A DNA stretch of 64,000 bases from Hexactinellida sp. DTS-2022 (taxonomy: Eukaryota > Porifera > Hexactinellida): the NCBI GenBank assembly GCA_028753945.1, contig JAPNXP010000015.1:1922001-1986000 (forward strand), in the 5' to 3' direction. This document shows positions 1 to 64,000 of the stretch, piece by piece (position 1 is the stretch's first letter; each line of letters begins with the position of its first letter). The notes beneath the pieces were generated by a model, which saw nothing but the letters and a program-made list of their open reading frames with translations, searched no databases and was not told the DNA's origin. The position numbers were made by a program, and so were the translations under genes.

Positions 1-458
1 CACGCATTTGGTTCTTTGTAGAAGTCTTAAATAACACAATCCAGGATACTGATCTAGATATTGAGCGTCTAAGCAGAGGCATTGATATCACTCGCACACG
101 AAAATTGAAAGATATCCAGAAAGATTCATTCCTTAGTAACTGCAGAGAAAAGTTTGTGTCAGGTGAATATGATCTAGTCCAATATGTGAAATCAATTGCC
201 AACTCGATTCAACCAGAAACCAATTCGATTGATATGATACATGGAGATCTTCAAAGCAATTCTTCAATCGATGACGATGATGAGCGTGAAACTCCTCAAC
301 AAATTGCTGCTTGCTGTGTGTGCCTATTACGTAGAGAAACAACCGTAGTATTTCTTCCCTGCAGGCATGCTAAATGTTGCGAGAATTGCAGCGTACACCT
401 AGAACAATGCCCAATGTGCAGGTCTACTATCGAAGAACGATTCCAAATATATACTTGA
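1..458 (+). CDS. IAP-type C3HC4 RING finger protein, C-terminal part (5' end outside window)
   Basis: The frame beginning at base 3 is open from the window edge to the stop at 456-458, about 151 codons. An internal TTG at 105 is not a credible start, so this is the last exon of a gene that begins upstream. The C-terminal ~50 residues form a RING of the inhibitor-of-apoptosis kind: a CxxC pair (CCVC), then LPCRHAKC, ENC and CPMC, ending in FQIYT. Such RINGs recruit ubiquitin-conjugating enzymes and act as E3 ligases, often with the RING at the extreme C-terminus as here. Residues before the RING are acidic and serine-rich (around DDDDERE) and carry no BIR domain in the visible part. BIR domains, if present, would lie upstream. 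Other C-terminal RING families (for example Mex3 or neuralized-like) remain possible. The RING itself is certain; the family name is inference. Confidence 0.8.
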   Translation, partial: RIWFFVEVLNNTIQDTDLDIERLSRGIDITRTRKLKDIQKDSFLSNCREKFVSGEYDLVQYVKSIANSIQPETNSIDMIHGDLQSNSSIDDDDERETPQQIAACCVCLLRRETTVVFLPCRHAKCCENCSVHLEQCPMCRSTIEERFQIYT

Positions 459-579
459 ATAATTTTATAATACTCTATTGTTTTTCTCATTTAGTTACTT
501 TTATTTATTCATTTATTCATAAACAACTCTGATTGTTTACTCGGTATTAAAGTTCTTTGATTAAATACTAACCATACTA
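459..579. other. AT-rich 3' flank of the RING gene
   Basis: Short TTTATT-rich sequence follows the stop codon. No canonical AATAAA is seen; AATAAT at 458-463 and TTTATTTATT runs near 500 are the only candidates for 3'-end signals. Confidence 0.3.
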
Positions 580-874
580 CAGGGGCGTAGCCAGGATTTG
601 GGTTGAAGGGGAGGCTTCTGGAGTCATAGCCCCCAGCGAAATGTTTAAAATTACTAACAAACGACATATTTTGTATATGAGAAATCCTTTGCAGTACATA
701 GCCTTTATCCACTAACAATGAAACACTTTAAATATAACTTAAAACATTTGCCGCTTCACTCGTGACTAGTACAATGCTTTTGAAGCGGAAGTAGTCCTCC
801 GTTCCTAATAAAATACTTGTCTGACAGGATTGGGGGATGGTAGGTCACCTAGGACCACCCCCCCTACGCCACTG
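580..874. mobile_element. Non-autonomous hAT-like element (probable)
   Basis: The left end reads CAGGGGCGTAGCCAGG and the right end, reverse-complemented, reads CAGTGGCGTAGGGGG, so the termini match over CAG(G/T)GGCGTAG. This terminus is common in animal hAT elements. The 8 bases outside the two ends (572-579 and 875-882) do not match, so the target duplication has decayed or the pairing of ends is wrong. Confidence 0.45.
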
Positions 875-882
875 TCACAGTA

Positions 883-1152
883 AAGTCGATAATTTGCTAA
901 CCATAGGAAAGTCAATAAATTGCAAACCTTGGAAAGTCGATGAATTGCAAACCTTTGGAAAGTCGATGAATTGCAAACCTTGGAAAGTCGATGAATTGCA
1001 CACCTTAGAAAAAGTCGATGAATTGCAAACCTTGGAAAGTCGATGAATTGCAAAACTTTGGAAAGTCGATTAATTGCAAACCTTTGGAAAGTCGATGAAT
1101 TGCAAACCTTGGAAAGTCGATGAATTGCAAACACTATGAGTCGATCAATTGA
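883..1152. repeat. 25-26 bp minisatellite, about 10 units
   Basis: Tandem units read GTCGATGAATTGCAAACCTT followed by (T)GGAAA. They vary between 25 and 27 bp through a T/TT slippage and single substitutions, and the outermost units are the most diverged. The array abuts the hAT-like element ending at 874. It lies about 120 bp upstream of the next gene's ATG, so it may fall in that gene's promoter or 5' UTR. Both strands stay open across it in one frame, which produces spurious ORFs. Confidence 0.9.
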
Positions 1153-1271
1153 CGCTTCTCCTATTGTACTACTGTAATTCTGTAATTCATTGTTCATCGT
1201 ACATCTGTCATTCACTGCATGCACTAACATAACGCTAGCTCCGCACAAGATGTATTCCACACAAATTCAGA

Positions 1272-2736
1272 ATGCTGTCTCGCATAACCAGCTCTTCTTC
1301 ATCTGACCCTGTTGACGATTTGGTGCAGGCTAGACATAAAATAGCAGAGGGCATCCTAGCTGTCAACGTGCTCTCCTGTTCCCTAACAGCTTATCTACAG
1401 CTGCCCAGAGACCCAGTGCTGGAGCTGAGTATTGGGGAGAAGAAGAAGTCAGCTGACTTGTGCTTCAAGGAGGGAGACGAAACTGGAACTGACTACTCTA
1501 AGAAGATATTCCATTTCCAAGTAAGACCAGTTTTAATTTACATACTAATATTATGTCACTGTGCCCTGTCTATGCGTATAACGTCTTTGCGATAGGTAGA
1601 GGTACCACACTGCGCTCTTGACAGATCCAACCTGCTCTGCATCCGTCTGCTCGAGAGGGGACAGGAGACGGACTCCCTGGGGCTGCAGTACTTGCACCTG
1701 CATGACGTAATAAGAGACACCCCTCTGCAGGGCAAGCTGGACATACGATCAGCTGCTGGAGAAATTGTGGCTCAGACTAACGTAGCAGCTGCCTTCACTT
1801 ACGGACTGTTCGGGTACTCGGAGAGTTACCATCTGGAAGATTTCCCCTCAGTGGCTGGGTACGGATCTTAGATACCTGTCCGGCACTTTTAGATGCTTGC
1901 AGTGTGATCCGATTTAGGTGGAGGGTTGGCATTAAATTTAAACTAACACATTTAGGGTACCGTACTATTTTACCTCTATTATAAAGTGCCGGTCCAGAAT
2001 ATCCTAGATAAAGGCCTGATCGAAGCAGTTGGTGTAAACCGTATTGCTTCTAATAACCACAGGGAGCTTCAGTGGCGTATCGTTACAAACGCCGCCTGGG
2101 ACGAAACGGAATAATGCCACCCTCCCCCCGCCAATGAGCGAGAGTATATTTATTATTTAGCTACTTCGTTGAACATTTGTTTAAATAACTTTTCTTGAAT
2201 TCATAGCCTCAAAGTCATTGATTATTTTATCAGAATTCGTAACATTGGTAATGTCTCTCTCTATGGATAAGATATCCAAACTTGTTGCCGAATTTACTCA
2301 CTCATTGCACTTATCAGCTATGACAGAATTGCTAATTTTTAAAATAGTAATTTTGTCATAACTGATAAATCCACAGTGCAATATTCTCCCATTACAATCA
2401 ATTTTCGCACAATTTTAAATTTTCGCACTATGTCAGGAGAATACTTTTATTATATTATTTTATTATTCAGCGTATTGTAGGTTTACCCTCTTCCCACGAA
2501 TCCAGTCAGAGGACGCACGTTACAATCATTCCGGACGGGTCCTCAACCCCAAACAGACTTCTCCCATCTCTCTCATCCCTTCCTCCTCCCCGGAGAGCGG
2601 CAGCACCCGCGGCGAGTACCCACTGCTCACTGCGGCTATTGGCAGCTCAGTGCAGCAGTACAGAAGAACACTGGACACTGCTGACAGCAGGAGCGAGAGA
2701 ATAGCTTTGCTGAAGAAGTGGGTCCGGGAGAAGTAA
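1272..2736 (+). CDS. C2-like domain protein, three exons (possible CatSper-tau/C2CD6 relative)
   Basis: I join exons 1272-1520, 1596-1858 and 2481-2736. The donors are GTAAGA and GTACGG, the acceptors are TAG, and the phases fit (0, then 2), giving 255 residues. Residues ~25-170 look like a C2-type beta-sandwich: ILAVNVLSCSLTAYLQL, DPVLELSIGEKKK, SKKIFHFQVEVP, NLLCIRLLE, then LDIRSAAGEIVAQ and YGLFGYS. The last exon gives FTLFPRIQSEDARYN and a charged tail ending LKKWVREK. C2 folds usually bind membranes or proteins. The overall pattern reminds me of the CatSper targeting subunit tau (C2CD6), but I cannot confirm this from memory, so no symbol is given. If read without the second splice, the frame would stop at TAG 1869, which would cut the domain. 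The large second intron carries an inverted repeat. Confidence 0.7.
2304..2382. repeat. Imperfect inverted repeat inside intron
   Basis: ATTGCACTTATCAGCTATGA on the left pairs with TCATAACTGATAA and GTGCAAT on the right around an AT-rich loop. It is probably the core of a small palindromic transposon relic in the second intron of the C2-like gene. Confidence 0.5.
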
Positions 2737-3281
2737 TAGATAGATTATAGATTATATTATTTGGTGATTCCTTAAGGCCTATACGCTTTATAATCAATAT
2801 TAGGTGTATATATACCACATCTAAGTTGTTTAATACGTCTTTTATTGGTTACGTATTACGTATAATACGTATAATGTATTACGTAATATACGTATACCTT
2901 GTATTACCGAGCTCATGGAATTTGCTTTGAACAACTTTTGGTTTAATCGTTAATATTTTGTTGTTAATCTACTCGTAGTATAGTTTGTATAGTACAAATA
3001 TGATTATTTGCTAGATGTTGTCTTTACAACAAGGATTATAATATTCTACTTAATTTACTTCGAAAACATCCCAGGTTGATCATAGATTTAACGTATAATA
3101 CGTACTGGTGGACAGGGCCGGATTAAGGTTGCGCGGGGCCCCCGGCATATTTTCAGCACGGGGCCCTTGAATACTCCGATGATATTGTTAGTAACTTACA
3201 TTTACTTAAAATATATTCTAAGACCCAAAGATTTTTTGTCCTTTGATCCCCCTAAACCATTAAAAGCTACAATAATATTTT
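2737..3281. other. Intergenic: TACGTA-rich stretch and a hAT terminal fragment
   Basis: No gene is visible. Around 2845-2900 the sequence is built from overlapping TACGTATAATACGTA-like steps. At 3113 begins CAGGGCCGGATTAAGG with GGGGCCC runs. This is a recognisable hAT-type terminus, resembling the one ending at 54831, with no partner end nearby. Confidence 0.55.
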
Positions 3282-3394
3282 TACTGTGCCGACTATACTA
3301 TAGTATAGTGGCCCAGTATTAGAATCACTGCCTTTATTACTGTGCCGACTATACTATAGTATAGTGGCCCAGTATTGGTCTTAGTGCTTTGGTT
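3282..3394 (+). repeat. PU palindromic repeat, two units
   Basis: Two head-to-tail units each contain CTGTGCCG, the 18-bp palindrome ACTATACTATAGTATAGT and GGCCCAG. The first has the TATTAGAATCACTGCC tail and the second the TATTGGTCTTAGTGC tail. Confidence 0.9.
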
Positions 3395-4478
3395 AGTTAT
3401 TATTATTTATCCGTAGCCACTCCACAGAACAGAGTTTTACTAACTAAGAGCCCAAATTTTCAGGATATGTGTCTCATGGGTTACAGATGTGCACCTGGGG
3501 TCACGATTTTTGATAACACTTTTTTGGACACATTTTTACACCTGTTTAATGTTAGAAAAAGCACAATAAATAGTGCGAGAATATTAAATTTATATGCATT
3601 CGATAGAGAATCTAATTCTACACCTTTTCACAGTGCACGAATTTTTAAATTGGGTTCCATTTGTGCCACAATTGAGTTGCAAGTTTCCTTTGTTTACTAA
3701 CACTTCAGTTCAATTGAAAGTGTTAAATCTAATACTATTGTTTCAACTTGTAATAATTATATTGATTCCACTTGCGAGATCGAGTAGGCTTCTATTTTCT
3801 AATTGAAAACTAAGATTATATATTTCATAACAACGACAGATTATGTGATTATATTTATTTCTGCTTAGAATATTCTTGCACAATGGATACATGACATATT
3901 TAATTCTAATTATTTCGCTTTGTGTTTAACTTATAGAGACGGTTCCAATTAGATTATTGGGGTTATCAAGTGAGCTGAATTCAAATATGATAGTGAAATT
4001 TAATTTAAATTAATAATAATTGCAAATAATTGAACTTCATTTATTTTGCTGTACATAATAATGGTGTAAAATTACTAATAAATTAATAATTATTTATACT
4101 AATTAATTAAATATCAAAAATCTCAGAGATTATACTAGATAGAAACAAACTTCCAATTTATCAATTGATCCTTATGCCAAGTAACACCTCTACAAATGGG
4201 TCTTGACACCTTAAAGTGATGATGAAATCGTCAAAAAAATGTATTTTTACAATTTTTTGAATAAAATAATTCGCATTGGTTAGTTGGAGTTGGGTGTAAA
4301 CCCAACACCCACTTAAAAAATGCTGAGTCATTACAGATTATATTCTACTGAAACTTGAATATCTCTCAAATGAAGTGAGCAAAATGGAAACTTCCACCAC
4401 TCTAAGGGTCGTTGCCTTCTGAAACACCTTTCTGAAATAAAATAACACCTTCAAAGTGATGATGACTTGGCGGAAAAA

Positions 4479-4599
4479 AATCCAAAATTGCAGCCTGTGC
4501 CGACAGCATGTTCCTTTGGAGGCACTATCAATAAAACACCACCAAAATATAGTGCCACCAAAGGAACATGCTATCGGCACAGGCTGCAATTTTGGATTT
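4479..4599 (+). repeat. HP hairpin module
   Basis: The arms start AATCCAAAATTGCAGCCTG and pair through GTGCCGA and CATGTTCCTTTGG to the mirror arm. The loop is ATCAATAAAACACCACCAAA. It is followed 20 bp later by one PU unit. Confidence 0.9.
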
Positions 4600-4619
4600 A
4601 TTATTATTTTTATTATTTT

Positions 4620-4674
4620 TACTGTGCCGACTATACTATAGTATAGTGGCCCAGTATTGGAATCACTGCCTTTA
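4620..4674 (+). repeat. PU palindromic repeat, single unit
   Basis: A single intact palindrome with the TATTGGAATCACTGCC tail, lying between HP and the CCGTAGACGGTGCCCTGG segment. This is the same slot that holds the long arrays elsewhere. Confidence 0.9.
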
Positions 4675-5415
4675 TTTTTATTATTATTTTTATTTTTTCT
4701 CCGTAGACGGTGCCCTGGCCTGAGCTTTATAGTTGATGGGCTGAAACTTGGCATGTAGGTGCGTATGGACCGTCTAATTTGCACCTGGGGTTTCGATTTT
4801 TTATTAACAAATTTTTGACACATCTTTAACACCTTTCAAAATTTGTCTGGTCCATAGCTAGAAAAATGTTTTACTAAACCCCCGAATTTTATTTCACATT
4901 TGGATTCACCATAAAATTCTGCGTCTGATGGGAGAAGAAAATTTGTTAAAATTGGTTTAATTTCTGCCATAAATGGGGGTTGAAATTCCTTTGTTTACTC
5001 AACACTTCTATTTCAATAAAACTGTGAAATCTAATTCCATTGTTTCAACTTGTAATAATTATATTGATTTCACTTGTTAAAGCTTTCACTAGTGTTTCAA
5101 CTTGCGAAAATTAAATTGATTCAACTTATAAATTCCAGCTGGCTTCTATTTAATTCTAGTATTACTATACAATGGATTAAATAAAATATAATAATATAAG
5201 GAATTTGTTGACTAAACTCAAATCACCGTGGATAACATTGCTAAAATAACTAACTAATAATATAATTTATTATCAATACATAATGAATGAATGGCATTAA
5301 ACTCTAGATGGTTTATGATAGAAACAAACTTCAAATTTATCTACTGTTCCTTGTGACTCGGACCAAATAACAAATGCTTCTTCACACCTTGGGCGTTGAT
5401 GACTTGGCGAAAAAA

Positions 5416-5533
5416 AATCCAAAATTGCAGCCTGCGCCGACAGCATGTTCCTTTGGAGGCACTATCAATAAACCATCAACAAAATATAGTGCCACGAAAG
5501 GAACATGCGTCGGCACAGCTGCAATTTTGGATT
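5416..5533 (+). repeat. HP hairpin module
   Basis: The left arm reads CCTGCGCCGAC while the right arm reads GTCGGCACAGCTG, so the outer stem has mismatches absent from the copy at 4479. Confidence 0.88.
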
Positions 5534-6841
5534 TTTTTATTTTTTCTCCGTAGACGGTGCCCTGGCCAGAGCTTTATAGTTGATGGGCTGAAACTTGGCA
5601 TGTAGGTGCGATGGGACCGTCTAATTTGCACCTGGGGTTACGATTTTTGATTAACAAATTTTTGACACATCTTTAACACCTTTCAAAATTTGTCTGGTCC
5701 ATAACACAAAATATGTTTTACTAAACCCCCAAATTTTATTTCACATTTGGATTCACCATAAAATTCTGCGTCTGATGGGAGAAGAAAACTTTCAATAAAG
5801 AGTTTTATTTCTGCCATAAATGGGAGTTGAAATTTCTTTGTTTACTCACACTTCAGTTTCAGTATAACTGTTAAATCTAATTCCATTGTTTCAACTTGTA
5901 ATAATTATATTGATTTAACTTGTTAAATCTTACTCTATTGATTCAACTTGCGATAATTAAATTGATTTAACTTATAAATTGCAGCTGGCTTCTATTTAAT
6001 TTACCATACAATGGATTAAATAAAATATAATGATATAATGATATAAGGAATTTGTTGACTAAACTCAAATCACCGTGGATAACATTGCTAAAATAAATAA
6101 CTAATAATTTAATTTATTATCAATAAGTAATGAATGAATGGCATTAAACTAAAGATGGTTTATGATAGAACCGTTAAGATTTTACATACCACAACAACGA
6201 CAGATTAAGTGATTATATTTATTTCGGCGAGACTATTCTTGCACAATTAATGTATTGACATATTTAATTCTAATTTATTCGCTCTGTGTTTACCGTATAG
6301 AGATGGTTCCAAATAGATTATTGGGGTTATCGAGTGCGTGGAATTCAAATATTATAGTGAAATTCAATTTAAATTAATAATAATTGCAAATAATTGAACT
6401 TAATTTATTTTGCTGTATATAATAATGGTGTTAAATAATTAATAAATTAATTAAATATTTATACTAATTAGCTAAATTTCATTAATCTCAGAGATGATAC
6501 AAGATAGAAACAAACTTTCAATTTATCAATTGGTCCTTATGCCAGGTACTACCTATATTAGTGGGTCTTGACACCTTGAGGTGATTATGACATCGTCAAA
6601 AAAATGTATTTTCACAATTTATGAATTAAATAATTCGCATGGGTTGGTAGGAGTTGGGTGAATACCCAAACGGCACCTAAAAAATGCTGACTCAGCACAT
6701 ATTATATTCTACTGAAACTTGAATATCTCTCAAATGAAGTGAGCTAAAACGAAACTTCCAACTCACTAAGGGTCGTTGCCTTTTGAATCACTTTTCTGAA
6801 ATAGTTTAACACCTTCATAGTGATGATGACATGGCGAAAAA

Positions 6842-6961
6842 AAATCCAAAATTGCAGCCTGTGCCGACAGCATGTTCCATTGGAGGCACTATCAATAAAC
6901 CACCACCAAAATATAGTGCCACCAAAGGAACATGCGTCGGCACAGCTGCAATTTTGGATTT
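6842..6961 (+). repeat. HP hairpin module
   Basis: The left arm carries CATGTTCCATTGGAGG (one substitution). The block of R1 sequence ends right after it, where a hAT coding fragment on the minus strand begins. Confidence 0.88.
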
Positions 6962-7171
6962 TTTTATTGCTTGTAAAGTATATGCCTACGCGATTTCAGA
7001 ATTGAAAAATCGTTAATTATTGACGCCAAGTCAATGTTTCGTAGAAGCTCATGTTCCACGCTGAGGAGAGTAAGGCTATTTAGTCGCCTTTGTGTCATTG
7101 ACGATCTCAAGTGGTTCTTTATGAGTTGAAGTTTTGAGAATGATCTTTCGCCAGTACAGTTCGAAACCACA

Positions 7172-9324
7172 CAGTGGCTTAACACATGGAAATAGGAAAA
7201 TATTTGTGGTTATCAAAATGCCTCTAAATGGTATTAAATTAAAGTTAGATAGTATACTAACATTCATATGAAATTTCAATTGATTTGAAGACAAACTACG
7301 CCGATAAACATATTTTTGAATTATATCAAATGTATAGTTCCATTTGCGGTTTTCAGGATTCTAAAAATACATCATATTTCATTTCACTCTGAACTACATT
7401 GTATAAGGAATCGTGGTTATTTTGTATACAAATATATACAAAATGAGTATGCTAAATATATATTTCTATACTGATTTAATGTTACACTGTAGCATTTTAA
7501 TTTTAACAGGGGGTAAAAGCTCTTATGTCCAAAATTCTTCAAAACTTTCAAAATCAAAATCTCAGGTAAGCGCAAAAAAAAAGTACATCAAAGATCAACT
7601 AGAAATTTTGACAAGTTTTAGATTAATGTTGTAAGAATTAATTATGGGAATCTTAGCTTCCGAAACAGTGCGCAACTTTGAATATTTTAGCGAATTCCAT
7701 TGTCTCTTTGTGTTGCTATGAAAATGCAAAAAATAATTATTCGCTACTATTCAGTAGTATATCTTATTGGTTACCAAAATGTATGGAAATTATTGTATTT
7801 TAAGAACAATTGAGCCCATAAGGACAATTCATCAATCAGAGCAGCGAACTATGAACTCATATTGGGTTTTTGATATTGAAGGCTGTTAGTTTTGCACAAT
7901 TCGGAGGTTATTTAGTGTGATGCACAATTGACCGCTATGCTAGAAAAAGTCATCTAGGGTATTATGAGTTCTAATCATAGACTCCTTAAGTAAAGGACTG
8001 GAACGTCGCGATCTCGGGGGTTTTAACTTGAGTCTGAGAGTCTCCAATTATAAAAATTGATAAAGCATTAAGTTTCCGGCCTCCAAATGTGATTTTTGGC
8101 ATATAGGGGTAACTTTTGGCACCCGTCAACAATTTGAGGTTTTCACTCAAAATTTCTCACACCTCGACAAGTTATGACGTCATTGTCACATTTCGAGAAC
8201 CCTGAAAAGTCACTTAATCGCACATAATTCGCGCACTCTAAGAGATAAAAATCTGAAAATTTAATAGAACATGCACATTAATGATGCGGGCACTTTGGTT
8301 TGGTAATTTCACATTTTTAAATTTGACTATTTAGGCCTATTTAGGGCAAACCATACACCACCCGCTAACGGTTGGTATGTGGTTGGGTTCTTCCGCAAAG
8401 CACGCTAGTATCTATATAGATTGATTCTACAGTATATCTATATATACTAGTGCGCTTCGCTTGCTAAGTTGCTAGGTCGCTTTGCGGCAGAACCCAACCA
8501 CATACCAACCGCTTTGCGGTTGGTATATGGTTTATACACTTATAACATTGATTATAAAGCGTAAATAGGCCTAAATAGTCAAATTTAAAAATGTGAAATT
8601 TTAGTGATTACGTCATCATGTGATAATGAGTAAGCATATTGGCAATCTGGTGTTACCAAAGTGTCCGCATCATTAATGTGCATGTTCTATTAAATTTTCA
8701 GATTTTTATCTCTTAGAGTGCGCGAATTATGTGCGATTAAGTGACTTTTCAGGGTTCTCGAAATGTGACAATGACGTCATAACTTGTCGAGGTGTGAGAA
8801 ATTTTGAGTGAAAACCTCAAATTGTTGACGGGTGCCAAAAGTTACCCCTATATGCCAAAAATCACATTTGGAGGCCGGAAACTTAATGCTTTATCAATTT
8901 TTATAATTGGAGCCTCTCAGACTCAAGTTAAAACCCCCGAGATCGCGACGTTCCAGTCCTTTCTTAAGGAGTCTATGGTTCTAATACACGTTATAATTAC
9001 ATTTTTTAACCATCTTCTCCCTTTACATGAGTGTACAAATCCTTATATCCCTTGGGAACTGGACTTTTACGAAATATTCCCCATGTTTAAGATATTTGAA
9101 CAATAATTATGGGTGAGTATTAAAAGATTGTTGACAAACCAAAAAAATTGTGTTTCATTGATTACAACAAATCGCCAAGAACTATACTTAAAAGAGTGGA
9201 TAGATCATTTTTGATGATGCCATTCAATTCGCAGCTATCAATAACCTATATGTCAATAATACTTCACTTTTGAGTACCTGCAACCTAAATGCCTATTTCC
9301 TATCAACTACAGTTTAAGCCACTG
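7172..9324. mobile_element. Non-autonomous hAT-type element inserted in the hAT pseudogene
   Basis: The termini are CAGTGGCTTAA at the left and TTAAGCCACTG at the right, and the insertion splits a transposase reading frame between YLCLMV and the NCTGERSF region, which fixes the boundaries. The flanking duplication is degraded. The right-hand 300 bp (CCTATATGTCAATAATACTT) recurs near 21140 and 42060, so this is a multi-copy family. It contains the palindromic element at 7976-8977. Confidence 0.75.
7976..8977. mobile_element. P-superfamily-like non-autonomous element with ~400-bp terminal inverted repeats
   Basis: The ends CATAGACTCCTTAAG and CTTAAGGAGTCTATG are flanked by a perfect 8-bp duplication GTTCTAAT (7968-7975 and 8978-8985). 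The inverted arms run about 7976-8400 and 8510-8977 with high identity. The middle holds a second inverted pair around GGTTGGTATGTGGTTGGGTT. CA...TG ends with an 8-bp duplication match the P superfamily and resemble the intact element at 27647 (CATAGCATTC), but hAT cannot be excluded. Confidence 0.75.
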
Positions 9325-10356
9325 TGGACCATGAGGCACAAGTAAATGCGGAATACAATTGCTGTGTTAGGAAAAACAGTTTCCAGATTGTTTTCAACAA
9401 GAAGCCTGTACATTCTCAATTCCGGTGACTCCACGTTTGAACAGACATCGTCGTATTCTTCAGTGACCACATCAACGTCATCAGGAGACAACTCATTAAC
9501 TGTGATGGAAGAAGTTGCAGTGATTGCTGTAGATGCAGTCGTATCTAATGATTTCTTTCCAAAATCTGTGTTGAGAAAACTAGAAAACTGTAATAATTCG
9601 TCAGGCAGACTAGCTTCAAGATCTGTGGGGTATGCCATTTGAAGGTTCTCCGCACACTCGACCACTTGAACGTCTGTCAAGTCCTTGAGCTTTCGCAAGA
9701 ACCCAAATTTCGCAGCAATATTTGCGTACGCGGCCAATCTTTTCTGCAATTCGCTATTGATACTATCTATAATCACCAGGAACGTGCCCGTACGAAACTT
9801 TTCGGATGGTGTCTGTGGTAATTCATTAGCTAATCCCAGCTCATCATAACGGCGATTTCGTTGACGCACGCGTCTAACTTCCTCTGTATAATGGTCACAT
9901 TCACTGAGGTTCTTCCCTTGAGCCTCAAAATCTTCAAATCTCGTCCGCAGCTTATGTTATTATAATTATTATTTATACTAATTTGCTAAATTCCATTAAT
10001 CTGAGTGATGATACAAGATAGAAAGAAACTTCAAATTGATCAATTGATCCTTATGCCACATAACACCTCAACAAATGGGTCTTGACACCTAGAGGTGTTG
10101 ATGACATCGTCAATAAAATGTGTTTTTACAAATTTGTGAAATATATAATTCGAATAGGTTGGTTGATGTTGGGTGATCACCCAACACGCACATAAAAAAT
10201 GCTGAGTCATCACCTGTTATATTATATTGAAACTTGAAAATCTTTGAATTAAAGTGCGCTAATACGAAACTTCCAACTCACTAAGGGTCGTAACATTCCG
10301 AAACACCTTTCTGAATTAATTTAACACCTTCATAGTGATGATGACATTTCGAAAAA

Positions 10357-10482
10357 AATCAAAAATTGCAGCTGTGCAGACAGCATTTTCCTTTGGAGGC
10401 ACTATCAATTAACCAACCAATTGCCATCAAAAGATAGTGCCTCCAAAGGAACATGCGTCGGCACAGCTGCAATTTTGGATTT
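10357..10482 (+). repeat. HP hairpin module, loop variant
   Basis: The loop is AACCAACCAATTGCCATCAAAA rather than the usual ACCACCA type, and the outer left arm has TCAAAAATTGCAGCTGTGCA. The same alternative loop type appears at 53064. Confidence 0.82.
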
Positions 10483-11073
10483 TTTATTTTTTATCCGTAG
10501 CCACTCCACTGAACAGAGTTTTATCAACTAAGAGCCCAAATTTTTAGAATGGGTGTCTAATGGGTTACAGATGTGCACCTGGGGTTACGATTTTTGATTA
10601 ACAAATTTTGGACACATCTTTGACACCTTTGAAAATTTGTCTGGTCCATAACTCAAAAGATGTTTTACTAAACCCCCAAATTTTATTTCACATTTGGATT
10701 CAACATAAAATTGTGCGTCTGTTGGGAGAAGAAAACTTTAAAAATGTGTTTAATTTTTGCCATAAATGGGGGCTGAAATTTCTTTGTTTACTCACACTTC
10801 AATTTCTGTAAAAGTGTTAAATCTAATTCCATTGTTTTAACTTGTAATAATTATATTGATTTAACTTAAAAATCCTACTCTATTGATTCAACTTGCGATA
10901 ATTAAATTGATTCAACATATAAATTCCAGCTGGCTTCTATTTAATTGTAGCATTACTATACAATGGATTAAATTAAATTAATTTATATAAGGAATTTGTT
11001 GACTTAACTCACTCACCGTGGATAACATTGCTAAAATATATAACTAATAATAAAATTTATTATCAATACATAA

Positions 11074-11638
11074 CAGGGTTGGGTTCAAGTACATTTGAAA
11101 GTACTTAAGTACAAGTACTACTACTTTTCAGATATTCAAGTACAATACAAGTACAAGTACAGGTAAACTTAGAGTACTTAAGTACAAGTACAAGTACAAT
11201 GAAAAAATTAGGAAAATACTTAAGTACAAGTACAAGTACTTCCCAAGCTCTTATGATAAATCTCTCGTACTAATAGTAGAAATTGCTAAATACATAGTTT
11301 ATATAGTATCATCCAAATCTATTTAATTGATTTAGCAGTAGTCCTTGACACGAACACAATTCCTAATATACTAAGTATTAAGTAACACTACTTGATTTGA
11401 GATGGGATTTGAGGAACATCAATGATGTGTGTTGGAAATATATTGAATGATAAAAAAGTCACGAGTAACAAGTACTCAAGTACAAGTGCAAGTACTTTAG
11501 AAAAATGAGGAAAGTAATTAAGTACAAGTACAAGTACAACGGAAAAATGGTGAAAGTACTTAAGTACAAGTACAAGTACTCAAAAAATGTACTTAATTAC
11601 AGAAGTACTTAAGTAAATTGTACTTGAACCCAACCCTG
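11074..11638. mobile_element. hAT MITE filled with AAGTACAAGTAC motifs
   Basis: The termini CAGGGTTGGGTTCAAGTAC and GTACTTGAACCCAACCCTG are flanked by the 8-bp duplication ATACATAA (11066-11073 and 11639-11646). Most of the interior consists of AGTAC/GTACTT steps (AAGTACTTAAGTAC and variants) in both orientations. It is inserted in R1. Confidence 0.9.
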
Positions 11639-11777
11639 ATACATAATGAATGAATGGCATTAAACTCAAGATGGTTTATGATAGAAACAAACTTCAAATT
11701 TATCTACCGTTCCTTGTGACTCGAAACAATTAACAAATGGTTCTTGACACCTTGAGTCGTTGATGACTTGGCGAAAA

Positions 11778-11833
11778 AATCCAAAATTGCAGCTGTGCCG
11801 ACAGCATGTTCCTTTGGAGGCACTATCAATTAA
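11778..11833 (+). repeat. HP left half only
   Basis: The left arm is intact up to GGAGGCACTATCAATTAAC; the right arm is absent because the large palindrome starting near 11840 replaces it. Confidence 0.8.
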
Positions 11834-12267
11834 CGAGTGCATGCCGGGTGGCCACTGTTTCGCTCCGGCATAAATCTGCCGAAATTCGGTGATTTTTTGG
11901 TGGTATTTCGTGATAATTTGGATGTATTTATCATGGATTGCTATTTTTTATTGTTTCTAAACTCGTTTGAGCAAATTTACTGCTTGTTTGGACCCATTTC
12001 GGAAATAGCTGGAAAAGTTTCATACGTTTTTTTTTACACGAACCTATTTGGTTCGGGTGACATATTTAGACTAAGTAATCCGAGTGGAACCCAACTAATT
12101 CTGTTCGGCTGAACTAAAAATTCTAAATCGATCCATATCATCTCTGCTCGATGGTAATTAATTTACATAAATCGGTGACAGTCGAAATTCACCCGCGGGA
12201 AAGTTTTTTGCGCCTAATTCTGCACGAACCTATTTGATTCGGATGAACCTATTTAGTTCATCTAGAA

Positions 12268-13099
12268 CAGTGGTTCTCAAACTGTGGTACGCGTACCACT
12301 GGTGGTACGCGAGCTCCTTCTAGTGGTACGCGGAGCTATAGGCGGAGGGAGGAGGAGTCAGGGGAAGGGGGGGACTCTTGCTCCTCCCCTAATTCAGCCA
12401 TTTGAATTTCTGGCAGTTTATTGTTGATATTATTCAACACCGTCAATACCTTCAATTCTCTAATGTTGCTAGAGTACACATTCTAAATCATTTGTATTTT
12501 GTTTTTGTTAGCAAATTATGCTGCAGGTAGATTAGTAGTTAACATTAACTCTGCAAAAAAATCCTGGCGGTATACTCCCCAAACCCCCTTCGGTCGCTCG
12601 CTGCTACGCTCGCAGCATTTCGTTTTAAAGTACATTTCCATTGTATTTAATAACATTTCAATTTTGATGTATTTTTAAAGTACAGTAGATGTCGGATATA
12701 AGCACACCGGTTATAAGAACATATCGGATATAAGCACACTATGTTGGAAAACGGTTGCCATATACCCTGTATAATTTATGTCGGTTATAAGAACATGCCG
12801 GTTATAAGCACCTTATGTGCAGTTCCCGATGATGTGCTTATAACCGGCATCCACTGTATCATGATCTACCCCCTCTCAAGGGCGTATCTAGGAGAAAGTC
12901 TCTGCGCGGTCAAATGTACAACGGTGTTGAATAATATCAACAATAAACTGCCAACAATTCAAATGGCTGAATTAGGGGAGGAGCAAGTGTCCCCCCCCCC
13001 TTCCCCTGACTCCTCCTCCCTCCGCCTATAACTCCGCGTACCACTAGAAGGAGCTCGCGTACCACCAGTGGTACGCGTACCACAGTTTGAGAACCACTG
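12268..13099. mobile_element. hAT element at the centre of the fold-back
   Basis: The ends CAGTGGTTCTCAAACTGTGG and CCACAGTTTGAGAACCACTG give terminal inverted repeats of about 175 bp. The flanks are ATCTAGAA and TTCTAGAT, sharing TCTAGA. The arms contain GGTACGCGTACCACTGG and GC-rich stretches (GGGGAAGGGGGGGACTC). A pogo-type MITE sits inside. Confidence 0.7.
12683..12856. mobile_element. pogo/Tigger-like MITE
   Basis: The termini CAGTAGATGTCGGATATAAG and ATAACCGGCATCCACTG are flanked by TA on both sides (12681-12682, 12857-12858). CAGT ends and TA target duplication fit the Tc1/mariner-pogo group. A shorter sibling lies at 49917-50041. Confidence 0.85.
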
Positions 13100-13529
13100 T
13101 TCTAGATGAACTAAATAGGTTCATCCGAATCAAATAGGTTCGTGCAGAACTAGGCGCAAAAAGACTTTCCCGCGGGTGAATTTCGACTGTCACCGATTTA
13201 TGTTAATTAATTACCTTTCGAGCAGAGATGATATGGATCGATTTAGAATTTTTAGTTCAGCCGAACCAAATTTGTTGGGTTCACTCAAATTACTTAGTCT
13301 AAATATGTTCACCCGAACCAAATAAGTTCGTGTCAAACAAAACGTAAGAAACTTTTACAGCTATTTCCGCAGTGGGTCCAAACATGCAGTAAATTTGCTC
13401 AAACGAGTTCAGAAACAATAAAAAATAGCAATCCATGATAAATACATCCAAATTATCACGAAACACCACCAAAAAATCACCGAATTTCGGCAGATTTATG
13501 CCGGGGCGAAACAGTGGACGCCCGGCATG

Positions 13530-14003
13530 ATTCTTTGATGCCGGGGCACGCCCCGTCCGAGCCGGCATGGTTGACGCCTATACTCACCAACAGAATATCT
13601 TCAGAATTCTCAAATGAATTCTGGTCAGATTTTGGCAACCAATGTATAATTAGTGGATGATTCGTGCTAATTATTATTTATATATAATGAACACGTGGAG
13701 AAAACACCAGCCAAGCAATATAGTTAGCAAATTTTTATCACCATTTCCAGCCTGTTGCTGAACTCATAAATGGTCGTTAGCCTTCATATTTTACGAATTA
13801 CAGTTTAGCAATGTATGTAATTTGCAATCTAGAATTTAGTTAGTAACTAAATAATACTAATTCTATTAGCAAATGGAATTTATTCCATTACAATATCAAA
13901 ATCAAACTCTTGTTATTCCTTTATAGATTGGTTATTCATGTGGTTAACACTTAATTATATTGATTTAGATCTTGAGAAAACAGGTGAGAAAGAATAACAG
14001 TGG
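13530..14003. other. Intergenic, no gene seen
   Basis: AT-rich sequence after the fold-back, beginning with a GC-rich edge (GCCGGGGCACGCCCCG) that is probably part of the fold-back's boundary. No ORF or known repeat is visible. Confidence 0.5.
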
Positions 14004-14160
14004 TAGTAGAAATCACATGGTAGTAAGAATCTCATAGCAATGTAACATCCATGGTCCTTTTATACAAAGTAGTAGAAATCTCATGGTAGTAAGAATCTCA
14101 TAGCAATTAACATCCATGGTCCTTTTATACAAAGTAGTAAGAATCTCATGGTAGTAAGAA
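14004..14160. repeat. ~65-bp tandem repeat, about 2.4 units
   Basis: Units read AGTAGAAATCTCATGGTAGT followed by AAGAATCTCATAGCAA and CATCCATGGTCCTTTTATAC. The third unit is partial and one base longer at its start. Confidence 0.85.
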
Positions 14161-14940
14161 TCTATACAACAGTACGTATATTCGACGAAAACTAAATACA
14201 AATTGCCTGTGTACAGAAAAAAGTTACCCGGGCTTCTGGCTACGCTAATGACACAGTCATAGCTATAATATATATAAGGACAGAACAAAAACTTGTTAAG
14301 AAAAACTAGTGATGATAACTCCAATTGAATGCTATAAGAGCAGGAGTGGAAAAGAAAATTGCAATTTAGTAATGTATTTGTTTTAAATATTCAACAATTT
14401 TTTAACTATCATTAAACTACGTAATACGAAATCAGGAAGTGATAAAATAATTTATAAGCCCCATGGCAAAACCGCAGGTCCTATGAAGGCCCAGTCAGCA
14501 AAACCTGGCTAGTTATTATGAGTGGCTACGCCACTGTAAGGAGAGTATACATAATTATCCCGTATTTTAATTCGTATTTTAATTTTAATTTCAAATAATT
14601 ATTAAAGAAAAAACATGCAATAAAATAGGCAAATGATTGGTTAGATTAATATATTTTTACTTTTTACTCAATCAAATTGCAGCTTCAGAAAGTCTTTCTA
14701 TGCGCAGTCTATTTATACTAACTGAAAGAAGTCTAGCTAGTAGCTAATCCATACTAGCAAACCCTTTAATTAAATTGGCTTACATATTTTGTCACCTTTG
14801 GATGAAAATGCCAGTATTTCTCTTCATAAACCAATATACGGGGAATCTGACAGAAAAATCTTGCAATTTCGCATTCAAGTTTTTCTCTTCAGATTATTAT
14901 TATTCATCATCTCAAGTAAAATGGAACCTGGTACCTTGTT
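14161..14940. other. Intergenic with solo hAT ends
   Basis: No gene is seen. Near 14528 GAGTGGCTACGCCACTGT looks like a right hAT terminus (reverse complement CAGTGGCGTAGCC), and TTCTGGCTACGCTAATG near 14230 resembles a second one. Neither has a matching left end here. Confidence 0.5.
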
Positions 14941-16273
14941 CAGGGCCGGCGAGAGGGGGGGTTGCTTGGGGTAAAACCGGGGGGCCCAGGATAACTAGGG
15001 GCCCCGGATCGGCATCTGAATGTTTCTTTAGGACTTTATAATATTGAGTCTGCAAAATAGTTATTGTGCCTTATAAGTTATAATACATCTTTCACCACAA
15101 TATGAATTCCTTCGTTGCACCATGGCCTACTATTAATACGGCTAGATAAGTAAAGTATTTGCTCATTTAATTTCCAGGCCAGTGTTTACTTTATAATTGC
15201 TCGTAAAATGAATTACTTATCGTCATGGAATAAACTAAACTTAGGTTTTCAAATACGCCAGAAACATCTAAATACTTTTGAGAATGATTTCTCATCGGAT
15301 TAGACCACAATGACGTAATCAAATATACATACCCATATATGGTAATGATGTTAAATAAATGTTATTTTTTTAGATAATTTGAGAATCTAACTTCGCCGTT
15401 TTTATCCTAATGCATTTTAAAAACTAACTACAGTAACAAATTATGTCATTCCTTTCACTCAAATTCTTTTCAACGTCAATGTAAGTAAATAATTAACTAT
15501 TGTTATCGAACCATATTTTTGTATTTTTTGAAATGTATAGTTAGATTTTAATCTAAGTCTTAAAAGTGCTGTTTGACGATGTACATGTTGTCCAGTCAGT
15601 TTAATGACCGTTTTTGTGACTTATTTAGCTAATGTTCACTGAATCTCTACTTCAAATCTCTACTTCATAATTAGTATTAATTACCATATATGTGTATGTA
15701 TATTTGATTTCGTCATTGTGGTTAAATCCGATGAGAAATCATTCTCAAAAGTATTTTATATGTTTCTGGCGTATTTGAAAACCTAAGTTTAGTTTATTCC
15801 ATGACGATAGGTAATTCATTACGAGCAATTAGAAAGTAAACACTGGCCTGGAAATGAAATGAGCAAATACTTGACTTATCTAGCCGGATAATAAAGTAGG
15901 CCATGGTTGCACTAATAACTGTTATCATCAATATAAAGTATATCACAAAGGATCCAATGTGTCACTAATAAATTGTTACGTATTTCATTGATTTAAACCA
16001 TATTATATGTTTTTGCGAAGCTTGACTCATTGAGAAATCCTATATTTTTTCTAAACAAAAATTTCATTTACTTGACCAATTATATTATTTTACAATTATA
16101 TAATCTTTGTTTTATCTTCACTAAATTTTCGTCTAATTGGGAATTTGTTTCGAGTTGCAAATTATTTTTGTCTAATGTTTCGGGAATTATAAAAATTCAA
16201 TCCTGTCGGAGGATGTGGAGGGGCCTGGCCAGAAATCTTACCAGGGGCCCCATAATTTCTGTCGCCGACCCTG
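14941..16273. mobile_element. Non-autonomous hAT element with 8-bp duplication
   Basis: The termini CAGGGCCGGCGA and TCGCCGACCCTG are flanked by a perfect ACCTTGTT duplication (14933-14940 and 16274-16281). Just inside are GGGGGGCCC-type runs at both ends. The interior has no transposase ORF and contains a second element at 15120-15906. Confidence 0.9.
15120..15906. mobile_element. Inverted-repeat element nested in the hAT element
   Basis: Arms of about 230 bp (15120-15345 and 15685-15906) start CCATGGCCTACT and end AGTAGGCCATGG. They share GAGAATGATTTCTCATCGGA and its complement. Flanking TTGCA occurs on both sides (15115-15119, 15907-15911), suggesting a 5-bp duplication. No coding capacity is seen; I cannot name the superfamily. 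Confidence 0.7.
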
Positions 16274-16289
16274 ACCTTGTTAAAATTCA

Positions 16290-16336
16290 CCGACGACGTC
16301 CTATTTAACAAAAATCGATGACGTCATATTTAACGG
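16290..16336 (+). promoter_or_regulatory. Duplicated CRE-like motif upstream of PRKRIP1
   Basis: Two direct copies of a GAyGACGTC(C/A)TATTTAAC sequence lie about 25 bp apart, the second containing the full CRE palindrome TGACGTCA at 16319-16326. They sit about 150 bp before the PRKRIP1 ATG, immediately downstream of the hAT element. CREB/ATF proteins bind this palindrome in animals; function here is inferred from position only. Confidence 0.35.
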
Positions 16337-16468
16337 TGATAAAAAATTCAATTTGATCGTATACTTAAGAGATACCTTATTATTAAACAACTAAGTTGAA
16401 CAATTAGTATATTAGGCGAGAAGTTAATTTATTAGTCTTACTAATGGGATAACTGTTACAATATTAGT

Positions 16469-17053
16469 ATGAATAATTCAGATTCTGAGGGAGAGTCAAC
16501 CGCTCCTAAGAGGAAGAGAGGGCCAGTTGAAATACCAAAGAGTTTTTCTGACTCGCAACGCATTAAGATAGACAGGTTAATGGTTGATCTAGACAAACCA
16601 GTCAACATTCCATCATCCACCAAGGAGCGTACTCTCCCTCCCCCTCCTGAGTTTAACCGCCACGTAATGGGCTCTACCGCTGGGGCTGGCAGTGGCGACT
16701 TTCACACCTACAGACACTTACGTAGGCGGACAAAGGCTAGAGAGGAGTTGAGTCATAGAAAGGCTCGCCGGGAAGAGGCTCAGGAAGAGTTCGAGGAGAA
16801 ACTTAGATTAAACTTTATAGAATCTGAGAGCAAGACCGCCAAGAGTCGTGCTAAGAGACAGAAACAGAAGGAGAGATTCAAGAAACGGAGAGAATCGCAG
16901 AAAGAGTGTGGTAAAGACCATGGACTGTCCACTAACAGCGAGGAGCTTCATATTCAAAATGAACAATCACCTAATACTATTTTATCGGATACAAATACCG
17001 AAGTACAGGATGAGAAAGATATGTTATGTAAATTAAATAATTGTTTCAATTAA
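16469..17053 (+). CDS. PRKRIP1: PRKR-interacting protein 1 homologue (spliceosome factor)
   Basis: A single uninterrupted frame of 194 residues, close to the ~184 residues of the vertebrate protein. The diagnostic block is present: PPPPEFNRHVMGSTAGAGSG, then FHTYRHLRRR (about residues 50-88). A long basic coiled-coil helix follows (about 89-150, e.g. KSRAKRQKQKERFKKRR). The acidic/serine C-terminal tail is poorly conserved. The family is a small nuclear protein found in catalytic-step spliceosomes and described as a dsRNA-binding inhibitor of PKR in mammals. The ATG at 16469 gives MNNSDSEGES, and an upstream in-frame start is not needed. It lies 288 bp before NOC4L on the same strand. It has no introns although animal orthologues usually do. 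Confidence 0.94.
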   Translation: MNNSDSEGESTAPKRKRGPVEIPKSFSDSQRIKIDRLMVDLDKPVNIPSSTKERTLPPPPEFNRHVMGSTAGAGSGDFHTYRHLRRRTKAREELSHRKARREEAQEEFEEKLRLNFIESESKTAKSRAKRQKQKERFKKRRESQKECGKDHGLSTNSEELHIQNEQSPNTILSDTNTEVQDEKDMLCKLNNCFN

Positions 17054-17341
17054 TTAATGTTCTTAAAAATATACTTTGCAGGCGCAGAGACTAGTTATAG
17101 ATTAGTTTAGAACATTATCTCAAACACGAACATTACTACTCTCTTAGATAAACAAGGCAACGGCTATATTGTTCTGTAAACACCTTTATTTTTTGTATCA
17201 TAAATTCATAATCATATTAGTAAACATTGTGTTCAAATGGGAATAGTCCACATTATTTAAAGATAATATTAAAATCAGGTTCATACAAACGTATCACGAT
17301 ATGATAGATTAATTCAACTGAGTTAACACTAGTCTATCATC
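17054..17341. other. Short intergenic region between PRKRIP1 and NOC4L
   Basis: 288 bp of AT-rich sequence must hold both the PRKRIP1 3' end and the NOC4L promoter. ATGATAGA (17301-17308) and TCTATCAT (17333-17340) form an inverted pair ending one base before the NOC4L ATG. The first copy also opens a three-codon upstream ORF (ATGATAGATTAA). Confidence 0.5.
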
Positions 17342-18877
17342 ATGTCTCACTCGGATTCAAGAGATAGTTTGACCTCAATAGTTACTACTGACTCCCCAGT
17401 AGAGAAAAGTGGTGCCCCTCTTACAGAGGCCAGTAGGATAGAGTCAATACACCAGTTGGAGTCTCATATATTAGAAGACGTGTTAAATTCCCAAAAGCTA
17501 GTTTCTCTGCTAGACTTCTCAAATGATTCAGTAGACGGTGTTAGGTTTGAAGCTCTACAAACTATGGCACGTATTTCCCTAAACTTCCTAGAGTCAGGGG
17601 ATCTCATGCCTCAAAATAAATCCAGAAAGACTAAACAGGCGTCTCAACCTGTTGTCCAGTCCCAGGCCTTGCTATTAGATAAGTATCTCTTATATCGTAG
17701 TAAATTAGTGCATTCCATTTGCCATTCTGAGTATCACCTGGCTGAGCTACATGATACAGCAAAACAATTAATGCTTAGAGAATCAGCTGTTACAGGCAAT
17801 TTGAATTCATTACTTTATGACAAGTTGGTAACCAGGTTGATTTCACAAACGTCGTACACAGCTACTTTGTATGAATTGTTTGAAAAGGATTTAGAGTTTT
17901 GTGACGTTATTCATTGTTGCCTATGTACACTGAGACGTATCCTAACTGCCAGTAGGGCTAAAAGGTATTCTAACAATAATATTCTAAAACTCATCTTGTC
18001 TCTTCAGAAGCAAATTTCGCTGAACAAAAGTGAGTTTAAATATCTTGTCCAAAATCGGATCGCAGAGAAGAGAGAAAGGAAAGATTTTTCAAAACTTATA
18101 TCAAAAGTATGGTTACAGTACCTGTCCTTTGGTATGTCACACGAAACGTTAGTGCGAGTACTGAAAGTAATGGACACAGATATTATACCCAACTTAACGG
18201 ACCCTAAAGTCTTACTGGACTTCCTGGCGTCATCACTCGACTCGGGAGGAGTACTCAGCATTCTCTCTCTGAAGAGTCTCGTTATTCTCATTCACAAGCA
18301 CAAGTTAGAGTACCCAGGCCTCTACACCAAGCTCTATACACTGCTGACTGTTGAACTAACTTACTCAGAGCATTTTGGAGACTTCTTAGTATTGTTTGAC
18401 TTGGTTACTACCTCAACTCATCTGCCTCAATACATAGTAGCTGCCTATATGAAGCGACTAGCTAGGATCGCAGTGCTCGCTCCTGCTCACTCGATACGGC
18501 CGATCCTCATTCTTATCTCCAATCTGGTTGCTAGGCATCCTAACTGTTCAATCATGTTACACCAGACGGACAGAGAGTACCCGGGCGGAGATCCGTATCT
18601 TGCCAAAGAGGAGGACCCTATGCGGTCTAACGCTATTGACAGCTGTATGTGGGAACTGGAGACACTCAAGTCCCACTACTGTAGCGACACAGCTGGGCTG
18701 GTGGGCAGACTGTTCAGAGCCCCGCTAAAGAGGAAGGAAAGGAGCATCACGCCCTATCTCGGGTCTTACGAACAGACCACTGATCAGCTGGAAAAGCAGT
18801 GTATGGGGGGTATCGAGGACGATAAGTTTGTTTTCAAAAAGCCTAATATTACTATACCCGTTGAAGAAATTAATTAA
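17342..18877 (+). CDS. NOC4L: Nucleolar complex protein 4 homologue
   Basis: An uninterrupted 511-codon frame, essentially the length of human NOC4L (~516). The N-terminal two thirds are helical repeats. The C-terminal CBF/Mak21-type region is clear: LPQYIVAAYMKRLARIAVLA and RPILILISNLVARHPNC (about residues 365-405). These lead to DPYLAKEEDPMRSNAIDSCM, WELETLKSHY and the terminal ITPYLGSYEQTTD. NOC4 pairs with NOP14 in 40S pre-ribosome assembly and export in the nucleolus. Only short Lys/Ser-rich patches interrupt the helices, and there is no signal peptide or membrane segment. It follows PRKRIP1 on the same strand. The gene is intronless, unlike the many-exon vertebrate gene, and nothing suggests decay, so I read it as the functional copy. 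Confidence 0.92.
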   Translation: MSHSDSRDSLTSIVTTDSPVEKSGAPLTEASRIESIHQLESHILEDVLNSQKLVSLLDFSNDSVDGVRFEALQTMARISLNFLESGDLMPQNKSRKTKQASQPVVQSQALLLDKYLLYRSKLVHSICHSEYHLAELHDTAKQLMLRESAVTGNLNSLLYDKLVTRLISQTSYTATLYELFEKDLEFCDVIHCCLCTLRRILTASRAKRYSNNNILKLILSLQKQISLNKSEFKYLVQNRIAEKRERKDFSKLISKVWLQYLSFGMSHETLVRVLKVMDTDIIPNLTDPKVLLDFLASSLDSGGVLSILSLKSLVILIHKHKLEYPGLYTKLYTLLTVELTYSEHFGDFLVLFDLVTTSTHLPQYIVAAYMKRLARIAVLAPAHSIRPILILISNLVARHPNCSIMLHQTDREYPGGDPYLAKEEDPMRSNAIDSCMWELETLKSHYCSDTAGLVGRLFRAPLKRKERSITPYLGSYEQTTDQLEKQCMGGIEDDKFVFKKPNITIPVEEIN

Positions 18878-19260
18878 TTTGTTATGCGTACGTCAATATT
18901 ACGGTGATGACTCAATATTTTTATGTACATTCCAAATGGTATCTAAAATATATTGGATCGTAAACTTTACGATTGAATTATTCAAATTCGAGAAATTAAT
19001 TTTTTTCAAGATTAGCAGAAAGTGTATATGCCAATTTAGAAATATTGTTTGTTACTTACCCAATGATTCTACGTATTAGCTTGTAGCTTGACATCTCGTT
19101 AATTGTAAACATCCATGTTAAGCTCTACTAATGTTATTATGCTTTTAGAACCTTGGATGTATGAGTACAAATTGTTGTTGTTTAATTATTTTGTCGGTTA
19201 GTGTATTTCGCTTGTAGCTTGATTGATAGTGCGCTCAAAGAAAATGCTGTAGGCCCAGCT
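18878..19260. other. Intergenic downstream of NOC4L
   Basis: AT-rich sequence with no ORF of note and no obvious polyadenylation hexamer close to the stop. It grades into diverged R1 sequence after about 19260. Confidence 0.5.
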
Positions 19261-19483
19261 GTAATTGTAGATTTTTTCGTATGTCATAATCACTTTAATT
19301 CTATACACCGACAAATACTTTGGAAATCGTGATATTCCAAATAATAAAAACATGTTTTTGACGATGTCATCATCACCTTAGGTGTTAAGAGATGTTAAGG
19401 TGTTACGTTCGATCAGGATCAATTGGAAGTTTCTATCTTATTTCCTCTCTGAGATTAATGATATTTAGCTAATTAGTAAAATT

Positions 19484-19605
19484 AAATCTGAAATTACAGC
19501 TATGTCGACAGCATGTTCCTTTGAAGGCACTATATTTTGGTGGTTGGTCGTTTGATAGTGCCTCCAATAGAACCTGATATCGGCAAAGCTGTAATTTTTG
19601 ATTTT
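19484..19605 (-). repeat. HP hairpin module, degenerate
   Basis: CAGCATGTTCCTTTGAAGGC pairs imperfectly with GCCTCCAATAGAACC, and the ends AAATTACAGC/GCTGTAATTTTT are altered. This is the most diverged HP copy in the window. Confidence 0.7.
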
Positions 19606-19721
19606 TGTAATGTCATTGTCACTATAAAACTGTTAAACCACTTCAGAAAGGTGTTTCGGATGCAAACCACCCTTAGTGTGTTGTAAGTTTTCTTTTAGCC
19701 TCTTCATTTCAGAGATACAAG

Positions 19722-20013
19722 ACACCCTCGCTAATCCGAACAGAGGTGTTCCGATTCAAAGAATTCTGTTCCGTTAGTGAATTCGTTCGGATTAGTGAAA
19801 TAATGCATTTACAATGGGCATCTATAAATGAGAATATCGATAATCCGAACCAAACTTGTACAAACCTTGTTACTAAACATCTAGTGTACTCCTTAAAATA
19901 CTTGCCTGAGACTTTTTTAAATCACTTCCATTGCAATAATCCTATATTTACGATTTTTACCACTATTATTAGAAAAATATATTGGTATCTCCTGTTCGGA
20001 TTAGCGAGGGTGT
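19722..20013. mobile_element. pogo/Tigger-like MITE with ACACCCTCGCTAATCCGAAC ends
   Basis: The 22-bp terminal inverted repeat ACACCCTCGCTAATCCGAAC at the left mirrors GTTCGGATTAGCGAGGGTGT at the right. The interior repeats TTCGGATTAG twice more. The ends resemble pogo-group elements; TA is seen only at the right side. Confidence 0.75.
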
Positions 20014-20290
20014 ACTGTATTCATGGTGAGTCAGAATTTCCTGTGCATGTTGGGTTTTCACCAGCATTCGAAATATATAATTCACAAAATTCTAAAAACA
20101 TATTTCTTTGACGATGTCATCATCACCTCAAGGTGTCAAGACCCATTTGTAGAGTTGTTACGTGCGTAAGGATCAATTGATATACCCGTATTGGAAGTTT
20201 GTTTCTATTTTGTATCATCTCGGAGAATTATGATATTTAGCTATTTGGTATAAATAATTGTTATCAAATTAATTACTTAACACCAAATTC

Positions 20291-20990
20291 AATGTCAACT
20301 TAATTAATGTCTACACAAAAACATGAAGTTGTGTTTGACTTAGCTAACTAAAATTTAGACCTCACACTGTCTGCAAACCTTAATTTGTATCCATATGCTA
20401 TGTATAATGTTATATCTACTAATTAGAATAGGTACTTAGTTATATCTATATGTGCTAAATTCGCATATCAAATGACTTTTTGAGGGAGAGTCGCCGCTCG
20501 GGGTACCCCCTATTTTATCCCAGATCTCCGGACCAATGTTTTTGCTGCTTCACTTCGATAGAAATTGATCCACCAGTCCGATTTTCAAAAATCGGCTGTT
20601 TTCTGTATATCTCAAAAGGCACTCGCGCGATCGCGATTGAGCTTGGCGTATTTCCTCAATAGATAAAACTTACTTACCAATGATCCATAATTTTTTAATT
20701 ATATAATATTGGGTGTATTTCAATCCTAAGTTTAGGAACCTGAATAATTTTTCATTTTAGAGATATCATTGATTTGTCAAGCTCAATCGCGCATTTGACT
20801 GTCAAATAAGCCATTTTTAAAACATTAAACACTATTAAAGACAAAATATTATTTTTCTTAACATTGTCATAGTATACTATACTATGAAAAGTTGAAATTT
20901 TACTGAGTAGTTTTGTTATATTTTATTGCACCTTTGGCTATTTCTCTGCTGTGCGAATAAACACAGTAAATTTCAAGTCTTAATGTTCAG
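20291..20990. other. Unassigned AT-rich region
   Basis: No gene is supported. GAGCTTGGCGTATTTCC with CTCGCGCGATCGCGATTGAG (20625-20655) and AAGCTCAATCGCGCATTTG (near 20790) form a loose inverted pair, perhaps an old transposon. The short + ORF at 20480-20662 shows no recognisable domain. Confidence 0.4.
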
Positions 20991-21206
20991 TAGTTTTGGT
21001 AGAAGTGACCCTTCCGGACTCAATGGATTGTTAACAAACCAATATAAAATACTTGATGAAATTGTTAGAGAATGTCCGGAATTCCATTTATAATACTAGA
21101 TACACATTTTTACTTGTGCCATTCAATATGAAGCTATCTATAACCTATAGATCAATAATACTTCACGAGTAGGTATCTGCTAACAAAATGCCTATTTCCA
21201 CTAAAA

Positions 21207-22221
21207 TCTATATTATTAAATCTCGATTGGTTGTGTGTGTGTTTGTGTGTTTGTCCGGATTGTGTTAAAGTGACGGAGGGAAAGAAACCGCATTAATATA
21301 TGAGATATAAACTAACTGTCAAATGTTATAATTGGTAACAAATGTTATAATAGGTAAACAATTATGCTGAACACGAATTTCGCATTTATAAATTTATAAT
21401 ATGAATATTTGTTGTTGTTGTTGACACAAATAAGTAAACAAATTAATGAAAATTCAAAATCAACCTAGAAGTTTGCTCTCAACGGGGATTATAGGTAAAC
21501 AATTATGCTGAACACGAATTTCGCATTTATAAATTTATAATATGAATATTTGTTGTTGTTGTTGACACAAATAAGTAAACAAATTAATGAAAATTCAAAA
21601 TCAACCTAGAAGTTTGCTCTCAACGGGGATTATAGGTAAAAAATTATGCTGAACACGAATTTCGCATTTATAAATTTATAATATGAATATTTGTTGTTGT
21701 TGTTGACACAAATAAGTAAACAAATTAATGAAAATTCAAAATCAACCAAGAAGTTTGCTCTCAACGGGGATTATAGGTAAAAAATTATGCTGAACACGAA
21801 TTTCGCATTTATAAATTTATAATATGAATATTTGTTGTTGTTGTTGACACAAATAAGTAAACAAATTAATGAAAATTCAAAATCAACCTAGAAGTTTGCT
21901 CTCAACGGGTATTATAGATAAACAAGTGTGCTGAACACGAATTTCGCATTTTTTTATTTATAATATGAATATTTGTTGTTATGTTGTTTACCAAAAATAG
22001 GTAAACAAATTAACGAAAAATTCAAAATCATTCTAGAAGTTTGCTTCCGACGGGAATTATTCGTAAACAAGTCAAAACTATGGAAATGGTAGAAAGGGTT
22101 GTATTAACTTCCTCTAACATTTTCCATGGTAGCAACGGTGGGGAGTAAGGCCGCATAGCGGCCGTTAACTTGAGGTGCGTAGCACCGATCTGTCGCAAAG
22201 CGACCGAGACCGAAGGGCTCG
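21207..22221 (+). mobile_element. Helitron-like non-autonomous element with internal 141-bp tandem repeats
   Basis: It starts TCTATATTATTAAATCTCG after an A and ends GACCGAAGGGCTCG before a T, so it sits between A and T as Helitrons do. The 5' TCTATATTATTAAA motif is Helitron-typical. The 3' end holds compact hairpins (GGTGCGTAGCACC, GTCGCAAAGCGAC) but terminates CTCG rather than CTRR. It carries about five tandem 141-bp units and no Rep/helicase coding. Layout resembles the HINE/pearl class of tandem-repeat Helitron derivatives. Confidence 0.75.
21345..22065 (+). repeat. 141-bp tandem repeat inside the Helitron-like element, ~5 units
   Basis: The motif ATTATGCTGAACACGAATTT recurs at 21361, 21502, 21643 and 21784, and in diverged form at ~21926. 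Units contain TTTGTTGTTGTTGTTGACAC and AGAAGTTTGCTCTCAACGGG. The central units are nearly identical and the outer ones diverge, suggesting unequal exchange. Confidence 0.92.
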
Positions 22222-22239
22222 TGACATGTAAAGCCACTG

Positions 22240-22605
22240 TGTCACGCGATGTGTTTTAATTAGGCTTTACATTTTTATTAATTCCAGAGGCAAAATTACA
22301 GTCATAAATTAGAAAATTGGCTCAAAGGTATAACACAGTTAGTTCTAAAAAGTGATAAATTTTGGGAGCGATTGAGTGAAAGCTGTTGGAGTTATTATTT
22401 ACTTTGTTATTTCGTGACATCATATACCCACAATATGTAAAGAGTTGTTTCACGTTATATTGATCTGTTCAATGAAATCTAGAGTCAATCCGATCAATTT
22501 GAAGGAGTTATGCCAAAAATACCTAGCTAATCACAGTGGGCAAACCAGGGGAAATAGTGTAAGTTTGCAACATTTTAAATCTATTTCCTATTATGTACTT
22601 TTTAC
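22240..22605. other. Intergenic, no feature seen
   Basis: AT-rich sequence between the hAT/Helitron nest and the PU array. No ORF, repeat or RNA gene is recognised. Confidence 0.5.
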
Positions 22606-23260
22606 TGTGCCGACTATACTATAGTATAGTGGCCCAGTATTGGTCTTAGTGCTTTGGTTATTATTATTATTACAGTGCCGACTATACTATAGTATAGTGG
22701 CCCAGTTCTAATCTTAGTGCTTTGGTTAGTTATTACTGTGCCGACTATACTATAGTATAGTGGCCCAGGTCTAATCTTACTGCCTTTAATATTATTATTA
22801 TTACTGTGCCGACTATACTATAGTATAGTGGCCCAGTTCTAATCTTACTGCCTTTAATATTATTATTATTACTGTGCCGACTATACTATAGTATAAAGGC
22901 CCAGTATTTGTCTTAGTGCTTTGGTATATTATTACTGTGCCGACTATACTATAGTATAGTGGCCCAGTTCTAATCTTAGTGCTTTGGTATATTATTACTG
23001 TGCCGACTATACTATAGTATAGTGGCCCAGTATTGGTCTTAGTGCTTTGGTATATTATTATTATTACTGTGCCGACTATACTATAGTATAGTGGCCCAGT
23101 ATTGGAATCACTGCCTTTATTATTTTTATTATTATTACTGTGCCGACTATACTATAGTATAGTGGCCCAGTATTGGAATCACTGCCTTTATTATTACTGT
23201 GCCGACTATACTATAGTATAGTGGCCCAGTATTAGAATCACTGCCTTTATTTTTATTTTT
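22606..23260 (+). repeat. PU array, 10 head-to-tail units
   Basis: Ten units of 56-75 bp each carry CTGTGCCG + ACTATACTATAGTATAGT + GGCCCAG; unit 5 has a damaged palindrome (TATAAAGG). Three tail types alternate without order: TATTGGTCTTAGTGC, TTCTAATCTTACTGCC and TATTGGAATCACTGCC. Units are joined by (ATT)n or ATTTTT linkers of variable length. The array ends at CCGTAGACGGTGCCCTGG, the usual R1 segment. Confidence 0.95.
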
Positions 23261-24387
23261 ATTATTTTTTCTCCGTAGACGGTGCCCTGGCCAGAGCTTT
23301 ATAGTTGATGGGCTTAAACTTTGCATGTAGGTGCGATGGGACCGTCTAATTTGCACCTGGGGTTACGATTTTTGATTAACAAATTTTGGACACATCTTTA
23401 ACACCTTTCAAAATTTGTCTGGTCCATAACTCAAAATATGTTTTACTATATTTGGATTCGCCATAAAATTCTGCGTCTGATGGGAGAATAAATTTTCCAA
23501 TAAAAGGGTCAATTTCTGCCATAAATGGGGGTTGAAATTTCTTTGTTTACTCACACTTCAATTTCAGTAAAGTGTTAAATCTAATTCCATTGTTTCAACT
23601 TGTAATAATTATATTGATTTAACTTGTTAAATCCTACTCTAGTGATTCAACTTGCTATAATTATATTGATTTAACTTCTGAATTCAAGCTGGCTTCTATT
23701 TTGCAATTGAAAATTAAGATTATATATTTCATAACAACGACATATTATGTGAATATATTTACTTCTGCGAGAATATAATTGCACTGTTAATATACTGACG
23801 TAATTAATTATAAATAATTCAGTTTGTATTTAACTTATATAGAAGCTTCCAATTTGTATATTAGAGGTTATCGAGTGTGCGGAATTGAAATTTGATAGAT
23901 AAATAAATTAATTAATTATTTATGACAAAATAATTGAACTTAATAATTGTATGTTGACATTGAAATTGGTGTCATATTATAAATAATATTAATAATTATT
24001 TATACTAATTAATTAAATATCATAAATCTCAGAGATCATAGAAGATAGAAACAAACTTTCAATATATCAATTGGTCCTTATGACACGTGCCACCTATACA
24101 AGTGGGTCTTGACACCTTGAGGTGATGATGACATCGTTAAAAAAATGTGTTTTTACAATTTTGTTAATTCGATATTTAAAATGGGTTAGTTAATGTTGGT
24201 TGATGACCCAACACCCACTTAAAAAATGCTGAGTCATTACAGATTATATTCTACTGAAACTTGAATATCTCTTTAATGAAGTGAGCTGAATGGAAACTTC
24301 CACCACTCTAAAGGGTCGTTGCCTTCTGAAACACCTTTCTGAAATAATTTAACACCTTCATAGTGATGATGACATGGCGAAAAAAAA

Positions 24388-24506
24388 AATCCAAAATTGC
24401 AGCCTGTGCCGACAGCATGTTCCTTTGGAGGCACTATCAATAAACCAACAACAAAATATAGTGCCACCAAAGGATCATGCGTCGGCACAGGCTGCAATTT
24501 TGGATT
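24388..24506 (+). repeat. HP hairpin module
   Basis: The right arm has AAAGGATCATGCGTCGG (one substitution relative to the left arm). The loop is AATAAACCAACAACAAAATA. Confidence 0.88.
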
Positions 24507-25267
24507 TTTTTTTATTATTATTATTTCTCCGTGGCAGGTGCCCTGGCCACACCTGTATACATTATGGGCTGAAATTTGGCATGTAGTTGCGAAGTGACCG
24601 TCTAATTTGCACCTGGGGTTACGATTTTTGATCAAATGCTTTCAACACCTATTTAAACTAATTATGGCTCATAACATGAAATAATTAATATTGAGCTTGA
24701 TAAATTTTACATGTACGGATAGAGAATTAAATTCATCACCTTTTAGCAAATCAAAAATGTTCAATTTGGCCTAGATTTGTGCCTTAATTGGGGTACCAAT
24801 CTCCTGTATTTCCTCACAGTTCAGATTCAATAAAACTGTTAAATCAATTTCCATTGTTTCAACTTGTAATAATTATATTGAATCTAATTCCATTGTTTTA
24901 TCTTGTAATAATTATATTGATTTAACTTGTTAAATCCTACTCTATTGATTCAACTTGGAATAATTAAATTGATTAAACTTATAAATTCCAGCTGGCTTCT
25001 ATTTAATTGTAGCATTACTATACAATGGATTAAATTAAATTAATTTATATAAGGAATTTGTTGACTTTACTCAACTCACCGTGGATAACATTGCTAAAAT
25101 AAATAACTAATAATATAATTTATTATTAATACATAATGAATGAATGGCATTTAACTAAAGATGGTTTATGATATAAACAAACTTCAAATTCAACAATCGT
25201 TCCTTGTGACTCCGACCAATTAACAAATGGTTCTTCACACCTTGGGCGTTGATGACTTGGCGGAAAA

Positions 25268-25386
25268 AATCCAAAATTGCAGCCTGCGCCGACAGCATGT
25301 TCCTTTGGAGGCACTATCAATAAACAACCAACAAAATATAGTGCCACCAAAGGAACATGCGTCGGCACAGGCTGCAATTTTGGATT
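25268..25386 (+). repeat. HP hairpin module
   Basis: The left arm reads CCTGCGCCGACAGCATG; the right arm keeps GTCGGCACAGG. It is followed by a (TTA)n tract and then by R1 in the opposite orientation. Confidence 0.88.
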
Positions 25387-25824
25387 TTTTATTATTATTA
25401 TTATTATTATTATTTCTCCGTAGACAAGTTAAATCAATATAATTATTACAAGTTGAAACAATGGAATTAGATTTCACAGTTTTACAGAAATTGAAGTGTG
25501 AGTAAACAAAGAAATTTCAACCCCCAATTATGGGAGAAATTAAACCATTTATTGAAAATCTTCTTCACTCATCAGACGCAGATTTTTATGGTGAATCTAA
25601 ATATGAAATACAATTTGGGGGTTTAGTAAAACATCTTTTAGTTATGGACCAGACAAATTTTGAAAGGTGTCAAAAATGTGTCCAAAATTTGTTAATTAAA
25701 AATCGTATCCCCAGGTGCAAATTAGACGGTCCAACCGCACCTACATGCCAAGTATTAGCCCATCAACTCCAAAGCTCTGGCCAGGGCACCGTCTACGGAG
25801 AAATAATAATAATAATAATAAAAA

Positions 25825-25942
25825 AATCCAAAATTGCAGCCTGTGGAAGCATGTTCCTTTGGTGGCACTATATTTTGTTGGTTGTTTATTGATAGTGCCT
25901 CCAAAGGAACATGCTGTCGGCGCAGGCTGCAATTTTGGATTT
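25825..25942 (-). repeat. HP hairpin module
   Basis: A reverse-orientation copy with a deletion in the first arm: CCTGTGGAAGCATGTTCC lacks the CCGAC step that remains in the second arm (TGTCGGCGCAGG). Confidence 0.85.
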
Positions 25943-26680
25943 TTTTTCGCCAAGTCATCAACGCCCAAGGTGTGAAGAACCATTTGTTAATTGGTCCGAG
26001 TCACAAGGAACGGTAGATAAATTTGAAATTTGTTTCTATCATAAACCATCTTGAGTTTAATGCCATTCATTCATTATGTATTGTTAATAAGTTATTTTAT
26101 TAGTTATTTATTTTAGCAATGTTATCCACGGTGAGTTGAGTAGAGTCAACAAATTCCTTAAATTATATTATTTTAGTTAACCCATTGTATAGTAATACTA
26201 GAATTAAATAGAAGCCAGCTGGAATTTATAAGTTAATCAATATAATTATCGCAAGTTGAAACAATAGAGTAAGATTTAACAGGTTAAATCAATATAATTA
26301 TTACAAGTTGAAACAATAGAATTAGATTTAACACTTTCAATTGAACTGAAGTGTTAGTAAACAAAGAAATTTCAACTCCCATTTATGGCAGAAATAAAAC
26401 TCTTTATTGAAGGTTTTCTTCTCCCATCAGACGCAGAATTTTATGGTGAATCCAAATGTGAAAAAAAATTTGGGGGTTTAGTAAAACATTTTCCTAGTTA
26501 TGGACCAGACAAATTTTGAAAGGTGTTCAAAATGTGTCCAAAATTTGTTAATTAAAAATCGTAACCCCAGGTGCAAATTAGAAGGACCTTCCACATCTAC
26601 ATGCCAAGTTTCAGCCCTCAATGTATAAAGGTGTGGCCAGGGCACCTGCTACGGAGAAAAAATAATAAAAATAATAATAA

Positions 26681-26795
26681 AGGCAGTGATTCCAATACTG
26701 GGCCACTATACTATAGTATAGTCGGCACAGTAAAAATATTAAAGGCAGTCATTTCAATACAGGGCCACTATACTAAAGTATAGTCGGCACAGTAA
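26681..26795 (-). repeat. PU palindromic repeat, two units
   Basis: Reverse orientation (AGGCAGTGATTCCAATACTG leading the palindrome). The second unit has CTATACTAAAGTATAG. The run directly adjoins the HP at 26797. Confidence 0.9.
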
Positions 26796-26796
26796 A

Positions 26797-26915
26797 AATC
26801 CAGAATTGCAGCCTGTGCCGACGCATGTTCCTTTGGTGGCACTATATTTTGTTGGATGTTTATTGATAGTACCTCCAAAGGAACATGCTGTCGGCACATA
26901 CTGCAATTTTGGATT
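26797..26915 (-). repeat. HP hairpin module
   Basis: The arms begin AATCCAGAATTGCAGCCTG and end CACATACTGCAATTTTGGATT, with one mismatch in each outer arm. Confidence 0.87.
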
Positions 26916-27646
26916 TTTTTTCTCGCCAAGTCATCATCACTTTGAAGGTGTTAAATTATTTCAGAAAGGTGTTTCAGAAGGCAACGACCCTTAGAGTTGT
27001 GGAAGTATCCATTTAGCTCACTTCATTTGAGAGATATTCAAGTTTCAGTATAATATAATAAGTGATGAGTCAGCATTTTTTATGTGAGTGTTTGGTGATC
27101 ACCCAACACCAACCAACCCACTCGCAAAATATAATTCATAAAATTGTAAAAACACATTTTTTTGACGATGTCATCATCACTTCAAGGTGTCAAGACCCAT
27201 TGGTAGAGGTGTTACGTGGCATAAGGATCAATTGATAAATTGGAAGTTTGTTTCTATCTCGTATAATCTCTGAGATTAATGATATTTAATTAATTAGTAT
27301 AGATAATTATTAATTTATTAATAATTTGACACCATTATTATGTTCAGCAAAATAAATGAAGTTCAATTATTTGCAATAATTATTAATTTAAATTTATTTT
27401 CACCATCATATTTGAATTCAGCGCACTCGATAACCCCAATAATCTAATTGGAACCGTCTCTATAAGTTAAACACAGAGCGAATTAATTAGAATTAATTCT
27501 GTCATGTATCCATTGTGCAAGAATATTCGAAGCAGAAATAAATATAATCACATAATCTGTCGTTGTTATGAAATATATAATCTTAGTTTTCAATTAGAAA
27601 ATAGAAGCCTACTCGATCTCACAAGTGGAATCAATATAGAAATTAC

Positions 27647-30600
27647 CATAGCATTCTATACATAAGGCAATGGTGCTGATTGATGGACTTAGACCAGGGA
27701 TTTGTTAGGTCAGTCAAATTAAATTTTGCGTAGAGCTTATTTACTGCTGGCATTTAGCATTGTACACCGTTAACTAACCATTATAATTCATTCTACATCA
27801 ATTTGCACCAAAAATGGTACATAGGAAGGAATGTCGAAAACTTGTGATTATCTAATTTTTAACCAACCATAATATTTATATATTATTTTACTACTTAGTT
27901 AAAAAAGTTTTTATAAACACTGTTAAATTCATTTCACGACACTTATCTCATCAGAAACGTTCCCCAACAATACAATTCATTTGAAACCTCTACTAGCATG
28001 TCTTGTGTTGTCCCAGGCTGCAAATCTAATTATAAAAGCCAAGATGAGTCTATCTCCGCTTTTCATTTCCCAAGAGACCCGAAGTTACTTGAAGAATGGT
28101 TCAGGGCAATTCCACGGACACGCAAGGACTATGAAACCAACAAGCAGATGAGGGTAAGTATCTATAATTTCCATTTATTGATTGCCATATTTACATTAGT
28201 TTCTTTAGGTATGCATTCGTCATTTCAAAGAAGATGACATTGAAAGGACCATATCCTACAATGACGGGATTCATACTGTTACAGTTTCCAGAGAGAGAAT
28301 AGCTCTGAAGAAGACAGCAGTACCCAGCATTTTCCCCAACTGTCCTTCCTATCTTTCTGAATTCAATTCCAAGCCAAAGAGACTATGCCTAGATGATAAA
28401 GAACGACTGCTGATGGAATCTGCATACTCCAAGAGCATAACTGACAACGAAGAAACGGTGGATAAGTTCCTAGTTAATTCATATTCTGATCTTCTTTCTA
28501 AGCTAAATTTTATCGACCTACCAAACGGCTGGATAACTAATGTGTCTAACAACACCCCTTTATTTTTTATAAAAATCGTTATTTTAGAAACCGGACCTTT
28601 CATCGACCGATCTGTATTAGTTAACGATGATTTATACATCAAAGCATTTGATAATAAAAACGTCACCATTCCGATCTCGCGAATTTTTATTAATGACACT
28701 CGCCAAGTTGAGACCATCCTCGATGAAGTAGATACATTTTCATTCTTACTTGAAACTATTAACTCTCAAACTGAATGTTCTATTAACAACCATATAAAAC
28801 TTGCTATCCATGAACTCGAAAGTGCAATTAAGCTTGTTGATGGTGACTCGATAGACCTAGACATAGATGATTTACATTGCAGTAGCGAATCTCTGAGTAT
28901 TTCATTCCACTTTTTAGTGGGACAACTGAGAAATTTGATAAATGCTAAAAGTCGTCGACGGTATAATATTTTAACTCGAGTATTTTCACTAAAAATTCAT
29001 GGAATATCACCTGCATGTTACCGACTTATTCAATCATCCAATTGCTTAATCTTGCCTCACGAGAGAAATTTGATTGGTATAAAAAACACTCTGGGTATTG
29101 AAGGTGATTATTTTCAAATTCTAAAGGAAATAACTTCAAAATTTAGCCATAGGGAACGCCATGTGATACTTCAAATGGACGAAGTTCACATCCGTAGTGA
29201 TGCTTCATATAAAGGAGGTAAAGTTTTTGGCGCCATTGACAACCCTAGCGACCCCCCCACAACTGTGTTTTCAATGATGATTTCCAGTCTTATGAAAAAG
29301 TTTTCCACCATTGTTCGTCTGATTCCGTTAGGGTCTTCCTCCGCGGCTGATTTATATCCAATTATTACAAAAACAATTTGTGATATAGAGAGTTGTGATC
29401 TATTTGTTGAGGCAATATGTACCGATAATTATCCTTTAAATGTCAGTGTATTTAAATTATTTTCATATGACGCGAAAATATTGCAACCGCGAGTTGTACA
29501 TCCATGTAATCCAACGCGCAACCTTATTTTATTCTTTGACATAGTCCACATTATGAAATCAATTCGTAATAACTGGTTAAATTTAAAAGACTTTGAGAAA
29601 ACTTTTATTTATCCTGATTTTGAGACTTGCACCGATGATATTCCACTAGCAGTAACCATACCATCTACTCAGCTTAAAGTTTCTATACCGGTTGCTAACA
29701 TTATTTTGGATCCGAGGGAATTGACTAAGTCAAAATACCCTCCAATATGCTTTGCAGCATTTGACGACCTCAGAACCTTATTTAAAGCTGACAAATTTTC
29801 CATAATTAAGAGAGCCCCCAAACTAACATCAAAAGCATGTTGGCCATCTCATTTAGAGCGACAAAATGTAAACTTAGCTCTTAAGATCTTTCATGAATCA
29901 ACAGCAGCGGGGCTCTCTAGTTTCTATAATGAGAATACAACAAATGAAAATCGCCATATCGTCAAATTCATACATTTGATAAATAAAATCTGGAACATTT
30001 TCAATGTTAATTGGGTCGGAAAAGATATTCGCTTCAACAATCCAAATTTTGCTCCGCTTCGCTTGAACGATCCGAGATTATCCTTTTTGGACCATGTAGT
30101 TAAATGGCTGGATTGTTGGAAATTACTTCCCACGTCTAGAGGGAAGCTTACACCACAAACATTCACTAGTTTTAGACATACTTGTATTGCCCTCCCTCTC
30201 TTAGTACAGAGATTGACCCTTGAATGCGGTTTTGAATATTTGCTGACTTCTCGAATACAAAATGACCCATTAGAACATCATTTCGGTCTATATCGTCAAA
30301 TGTCTGGTTCAAACTATAATATATCCTACTGTCAAATTTTGGAGAGTGAACGTCGACTTCAATTATCTAATCTCCTCAAATTTTTTAACATAAATCAACA
30401 GTCTGATAAAATATCTCTTAAAGAATATTTGAAAAGATTTACACAGGAGGACGATGAAGAAATGCACCCAGAGTTTGATTTTGAGTATGTTACAAGTGAA
30501 ATACTTAACATTCCTAACCCTCTATTTGATAATTCGCAAATTGAATGCCTAAATTACGTTGCTGGGTATGCAATCTTTTCGTACCTTAAAAATTCTAAAG

Positions 30601-31551
30601 AATGTCGAGACTGCAAAGATTTTTTAACATCTCCCAAAGATATTCAAGTTATTAACGACACCGGATTTTCAATGATTGAATTCCTTGATAGAGGCTCATT
30701 TAAGTATCCATCTGAAATTGTCTACCAATCTCTCATCATAATGTATGAAATATTTTTGAAAATCGATAACCATTCACATTTAAGTAAACTATTTTACGAG
30801 GGATCCTGCCGTCGAAATTTGGTTCAGTTGTCACTTATTATTGTTGAAGAAAAGTATAGTGAAATATGGAGGCAATGGTGTGTTTGTATGATTCCAAAAT
30901 GGGAAATTCTTAAAAATTTTTATACTACTGTAGCTAATTGTATTTTATCGAAGAAAGTTAGAAACTTTAATTCGATAGTTATTGGTCGAGATAATAGCAA
31001 ACTTAAAAAATTCAGTACATAATTCTTCTAATCTTCTAGATAGCTTCCTGACATGCCGATATACCAGTGCGCATCTACTATACTACCATCATTTGACTGT
31101 ATTCTCTACATTACTATCATTTAGACGAGGAGCTCCACTAACACCAACAATTCATCCGCTCATTCAGGACACCGACACATCGTAACCACACTCCCTCCCC
31201 CTGTCGTCATAGATGTACTACTGCTTAACTGCTCTTCTAGTAGAACTCAGATCACTATTCTATTAATTTACCTACATACTATGTATTATCTTTGATTGTT
31301 GCTTTTATACTTATTTTATGTTATAATTAGTATATTTATATATATAAATTACATTCAATAAAAAATATATCCCTACAATTCGTAATTTTCTTAGAAGGGT
31401 GGTGGATTATCAATTATTTCCCTTCACATTGATAGTCTACATTAATTTAGAGCTGTATTGGGATTTAGATCTAAAACCAAAGTAACTGACCTAACAAATC
31501 CCTGGTCCAAGTCCATCAATCAGCACCATTGCCTTATGTATAGAATGCTAT
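27647..31551 (+). mobile_element. P-superfamily transposon, apparently complete
   Basis: Inverted termini of 68 bp (27647-27714 and 31485-31552; start CATAGCATTCTATACATAAG) differ at a single position. The 8-bp flanks GAAATTAC (27639-27646 and 31552-31559) match. The terminal G at 31552 can be assigned to either the terminus or the duplication. The element is about 3.9 kb and holds one spliced gene with no stops. P elements make 8-bp duplications and have CA...TG ends, as here. Confidence 0.92.
27998..31022 (+). CDS. THAP-domain P-element-type transposase (two exons)
   Basis: Exons 27998-28153 and 28209-31022 are joined across a 55-bp GTAAGT...TTTAG intron in phase 0, giving about 989 residues with no disruption. 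The N-terminal THAP zinc finger spans the splice: CVVPGC, FHFPRD, EEWFRAIPR, then VCIRHF and the AVPSIFP box (about residues 1-100). The transposase core follows. Its likely acidic residues are D~376 in LQMDEVHIRSD, D~458 in ICTDNYPLN, D~496 in FFDIVHIMKSIRNNW and E~741 in NDPLEHHFGLYR. These match the conserved blocks of Drosophila P transposase and vertebrate THAP9. The THAP finger binds the element's ends and the core excises and integrates the DNA. The small intron could allow regulation by retention, since intron retention controls Drosophila P, but that is inference. Confidence 0.93.
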
Positions 31552-31730
31552 GAAATTACTTATATAGAGCTGAGCTTTGTAGAGTTCAGTTTTTCACTAT
31601 GTGTATTCATGCACTGAGAAAGGTCAGTTTTTTTCCAGAGTTCGAAATTGACCTTTAGAAAGTAAGCCTGGGCTTTTAGTATGGGATAAAATCTGAACTC
31701 TACAAAGCTCAGCTCTATATAAGGATTCCC

Positions 31731-32042
31731 ATCAATATAATTATCACAAGTTGAAACATTTGAATTAAATTTAACACTTTCAATTGAACTGAAGTGTTAG
31801 TAAACAAAGGGAATTTGCAACTCAATAGTGGCACAAATGAAAGGCAATTTGAAAATTCGTGCACTGTGACAAGGTGTAGAATTTAATTCTCTATCGAATG
31901 CATATAATTTGAATATTCTCGCACAATTTATTGTTCTTTTTCTAACATTAAACACCTGTCCTGAAAATTTCAGTTCTTAGTAATTACAACTCTGTTCTGT
32001 GGAGACAATACGGACCAATAATAATAATAATAAAATAATAAC
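31731..32042 (-). repeat. R1 block, reverse orientation, after the P/MITE nest
   Basis: R1 resumes with ATCAATATAATTATCACAAG directly after the duplication and runs to a (AATA)n tract before the PU units. Confidence 0.8.
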
Positions 32043-32548
32043 CAAGGCAGTAAGATTAGAACTTGGCCACTATACTAAGTATAGTCGGCACATTAATAAT
32101 AATAATAAAAATAAAGGCAGTGATTTCAATACTGGGCCACTATACTATAGTATAGTCGGCACAGTAATAAAGGCAGTGATTTCAATACTAGGCCACTATA
32201 CTATAGTATAGTCGGCATAGTAATAACTAACCAAGGCACTGAGATTAGTACTGGGCCACTATACTATAGTATGGTTGGCACAGTATTATAATAACTAATC
32301 AAGGCACTGTGATTAGAACTGGGCCACTATACTATGGTATAGCATTGCCGGCGCCACGTGTTATTAGGTGTGGGTGGGGTGGGTGTCCACTGTATAGTCT
32401 AGTGGGTGTCACCGCTTCATTTCCTTGAGGCAGTGTGTGTCCGGACACCCCCGGTGGCGCCGGCCCTGTTATAATAGTCGGCACAGTAATATCCAATGCA
32501 GTGAGATTAGAACTGGTCACTATACATTAGCATAGTCGGCACAGTAAG
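32043..32548 (-). repeat. PU array, 6 units in reverse orientation, one interrupted
   Basis: Six units with AGGCA(G/C)TGA..-type tails lead into the palindrome. Palindromes are more variable than in the + arrays (CTATACTAAGTATAG, ATAGTATGGTTGGC, CTATACATTAGCATAG). The fifth unit is split by a GC-rich insertion at about 32343-32468. Confidence 0.85.
32343..32468. mobile_element. Small GC-rich insertion in a PU palindrome (hAT-like ends)
   Basis: CATTGCCGGCGCCAC at the left mirrors GTGGCGCCGGCCCTG at the right. The right end, reverse-complemented, is CAGGGCCGGCGCCAC, very like the hAT termini at 14941. It breaks the fifth PU unit inside its palindrome; the flanking duplication is not clear. 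Confidence 0.6.
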
Positions 32549-33022
32549 GAATTGTTGATTAAACTCAACTCACCTCGGATAACATTGCTAAAATAATTAA
32601 CATATTTATGTATTTTATTGTCTATACTTAATTAATTAATAACATTAAACTCATAATGATTTAAGATTGAAACAAACTTCAAATTGATCCAAACTTCAAA
32701 TTGATCGATCTTTCCTCGTTGTTCGTCACCACTTGGAAAATGGGTGTTGAGACCGTGAGGCGTTGATGACATCGCGAAAAAATCCAAAATTTCAGCCTGT
32801 GCCGAAAATTCTTCCCATTTCAGGCCCTACTAGTTACCCAACCACCATATGTAATGCCTCCAAAGAGAAATGCGTCGGCACAGGATGCAATTTTGGATTT
32901 TTTTCCCGTAGCAGGTGCCCTGGCCACACCTGTATACATAGATGGCTGAAACTTGGCATGTAGGTTCGGAGTCGACGTCTAATTTGCACCTGGGGTTACG
33001 ATTTTGTATTAACATATTTTGG
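32549..33022 (+). repeat. R1 block, + orientation
   Basis: R1 segments from GGAATTGTTGATTAAACTC to GATTTTGTATTAACATATTTTGG, including HP at 32781. The R1 sentence continues at 35250 (ACACATCTTTAACACCTTTC) after the inserted MULE. Confidence 0.8.
32781..32900 (+). repeat. HP hairpin module, diverged
   Basis: The outer stem is kept (AATCCAAAATTTCAGCCTGTG / CACAGGATGCAATTTTGGATT without exact pairing at two sites). The inner part is altered (AAAATTCTTCCCATTTCAGG versus CCTCCAAAGAGAAATGCG). Confidence 0.75.
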
Positions 33023-33078
33023 GGGATACGGACATATGACTACATGGACAATTGGGTACATGGACAAATAGGTACACT

Positions 33079-33232
33079 CAGAGGCGTAGCTAGGCCTGCA
33101 TGAAGGTGCGGCACTGGTAGATTATGGTTGCGGCATTTCCGCACTATAGTATTATACTAATGGGCATTTTTGTGGGCACAAATTTTAGGGTGCGGCCTGT
33201 GCCCCAAGTGCCGCACCCTGGCTACGCCTCTG
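33079..33232. mobile_element. hAT MITE inside the MULE's left terminus
   Basis: The ends CAGAGGCGTAGCTAGGC and GGCTACGCCTCTG, with inner GTGCGGCAC/GTGCCGCAC, are flanked by a perfect 8-bp duplication GGTACACT (33071-33078, 33233-33240). Confidence 0.92.
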
Positions 33233-33391
33233 GGTACACTAATAGTAGATAAGTCACAGTATCAGTCTGTTGATAATGTTTTAATTCAGTGATTATATAA
33301 TTGATTACACTAGTATGAAGTAACATAATTGCATAATAGATACGTATAAATGGAGAAAATGTATGAAAAAGAATAACTTATTCTTAGAAAG

Positions 33392-34828
33392 TTAACTAAG
33401 TGTAAATCTATGAGCAACTCCTTTCAAAAATTCCATAGGGGATCGATGGAAATATCCTAAAACAAGAGTAGATAATGCTTCTTCATTGGAGGAATTTTTA
33501 GTACGTTTCGTTGGCTTTTCCCCTGATAAAAACTTTGCTTGTTTTATTTCTACTAATCCTTGTTCTTTTTTAAGCGCACTAATAAACTTCCAAATATTTG
33601 GATGATGGCAACCAATTGTGGCTGTATACGATCTGTGCCATGCCTCTACAGCATTATTTGTACGAGGGATGCCCTGAGGAACATCGTGGTGGTGATTCCA
33701 GATGTTAATAGGAAATAGTGGTGCTACCTGCCCTCCGCCTGGCAATGACCTGCCAATGTAGGTATTCTCAAAGTAGAGCGCTAGTTCAGCAGAATTTGGT
33801 ATGTTCAATTCTGCTATCACCTGAGGGAAGAGATCTGGTACATCAAATGGAGATGCAAACGCAAGAGCAGGGAGCATTCTAAGTTGAAGAGCCAAATGTT
33901 CATCATGTATATACTGATGCTGCAGACCTAAGGCTTGCAGTTTTCGCCATATATTTTGCGTAAAGTGAAAGAAACAGCCCTTCACAGTGGTTGTTGGCCA
34001 TTCTGCTTGAAATGCATTAATCGCAGCTTTTTCAAAATCCATTATAATGTGTGTGGGGGCTGCTGTCGGACAAAGAGCGCTAATTTGTTCCCACATATGG
34101 TTATAGGTCAGCTCTGTCTTATTAGGCAATAAAACAAAGAGACTGGGTAGAAGATGGCCATCCTGGAGAGGATTTGGACCTCCACGCAGACCGTGAATAG
34201 TGTACACTTGTGCGAACAACGGAGGAGCGGTTTTAAATGTCCCATCTGCAAGCCAAATCTGGGAACTGGTTAAAATGTCAAGATTTTTCTGTGTGCCAAA
34301 TATTAGGATTCTCATTTGTCCAGGTCCTGAATCAAACAATAAAAAGTTGTCCCCTTTAGCAGTAACCATATATTCTGGAGGTATAACAAGCTCTTGAAGG
34401 TTCACTGGTTGGATAGGAGCGCTATCAGTTTCTTGTCTTTCTCTGCGGATCGTACGCTTCATACTCTCAATCTTAGGTAGTTTTACAGCTGTTGGTCCAT
34501 TGGTTGTTTCCAACTCATTTCCAATGATATGATGGGTAGAATCGTGGGTGTCACGTGCTTTTCGCTTTATTCCTGCCTTTATTTCCAAGCAGTTTACACC
34601 CGAGGTATCGATACCATGAAGATGCTCTCCCGTCCGCTTTACAATTTCACTTCCTTTTGTGTGGAGTCTTGCTTTACAAATACCTTTCCTCTCACATTGC
34701 CAGTGTGTGGTTTCACCGATTATCCTTTGCTTATTGTAGATAAACCCACTTTCTACTAATTTAAAACAACATTTTTTGCTGGATGATGACCTGATCAACC
34801 TAAATTGCCCACCTTCTGTATTAGCCAT
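33392..34828 (-). CDS. MULE (Phantom-type) transposase with FLYWCH zinc finger
   Basis: An uninterrupted minus-strand frame. I start at the Met at 34828 (MANTEGGQF, 478 residues); the frame stays open to another Met at 34909. Residues ~15-70 form a FLYWCH-type finger (GFIYNKQR, THWQCERKGICKARLHT, GEHLHG). The MULE catalytic domain follows with likely D195 in WLADGTFKTAPP, D264 in IIMDFEKAAINAF and E395 in TNNAVEAWHR. GCFFHFTQNIWRKLQALGLQ and LALQLRMLPALAFASP are also typical. The FLYWCH finger binds DNA and the core cuts and joins transposon ends. It is the only gene of the element at 33023-35240. An intact frame and perfect target duplication suggest recent activity. Confidence 0.93.
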   Translation of the reverse strand: MANTEGGQFRLIRSSSSKKCCFKLVESGFIYNKQRIIGETTHWQCERKGICKARLHTKGSEIVKRTGEHLHGIDTSGVNCLEIKAGIKRKARDTHDSTHHIIGNELETTNGPTAVKLPKIESMKRTIRRERQETDSAPIQPVNLQELVIPPEYMVTAKGDNFLLFDSGPGQMRILIFGTQKNLDILTSSQIWLADGTFKTAPPLFAQVYTIHGLRGGPNPLQDGHLLPSLFVLLPNKTELTYNHMWEQISALCPTAAPTHIIMDFEKAAINAFQAEWPTTTVKGCFFHFTQNIWRKLQALGLQHQYIHDEHLALQLRMLPALAFASPFDVPDLFPQVIAELNIPNSAELALYFENTYIGRSLPGGGQVAPLFPINIWNHHHDVPQGIPRTNNAVEAWHRSYTATIGCHHPNIWKFISALKKEQGLVEIKQAKFLSGEKPTKRTKNSSNEEALSTLVLGYFHRSPMEFLKGVAHRFTLS

Positions 34829-35240
34829 GAGTGAAAATATTATAAATTGTAATGATTTGGAATGATTGATTTGTGATCCCATGTATTTATATATCTCACA
34901 ACATTCCATATCACACCAATTTGTTTTGTTTATGACTGAAATGTAATCTTATTTCTTAACCAAGAATGATCATTCTTATTCATACCTCCTATTTTAGAAT
35001 CAGTAGAAGTTAATTGATAGTTTCAGTAGTGATGATAACACCTTGATCATTAGAAAATAGGATACGTTAATATTTGATTTTACTTAATATGTATGTGTAC
35101 CCATTTGTCCATGTACCTATTTGTCCATGTACCCAATTGTCCATGTACCCAATTGTCCTGTAGCCATTTGTCCATGTACCCATTTGTCTGTAGCCATTTG
35201 TCCGTAGTCATTTGTCCATGTAGTCATATGTCCGTATCCC

Positions 35241-36470
35241 ATATTTTGGACACATCTTTAACACCTTTCAAGATTTGTCTGGTCTATAACTCAAAATATG
35301 TTTTACTAAACCCCAAAATTTTATTTCATATTTAGATTCTTCTTAAAATTCTGCGTCTGATGGGATAAGAAAATCTTCAAAAAAGGGTTTAATTTCTGCC
35401 ATAAATGGGGGTTGAAATTTCTTTGTTTACTCACACTTCAATTTCAATAAAACTGTTAAATCTAATTCTATTGTTTCAACTTGTAATAATTATATTGATT
35501 CAACTTGTGCGATCGAGTAGGCTTCTATTTTCTAATTGAAACCTAAGATTTTACATTAAACAACAACGACAGATTAAGTGATTATATTTATTTCTGCGAG
35601 AATATTCTTGCACAATTAATGTACTGACGTAATTAATTATAATTCATTCATTCTGTATTTAACTTATAGAGACGGTTCCAATTAGATTATTGGGGTTATC
35701 GAGTGCGTGGAATTCAAAGATTATAGTGAAATTCAATTTAAATTATTATTAATTGCAAATATTTGAACTTAATTTATTTTGCTGTATATAATAATGGTGT
35801 TAAATAATTAATACATTAATTAAATTTATATACTAATTAGCTAAATATCATAAATCTCAGAGATCATAGAAGATAGAAACAAACTTTCAATTTATCAATT
35901 GGTCCTTATGGCACGTGCCACCTATACAAGTGGGCCTTGACACCTTGAGGTGATGATGAATGACATCGCTAAAAAAATGTGTTTTTACAATTTTGTTAAT
36001 TCGATATTTAAAATGGGTTAGTTGGTGTTGAGTGATGACCCAACACTCACATAAAAAATGCTGAGTCATCAGCTATTATATTCTACTCAAACTTGAATAT
36101 CTCTAAAATGAAGTGAACTAAATGGAAACTTCCACCACTCTAAGGGTCGATGCCTTGTGTAACACCTTTTTGAAATAATTTGACACCAACATAGTGATGA
36201 TGACATGGCGAAAAAAAATCCAAAATTGCAGCCTGTGCCGACAGCATGTTCCTTTGGAGGCACTATCAATAAACCACCACCAAAATATAGTGCCACCAAA
36301 GGAACATGCGTCGGCACAGGCTGCAATTTTGTTATTGGTCCGTAGCCTCTCTACTGAACAGAGTTTAATTAACTAAGAACCCAAAATTTCAGGACAGGTG
36401 TCTCATGGGTTACAGATTGTTTCAACTTGTAATAATTATATTGATTTAACTTGTCTACGGAGAAATAATA
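35241..36470 (+). repeat. R1 block, + orientation
   Basis: Continues the R1 sequence cut by the MULE (ATATTTTGGACACATCTTTA). It passes through GGGGTTATCGAGTGCGTGG and CTTGACACCTTGAGGTGATG to HP at 36217. It ends in a scrambled junction (GTTATTGGTCCGTAGCC, then TCAACTTGTAATAATTATAT). Confidence 0.82.
36217..36330 (+). repeat. HP hairpin module, right end clipped
   Basis: The stem is intact but the last bases are lost: GGCTGCAATTTTG is followed by TTATTGGTCCGTAGCC instead of GATTTT. Confidence 0.85.
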
Positions 36471-36491
36471 ATAATAATAATAATAATAAAA

Positions 36492-36611
36492 AATCCAAAA
36501 TTGCAGCCTGTGCCGACGCATGTTCCTTTGGTGGCACTATATTTTGGTGGTTGGTCTATTGATAGTGCCTCCAAAGGAACATGCTGTCGGCACAGCTGCA
36601 ATTTTGGATTT
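36492..36611 (-). repeat. HP hairpin module, reverse orientation
   Basis: A near-perfect copy with GTGCCGACGCATGTTCC and GGAACATGCTGTCGGCAC. It starts after an (AAT)n tract, so this copy and that at 36217 stand head to head about 160 bp apart. Confidence 0.9.
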
Positions 36612-36957
36612 TTTTGCCAAGTCATCAACGCCTCAAGGTGTTCGTTAGACCCATTTATCAATTGTTGCCGGACAAAGGAAGGATTGATAAATTTGAAGTT
36701 TGTTTCTATCTTAAACCATCTTGAGTTTATTGCCATTAATTCATTATGTATTGAATTATATTAGTTAATTATTTTAGCAATGTTATCCACTGTGAGTTGA
36801 GTTAAGTAAACAAATTCCCAATTTAATTTAATTTGCTTTAATCCATTGAATATTAAATTATTAATATACTGTTAAAAATTGGAAATCAGCATACATGTTT
36901 ACTTAGAATGACAAAAGGGATTAAGTTTATATTCCCATTATAAATGCGTTATAACTT
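36612..36957 (-). repeat. R1 tail fragment, reverse orientation
   Basis: CCAAGTCATCAACGCCTCAA and TTAGCAATGTTATCCAC mark R1. After ~36850 the sequence changes to the GAAATCAGCATACATGTTTA repeat that starts the inverted arm. Confidence 0.7.
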
Positions 36958-38290
36958 TACACCCATTTATCAATTTGTTACGGGACAAAGGAACGTTTGA
37001 TAGATTTCATGCTTCTTTCTATCTTAAACCATCTTGAGTTTAAGTTTATATTTCCATTAGAAGACCCCCCTATCACCACGGTTGCCTTGGAGATAAAATT
37101 TCCGTTCCCATTCCCATAGGAATCCTGTGGGAATCCCCATAAGGAATCCTCATGGGTTATTCAAACTGAATAGGGGAGTATAATATATACATAAAAACGA
37201 ATTTAATTACTAAAGCAGATTCGTATCAATAGTAAAGCCTATATTAATTAAGGATGACCTAATGAAACCATATTCGAATATCCCATGGGGATTCCTATGG
37301 GGATTCCCACAGGGGAAAATCTGATTCCCATTCCCATTCCCATGGGTATGGGGATCCCCATGGGAATTCCCATACCCACGGCAACCCTGCCTATCACTCT
37401 AATACAATTCGGGCACCAAACAAGCACACAAACGAATAGTCATAAACTAGAATTCCATCTCAATAATCCATTGTTTATATATCAGTTATCGTTTTGAAAT
37501 TGAAATCAGCATACTTGTTCACTTAGAATGACAAAAGGGATTAAGTTTATATTCCCATTATAAATGCGTTATAAACCCCCCTTACACTCTAATACATTTT
37601 GGGCACCAAGCACACACATAGACAAATATTTAAACAAATAGAAATCCCATCTCATTAATCCATTGTTTGAATATCAGAAATCGTTCTGAAATTGAATAAC
37701 TGTTGAGTTAAATTGAATTTTCATATAGGAGAAAACTTTAATACAACTATGTATTAGAAATCGATTTATATAGTAGCAGCTATTGAATCAAATTGAATTA
37801 TTCATTTACAACATAATACTTATTGTAACTATGATATCAGAAATTGATTTGTATACTAATAGCTATTGAATGTAAATTAATTATTCATATATACTAGAAT
37901 TCTTTATTGTGATTATAATATCAACAATAACTTGAATCGAAATAACACTGAATCATTTGAATTATTCATAAATAGTAGATCTTCATCGAAACCACGAAAT
38001 AATTGCATAATTGAATATTAATGAATTTACGATTTTAGAAAGTTAAGGGTGAATTGTGGCAACTTTGAGCCTAATTATCAGGAAAATGAGGACGGATTAA
38101 AAAAATTGTGAAGAGCTATCAGTTGCAAAATACTTTTCTGATACTAATGATTCAAAAATTTTTCTTGTTATTGCATTTATTTTCTTGTGGGACAAAAAAA
38201 GCTAAAAGTCCCGTTAAAAATTTTCCCAAGTCGAAATTGAAAAATCAGGCCACCAAGTGCGCATTAATCAACAACCAGACACCTATCCTA
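36958..38290. repeat. Left arm of a 3.5-kb inverted duplication
   Basis: This arm, minus the hAT MITE inside it, is mirrored by 39510-40500. Shared landmarks include TTTATCAATTTGTTACGGGA, AATAATCCATTGTTTATATA, GATCTTCATCGAAACCACGA and AAAGTCCCGTTAAAAATTTT with their complements. Short ORFs in the arms (e.g. GTKKAKSPVKNFPKSKL) occur in both arms and encode nothing I recognise. Confidence 0.85.
37077..37389. mobile_element. hAT MITE filled with CCCATTCCCATGGG motifs
   Basis: The ends CACGGTTGCC and GGCAACCCTG are flanked by the 8-bp duplication CCTATCAC (37069-37076, 37390-37397). The interior is dominated by GGGAATCCCCAT / CCCATTCCCATGGG steps near both ends, with an unrelated AT-rich middle. 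Confidence 0.9.
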
Positions 38291-38360
38291 AAAATCTCAG
38301 AGCTCTAGCACTTATGGTTTAGCCTGGGGAGGCGACACGGATAAAACAAAAAAAACATCC

Positions 38361-38477
38361 AAGGCAGTAAGATTAGAACTGGGCCACTATACTATAGTAT
38401 AGTCGGCACAGTAAAAAAATACAGGCAGTGATTCTAATACTGGGCCACTATACTATAGTATAGTTGGCACAGTAAAA
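38361..38477 (-). repeat. PU palindromic repeat, two units, reverse orientation
   Basis: AAGGCAGTAAGATTAGAACT leads an intact palindrome. The second unit (CAGGCAGTGATTCTAATACT) has TAGTTGGCAC in place of TAGTCGGCAC. Confidence 0.9.
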
Positions 38478-39509
38478 ATGTTATATTAAGCCACAATTTT
38501 TTTCACTATTGGATTCACTATAAAATTCTGCGTCTGATGGGAAAAAATGCAAATTTTTAGAATTGATAATTCATGCCATAAATGGGGGTTGGAATTTCTT
38601 TGTTTCCTAACACTTCAGATCAATTGAAAGTGTTAAATCTAATTCTATTGTTTCAACTTGTGATTATTATATTGATTCAACTTGTGAGATGGAGTAGGCT
38701 TCTATTTTCCAATTGAAAACTAAGATTCTACATTCCATAACAAAGACAGATTATTTGATTATATTTATTTCTGCTTAGAATATTCTTGAACAATGGATAC
38801 ATGACATATTTAATTCTAATTAATTTGCTCTGTGTTTAACGTATAGAGATGGTTCCAAATTGATTATTGGGGTTATCGAGTGCGCTGAATTCAAATATGA
38901 TAGTGAAATTCAATTTAGATTAATAATTATTGCAAATAATTGAACTTGATGATATAAGATAGAAACAAACTTTAAATTATCAATTGGTCCTTATGGCACG
39001 TACCATCTATACAAGTGGATCTTGACACCATGAAGTGATAATGACATCGTCAAAAAAATGTATTTTTACAATTTTGTGAATTAAATAATTCGCATGGGTT
39101 GGTTGGAGTTGGGCGAACACCCAACACGCACTTTAAAAATGCTGAGAGCATCACAGATTATATTCGACTGAAAGTTGAATATCTCTCAAATAAAGTGAGC
39201 TAAATGGAGACTTCCAACTCACTAAGGGTCGTTGCCTTTTGAAACACCTTTCTGAAACAATTTAACACCTTCATAGTGATGATGACATGGCGAAAAAAAA
39301 TCCAAAATTGCAGCCTGTGCCGACAGCATGTTCCTTTGGAGGCACTATCAATAAACAACCAACAAATATAGTGCCACCAAAAGAACATGCGTCGGCACAG
39401 GCTGCAATTTTGGATTTTATTAGTCCGTAGATCCTTCACACAACAGAGTTTTATTAACTAAGAACTGAAATTTTCAGGATAGGTGTCTCATGGGTTACAG
39501 ATGTGCACC
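38478..39509 (+). repeat. R1 block between the inverted arms
   Basis: R1 segments from CTGCGTCTGATGGGAAAAAA to GGGGTCACGATTTATTAATT, including HP at 39299. It forms the loop of the large inverted duplication. Confidence 0.82.
39299..39417 (+). repeat. HP hairpin module
   Basis: Intact apart from CCAAAAGAACATGCGTCGG in the right arm and a shortened loop (AACAACCAACAAATATAG). Confidence 0.88.
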
Positions 39510-40500
39510 TGGGGTCACGATTTATTAATTTCGACTTGGGAAAATTTTTAACGGGACTTTCAGCTTTTTTGTCCCATAAGATAATAAATGCAATAACAAG
39601 AAAAGATTTAGAATCATTAGTATCAGAAAAGTATTTTGCAACTGATAGCTCTTCACGATTTTGTAAATCTGTCCTCATTTCCTGATAGTTAGGCTCAAAG
39701 TTGCCACAATTCATCCTTAACTTTCTAAAATCGTAAATCATTAATATTCAATTATGCAATTATTTCGTGGTTTCGATGAAGATCTACTATTTATGAATAA
39801 TTCAATTAGATTCAGTGTTATTTCAATTCAAGTTATTGTTGATATCATAATTACAATAAAGAATTCTAGTACTATATATGAATAATTCATTTATATTTAA
39901 TAGCTATTACTATACAAACCAATTTCTGACATCATAGTTACTATAAAGTATTCTATTTATATGAATAATTCAATTTGATTCAATAGCTGCTACAATATAA
40001 ATCGATTTCTATTACAATAGTTGTATGAAAGTTTTCTCCTATATGAAAATTCAATTTCACTCAACAGTTATTCAATTTTAGAACGATTTCTGATATTCAA
40101 ACAATGGATTAATGAGATGGAATATCTATTTGTATAAATATTTGTCTATGGTGCCCGAAATGTATTAGAGTGTAAGGGGGGGTTTATAACGCATTAATAA
40201 TGGAAATATAAACTTAATCCCATATGTCATTCTAAGTAAACAAGTATGCTGATTTCAATTTCAAAACGATGACTGATATATAAACAATGGATTATTGAGA
40301 TGGAATTTCTAGTTTATGACTATTCGTTTGTGTGCTTGTTTGGTGCCCGAATTGTATTAGAGTGATAGGGGGGATCTAAAACGCATTTATAATGGAAATA
40401 TAAACTTAAACTCAAGATTGTTTAAGATAGAAAGAAGCATGAAATTTATCAAACGTTCCTTTGTCCCGTAACAAATTGATAAATGGGTGTAAAACCATGT
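39510..40500. repeat. Right arm of the 3.5-kb inverted duplication
   Basis: Reverse complement of 36958-38290 with moderate divergence. It lacks the hAT MITE, whose target site is seen here uninterrupted as AGAGTGATAGGGGGG (near 40360), confirming the insertion. Confidence 0.85.
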
Positions 40501-40523
40501 GACGTTCATGCCATGGCGAAAAA

Positions 40524-40641
40524 AATCCAAAATTGCAGCCTGTGTCGACAGCATGTTCCATTGGAGGCACTATCAAAGACCACCACCAAAATATAGTGCC
40601 ACCAAAGGAACATGCGTCGGCACAGCTGCAATTTTGGATTT
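40524..40641 (+). repeat. HP hairpin module
   Basis: The left arm reads CCTGTGTCGACAGCATGTTCCATTGG (two substitutions, given in part); the right arm is standard. It follows CATGCCATGGCGAAAAA. Confidence 0.86.
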
Positions 40642-41430
40642 TTTTTATTCAGCACAAGCTATGACCTCTAAACTTAATTTTCAAGTCCTACAATGTATTA
40701 GAGTTAGAACCATGAATACTGTGAATAAGAATGAGTTGTGTAATTCTCATTTTCAAAATAGAATTTTGTTGTAGGAAAACATAAAATTGTATTCAAATCT
40801 GAAGACGCAATAGCAGTTTTATCTTACTAGTGTTCCTACTCAATATGTAGCCAAGTAAGATAAATTTGATTTTGATTGAGTCATGAAGTTGACTATATTA
40901 TTGAGAGAGATTATTTAATGATCGGACACTATTTGATTTTCACATTCGGTTCAAAAACTTGGGGTGGTCCATACTGGTCACTTATTTCAATGACTCTAAT
41001 TAGTCTAAATGCTTATTGACTTGAATCTATAATAAATTTTAGAACCCCCCAAGCTCCCCCCTCTACTTATTTTTTCAATTTACCATCGTTCCCTCAGAAA
41101 ATTCACATATTTTAAATACTATTACTCCACTATTTATCACATTATTTAGTTTTATTCTTCCGTAAGTGATAGTAATAATGAATAACAAAGCAGCTTATGA
41201 TATTTTAATGTAAAATCTCAGTCAGCATATAAACTTATAGATTCATCCATGTTTTGAAATTTCAGTAAGATAATTTTATGAGAGTCGGAAGAAATTTAGG
41301 CGCAAGCAATGTTCCATATTATAAAACTATGCTACCAAAAATTATATCAGGTTCCTAAGAGTAATTACACCTGCGATGTTTATACTCAACATCCATCTAC
41401 CCTCTATAAATTCAATGCAATATTCAAATA
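40642..41430. other. AT-rich region, no gene seen
   Basis: No ORF, repeat family or RNA gene is recognised here. After about 41430 the sequence joins the hAT family related to 9000-9324. Confidence 0.5.
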
Positions 41431-42137
41431 CTCTGGGATAAGACTAACATTTGAATTATTTTTCCCCATGTTTAAGATTTATTATCAATGATCATGGGTG
41501 AATAATGAACAATTGTTACAAAACCAAAAATATAATTAATCTGAAATTAACCTTAATCGTCCCAAACTACTGTTATGAGATTAAACACATTATTTTTGAT
41601 GATGCCATTCGGTTTGCAGCTGTCATAACCAGAGTGGACCATGGGTCGATGGGTCATGGGTCATGGGTCAGATGGGTCACCTAAATCGATGGGTCAGATG
41701 GGTCATGGGTCACGGCTCCGTGACCCATGACCCATGACCCATTAGGAATTTCAATGTATTATTCAGTTAAATACGAATCACTCATCATCATCATTATTAT
41801 TATAACATTTAAGTGCATTGAAAGACTAAACATATTCAACATTGCAACAAGTAGGTTTGTTGAGGTAATTTACACTGTTATTCTGTTATTCTGTTAATGT
41901 TACAGTATAGTATATAGATATTTAAAATTGTGTGATGGGTCAATGGGTCACTCGATGGGTCATGGGTCAATGGGTCAATGGGTCATGGGTCAGAAATGGG
42001 ATGGGTCAGATGGGTCATGGGTCACCAATGTTGACCCATGGTCCACTCTGGTCATAACCTATATGTCAATAATACTTCATCTGTGGCTACTGGCTATCTG
42101 CTACCAAAATGTCTATTTCCCCCTAAAATGTCCTTTA
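41431..42137. mobile_element. hAT-type element copy (partial)
   Basis: CCCCATGTTTAAGATTTATT, GATGATGCCATTCGG and CCTATATGTCAATAATACTT match the right part of the element ending at 9324 and the copy at 20991. It is interrupted by the MITE at 41640-42050. The terminal CACTG-type end is near 42144 (CCCACTGTG). Confidence 0.65.
41640..42050. mobile_element. hAT MITE filled with GATGGGTCATGGGTC motifs
   Basis: The ends CAGAGTGGACCATGGGTC and GACCCATGGTCCACTCTG are flanked by the 8-bp duplication GTCATAAC (41632-41639, 42051-42058). Both ends carry runs of ATGGGTCA repeats, and the middle is plain AT-rich. Confidence 0.92.
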
Positions 42138-42320
42138 TTCCCACTGTGCTAATTTCGCCAGAATCCCAAAATTCCGCTTCAAAAACCAATAGATCGTTGT
42201 CGCAGTGCAAAATAACCCATGGATGCAAATTTTCAGCTTTCTCGGGATCGTCGTCTTTCCAATTAATTCTGGACAAACAAACAAACAAACACATCCAGAA
42301 CAATTGTGTTTTTCAATTAA
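42138..42320. other. Unassigned, possible old Helitron-like fragment
   Basis: ACAAACAAACAAACAAACAC with TTCTGG before it recalls the 5' subterminal region of the Helitron-like family (CCGGACAAACACATAAAC). No gene is supported. Confidence 0.3.
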
Positions 42321-42989
42321 CGAGCCCTTCGGTTTCGGTCGCTTCGCGACGGATCTGTACTCCACACCTCAAGTTAACGGCCGATATGCGGCCTTACTCC
42401 TCACCATTTCCACCACTGAGGATGTTATATACATCCCTTTATAACATTTTCAATAGTTTTAGGTTGTTTACCATTTATAGCCTTTGAAAGCCAACTTTAG
42501 GTTCATTTTGAATTTTCATCAATTTGTTTACCTATTTTTAGTAAACAACAAAAATAAATATTCATATTAGAAATGTATAAATGCGAAATTCGAAATCAGC
42601 ACACTTGTTTACCCATAATACCCGTTGAAAGCTAACTTCTGGGTTGATTTTGAATTTTCATTAATTTGTTTACTAATTTGTATAATCAACAACAACAAAA
42701 TTCATAATTGAAATTTCTAAATGCGAAATTCGTGTCTAGCATACTTGTTTACCAATAATATCCGTTGAAATCAAACTTCTAGGTTGATTTTGAATTTTCA
42801 TTAATTTGTTTACTATTTGTGTAGTTTTAAATGCGAAATTCGAAATCAGCATACTTGTTTACCTATTATAACATTTGGAACTTAGTCTCTATCTCAATTA
42901 TAAATGCGGTTTCTATTCCCCCATCACTTTAATACAATCCGGACAAACACATAAACAAACACACAACAATCGAGATTTAATAATATAGA
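42321..42989 (-). mobile_element. Helitron-like element, reverse orientation
   Basis: On the minus strand it starts TCTATATTATTAAATCTCG (42989 downwards) and ends GACCGAAACCGAAGGGCTCG (42321), the same termini as the copy at 21207. Three diverged internal repeat units (GAAATTCG.. CAGCATACTTGTTTACC) are present. Confidence 0.75.
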
Positions 42990-44415
42990 TATAGAGATAA
43001 ATAGATAGATATGATATTTTGGAAGCACGACAATTGATCACGAACAATTCATCGTAGGTGATAATTCATCACTGGAAGCTTCGCAAGTGACAATTGGTCT
43101 TACAACCTTTCTTACCATTTAACATTGGCAAAGAGGAAAATTGTATAAAAGCTACGGGGAAACTCAGTGGTCATATAGTTGACTAAATGTTCGCAAACTA
43201 TTGTCAGAGAAAGGGAAACTTAAAATAAAAAAATACGGCTTTTCTACACCAAAGATAGAAATTGTCTCTTCCTGGCACTACTAGCTGACTGACTTCGAAA
43301 AGGTGCCGAGCATTCCAAAAAGCGTTTCCCGGACTAAACTGCACAGCTGCTTTTCATCTTAGTCAGAGTGTTTGGCGACGAATACAAGCCGCAGGTTTGC
43401 AGCACGACTACCAAATAGGGGTTACAATCCCGAGATTCCCGATCCCGGGATCCCGTGATCCCGGTGTTTTTTTACTCCGGGATTGTTTCTCAAAATTCCG
43501 AATCCTGTCTTGCAAACCCGGGATTCCCTTCTCAATCCCGGGATCCCAAAATTTAATTGTTATGTCTATCGTACTCTATGTTTGAACAATAGATCAATTA
43601 CCTTATAATTTATCTATTGTATAATCACACTACTTGGAAACAATAGCTTTTTACAAAGGTAACCTACAAATACATTATTCAGTGTTAAACAACAACAAGA
43701 ATATACGATGATTCCAAGTATATTGTTTCACTAATCTATAAATAGGTATTCTCCAATAATCAAATGTTACGATACTCGCATTCTCTCTTAATTATTATGG
43801 CAGTAGTAAGTACATTACCGGTTTTTCAAGATTTTGTTGGTGCTGAAGTCTAGAAACATTTTCTTAGATCTATATGTGGCAAATTATGCAAAAAAGTATT
43901 AAAGTGCGAAGGTGGTCAACCAAAGGATTACATGTCCATCTCAAGTCGAGCCATCGGATTGATGTATTACTAAAACGCTAGAATTCGGAAACTCTTCATG
44001 AAGATTCTCGAGAAAAACGTCCGAAAATCACTACAATTGAACAGTTTGTCAACGATACCACCTACCAGCAGTGCTTGCGAGGATGACTGCATACGATGGC
44101 CTTACTTTCAGGGTTTTATTACTTCAATAGACCTATGGAAATCTTTGACAGCCTTGGGTTATTCTTTACCAAAGTCATTAACAACTATAAGAGAACATGT
44201 AATCAAGTATGGAACGTATATATTTGAAAGAATAAAACACGATTTGCTCCTTAGAAAATCAAAAGGTGAGAAATTTAGCCTTACACTGGATGAATGGACT
44301 TCATTGAGAAATAAGAGGTACCTAAACATCAATATACATGGTATTGGATATTTTGGGAATTTAGGATTAGTAAGAATCCTCGGAAGTTTTTCAGCAGAGA
44401 GATGTGTTGATGCAG

Positions 44416-45111
44416 CATAGGCGTCGAACTTTCCAATTTTTCTGAAAATCTGGCGGGGGCAGCCAGAGAACATTTAAAAGACATTTATTTTATTTTGCAA
44501 TTAATACGCAAAAATCAGGCATAAATAGTAAATAAATAACGTAAGTGAGATGTAAATTTACTGAGAAAGCTTTATGCAACTTGAAATTTTTGGCAAATTA
44601 AAAAGCTGTTATCCTCCACTGTTTCAACTAATTTTCAAGAGAAACGCCAGCTGAGGGGACGAAATCATACTTGCCAAACCTACAGGGATTTAAACATTTT
44701 GGCGTTTCAGTACAGGCGTACAGGGATTTTTAATTTACTAATTATGTGTTAAAAATGCCTAAAAATGTCTACAGTGATGATAGTATATTCTGCCATGCAT
44801 TCTGCATTGACCACATAAAGGCACAACTGGTTTATATATATATATATTCAAGCATTCAGGGATTCCCTATGCAATATATAATTCAATGCTTTCTCCTTTC
44901 CAAGTACTAATTTAGCAATGTAAGTGAATAGTAATTCCTTGGACGAGCGAGCGCAGCGAGCGAGAGATTTTTGGGAGGTGTACATGGATTTTGGCCAATG
45001 TACAGGGGAAAATTGGAGCCCTGTACAGGGACATGACTCAAATAGGTTGGCAGGTATGCGAAATCTGGGGGGGGCGAGACCTATGCTGCCCCCCCTGCAA
45101 CGACGCCTATG
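44416..45111. mobile_element. hAT-like non-autonomous element inside the hAT transposase
   Basis: The ends CATAGGCGTCG and CGACGCCTATG are flanked by the 8-bp duplication TGATGCAG (44408-44415, 45112-45119). Removing it joins RCVDA to VSNKLNEYG in frame. GGCGGGGGCAGCC near the left end mirrors GCTGCCCCCC at the right. Confidence 0.9.
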
Positions 45112-46315
45112 TGATGCAGTATCTAATAAATTGAATGAATATGGAATAGAGTTTGGGGCTGATATTATTGCTGTTTCTACTGATGGCTGCTCAACTATGC
45201 AAAAATTTGGTCGATTAATTCCAACCCTCCATCAATTGTGCTACGCCCACGGGCTTCAACTCGTAATACATGACGTATTTTATCAAAAAAATACTGTTTG
45301 TCATGAGAAAATATCCCACTATTCAGTTGAAACAGACGAATGTGAAAATAATGAAACAGTAGATGAAATGGAAGACTCAGATGGATTAACTATGGTTGGT
45401 AGTGAGCAGGAAAATGCTCTGATGTTAAATCTTGACATTTCTCACATAGTCAATAAAGTTCGTCTAGTTGCAAAACTATTCAAGCGTTCTCCTCTTAAAA
45501 ACGAAATTTTGCAAAATTATTTTAAAGAAAAACACTCAAATGGTTTGCAGCTAATCCTTGATTGCAAAACTCGCTGGAGTTCACTCTTGAACATGCTGAG
45601 AGGATTGTTGAGATAGAGATATCAGTTCAAAAGACACTTCTTGATCTGAATTCTGATATTAAAATAAGTGATGAGGAATTTAGCCAAATTTCATATATTC
45701 TACAAGCATTGGACCCTATCAATATAGCAGTTGAGGCTTTGTGTAGAAGAGATGCAAATTTTATCACTCCAGAAGCAACGATATAGTTTTACTTGATGAA
45801 ATGCAAAATTACCCTCCTTCAGAGTACAACAATAGGATTATTGAAGCAATTACTCAAAGGAGTATTCAGGAACGCTATATCGAAGCTTCAATAATAATTG
45901 CATACTTACACAACCCTTTGGCCAAATTAGAGAAAGGCTGTTGTAAGGGAATTTTGTTGCAAATTATTATCCAGGGTAAGCCAGTACCAGGATCCAGATA
46001 GGAATACCGTTAATGAAATGGATCAAGTGATATGCAATTCAGATACATAAATTAATGACACAGAAGCGCTGCCTGTAGCAATGAAGTTACAATTGGCTAT
46101 TGATGCTTTCTTAAAGACACTTCAAGAAATACCACCGTCTGATGACTCTTTATCGTCTTCATTGAAATATGAGTTGAACATAGCGAGCATACTGGCAAGA
46201 GAAGGGTATAATTATCTAACTTATATAATGCTAGAAAAAGTATACCAAATGTTGCTGACAGTACCACCTACTTCTGTTGAATCAGAGAGAATCTTCTCAT
46301 CTTGCGCTTATATCT

Positions 46316-46495
46316 GCTGGGCTTCATTTAGGGGATGGCGAGGGATGGCTCTCGCCATCCTTTGGTTCTAACTCGCCACCCATTTCACCCCCTGACTTAC
46401 AGCGTACTTCCGCGCAGGGTCACATCCTCGCCATCCCTTAATACTGAAAATCATAATTTTGCCATCCCTTATGTCAATGTCTAAATAGGATCCTG
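46316..46495. mobile_element. Small insertion in the hAT C-terminal coding region
   Basis: The frame SSCAYIC breaks at ATATCTGC and an equivalent ATCTGC occurs at the far side before AATAAGTTTAGGAGTCGC (the continuing coding sequence). The inserted DNA repeats GGGATGGCGAGGGATGG and GCCATCCCTTA. Boundaries are approximate and termini unclear. Confidence 0.55.
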
Positions 46496-47960
46496 ATCTG
46501 CAATAAGTTTAGGAGTCGCTGAGCGACACAACATTAAATACTCTTTGCTTAATTAGGAACAATAAAAATAGTTATTCATATTTATATTACTAAATCAGAA
46601 ATTCAGAATATTATGTTTGTGTTTGCCAAGAATCAAATTAAATACATATCTTCCTTCTCTAAATTTCCAAATTGACATTCACAAAAATTTTGTTCACAAG
46701 ATACAATCCCGAAAAATCCCGGGATTGGAAATATCTGGAATCCCGAAATCCCGGGAGTAGATAAATATCAATCTCGAAATCCCGGGATTAAAAAATATGC
46801 CCGGGATTGTAACCCCTACTACCAAACCGATCCTGATTTCGCTTCATGGCTGCGTTGCATTCCAGCTTTTGCATTCTTACCTCCTGGTGAAGTAGAACAG
46901 GCATTTGGCGATCTACTCTCAGCAGACGGATTTGATCCCCGAGGACTGGAAATTGCGAACTACTTCGAGGTTCCCAATAGATCTTTGGAACGTGCATCAG
47001 CGTACAGTTGAGGATGAAGCTAGCTATATATATACAGTGGTTCAACCTATGGAAATAGGAAAATTCATGTTTTATTTTGACCTCAATTGGAGTGAAATAT
47101 AATGTAGAGATCCTAATAAGATTGTTCTAATTAACTAATATCCTGACATTTCTTTTTGATTGGATTATGAGACTTTGAATTTTAGCATAATAATGTTTTT
47201 CCATCAGCCTACAAAATGGTATCAGAGTATAGTCCTGTTTGTTGCCATTAACTTTCCTCAGGGAATACAATGTATGTACTTTATTTGATATTTCACTTAA
47301 CCAATTTTTTCTCAGCTATTTAATGGAAGAAACTATAAGTAGATAATTGTAGTCGTTTTTATGTTAAACCTATTTTCTCGCCCTGTCCTCTTTCAATTGT
47401 TCTCCCTGTCCGATCTCGTATTCTCTATTACCGCAATTTCGATGCGTTAGGTTGCGTGTAATAACACCGGTTACATTTGAAAGCTTATTCAATATAGAAT
47501 CGAATAGTCTTAATTCCAGATTGCCACAGGTTGACCCAAGTGTAAATTTTGACTCTTTTAATCCGCCGGTTTCTATAATGAATTTCCACAAATATTAACG
47601 TAAATTTATGTTTCCATGTCCAGGATTTATTCAATAGCCTATAACACTCCCTAAGCATATTTATTGTATATAGGGTAATTTTACGTGCCTCGGGAAAAAA
47701 TTCTAGTTTTTGGAAAGGATTCACACCATTTATGGGGCTATGAGGCAATTTCACCTTTATAAATCCGGAAATCGACTAATTTTGCACAACTCACCCAATA
47801 TTTTTGTTAATTAGTTCTAAATTCAACCAGATGTGGAGAGAAATAATATCTCCCTGTCCCAAAAAATAAAATCAATTTATTTATTTATTGGGTACTTACT
47901 CTCATTGATCAAAAATACAAATATAAAGTTGAAATAATCCACCGCAATTTAGCTATCATT

Positions 47961-49193
47961 TTGCGTATAATGAATTCTAGCGAGAAAATTGATACAATCA
48001 AACTCGAAGTCTTTTGTAAAGATACATACGAATTCATAATTATTAGTTTCCCTTGGGTTAGCATAACTCCAACTTTACACAAGTTACTTGCACATCTAGT
48101 GGAGTTAATTAGAGATCATAACGAGGGTTATGGCTTAAAGAACTTCTCTGAGGAGACTTTGAAAGCAAGTAACAAATACATTCGCCGCTTTAGAGAGAAT
48201 CTTGCCAGGAAAACATCTTACCAAGACAACATCAGAGACGTTATTGTTCGTCCAGGAGAGTTTAGTGATTATGGTAAACTTCACTATAGGTAGGGTGACC
48301 AGATGGCTTTGACCGAAAACCTGGACATTTTCCATTTTTTGGCCAAAAAAACTGGACATTCCTGGACACGTAAAATCCAAAACCTGGACAAAAAACTGGA
48401 CAAATCTAAAACCGCGATAAATCTGATATTATGAGCGTAGGAGTGCTATAATTGTATATTCCATACTCTGATATATAAGAGTATATAATTTCATGTTAAA
48501 ATTGTTCATTCAAATTCACGATAAGCCATTGTTTATACTCTATTCTACTTTAATAATATAGAAAATATACCTCAGTTTATAGGCACTCTCGTTAAGGATA
48601 CAAATGTTGAAATGAAGTTGACAAATTTCTATGATAAATGAGGAATACAAATGAGACCAACTATGATTTTTTTTTTTTCGAGATTGGGAAAATAATATTT
48701 TCATATTACTCCAGGATTTATAATACGAAAAATAATGAACAAATAGACATGCAAGAAGTAATTTTGAGAATACTAATATGAAACTTGAAATTCAGGTTGG
48801 GTTATGGTTTCATATTAAATGACCAGTCCTGTACAAAATTATCGATAACCGAATATACCGCAATCACATGCAATTAGATTCATTACATAAAGGAATACAA
48901 GACAAAAATTAGTAATATTACTCATATAAAATGACTGGGTGGTCAAAAAAAGGACAAAAACTGGACAGATTCCAAATTTTGGGGTAAAAACTGGACAAAT
49001 CACAAACCTGGACAATTTCTAAATTTTGCCCAAAAAACTGGACTGTCCAGGGCAAAAACTGGACAATGGTCACCCTAACTATAGGCTACTAACTCAAAAC
49101 AAATGCAAGTCTCTCAAACCTCAAAGCACTCAGAAATCCGAACAAGATATAATTTTTAACAGCTTATTGTTGGATAGTGACTCACTACTCTAA
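47961..49193 (+). pseudogene. Transposon-borne ORF of unknown function, interrupted by a MITE
   Basis: 110 codons (47961-48290) run into the MITE at 48291. After its removal the frame continues for 35 more codons from 49086 to TAA 49191-49193. The visible protein has FPWVSITPTLHKLLAH, GYGLKNFSEETLKASNKYIR and FRENLARKTSYQDN. I associate this pattern (…PTLHKLLAH…LSEE.LEA.NK..R) with uncharacterised proteins found repeatedly in invertebrate genomes, probably transposon-encoded, but cannot name a superfamily. No true ATG is certain: the frame opens at TTG, the ATG at 47970 is possible, and an acceptor AG at 47979-47980 suggests it may be a downstream exon. Confidence 0.55.
48291..49077. mobile_element. 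hAT MITE filled with AAAACTGGACA motifs
   Basis: The ends TAGGGTGACCAGATGG and CAATGGTCACCCTA are flanked by the 8-bp duplication ACTATAGG (48283-48290, 49078-49085). AACCTGGACA / AAACTGGACA repeats crowd both ends in the same orientation, around an AT-rich core. Confidence 0.93.
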
Positions 49194-49378
49194 CTTACTT
49201 AATATTTATAGTTTCCACATACTATTTACTATATTTACGGATCTTTCTCGAAAGGAAATTACTATTTCCCATGATAATAAGATTTGCACAATTTTATGAT
49301 GACGTCATAACCAATAAACCTGAAGCCATACAAATTATCTGACTTGACCAATCGGTGTATTAGGGGTCATATACTATA

Positions 49379-49537
49379 CAGTTGAAACCGGATATTTTTA
49401 ACAATCGGATATTTTTAACACATTTTCTTGTAAATAATTAATTATTGGTGTTGTTGTAAAATCGGGTATTTTTAACAATCGGATATTTTTACAAATTTTC
49501 GTGAAAAGAATGTGTTAAAAATATCCGGTTTCAACTG
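49379..49537. mobile_element. pogo/Tigger-like MITE
   Basis: A perfect 25-bp inverted terminus starting CAGTTGAAACCGGATATTTT lies between TA dinucleotides. The motif ATCGG(A/G)TATTTTTAACA is repeated inside, so the whole element folds into overlapping stems. Confidence 0.9.
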
Positions 49538-49916
49538 TACACCGATAATACATTTAGTGGGTCTAACTCGAAAGGAAATGCCTACTTCCCCTGAATTGAC
49601 CATTTGAACCACTGTGTATATGAAGATCTTACTAATAACCAAATCGAGGGATTTCATCGCGGATTTCAGTCCCTTATTGGTGCTCAAGTACCAAACGTCT
49701 TTCGTTTCATCGCGGTTCTAGGGAAGCAGCAGATGTTAAAAGAGATAGAAGTGCAGCAGCTCATCGGAGGTCATGAGCCTCCGTCAAAAAGGAAAAATAT
49801 CAATGTTGTGATGAACGAATTAAGAGTATCTTAAACAGTATTGCTGAAAGAACCAATTGCCAAGCTCAGAAAGGAATTTCATTTTGTTATAATTTCTAAG
49901 TATTTTCTACTTGGTA

Positions 49917-50041
49917 CAGTAGATGTCGGATATAAGAACACTATGTTGGAAAACGGTTGCCATATACCCTGTATAATTTATGTCGGTTATAAGCACATTA
50001 AGTGCAGTTCCCGACGATGTGCTTATAACCAACATTCACTG
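49917..50041. mobile_element. pogo/Tigger-like MITE, internally deleted
   Basis: Same family as 12683-12856 (CAGTAGATGTCGGATATAAG ... CATTCACTG, flanked by TA) but lacking about 50 internal bases. Confidence 0.88.
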
Positions 50042-50176
50042 TACTACCATTATTACTTTCCAGTTTTAGAAAAAATTCTTACATACTATTATTAAACCTG
50101 GGGATGAATTGTCGCCGTGATGAATTATTAATGGTGATCAATAGTTCGTGATTAATTGTCGTAACCCGATATTTTC

Positions 50177-50466
50177 TCCATTATCTCTGTTTGTCAATGG
50201 CCAAAAGTACTATAGGGACTATTTCCATCGGTACCTTTCCCTCATTGACACCAGACCACACTGGATTGTGTCTGTTCACATAGGATCTACGTTCATATAC
50301 CTCGCACAAGCGACATAATCCAGCTCTGGTTGCTTTCAGCTGATTCAGAATAACTTATCTCTCTTGCCTCTGCTACAAGGACCACTTCATCCAGCTTTGC
50401 CACCAGTTGGAGGTATTTTACCACATAGCACTTGGAATTAATAGTTTAATTAGACAAGTATCTCTG
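50177..50466. other. Short unassigned stretch
   Basis: More GC-balanced than its surroundings (e.g. CCAGACCACACTGGATTG), but I find no reading frame with a recognisable domain on either strand. Confidence 0.4.
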
Positions 50467-50912
50467 TCATGCCATGTATGGTCCCCCTACGGTTAGTCCG
50501 GCCGCACCATCCATGGCGCCATGGATGGTGCGGGGGACCATATACGGCGCAATCGATGGTCCGACCGGACCAGTTATGGCGCCCTTCTTGGTCCCCCCGG
50601 ATAATCTATGGCAGGTATATGGTCCCCCGGAACCATTCGGGGTGCTCTGTCTCTAATCTGCCGTGTAACGCACATACCTCCGGATTTTCTTTGGCGCCGC
50701 AAGTTCATCTCTAGACAATGCGTCTTGCTTAGCCTCATTTGTCAAATTATAGAAAACTAACAAGACTAACACGAAGTGAGAATTTTCAGGAAGGTTCTCC
50801 CAGTAAAATCTGAGTGAAGTTTTATATTCAATATTGATAAGGGGACCATTTACGACTGCCATGGATGGTCCGGCCGGACAAATTATGGCGGCGGACCATC
50901 TATGGCGTGACA
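50467..50912. mobile_element. Element with GGTCC-rich termini
   Basis: GTCATGCCATGTATGGTCC at the left mirrors GGACCATCTATGGCGTGAC at the right with two mismatches. GGTCCGGCCGGACC-type and CCATCCATGGCGCCATGG steps crowd both ends while the centre is AT-rich. The flanks (TATCTCT and ATATCTTC) are only loosely alike. Confidence 0.6.
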
Positions 50913-51118
50913 TATCTTCTTTCGCCATCACCAATACCTTTCGAATTCGTTCAGCTCTCTGCTAACTCAGGTCCGTTACAAACTCAGTTTCCGTTCTATA
51001 CTAATTACAAAATAACTGTCCTATATAGGGGTTTGATATTTGGACATGCTACGGGGACGTTCAAACGTTACGTACCGACTCCAAGGAGGTAGGGCAATTT
51101 ATGCAGACCAACCTTTTG
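50913..51118. other. Unassigned sequence
   Basis: Nothing recognisable between the GGTCC element and the diverged PU units. Confidence 0.4.
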
Positions 51119-51243
51119 ACTGTGCCTTCGACCTTCTATACTACAGTGTAGTGGTCCAGTTCTAAAATGACTGCCTTGATTTTACTGTGCCGACTATGCT
51201 ATGGTATAGTGGCCCTGGCCCAGTTCTAATCTTACTGCCTTGG
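51119..51243 (+). repeat. PU palindromic repeat, two strongly diverged units
   Basis: The first palindrome is CTATACTACAGTGTAG and the second CTATGCTATGGTATAG. GTGCC and CTTACTGCCTTGG tails remain. An R1 fragment (GGTGTCCCATATGTTACAGA) follows to about 51394. Confidence 0.75.
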
Positions 51244-51394
51244 GGTTTTTTTTTAGTCCCTTCCGCTCTACAGGCCAGAGTTAGATTGCCCCGGAGCTCA
51301 AATTTTTAGCATCGGTGTCCCATATGTTACAGATGTGCATCTCGAGCTAAATTTTTTATAAATCATTTTTTTATACCACTGTGACACCTTATAA

Positions 51395-51780
51395 TGAATG
51401 AATGAAAGACTTTATTTTGAGAAGAAACCTAATCACATGAAGTGATCTTCCTTAGGGTCCTCTTTTCTACAGCAAATACAATAATACATAACTAAGACAA
51501 AAACAAACATAAAATACATTTAAACAAGATCAAATTAACAGCTAACAGAGAAAAGTGTTGAATGTTTTGTAGAGCGTTGAGTTCCAATTTGGTAGTCCAA
51601 GAAATGTTTAGAATTTTAGGTCTATTACCGAGATTTACATGGAGACATACTACATAGCGAGTTAAAAGGCTATTGCATGTATATAGGATAAGATGTGCTT
51701 CCAATCCCTTAAAAAAACTTTTTAAGAATGGACCTCCCATGGTGACAATTGACGTAGTAATCTTCAAAAGGCTATTACAT
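51395..51780 (-). mobile_element. Probable retroposon 3' end (minus strand)
   Basis: On the minus strand the sequence runs into AAAATAAAGTCTTTCATTCA and a short (CATT)n tail, the usual 3' end of CR1/L2-like LINEs or SINEs mobilised by them. The upstream frame (minus 51767-51492) shows no reverse-transcriptase motif. Confidence 0.45.
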
Positions 51781-51944
51781 TAAAAGTATAGTCCCGATTG
51801 AGTTGAAATTTTTAGTGCAGCTACTACTTATTGTATACTGTTCAAAAACTCTCTTATCTCAATTTATGAAATGTTCAGATAGGGGCCATAATTTTTCAAA
51901 ACGATTGCCGGAGGCCCTTTGAATTTGTCGCTATAAAAAAGTTT

Positions 51945-52071
51945 GCCCAAACTTTCCAGAGCGGCATGGGAGCTTAAATCGCGAGATATATCCTAAAGTA
52001 TCAGAATCAGGCATAAAACATAACTAGCCAGAGGTTGGTCACGGAATCTTAATTTTTGACCCCACTATCTA
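51945..52071. repeat. Half copy of the GTGGGGTCAAA palindromic MITE
   Basis: AGAGCGGCATGGGAGCTTAA through GGTTGGTCACGGAATCTTAA to TTTGACCCCACTA matches the right half of the palindrome at 54236-54472. The left half is absent or too diverged to see. Confidence 0.8.
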
Positions 52072-52105
52072 TTTTCTAATTGAAAATTAAGATTATATAT
52101 TCCAT

Positions 52106-52394
52106 CAGGCTTGGACCGTATCACGGGTCAACCGGGTCACTTAATCTTGATTTGACCCGGTTCTTCCTAGTAATGCTAAGAAAATTTTATTGGTTTGTAG
52201 AATTATAAAACTTAGATAGATTCATCTAATATAGTAGGCGTTTAATAGTTATGAGACATAGTACTTCAATTGAAATTTCTTTGGTATCGCTGGTCACAGT
52301 ATACTTACTTACCGGGTCATCCGGGTCACCGGGTCTGAGCTTACTGGGTCAACCGGGTCACCGGGTCGTGAAATCATGACCCGTTCCAAGCCTA
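52106..52394. mobile_element. hAT MITE filled with ACCGGGTCA motifs
   Basis: The ends CAGGCTTGGACCG and CGTTCCAAGCCTA are flanked by the 8-bp duplication TATTCCAT (52098-52105, 52395-52402). Both ends are runs of CGGGTCAACCGGGTCAC-type repeats. Confidence 0.9.
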
Positions 52395-52402
52395 TATTCC
52401 AT

Positions 52403-53233
52403 AGCAACGACAAATTATGTGATTATATTTCCTTCTGCAAGAATACTCTTAAACTGTTTTAATATACTGACGTAATTAATTAATATTAATTCAGTCTTTA
52501 TTTGACTTTAAAGATGCTTCTTATTTGTTTATTAGGGGTCATCAGGTGTGCGGAATTGAAATTTAGTATCCAAATTTATTTTATTTACTCTTAATGAATA
52601 ATAATTAAACTTAATAAATTTAAGTTGCCATTGAAATTGTTGTTAAAATTGAGTTAAATTATAAATAATTTTATAATTATTTATACCAATTTGATAAATA
52701 GCAATATTAGCATTAATCTCAGAGATGATACAAGATAGAAACAAACTTCCAATTTATCAATTGATCCTTGTGCCACGTAACACCTCTACAAATGGGTCTT
52801 GATACCTTGAGGTGATGATGACATCGTTAAAAATATGTGTTTTCACAATTTTGTAAATTATGTAATTCGAATGGGTTGGTTGATCACCCAACACGCACAT
52901 AAAAAATGCTGACTCATCACTTATTATATTCTACTGAAACTTGAATATCTCTAAAATGAAGTGAGCTAAATGGAAACTTCCACCACTCTAAGGGTCGTTG
53001 CCTTCCGAAATACCTTTCTGAAATTATTTAATACCTTCATAGTGATGATGACTTGGCGAAAAAAATCCAAAATGCAGCTGCGCCGACAGCATTTTCCTTG
53101 GAGGCACTATCAATTACCCAACAAGTAGCCACCAAAAGATAGTGCCACCAAAGGGAAATGCGTCGGCACAGCTGCAATTTTGGATTTTTTTAGTCCGTGT
53201 CGGCTATACAGACCAGAGTTTGATTTTTTGAAA
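52403..53233 (+). repeat. R1 block, + orientation
   Basis: R1 from TTATGTGATTATATTTCC through GGTCTTGATACCTTGAGG to HP at 53064 and CCGTGTCGGCTATACAGACC. It is interrupted on its left by the hAT MITE. Confidence 0.82.
53064..53186 (+). repeat. HP hairpin module, loop variant
   Basis: The left arm is CAAAATGCAGCTGCGCCGAC (one base short). The loop is TTACCCAACAAGTAGCCACC, as in the variant at 10357. Confidence 0.82.
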
Positions 53234-53655
53234 CTAACTTCCAAATGTTATAATAGGTAAACAAGTATGCTGATCACGAATTTCGCATTTTTTAATTTCT
53301 AATGTGAATGTTTATTGTTGTTGTTTACAGAAATATGTAACAAATTATTCAAAATTCAAAATCGACCTAGAAGTTAGCTTTCAACGGGTATTATAGGTGT
53401 ACAAGTATCCTGAACACGAATTTCGCGTTTAAAAATTTATAATATGAGTTTTATTGTTTTTGTTTATCAGTGAAAATTCATAATCAACCTAGAAGTTGGC
53501 TTTCAACCGGTATTATAACTTATAAGTATATAACTATGACAAATATTACTAATTATGTAATCAATTGTTTAGTGAGGAGTAAGGCCGCGTAGCGGTCGTT
53601 AACTTGTATTGCGCAGCACAGATCTGTCGCAAAGCGACCGAGACCGAAGGGCTCG
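53234..53655 (+). mobile_element. Helitron-like element, 5'-truncated
   Basis: Two internal repeat units (TAGGTAAACAAGTATGCTGA; AGAAGTTAGCTTTCAACGGG) lead to the common 3' end CTGTCGCAAAGCGACCGAGA and GACCGAAGGGCTCG. The 5' terminus is missing. Confidence 0.7.
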
Positions 53656-53851
53656 TATTAATGAAATTTTCTGGATCACTTTGTCTCTCTGAATGATTTA
53701 ATCACTAAGTAATTAAAATACCTAGTATTGATAATATTGACTGTTCTCATTGACAGTATTATTTATATTTTCACTTAGTTTTTCAGTTACCGTCTTTCAA
53801 TACCAAAATTGTACATTGTAGTGCTGGGCGGAATTATAGCAAAAATATAGG

Positions 53852-54109
53852 TTAGGGGGTAATATTAATATCCTGACATTTTTTTGGAAAAGGTGGGAAC
53901 CACTGGACTAATGCATCTGGTTCATTAGAGCCTGATAAGGATTTGCTATCAAGGGGTACAATAAGTCTTGTTGAATTTGAAATCTCATCGTTGAGTTGAG
54001 ATTTTTGTTCCAAAAAGCTATCAAGTTTTATATGTTTGGTCGCCTCTTGTTTTTTTAGTTCTTCCCGCAGTTGGTGCTCTTTTCTCTTTGTAGCAACTGA
54101 CTTATGCAT
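53852..54109 (-). pseudogene. Possible N-terminal fragment of a hAT-like transposase
   Basis: A minus-strand frame of 85 residues begins MHKSVATKRKEHQLREELKK and continues HIKLDSFLEQKS. A basic helix followed by a (L)xSFF-like segment is common at the N-terminus of TTF/ZMYM-type hAT proteins. Nothing downstream of it encodes the rest, so this is a fragment at best. Confidence 0.3.
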
Positions 54110-54235
54110 TGAACTGAATTAGTAAAATATTTAACTATTCACGAAAAGAAAAGAAAATTTTATAAGCGAAATTGTGAATTCATGAGGTAAAGAAATTTAT
54201 TTCAACTTATTTGAAAAATAACCACGCTTTATTAT

Positions 54236-54472
54236 AGTGGGGTCAAAGATTAAGATGACCAACCTCTGGCTAGTTAAGTTTTATGCCTGATTCTGATACT
54301 TTAGGATATATCTCGCGATTTGAGCTCCCATGCCGCTCTGGAAAGTTTCCCCAAACTTACCAGAGCGGCATGGGAGTTTAAATCACGAGATATATCCTAA
54401 AGTATCAGAATCAGGCATAAAACTTAACTAGCCAGAGGTTGGTCACGGAATCTTAATTTTTGACCCCACTAA
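54236..54472. mobile_element. Palindromic MITE with GTGGGGTCAAA ends
   Basis: Arms of about 110 bp (CTGATACTTTAGGATATATC and its complement) fold around TTTCCCCAAACTTACC. The ends TAGTGGGGTCAAA and TTTGACCCCACTA begin and end with TA, as in Tc1/mariner-type MITEs. It lies about 780 bp upstream of SLU7. Confidence 0.82.
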
Positions 54473-55248
54473 CACTGTCAATGTAATTATATTATGTTTT
54501 AAAATTATTAGTTGATTTCTAATTAGGACTCAAATACAACCACACTATATAGCCCAAGAAGCACCTAGGATTTTATAAAAATAGAATATATTGCATGAAG
54601 TCAATTATTCCCCTAGGGCGGCCATTTTTAAAGTCTTAGATTGCTTTAGCAGCTCATTAGTTTAGACTTTAGTTTAGAATCATCAAGTAGCTAGTTATTT
54701 CTAGAATTTACCCCGAGATTTGATTTTTTTCTTACTAGTAATAGGGATTTCCTTTATCAATTTGTATGGGGCCCCTTTAAGCCTGGGCCCCGGGCGGCCG
54801 CCCTATCCGCCCGTGCCTTAATCCGTCACTGCAAGCAACAACTCAACATTTAGGTATATATAATAATTTTTCCATATCAAATTTCCGGAACTTTGGGATT
54901 ATTTTGGCAATTTCCGGAAATTTCCCGACCTTACAACACTAGTAGTAGCGCATGCGCCCGGTACTTTTAAATAGCTCTTTTATAGCCTAGATCACTTGTA
55001 AATGCAGTGGACAGTTCAATAATCGGGGCACTTTAGTTTTATCTACAAGTGTACCAACTGAATAGTGTCCACTGTAGTTTGAAATGAACTGTTGATCATT
55101 GGATATACAACAATACGTATAATATCAAGGCATTACATACAACCGTCACTTCTGATTGAAATCACTTTTAGCTAGACATCGATAGGGCAGGATATAAATA
55201 GATTAGTTGATTAGCTATAATATCAGACACACAGTATCGCATGAGATA
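54473..55248. other. Upstream region of SLU7
   Basis: It contains a solo hAT end (GGGCCCCGGGCGGCCGCCC then CCTTAATCCGTCACTG, ending 54831), related to the fragment at 3113. Near the gene, ATGAGATAATG at 55241-55251 overlaps a two-codon upstream ORF (ATG AGA TAA) with the SLU7 start codon. Confidence 0.5.
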
Positions 55249-58200
55249 ATGTCTGCAGCAGGGCAGCAGAAGATGTCCAAGGAGGGCTGGCGGAAGCAGA
55301 AGGAGCTGGAGGAGGCCAGGAAGGCGGGGACAGCCCCGGCCGAAGTTGACGAGTCGGGGAGAGACATAAACCCTCACATCCCCCAGTACATCAAGTCAGC
55401 TCCGTGGTACGTCTCCACTGGGCAGCCCACACTCAAGCACCAGCGGCCCCAGCCTGACAAACAGCAGGTAACACCTGCACTGACTAATTACTGTGCAATA
55501 CATACCTCTATTAATCTGTATGCTAGCAATTCAATGGAATAGTGGACTGGTACACGAGGGGAGTAGACAGCAGCAAGAGGAGCAATAAGTACAAGAAGGG
55601 ATCCTGCGAAAACTGCGGAGCCACCACGCACGAGAAGAGACACTGCATGGAGAGGCCGCGCAAGGTGGGAGCCAGATACACCGGAGGTGACATAGCCTGC
55701 GACGAGTTCGAACAGCCGGAGCTTAATCTGGATTATGACGGGAAGAGAGACAGGTGGAATGGATTCACTGCTAAGGACTATGATAAGGTAGCCTATTCCA
55801 TTAGCTAGCTTCTATATGCACATCCTATTGTAGATAGTAACAAGTTATACATGCCCAGCACAGATCTGTTCACTTATGTGCTGTAGAAATTCCTGGCACG
55901 TACACAACGGACATTCAAATGCATCTACTTTTTACCGAGTAAAGATTTATACTCTTTATTAATTAAAGTCCAATGTAGTCATTGTACATTTTTTACAGTC
56001 AACTCCCGTTTTATTGGTATCGAAATAATAATGTTTCTAAGAAAAGTACTTAGAGTCTATTATATACTCGCTTGGTACGGTACGACTAATATGAACAATC
56101 CGCTAATCCTGCTACTCAGTTATAATATGATCAGTATTAATAAGCTGGCAGTTTTAGGTATTTTCTAAGGATACGAACATTCAATCCTAGGATTCAATGA
56201 TAAAATGAGTGTTTATGTTACACTTATGTGTCCAATCAGGTAATGGAGGAGCATGCACTAGTAGAGAAGGCAAAGCAGCAGCTGAAAGCAGAAACTCTGG
56301 AAACAGAACTGGCCAATAACGCTAAAGAGGAGGCTGGCGACAGCGCTGAGTGCGCAGAGAGCGGAGCGAAGAAAGAGTGCAGGAGCGAGGGCGATGGAGA
56401 GTCGGAGAACGAGGAGATGTACGCGGAGAAGATAGACATGCCCGGACAGAAGTTTGACTCTAAGCTGAGAACAACCGTTAGGAACCTACGCATTAGGGAA
56501 GACACTGCGAAGTACTTGCTAAACCTCAACCTGAACTCTGCCTACTACGACCCTAAGAGCAGGTCTATGCGGGATAATCCGTACCACAACTCAGGAAAAA
56601 TTCCTTCCGAGGTTCCATTCGCGGGAGAGAACTTTGTGAGATCGTCAGGAGAGACCTCAGAGATGGCCAGAGCCCAGCTGTTCTCCTGGGAGGCGTTCGA
56701 GAGAGGAGTGGACCTACACCTGCAGGGGGAGCCCACCAAGGCAGAGCTGCTGTACAAAGAGGTGGGGTTTAATAATATTCGCTGTTACTTGCTAATTCCT
56801 GTATCATGTATTAAGTATTCTTGAATTGTTCATGTTTTAAGAATTAGTCATGTCAACTTAAGTACTCACAGTATCGATAGTTTCTGTTTCGAACTACTAC
56901 TCAGGATTGGTTTTAATTAGCCAAATACTACTACTACCTCTACCTGTAGTTTTGAACATTCAGAAATTGATTATTCTTCATAGAGCATAATTCATGAATT
57001 TTGAATAATAAGGTTTACAGTCCCGATCCGGGATTGAATCCCAAAATTTGTTTTCAATCCCTAGGATCCCGAAATTTAACAAATAGTGCAGTGATGGACC
57101 TGATAAATGTATAATAGTTATATGCGTAGTAACATGGTATCAAAGTATACATGCAACCTTCAGAATTATGCTGTATCTGATTACTTAATGCTTTAATATA
57201 ATCACTGATCAGGCACATTCTTCAATTGCAAGGGAAAAACTCAAAAAAAGTCCAATGTTATTTAATACAAGCTGGTATTAGTCTATCCGTAATAGGTAAT
57301 CAGTGTTATATCTAGGATATTAGATTGGGGGGGGGGGAAGCTCTTAGACCATTTAATTTACTCAGTCTATTCATGAAGGTACTATTGCTACTAGTGTATT
57401 ATACAGCCATTTGTAGATACGCTCCTAATCCTGGTCTGATCCAATTTTAATACGCCTAAATCTCAAATTAATGTTACGGTATAGGAGAGGATTTCAAATT
57501 TTCGAGCTCCTAAGTTCAAATTTTTCCAAAAATCATGCTCCAAAAGGAGCGTCTAGCGCTCCTGGATAATTCCTTGATTGCTACTAATGACAATATTTTG
57601 GGGAAGATTCCCCTCCACTCCCCCCCAGTAGATAGAGCCTGACAACTCCCATTCATTTATAATACATTTCCTTTACCTAGCATTAGTGATTTTTGAGTTA
57701 ATGAGATAATTAACTCGCGTTGCCTTGTATGCATTATAATGAGCACATTATTCACAAAAATTCTAGGTGTATTATCAATGAATAGGAAGTGTATTATGTT
57801 ACATGTGTAGGTTAATCAACGAAAAGACGCGTTTAACCACGAGATAAAGCAAGACATCCTGGACAGGTACGGGGGAGAAGAGTACCTGAAGCTACCACCG
57901 AAAGAGCTGATATACTCTCAAAACGAGAGCTACGTGGAATATTCTAGAACCGGGAGAGTGGTCAAGGGACAGGAGAGAGCACCAGTTAAGTCCAGATACG
58001 AGGAAGACCAGCTCCATAGCAACCATACTGCTGTGTGGGGATCATACTGGAAAGAAGGGAGGTGAGTTGTTCTCAGTGCATAATGTATTCAATCCTTCGG
58101 AAGCATTATGTTATTGGTACAGCAATGATATATCCGATCAATAATGTGTGTATGGTATTTGTAATATAAGTAGCTATAATTAACTGTGATGTTCTCCAAA

Positions 58201-58594
58201 TATTGAAGCTATTGCTTTAGTAGCAAGCCTGCTCTATGTACAATGCAGTAGAACTTGGTTTGTACGTACAGTAAGTGTTAATCCAATTCCCTTTAGTAAG
58301 TGCTAATTGCACAAGCTATTATCAGACCCTTTATATAATAATTAATTTAACACACATGTATGTAGCTGGGGCTACAGCTGCTGCCACTCCCTGATTAAGT
58401 TCTCCTACTGCACAGGGGTGGCGGGACAAGATGCGGAGAGAGAGGCTGACAAGTACCTAGCCGCGGCTATTGACAGTTCAGACACTACTGCAAGCAAGTC
58501 TCTGGTAGAGTTACACAAAGAGAGAATGATTGAGAAGAAAAATAATAAGAAAAAGGTCAGTCAGGAGGAAATGGACAGAATAAGAGAGGAAAAG
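55249..58594 (+). CDS. SLU7: Pre-mRNA splicing factor SLU7, exons 1-5 (3' end not in window)
   Basis: Exons 55249-55467, 55527-55787, 56240-56761, 57811-58061 and 58366-58594 join in phase (0,0,0,2) to about 494 codons. The N-terminus has [17 protein letters not shown] and [14 protein letters not shown]. Exon 2 carries the CCHC zinc knuckle [14 protein letters not shown], then [15 protein letters not shown] and [13 protein letters not shown]. Exon 3 has [20 protein letters not shown] and [18 protein letters not shown]. Exon 4 has GSYWKEG and exon 5 [20 protein letters not shown]7 acts at the second splicing step in 3' splice-site choice. The start ATG at 55249 gives MSAAGQQKM. Exon 5 ends AAG|GTGAGT, a strong donor. 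Read through, a TAG follows at 58604-58606 and would delete the conserved C-terminal ~90 residues. I see no exon for them up to 64000, so the repeats downstream are probably intronic. Confidence 0.93.
57018..57080. repeat. hAT terminal fragment in SLU7 intron 3
   Basis: CAGTCCCGATCCGGGATTG and CCTAGGATCCCGAAATTT repeat the subterminal motif of the hAT element at 43416-46818. No second end is seen. Confidence 0.6.
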
Positions 58595-58606
58595 GTGAGT
58601 AGTTAG

Positions 58607-58864
58607 ATAATAGGGGCCGGGAAATGGGGAGTGCATTAGCTCTTTCTCAAAATCTTGATTAGCCCTTCTGGGAAACAACGCCAATAGGGTATACATATAC
58701 ACTTTTTATCATTTTTTATTATATGAACCTTACTCTTTATAAGGAAATAATATAATAGACTAAACACTTTGTTAGTATACTCCCAATTTCATCTCACCAG
58801 CCAATGCTGGTCTCACCAGTGATTTAATTTAATGGTCCAGGTATACTGCAAAAAATAAAAAATA
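58607..58864. other. Sequence after SLU7 exon 5 (probable intron)
   Basis: No coding sequence for the remaining SLU7 C-terminus is seen. GGGGCCGGGAAATGGGGAG near 58610 has no assigned function. Confidence 0.45.
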
Positions 58865-58892
58865 CATCGGCACAGCTGCAATTTTGGATTTT
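58865..58892 (-). repeat. HP right half only
   Basis: CATCGGCACAGCTGCAATTT and GGATTTTTTCGC are the outer right arm; the left arm is lost, leaving a blunt junction with non-repeat DNA. Confidence 0.75.
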
Positions 58893-59846
58893 TTCGCAAT
58901 GTCATGAACGCCTCAAGGTGTTTCACTTATTTTTCAAGTTGTTACGGGACAAAGGAACGATTGATATATTTCAAGCTTCTTTCTATCTTATATCATCTTG
59001 AGTTTAATGCCATTCATCAATTGTGTATTTATGATATATTTTATAAATAGTTAATTATTTAGCAATGTTATCCACGGTGAGTTGAGTTAAGCCAACAAAT
59101 TCCTTATTTTATATAATTTACTTTAATCCATTGTATACTAACACTACAATTAAATAGAAGCCAGCTCGAATTCACAAGTTAAATCTATATAATTATCGCA
59201 AGTTGAAACAATAGAATTAGATTTAACAGTTTTACTGAAACTGAAGTGTGAGTAAACAAAGAAATTTAAATCCCCATTTATGGCATGAATTAAACCCTTT
59301 ATTAAAAAATTTCTTCTCCCATCAGACGCAGAATTTTATGATGAATCCAATGGTAAAATAAAAATTTGCTGTTTAGTATGACATTCTTTGAGTTATGGAC
59401 CAGACAGATTTGGAAAGGTGTCAAAAGGTGTCCAAAATTTGTTAAACAAAAATTTTAACCACAGGTGCAAATTAAACGGTAATTCTTCACCTACATGCCA
59501 AGTTTCAGCCCTCTATGTACAGAGGTGTCAGGTGTGGCCAGGGCACCGTCCACGGAGAAAGAATAATAATAATAAAATCCAAAATTGCAGCTGTGCCGAC
59601 ATGCTCCTTTGGTGGTACTATATTTTGGTGGTGGTTTATTGATAGTGCCTCCAAAGGAACATATTGTCGGCACAGCTGCAATTTTGGATTCTTTTCGCCA
59701 TGTCATCAACGCCTCATGGTGTCAAGAACCATTCGTTAATTGGTGCGAGCCACAAGGAAAGGTAGATAAATTTGAAGTTTGTTTCTATCATAAACCATGT
59801 TGAGTTTAATGCCGATCATTCATTATGTATTCATAATAAATTATAT
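58893..59846 (-). repeat. R1 block, reverse orientation
   Basis: R1 from ATGAACGCCTCAAGGTGTTT through TTAGCAATGTTATCCACGG, TCCCATCAGACGCAGAA and GGCCAGGGCACCGTCCACGG to HP at 59576, then on to the PU array. Confidence 0.85.
59576..59691 (-). repeat. HP hairpin module
   Basis: Shorter arms: GTGCCGACATGCTCCTTTGG on the left lacks the CG step, and the right arm reads GGAACATATTGTCGGCAC. Confidence 0.86.
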
Positions 59847-60800
59847 TATTACTGTGCCGACTATACTTTAGTATAGTGGCCCAGTATTGAAATGACTGCC
59901 TTTATTATTATTACTGTGCCGACTATACTATGGTATAGTGGCCCAGTTCTAATCTTACTGCCTTGGTTATTACTGTGCCGACTATACTATAGTATAGTGG
60001 CCCAGTATTGAAATCACTGCCTTTATTACTGTGCCGACTATAGTATAGTATAGTGGCCCAGTATTGGAATCACTGCCTTTATTATTATTATTTTTACTGT
60101 GCCGACTATACTATAGTATAGTGGCCCAGTATTGGAATCACTGCCTTTATTATTATTATTACTGTGCCGACTATACTATAGTATAGTGGCCCAGTATTGG
60201 AATCACTGCCTTTATTTTTATTTTTACTGTGCCGACTATACTATAGTATAGTGGCCCAGTATTAGAATCACTGCCTTTATTATTTTTACTGTGCCGACTA
60301 TACTATAGTATAGTGGCCCAGTTCTAATCTTACTGCCTTTAATAATATTATTATTACTGTGCCGACTATACTATAGTATAGTGGCCCAGTATTGGAATCA
60401 CTGCCTTTATTATTTTTACTGTGCCGACTATACTATAGTATAGTGGCCCAGTATTGATCTTACTGCCTTTAATATTTTACTGTGCCGACTATACTATAGT
60501 ATAGTGGCCCAGTATTGGAATCACTGCCTTTATTATTTTTATTATTTTTACTGTGCCGACTATACTATAGTATAGTGGCCCAGTATTGGAATCACTGCCT
60601 TTATTATTTTTACTGTGCCGACTATACTATAGTATAGTGGCCCAGTTCTAATCTTACTGCCTTTAATATTATTATTATTATTATTTTTTACTGTGCCGAC
60701 TATACTATAGTATAGTGGCCCAGTTCTAATCTTACTGCCTTTATTTTTACTGTGCCGACTATACTATAGTATATTATTTTTATTTTTATTATTTTTATTT
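59847..60800 (+). repeat. PU array, 15 head-to-tail units
   Basis: Fifteen units. The first four contain single substitutions in the palindrome (CTATACTTTAGTATAG, CTATACTATGGTATAG, CTATAGTATAGTATAG), most of the rest are identical, and the last is truncated after the palindrome. Tails TATTGGAATCACTGCC and TTCTAATCTTACTGCC are interspersed. Linkers are ATT/ATTTTT runs of 3 to 25 bp. The array ends at CTCCGTAGCAGGTGCCC. Confidence 0.95.
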
Positions 60801-61842
60801 CTCCGTAGCAGGTGCCCTGGCCACACCTGTATACATTGAGGGCAGAAACTTGGCATGTAGTTGCGGAGGGACCGTTTAATTTGCACCTGGGGTTACGATT
60901 TTTGATTACCCAATTTTTGACACATCTTTGACACCTTTCAAAATTTGTCTGGCCCATAGCTCAAAATATGTTTTAATAAACCCCCAAATTTTATTACATA
61001 TTTGGATTCACCATAAAATTCTGCGTCTGATGGGAGAAGAAAATTTGTTAAAATTGGTTTAATTTCTGCCATAAATGGGGGTTGAAATTCCTTTGTTTAC
61101 TCAACACTTCAATTTCAATAAAACTGTGAAATCTAATTCCATTGTTTCAACTTGTAATAATTATATTGATTTAACTTGTTAAATCTTTCACTATTGTTTC
61201 AACTTGCGATAATTAAATTGATTCAACTTATAAATTCCAGCTGGCTTCTATTTAATTCTAGTATTACTATACAATGGGTTAAATATAATATAATAATATA
61301 AGGAAATTGTGGACTAAACTCAAATCACCGTGGATAACATTGCTAAAATATATAACTAATAATATAATTTATTATCAATACATAATGAATGAATGGCATT
61401 AAACTCTAGATGGTTTATGATATAAACAAACTTCAAATTCAACAATCGTTCCTTGTGACTCCGACCACTTAACAAATGGTTCTTCACACCTTGGGCGTTG
61501 ATGACTTGGCGAAAAAAATCCAAAATTGCAGCCTGCGCCCGACAGCATGTTCCTTTGGAGGCACTATCAATAAACCACCAACAAAATATAGTGTTCCGAA
61601 GGAACATGCGTCGGCACAGCTGCAATTTTGGATTTTGTATATTATTATTATTCCGTAGACGGTGCCCTGGTTTTTTCTCCGTAGACGGTGCCCTGGCCAG
61701 AGCTTTGGAGTTGATGGGCTAAAACTTGGCATGTAGGTGCGATTGGACCGTCTAATTTGCACCTGGGGTTACGATTTTTGATCAACAAATTTTGGACACA
61801 TTTTTGACACCTTTCAAAATTTGTCTGGTCCATAACTAAAAA
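60801..61842 (+). repeat. R1 block, + orientation
   Basis: R1 from CCGTAGCAGGTGCCCTGG to HP at 61517. A duplicated CCGTAGACGGTGCCCTGG segment follows and the block breaks at CATAACTAAAAAAATCC into the reverse-orientation HP. Confidence 0.85.
61517..61634 (+). repeat. HP hairpin module
   Basis: The left arm has CCTGCGCCCGACAGC (an extra C). The inner right arm is altered to ATAGTGTTCCGAAGGAAC. Confidence 0.85.
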
Positions 61843-61961
61843 AATCCAAAATTGCAGACTGTGCCGACCATGTTCCTTTGGTGGCACTATATTTTGTTGT
61901 TTGTTTATTGATAGTGCCTCCAAAGGAACATGCTATCGGCACAGTCTGCAATTTTGGATTT
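61843..61961 (-). repeat. HP hairpin module
   Basis: The outer stem CAGACTGTGCCGAC pairs with GTCGGC(A)CAGTCTG-type sequence. The substitution (CAGACTGTG/CACAGTCTG) is present on both arms, so pairing is kept (right arm reads ATCGGCACAGTCTG). Confidence 0.87.
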
Positions 61962-62702
61962 TTTTTCGCCCAGTCATCAACGCCTCAAGGTGTCAAAAAC
62001 CATTTGTTAATTGGTCCGAGTCACAAGGAATGGTAGATAAATTTGAAGTTTGTTTCTATCGTAAACCATCTATAGTTTACTGCCATTCATTCATTATACT
62101 ATATCGATAATAAATTATATTATTAGTTATTTATTTTAGCAATGTTATCCACGGTTAAGTTTAATTAAGTCAACAAATTCCTTATATTATAATATTTTAT
62201 TTAATCCATTGTATAGTAATACTACAATTAAATAGAAGCCAGCTGGAATTTATAAGTTAAATCAATATAATTATCGCAAGTTGAATCACTAGAGTAGGAT
62301 TTAACAAGTTAAATCAATATAATTATTACAAGTTGAAACAATGGAATTAGATTTCACAGTTTTACTGAAATTGAAGTGTGAGTAAACAAAGAAATTTCAA
62401 CCCCAATTTATGGCAGAAATTGACCCCTTTATTGAAATATTTTTTTTCCCATCAGACGCAGAATTTTATGGCGAATCCAAATGTGAAATAAAATTTGCGG
62501 GTTTAGTAAAACAATTTTTGAGTTATGGACCAGACAAAATTTAAAAGGTGTTAAAGATGTGTCAAAAATTTGTTAATAAAAAATCGTAACCCCAGGTGCA
62601 AATTAGACGGTCCCATCGCACCTACATGCCAAGTTTCAGCCCATCAACTCTAAAGCTCTGGCCAGGGCACCGTCTACGGAGAAAAAAATAATAATAATAA
62701 TA
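61962..62702 (-). repeat. R1 block, reverse orientation
   Basis: Complement landmarks from CGCCCAGTCATCAACGCC to GCCAGGGCACCGTCTACGG, ending in an (AAT)n tract before a single PU unit. Confidence 0.85.
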
Positions 62703-62757
62703 AAGGCAGTGATTCCAATACTGGGCCACTATACTATAGTATAGTCGGCACAGTAAA
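62703..62757 (-). repeat. PU palindromic repeat, single unit
   Basis: AAGGCAGTGATTCCAATACT leads an intact palindrome. It sits exactly at the junction between a reverse and a forward R1 block. Confidence 0.9.
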
Positions 62758-63630
62758 AAGATGTTTTACTAAACCCCCAAATTTTATTTCATATTTTGAT
62801 TCACCATAAAATTCTGCGTCTGATGGGAGAATAAATTTTTCAATAAAGGGGTCAATTTCTGCCATAAATGGGGGTTGAAATTTCTTTGTTTACTCACACT
62901 TCAATTGCAGTAAAGTGTTAAATCTAATTCTATTGTTTCAACTTGTAATAATTATATTGATTTAACTTGTTAAATCCTACTCTAGTGATTCAACTTGCGA
63001 TAATTATATTGATTTAACTTGTTAAATCCTACTCTAGTGATTCAACTTGCGATAATTATATTGATTTAATTTATAAATTCCAGCTGGCTTCTATTTAATT
63101 CTACCATTACTATACAATGGATTAAATTAAATTAATTTATATAAGGAATTTGTTGACTTTACTCAACTCACCGTGGATAACATTGCTAAAATAAATAACT
63201 AATAAGTTAATTTATTATCAATAAGTAATGAATGGCATTAAACTAAAGATGGTTTATGATAGAACCGTTAACATTTTACATTCCACAACAACGACAGATT
63301 AAGTGATTATATTTATTTCGCGAGAATATTCTTGCACAATTCTTGTACTGACGTAATTTATTATAATTAATTCCTTTTGTATTGAACTTATAGACGGTTC
63401 CAATTGGATTATTGGGGTTATCGAGTGCGCTGAATTCAAATATGATAGTGAAATTCGATTTAAATTAATAATAAGTGCAAATAATTGAACTTAATTTATT
63501 TTGCTGTACATAATTATGGTGTTAAATTATTAATTTATTAATTAAAAATTTATATTGATTAGCTAAATTTCATTAATCTCAGAGATGATACAAGATAGAA
63601 ACAAACTTTAAATTTATCAATTGGCCTGTT
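62758..63630 (+). repeat. R1 block, + orientation
   Basis: R1 from AAACCCCCAAATTTTATTTC to AACAAACTTTAAATTTATCA. A ~60-bp internal duplication (TCCTACTCTAGTGATTCAAC twice near 62975 and 63030) is seen. Confidence 0.85.
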
Positions 63631-64000
63631 GTATGACGGTTTACTTACCATGACAGTTTACTTACCTCTATTACTATAACAATAATTAACCATGGATACT
63701 TTTTATCCATGACGGTTTACTTACCGTCTTTGCAATGGCTTCACACTTTATACTTCCTATTACGCATCTGCACTTATAAGGATTCACATCTCAAATTCTA
63801 ATTGGAAAATGTCATTATGGCCCAAAATATCTATTGCTAATATGGAAATTATTAAATGCTATGTTGATGCATTGTCAAATTATGAAATTTTAATTAGAAT
63901 TTGAGGTGTGAATCCTTATAAGTGCAGATGTGTAATAGGAAGTACAAAGTGCGAAGCCATAGCAAAGACGGTAAGTAAACCGTCATGGATAGAAAGTATC
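63631..64000. mobile_element. Palindromic element running off the window end
   Basis: Arms 63693-63818 and about 63875-64000 are inverted copies (ATGACGGTTTACTTACCGTC; TGCACTTATAAGGATTCAC). TGACGGTTTACTTACC occurs three times near the left end. The right end and any target duplication lie beyond the window. Confidence 0.75.

Follow-up and report, generated by a model that had tools for sequence, protein, structure and literature searches.

Palindromic repeat arrays in a hexactinellid sponge genome as the 5' ends of a Helentron family, with nested self-insertion as a probable route of array growth

The window analysed here, a stretch of 64,000 nucleotides from the genome of Hexactinellida sp. 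DTS-2022, is part of contig C7 and holds Slu7, CBF/Mak21-family and DUF1168 genes, transposase-like frames, and arrays of a short palindromic unit that stand in front of non-autonomous transposable elements of the HINE type (Table 1). A 937-aa open frame at 28209-31022 carries TNP-like RNase H and GTP-binding insertion domains, which we take to be features of a P-element-type transposase, and a 518-aa open frame at 33392-34948 matches MULE transposase and FLYWCH domains, with a unit array and a HINE hairpin nearby. Searches of the window for tRNA genes and Rfam families gave no match.

The unit is 35 nt long and is composed of ACTGTGCCG, an 18-bp palindrome and GGCCCAGT; it is followed by a tail (9-nt loop, 10-nt arm) and then by an ATT/T linker, with a repeat period of 56-70 bp. 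At up to three mismatches the window contains 40 matches to the palindrome, where chance predicts 0.03. A count over the whole genome (112.4 Mb, 18 contigs), as proposed in the first-pass annotation of this DNA, returned 5,702 exact cores and none for the reversed control, while 7,015 units were detected at up to three mismatches over 28 bases. The exact 28-base unit was not found in viral and prokaryote contigs, and a text search of the literature with 16 bases of the palindrome gave no match. By parsing 293 kb of fetched loci together with the window, we obtained 42 arrays with 136 units. The arrays of 10 and 15 units that had first drawn attention are both present (22604-23249 and 59851-60783); one core in the former carries two changes, and in the latter four cores carry one change each and the last unit lacks its right arm and tail. 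Eight further arrays of the parse lie in the window, with one, two or three units each and five of them on the minus strand, and the first-pass claim of arrays in both orientations is borne out there, as are its array sizes of 1, 2, 10 and 15 units; a six-unit array, also claimed, is obtained only if the diverged units at about 32000-32550 are counted. The dinucleotide TT precedes 132 of the 136 units. Tails, earlier sorted into three types, do not separate so cleanly, being mixed combinations of four common arms and six common loops across the 136 units.

Table 1. Unit arrays and HINE copies located in the window
Feature	Coordinates	Strand	Remarks
10-unit array (35-nt hairpin, tail and ATT linker)	22604..23269	+	last unit with tail ends at 23249
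HINE body behind the 10-unit array	23270..24505	+	TCTCCGTAG start to 3' hairpin 24389-24505
Second HINE body	24526..25385	+	without own unit, directly behind a 3' hairpin
HINE, opposite orientation	25826..26793	-	two units 26697-26793, body, 3' hairpin 25826-25940
Two units with tails	3283..3392	+	open cluster 3283-6959
HINE, body start S2	3408..4597	+	3' hairpin 4480-4597
HINE, one unit (4621)	4621..5532	+	S1 start 4698, 3' hairpin 5417-5532
HINE body S1 without own unit	5545..6959	+	hairpin end 6844-6959, then non-element DNA
15-unit array	59851..60783	+	inverted HINE copy abuts on left
HINE body behind the 15-unit array	60800..61633	+	3' hairpin 61518-61633
Complete one-unit HINE	61838..62759	-	inside A/T run of another HINE
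Two units, then body start S3	38378..38473	-	
Three units (32131-32284) and diverged units broken by other DNA	32131..32545	-	
One detected and one diverged unit, then body start S4	51135..51218	+	

The elements behind the arrays share a common order, which runs from a T-run through one or more units, a subfamily tail, the ATT/T linker and a body to a 3' hairpin of about 120 bp and a second T-run. Bodies open with the S1 start, TCTCCGTAG...GGTGCCCTGGCC, or with one of three other start types (S2-S4). Where an S1 start adjoins a unit (n=30), that unit has arm type a in 29 cases and no readable tail in one, and the S2-S4 starts (n=8) follow other arms in seven cases and a unit without readable tail in one. 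The tails are marks of element subfamilies. The 46 non-autonomous copies parsed measure mostly 0.8-1.45 kb; as complete S1-to-hairpin bodies they are 774-861 bp (29) or 1,236-1,456 bp (15) long, with single copies of 1,604 bp and 2,127 bp. The 3' hairpin is a strong fold (-58.6 kcal/mol, z=-19.7, for window positions 4476-4602), and its loop was counted 5,613 times in the genome, against the 7,015 units. A 10-bp inverted match between the two ends was seen by eye: CTGTGCCGAC lies at the 5' end, and the arm of the 3' hairpin contains its complement. Boundaries to other DNA are formed by a T-run followed by a unit on the left and by a hairpin followed by a T-run on the right, so that the target is a T-run. 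At 61838-62759 a minus-strand element that has a single unit and a single hairpin splits another HINE at an A/T run, and in the sequence at hand at least 59 aligned stretches, with no more than 6 counted per locus, cross its empty site without the insertion. An odd junction, in which TCTCCGTAGAC runs straight into an inverted segment of HINE body, occurs twice in the window (at about 25417 and 36461).

Two other element types had been considered. Foldback elements have long terminal inverted repeats that are built of tandem units, and inverted arrays in the window first suggested such a structure; here, units occur at one end only and the other end is a different hairpin. The Foldback reading was rejected because the ends differ and because the empty site fits an element with a 5' unit and a 3' hairpin. 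Readings of the (AAT)n tracts as LINE or SINE tails, or as Penelope, were set aside once the Helentron 5' end described below had been found; reverse transcriptase matches are many in the genome.

The first-pass annotation had also described the core as better conserved than its surroundings, and had considered selection on a dyad-symmetric protein-binding or recombination site. Over the 136 units, differences per base amount to 1.1% in the core, 0.7% in the left flank and 2.5% in the right flank; relative to the nearest common type they reach 1.4% in the loop and 0.4% in the arm, two values that are biased low by assignment to the nearest type, and detection of a unit itself required resemblance. 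Within types, core and tail therefore diverge about equally, and special selection on the core is for this reason not supported. The impression of a conserved core probably came from mixed element subfamilies. Changes to palindrome pairs affect a single partner in 25 cases and both partners in one. The reading as a separate satellite, or as a selected dyad bound by a host protein, carried along next to transposons, could point to the perfect 18-bp palindrome and to the folds of two units as DNA (z=-2.96 and z=-1.70), but the core is no more conserved than the left flank or the tail of its own type, and parsed units precede an element body or another unit, except in three arrays and in those cut at a locus end. 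We regard this explanation as highly improbable; the arrays are not a free satellite. No clear solo unit was seen in the parsed sequence, the one candidate (L004) being degenerate.

Genome-wide, 151 matches to Helitron_like_N were obtained, and among the matches listed 20 have open frames of 1,652-1,709 aa. One autonomous copy (L034, on C12) starts with TTTTT, one unit, a tail, ATT and TCTCCGTAG, and encodes a protein of 1,698 aa with Helitron_like_N, PIF1 helicase and Exo_endo_phos domains. The Rep match (PF14214, E=1.7e-28) and the helicase match (PF05970, E=7.4e-24) lie in the same protein, and the endonuclease (PF03372, residues 1250-1428) stands behind the helicase with 30.4 bits (cut-off 24.5); an OTU match is sub-threshold (21.4 bits, cut-off 23.3), and RPA gave no match in three ORFs at E up to 0.01. 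For five further autonomous copies the 5' regions were covered, their positions set by the distance to the Rep match. The body start lies directly behind units in three of these (at least 12, 3 and 3); a fourth follows a hairpin and has an S2-type start with no unit, and the fifth is preceded by a HINE. Among the 3' regions of three autonomous copies, one (C2, L042-L043; its 5' region is L037) ends in the HINE 3' hairpin, and the stretches for the other two stop short of it; the 5' and the 3' end were hence observed on different autonomous copies. The palindromic unit is almost certainly the 5' terminus of a Helentron family. A match of the unit to the terminus of a known autonomous transposon, which the first-pass annotation had named as evidence against its proposal, is what the start of L034 provides. 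Of that proposal, the idea of a recognised dyad stands in another form, in that the dyad probably belongs to a site which a protein recognises, the Helentron end, and the idea of a specially conserved core is not supported. Rolling-circle transposition is putative for the elements described here and is suggested by the family to which the protein belongs. Behind the Helentron ORF, tandem repeats occur in the 3' non-coding part (L034-L035), some with a unit of about 130-140 bp and others with a shorter, G-rich one. A second Helitron family (family A, L033), with a 1,902-aa frame matching Rep, PIF1 and OTU, has no unit in the 9.4 kb analysed; tandem repeats of about 141 bp at 21350-22070 and 42464-42820 of the window match the region upstream of its frame, another instance of repeats close to the 5' end of a Helitron.

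These features agree with Helentrons and their HINE/DINE-1 derivatives, as far as the available part of Thomas et al. 2014 (PMC4067079) describes them. Shared traits are the fusion of Rep/helicase to an endonuclease (with the OTU-like match sub-threshold here), a 5' inverted repeat with a short complement, a microsatellite, a 3' palindrome, T-runs at both ends, a TT target and non-autonomous deletion copies. In contrast to the Helentrons of that account, the 5' units here are repeated head-to-tail up to 15 times and the 3' hairpin measures about 120 bp, and the inverted match between the ends has 10 bp, compared with 11-15 bp.

How such arrays may grow is suggested by the junctions between the parts. 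In the route that we infer, including its order of events, its enzyme mechanism and the loss of bodies, a TT-seeking rolling-circle element would insert between the 5' unit and the body of a resident copy, in the T-rich linker and with matching orientation. Each insertion would add one unit to the array and leave the resident body directly behind the 3' hairpin of the newcomer, in the order unit-unit-body-hairpin-body-hairpin; the counts would afterwards shift as units duplicate locally and recombination removes whole bodies. Genome-wide we counted 3,183 unit-unit, 2,218 hairpin-body, 1,822 unit-body and 698 hairpin-unit junctions, all of them lower bounds from exact patterns of unequal strictness, the body pattern CCGTA missing type S3; plain concatemers would yield hairpin-unit junctions. 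The 74 S1 body starts, many from loci chosen for holding S1, have a unit before them in 30 cases, a hairpin in 44 and other DNA in none. An ATT linker is expected between unit and body; hairpin-body gaps also keep a remnant ATTATT in 21 of 49 cases, and hairpin-unit gaps in 2 of 19. Gaps from a hairpin to other sequence have it in 2 of 20, both missed body starts; read by hand, these 20 comprise 3 missed body starts, 4 miscalled left arms and 13 genuine cases, with ATT in 0 of the 13.

The composition of whole clusters is consistent with the same route. In the cluster at 3283-6959 the balance is exact, as units, bodies and hairpins each number three, and over 17 clusters of C1 below 2.4 Mb the number of extra units correlates with that of unit-less bodies (Spearman 0.59, permutation p=0.0066), in low counts taken from exact places among the matches listed and from S1 starts only. 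All 20 pairs of C1 arrays within 10 kb of each other, among those listed, share their orientation. At larger distances the listed C1 pairs agree in 5 of 6 cases (10-50 kb) and in 13 of 17 (farther apart). Directly adjacent bodies are mostly not tandem duplicates, as 9 of 16 pairs have no alignment over 80% of the shorter copy; the remaining seven have a mean identity of 91.0%, compared with 88.2% between loci.

Arrays may also lengthen independently of transposition, if their 56-70-bp units undergo replication slippage, unequal exchange or gene conversion. Neighbouring units agree in arm type in 58 of 91 cases, where shuffling inside each array leaves 48.9 (p=0.0015), and therefore point to local duplication, which preserves this much of the local gene conversion and expansion first envisaged; identical linkers are found in 5 of 44 adjacent same-class pairs and in 59 of 1,231 pairs between arrays, and the longest arrays carry excess units, with 10 units against 2 following bodies at 22604 and 15 against 2 at 59851. 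As the general cause of the arrays such processes are nonetheless unlikely, for they leave unexplained the 2,218 hairpin-body junctions, the ATT remnants behind 3' hairpins, the near-parity of units and hairpins, and the correlation of extra units with unit-less bodies, and tail types are mixed in every parsed array of at least three units (16/16). A single event, the rolling-circle amplification of a circle that lost its 3' terminator, would likewise put many 5' ends in front of one body, and truncated bodies between units do exist (L020 near 3080; C1:2422801). A single event should, however, give identical units, and none of the 16 arrays is uniform; moreover, 9 of the 16 mix arm classes that belong to different body types, and hairpin-body junctions are not predicted. 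We consider this amplification quite improbable, more so than slippage or conversion.

Nested self-insertion is, on balance, the probable main route of array growth, and several results run against its strict form or do not decide. Strict nesting predicts equal numbers of unit-unit and hairpin-body junctions, which is not what the genome-wide counts give, and of the 7 neighbouring array pairs within 10 kb in the window, 2 have opposite orientations. Of 17 displaced bodies (14 scored by script, 3 by hand), 16 agree with the tail class of the unit predicted for them, against 14.4 expected from array composition (P=0.17), with one mismatch at C1:2243440-2244740. Two-unit runs common to different arrays numbered 0 against 0.04 expected, and are hence uninformative. 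Nesting is hence the best single account, with local duplication and probably body loss needed beside it. The explanation that we find best overall, and hold to be likely, is that the units are Helentron 5' ends whose arrays arose mainly by self-insertion and were modified by duplication and loss of bodies.

The principle of self-insertion is already in the literature at smaller scale. For the FoHeli Helitrons of Fusarium, in which several 5' termini accompany a single 3' terminus, self-insertion was proposed as the cause (PMC5148889), and there, too, a short 5' sequence is multiplied before one element; the available part of that account mentions 'a number of' such elements and one nested example, whereas here the units number thousands and unit-less bodies sit behind 3' hairpins. 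In bivalves, according to the accessible text on Cg_HINE/Pearl (PMC7492417), satellite-like short arrays have likewise been spread genome-wide by HINEs, but there the repeats are central, and in the sponge the array itself makes up the terminus. Truncated centromeric Helitrons of plants, in tandem arrays for which a rolling-circle origin was proposed (Xiong et al. 2016, as described in the available part of PMC12628747), also have multiple 5' ends per 3' end; in the sponge, by contrast, the units within an array are of mixed types. The Helitron and Helentron literature, in the excerpts available, contained no description of genome-wide 5'-unit arrays this large; what is new is their extent.

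What looks like a striking 'palindromic satellite' can be the stacked termini of one transposon family. It is conceivable, if tentative, that the family's own insertions land preferentially in the 5' unit and its linker. Were this true, the clusters would be legible element by element as a record of nested insertions, and by targeting itself the transposon would be able to spread at little cost to the host. The thousands of junctions form a large natural data set on Helentron target choice and on how transposon ends become satellite-like arrays, for which earlier proposals of self-insertion drew on fewer cases.
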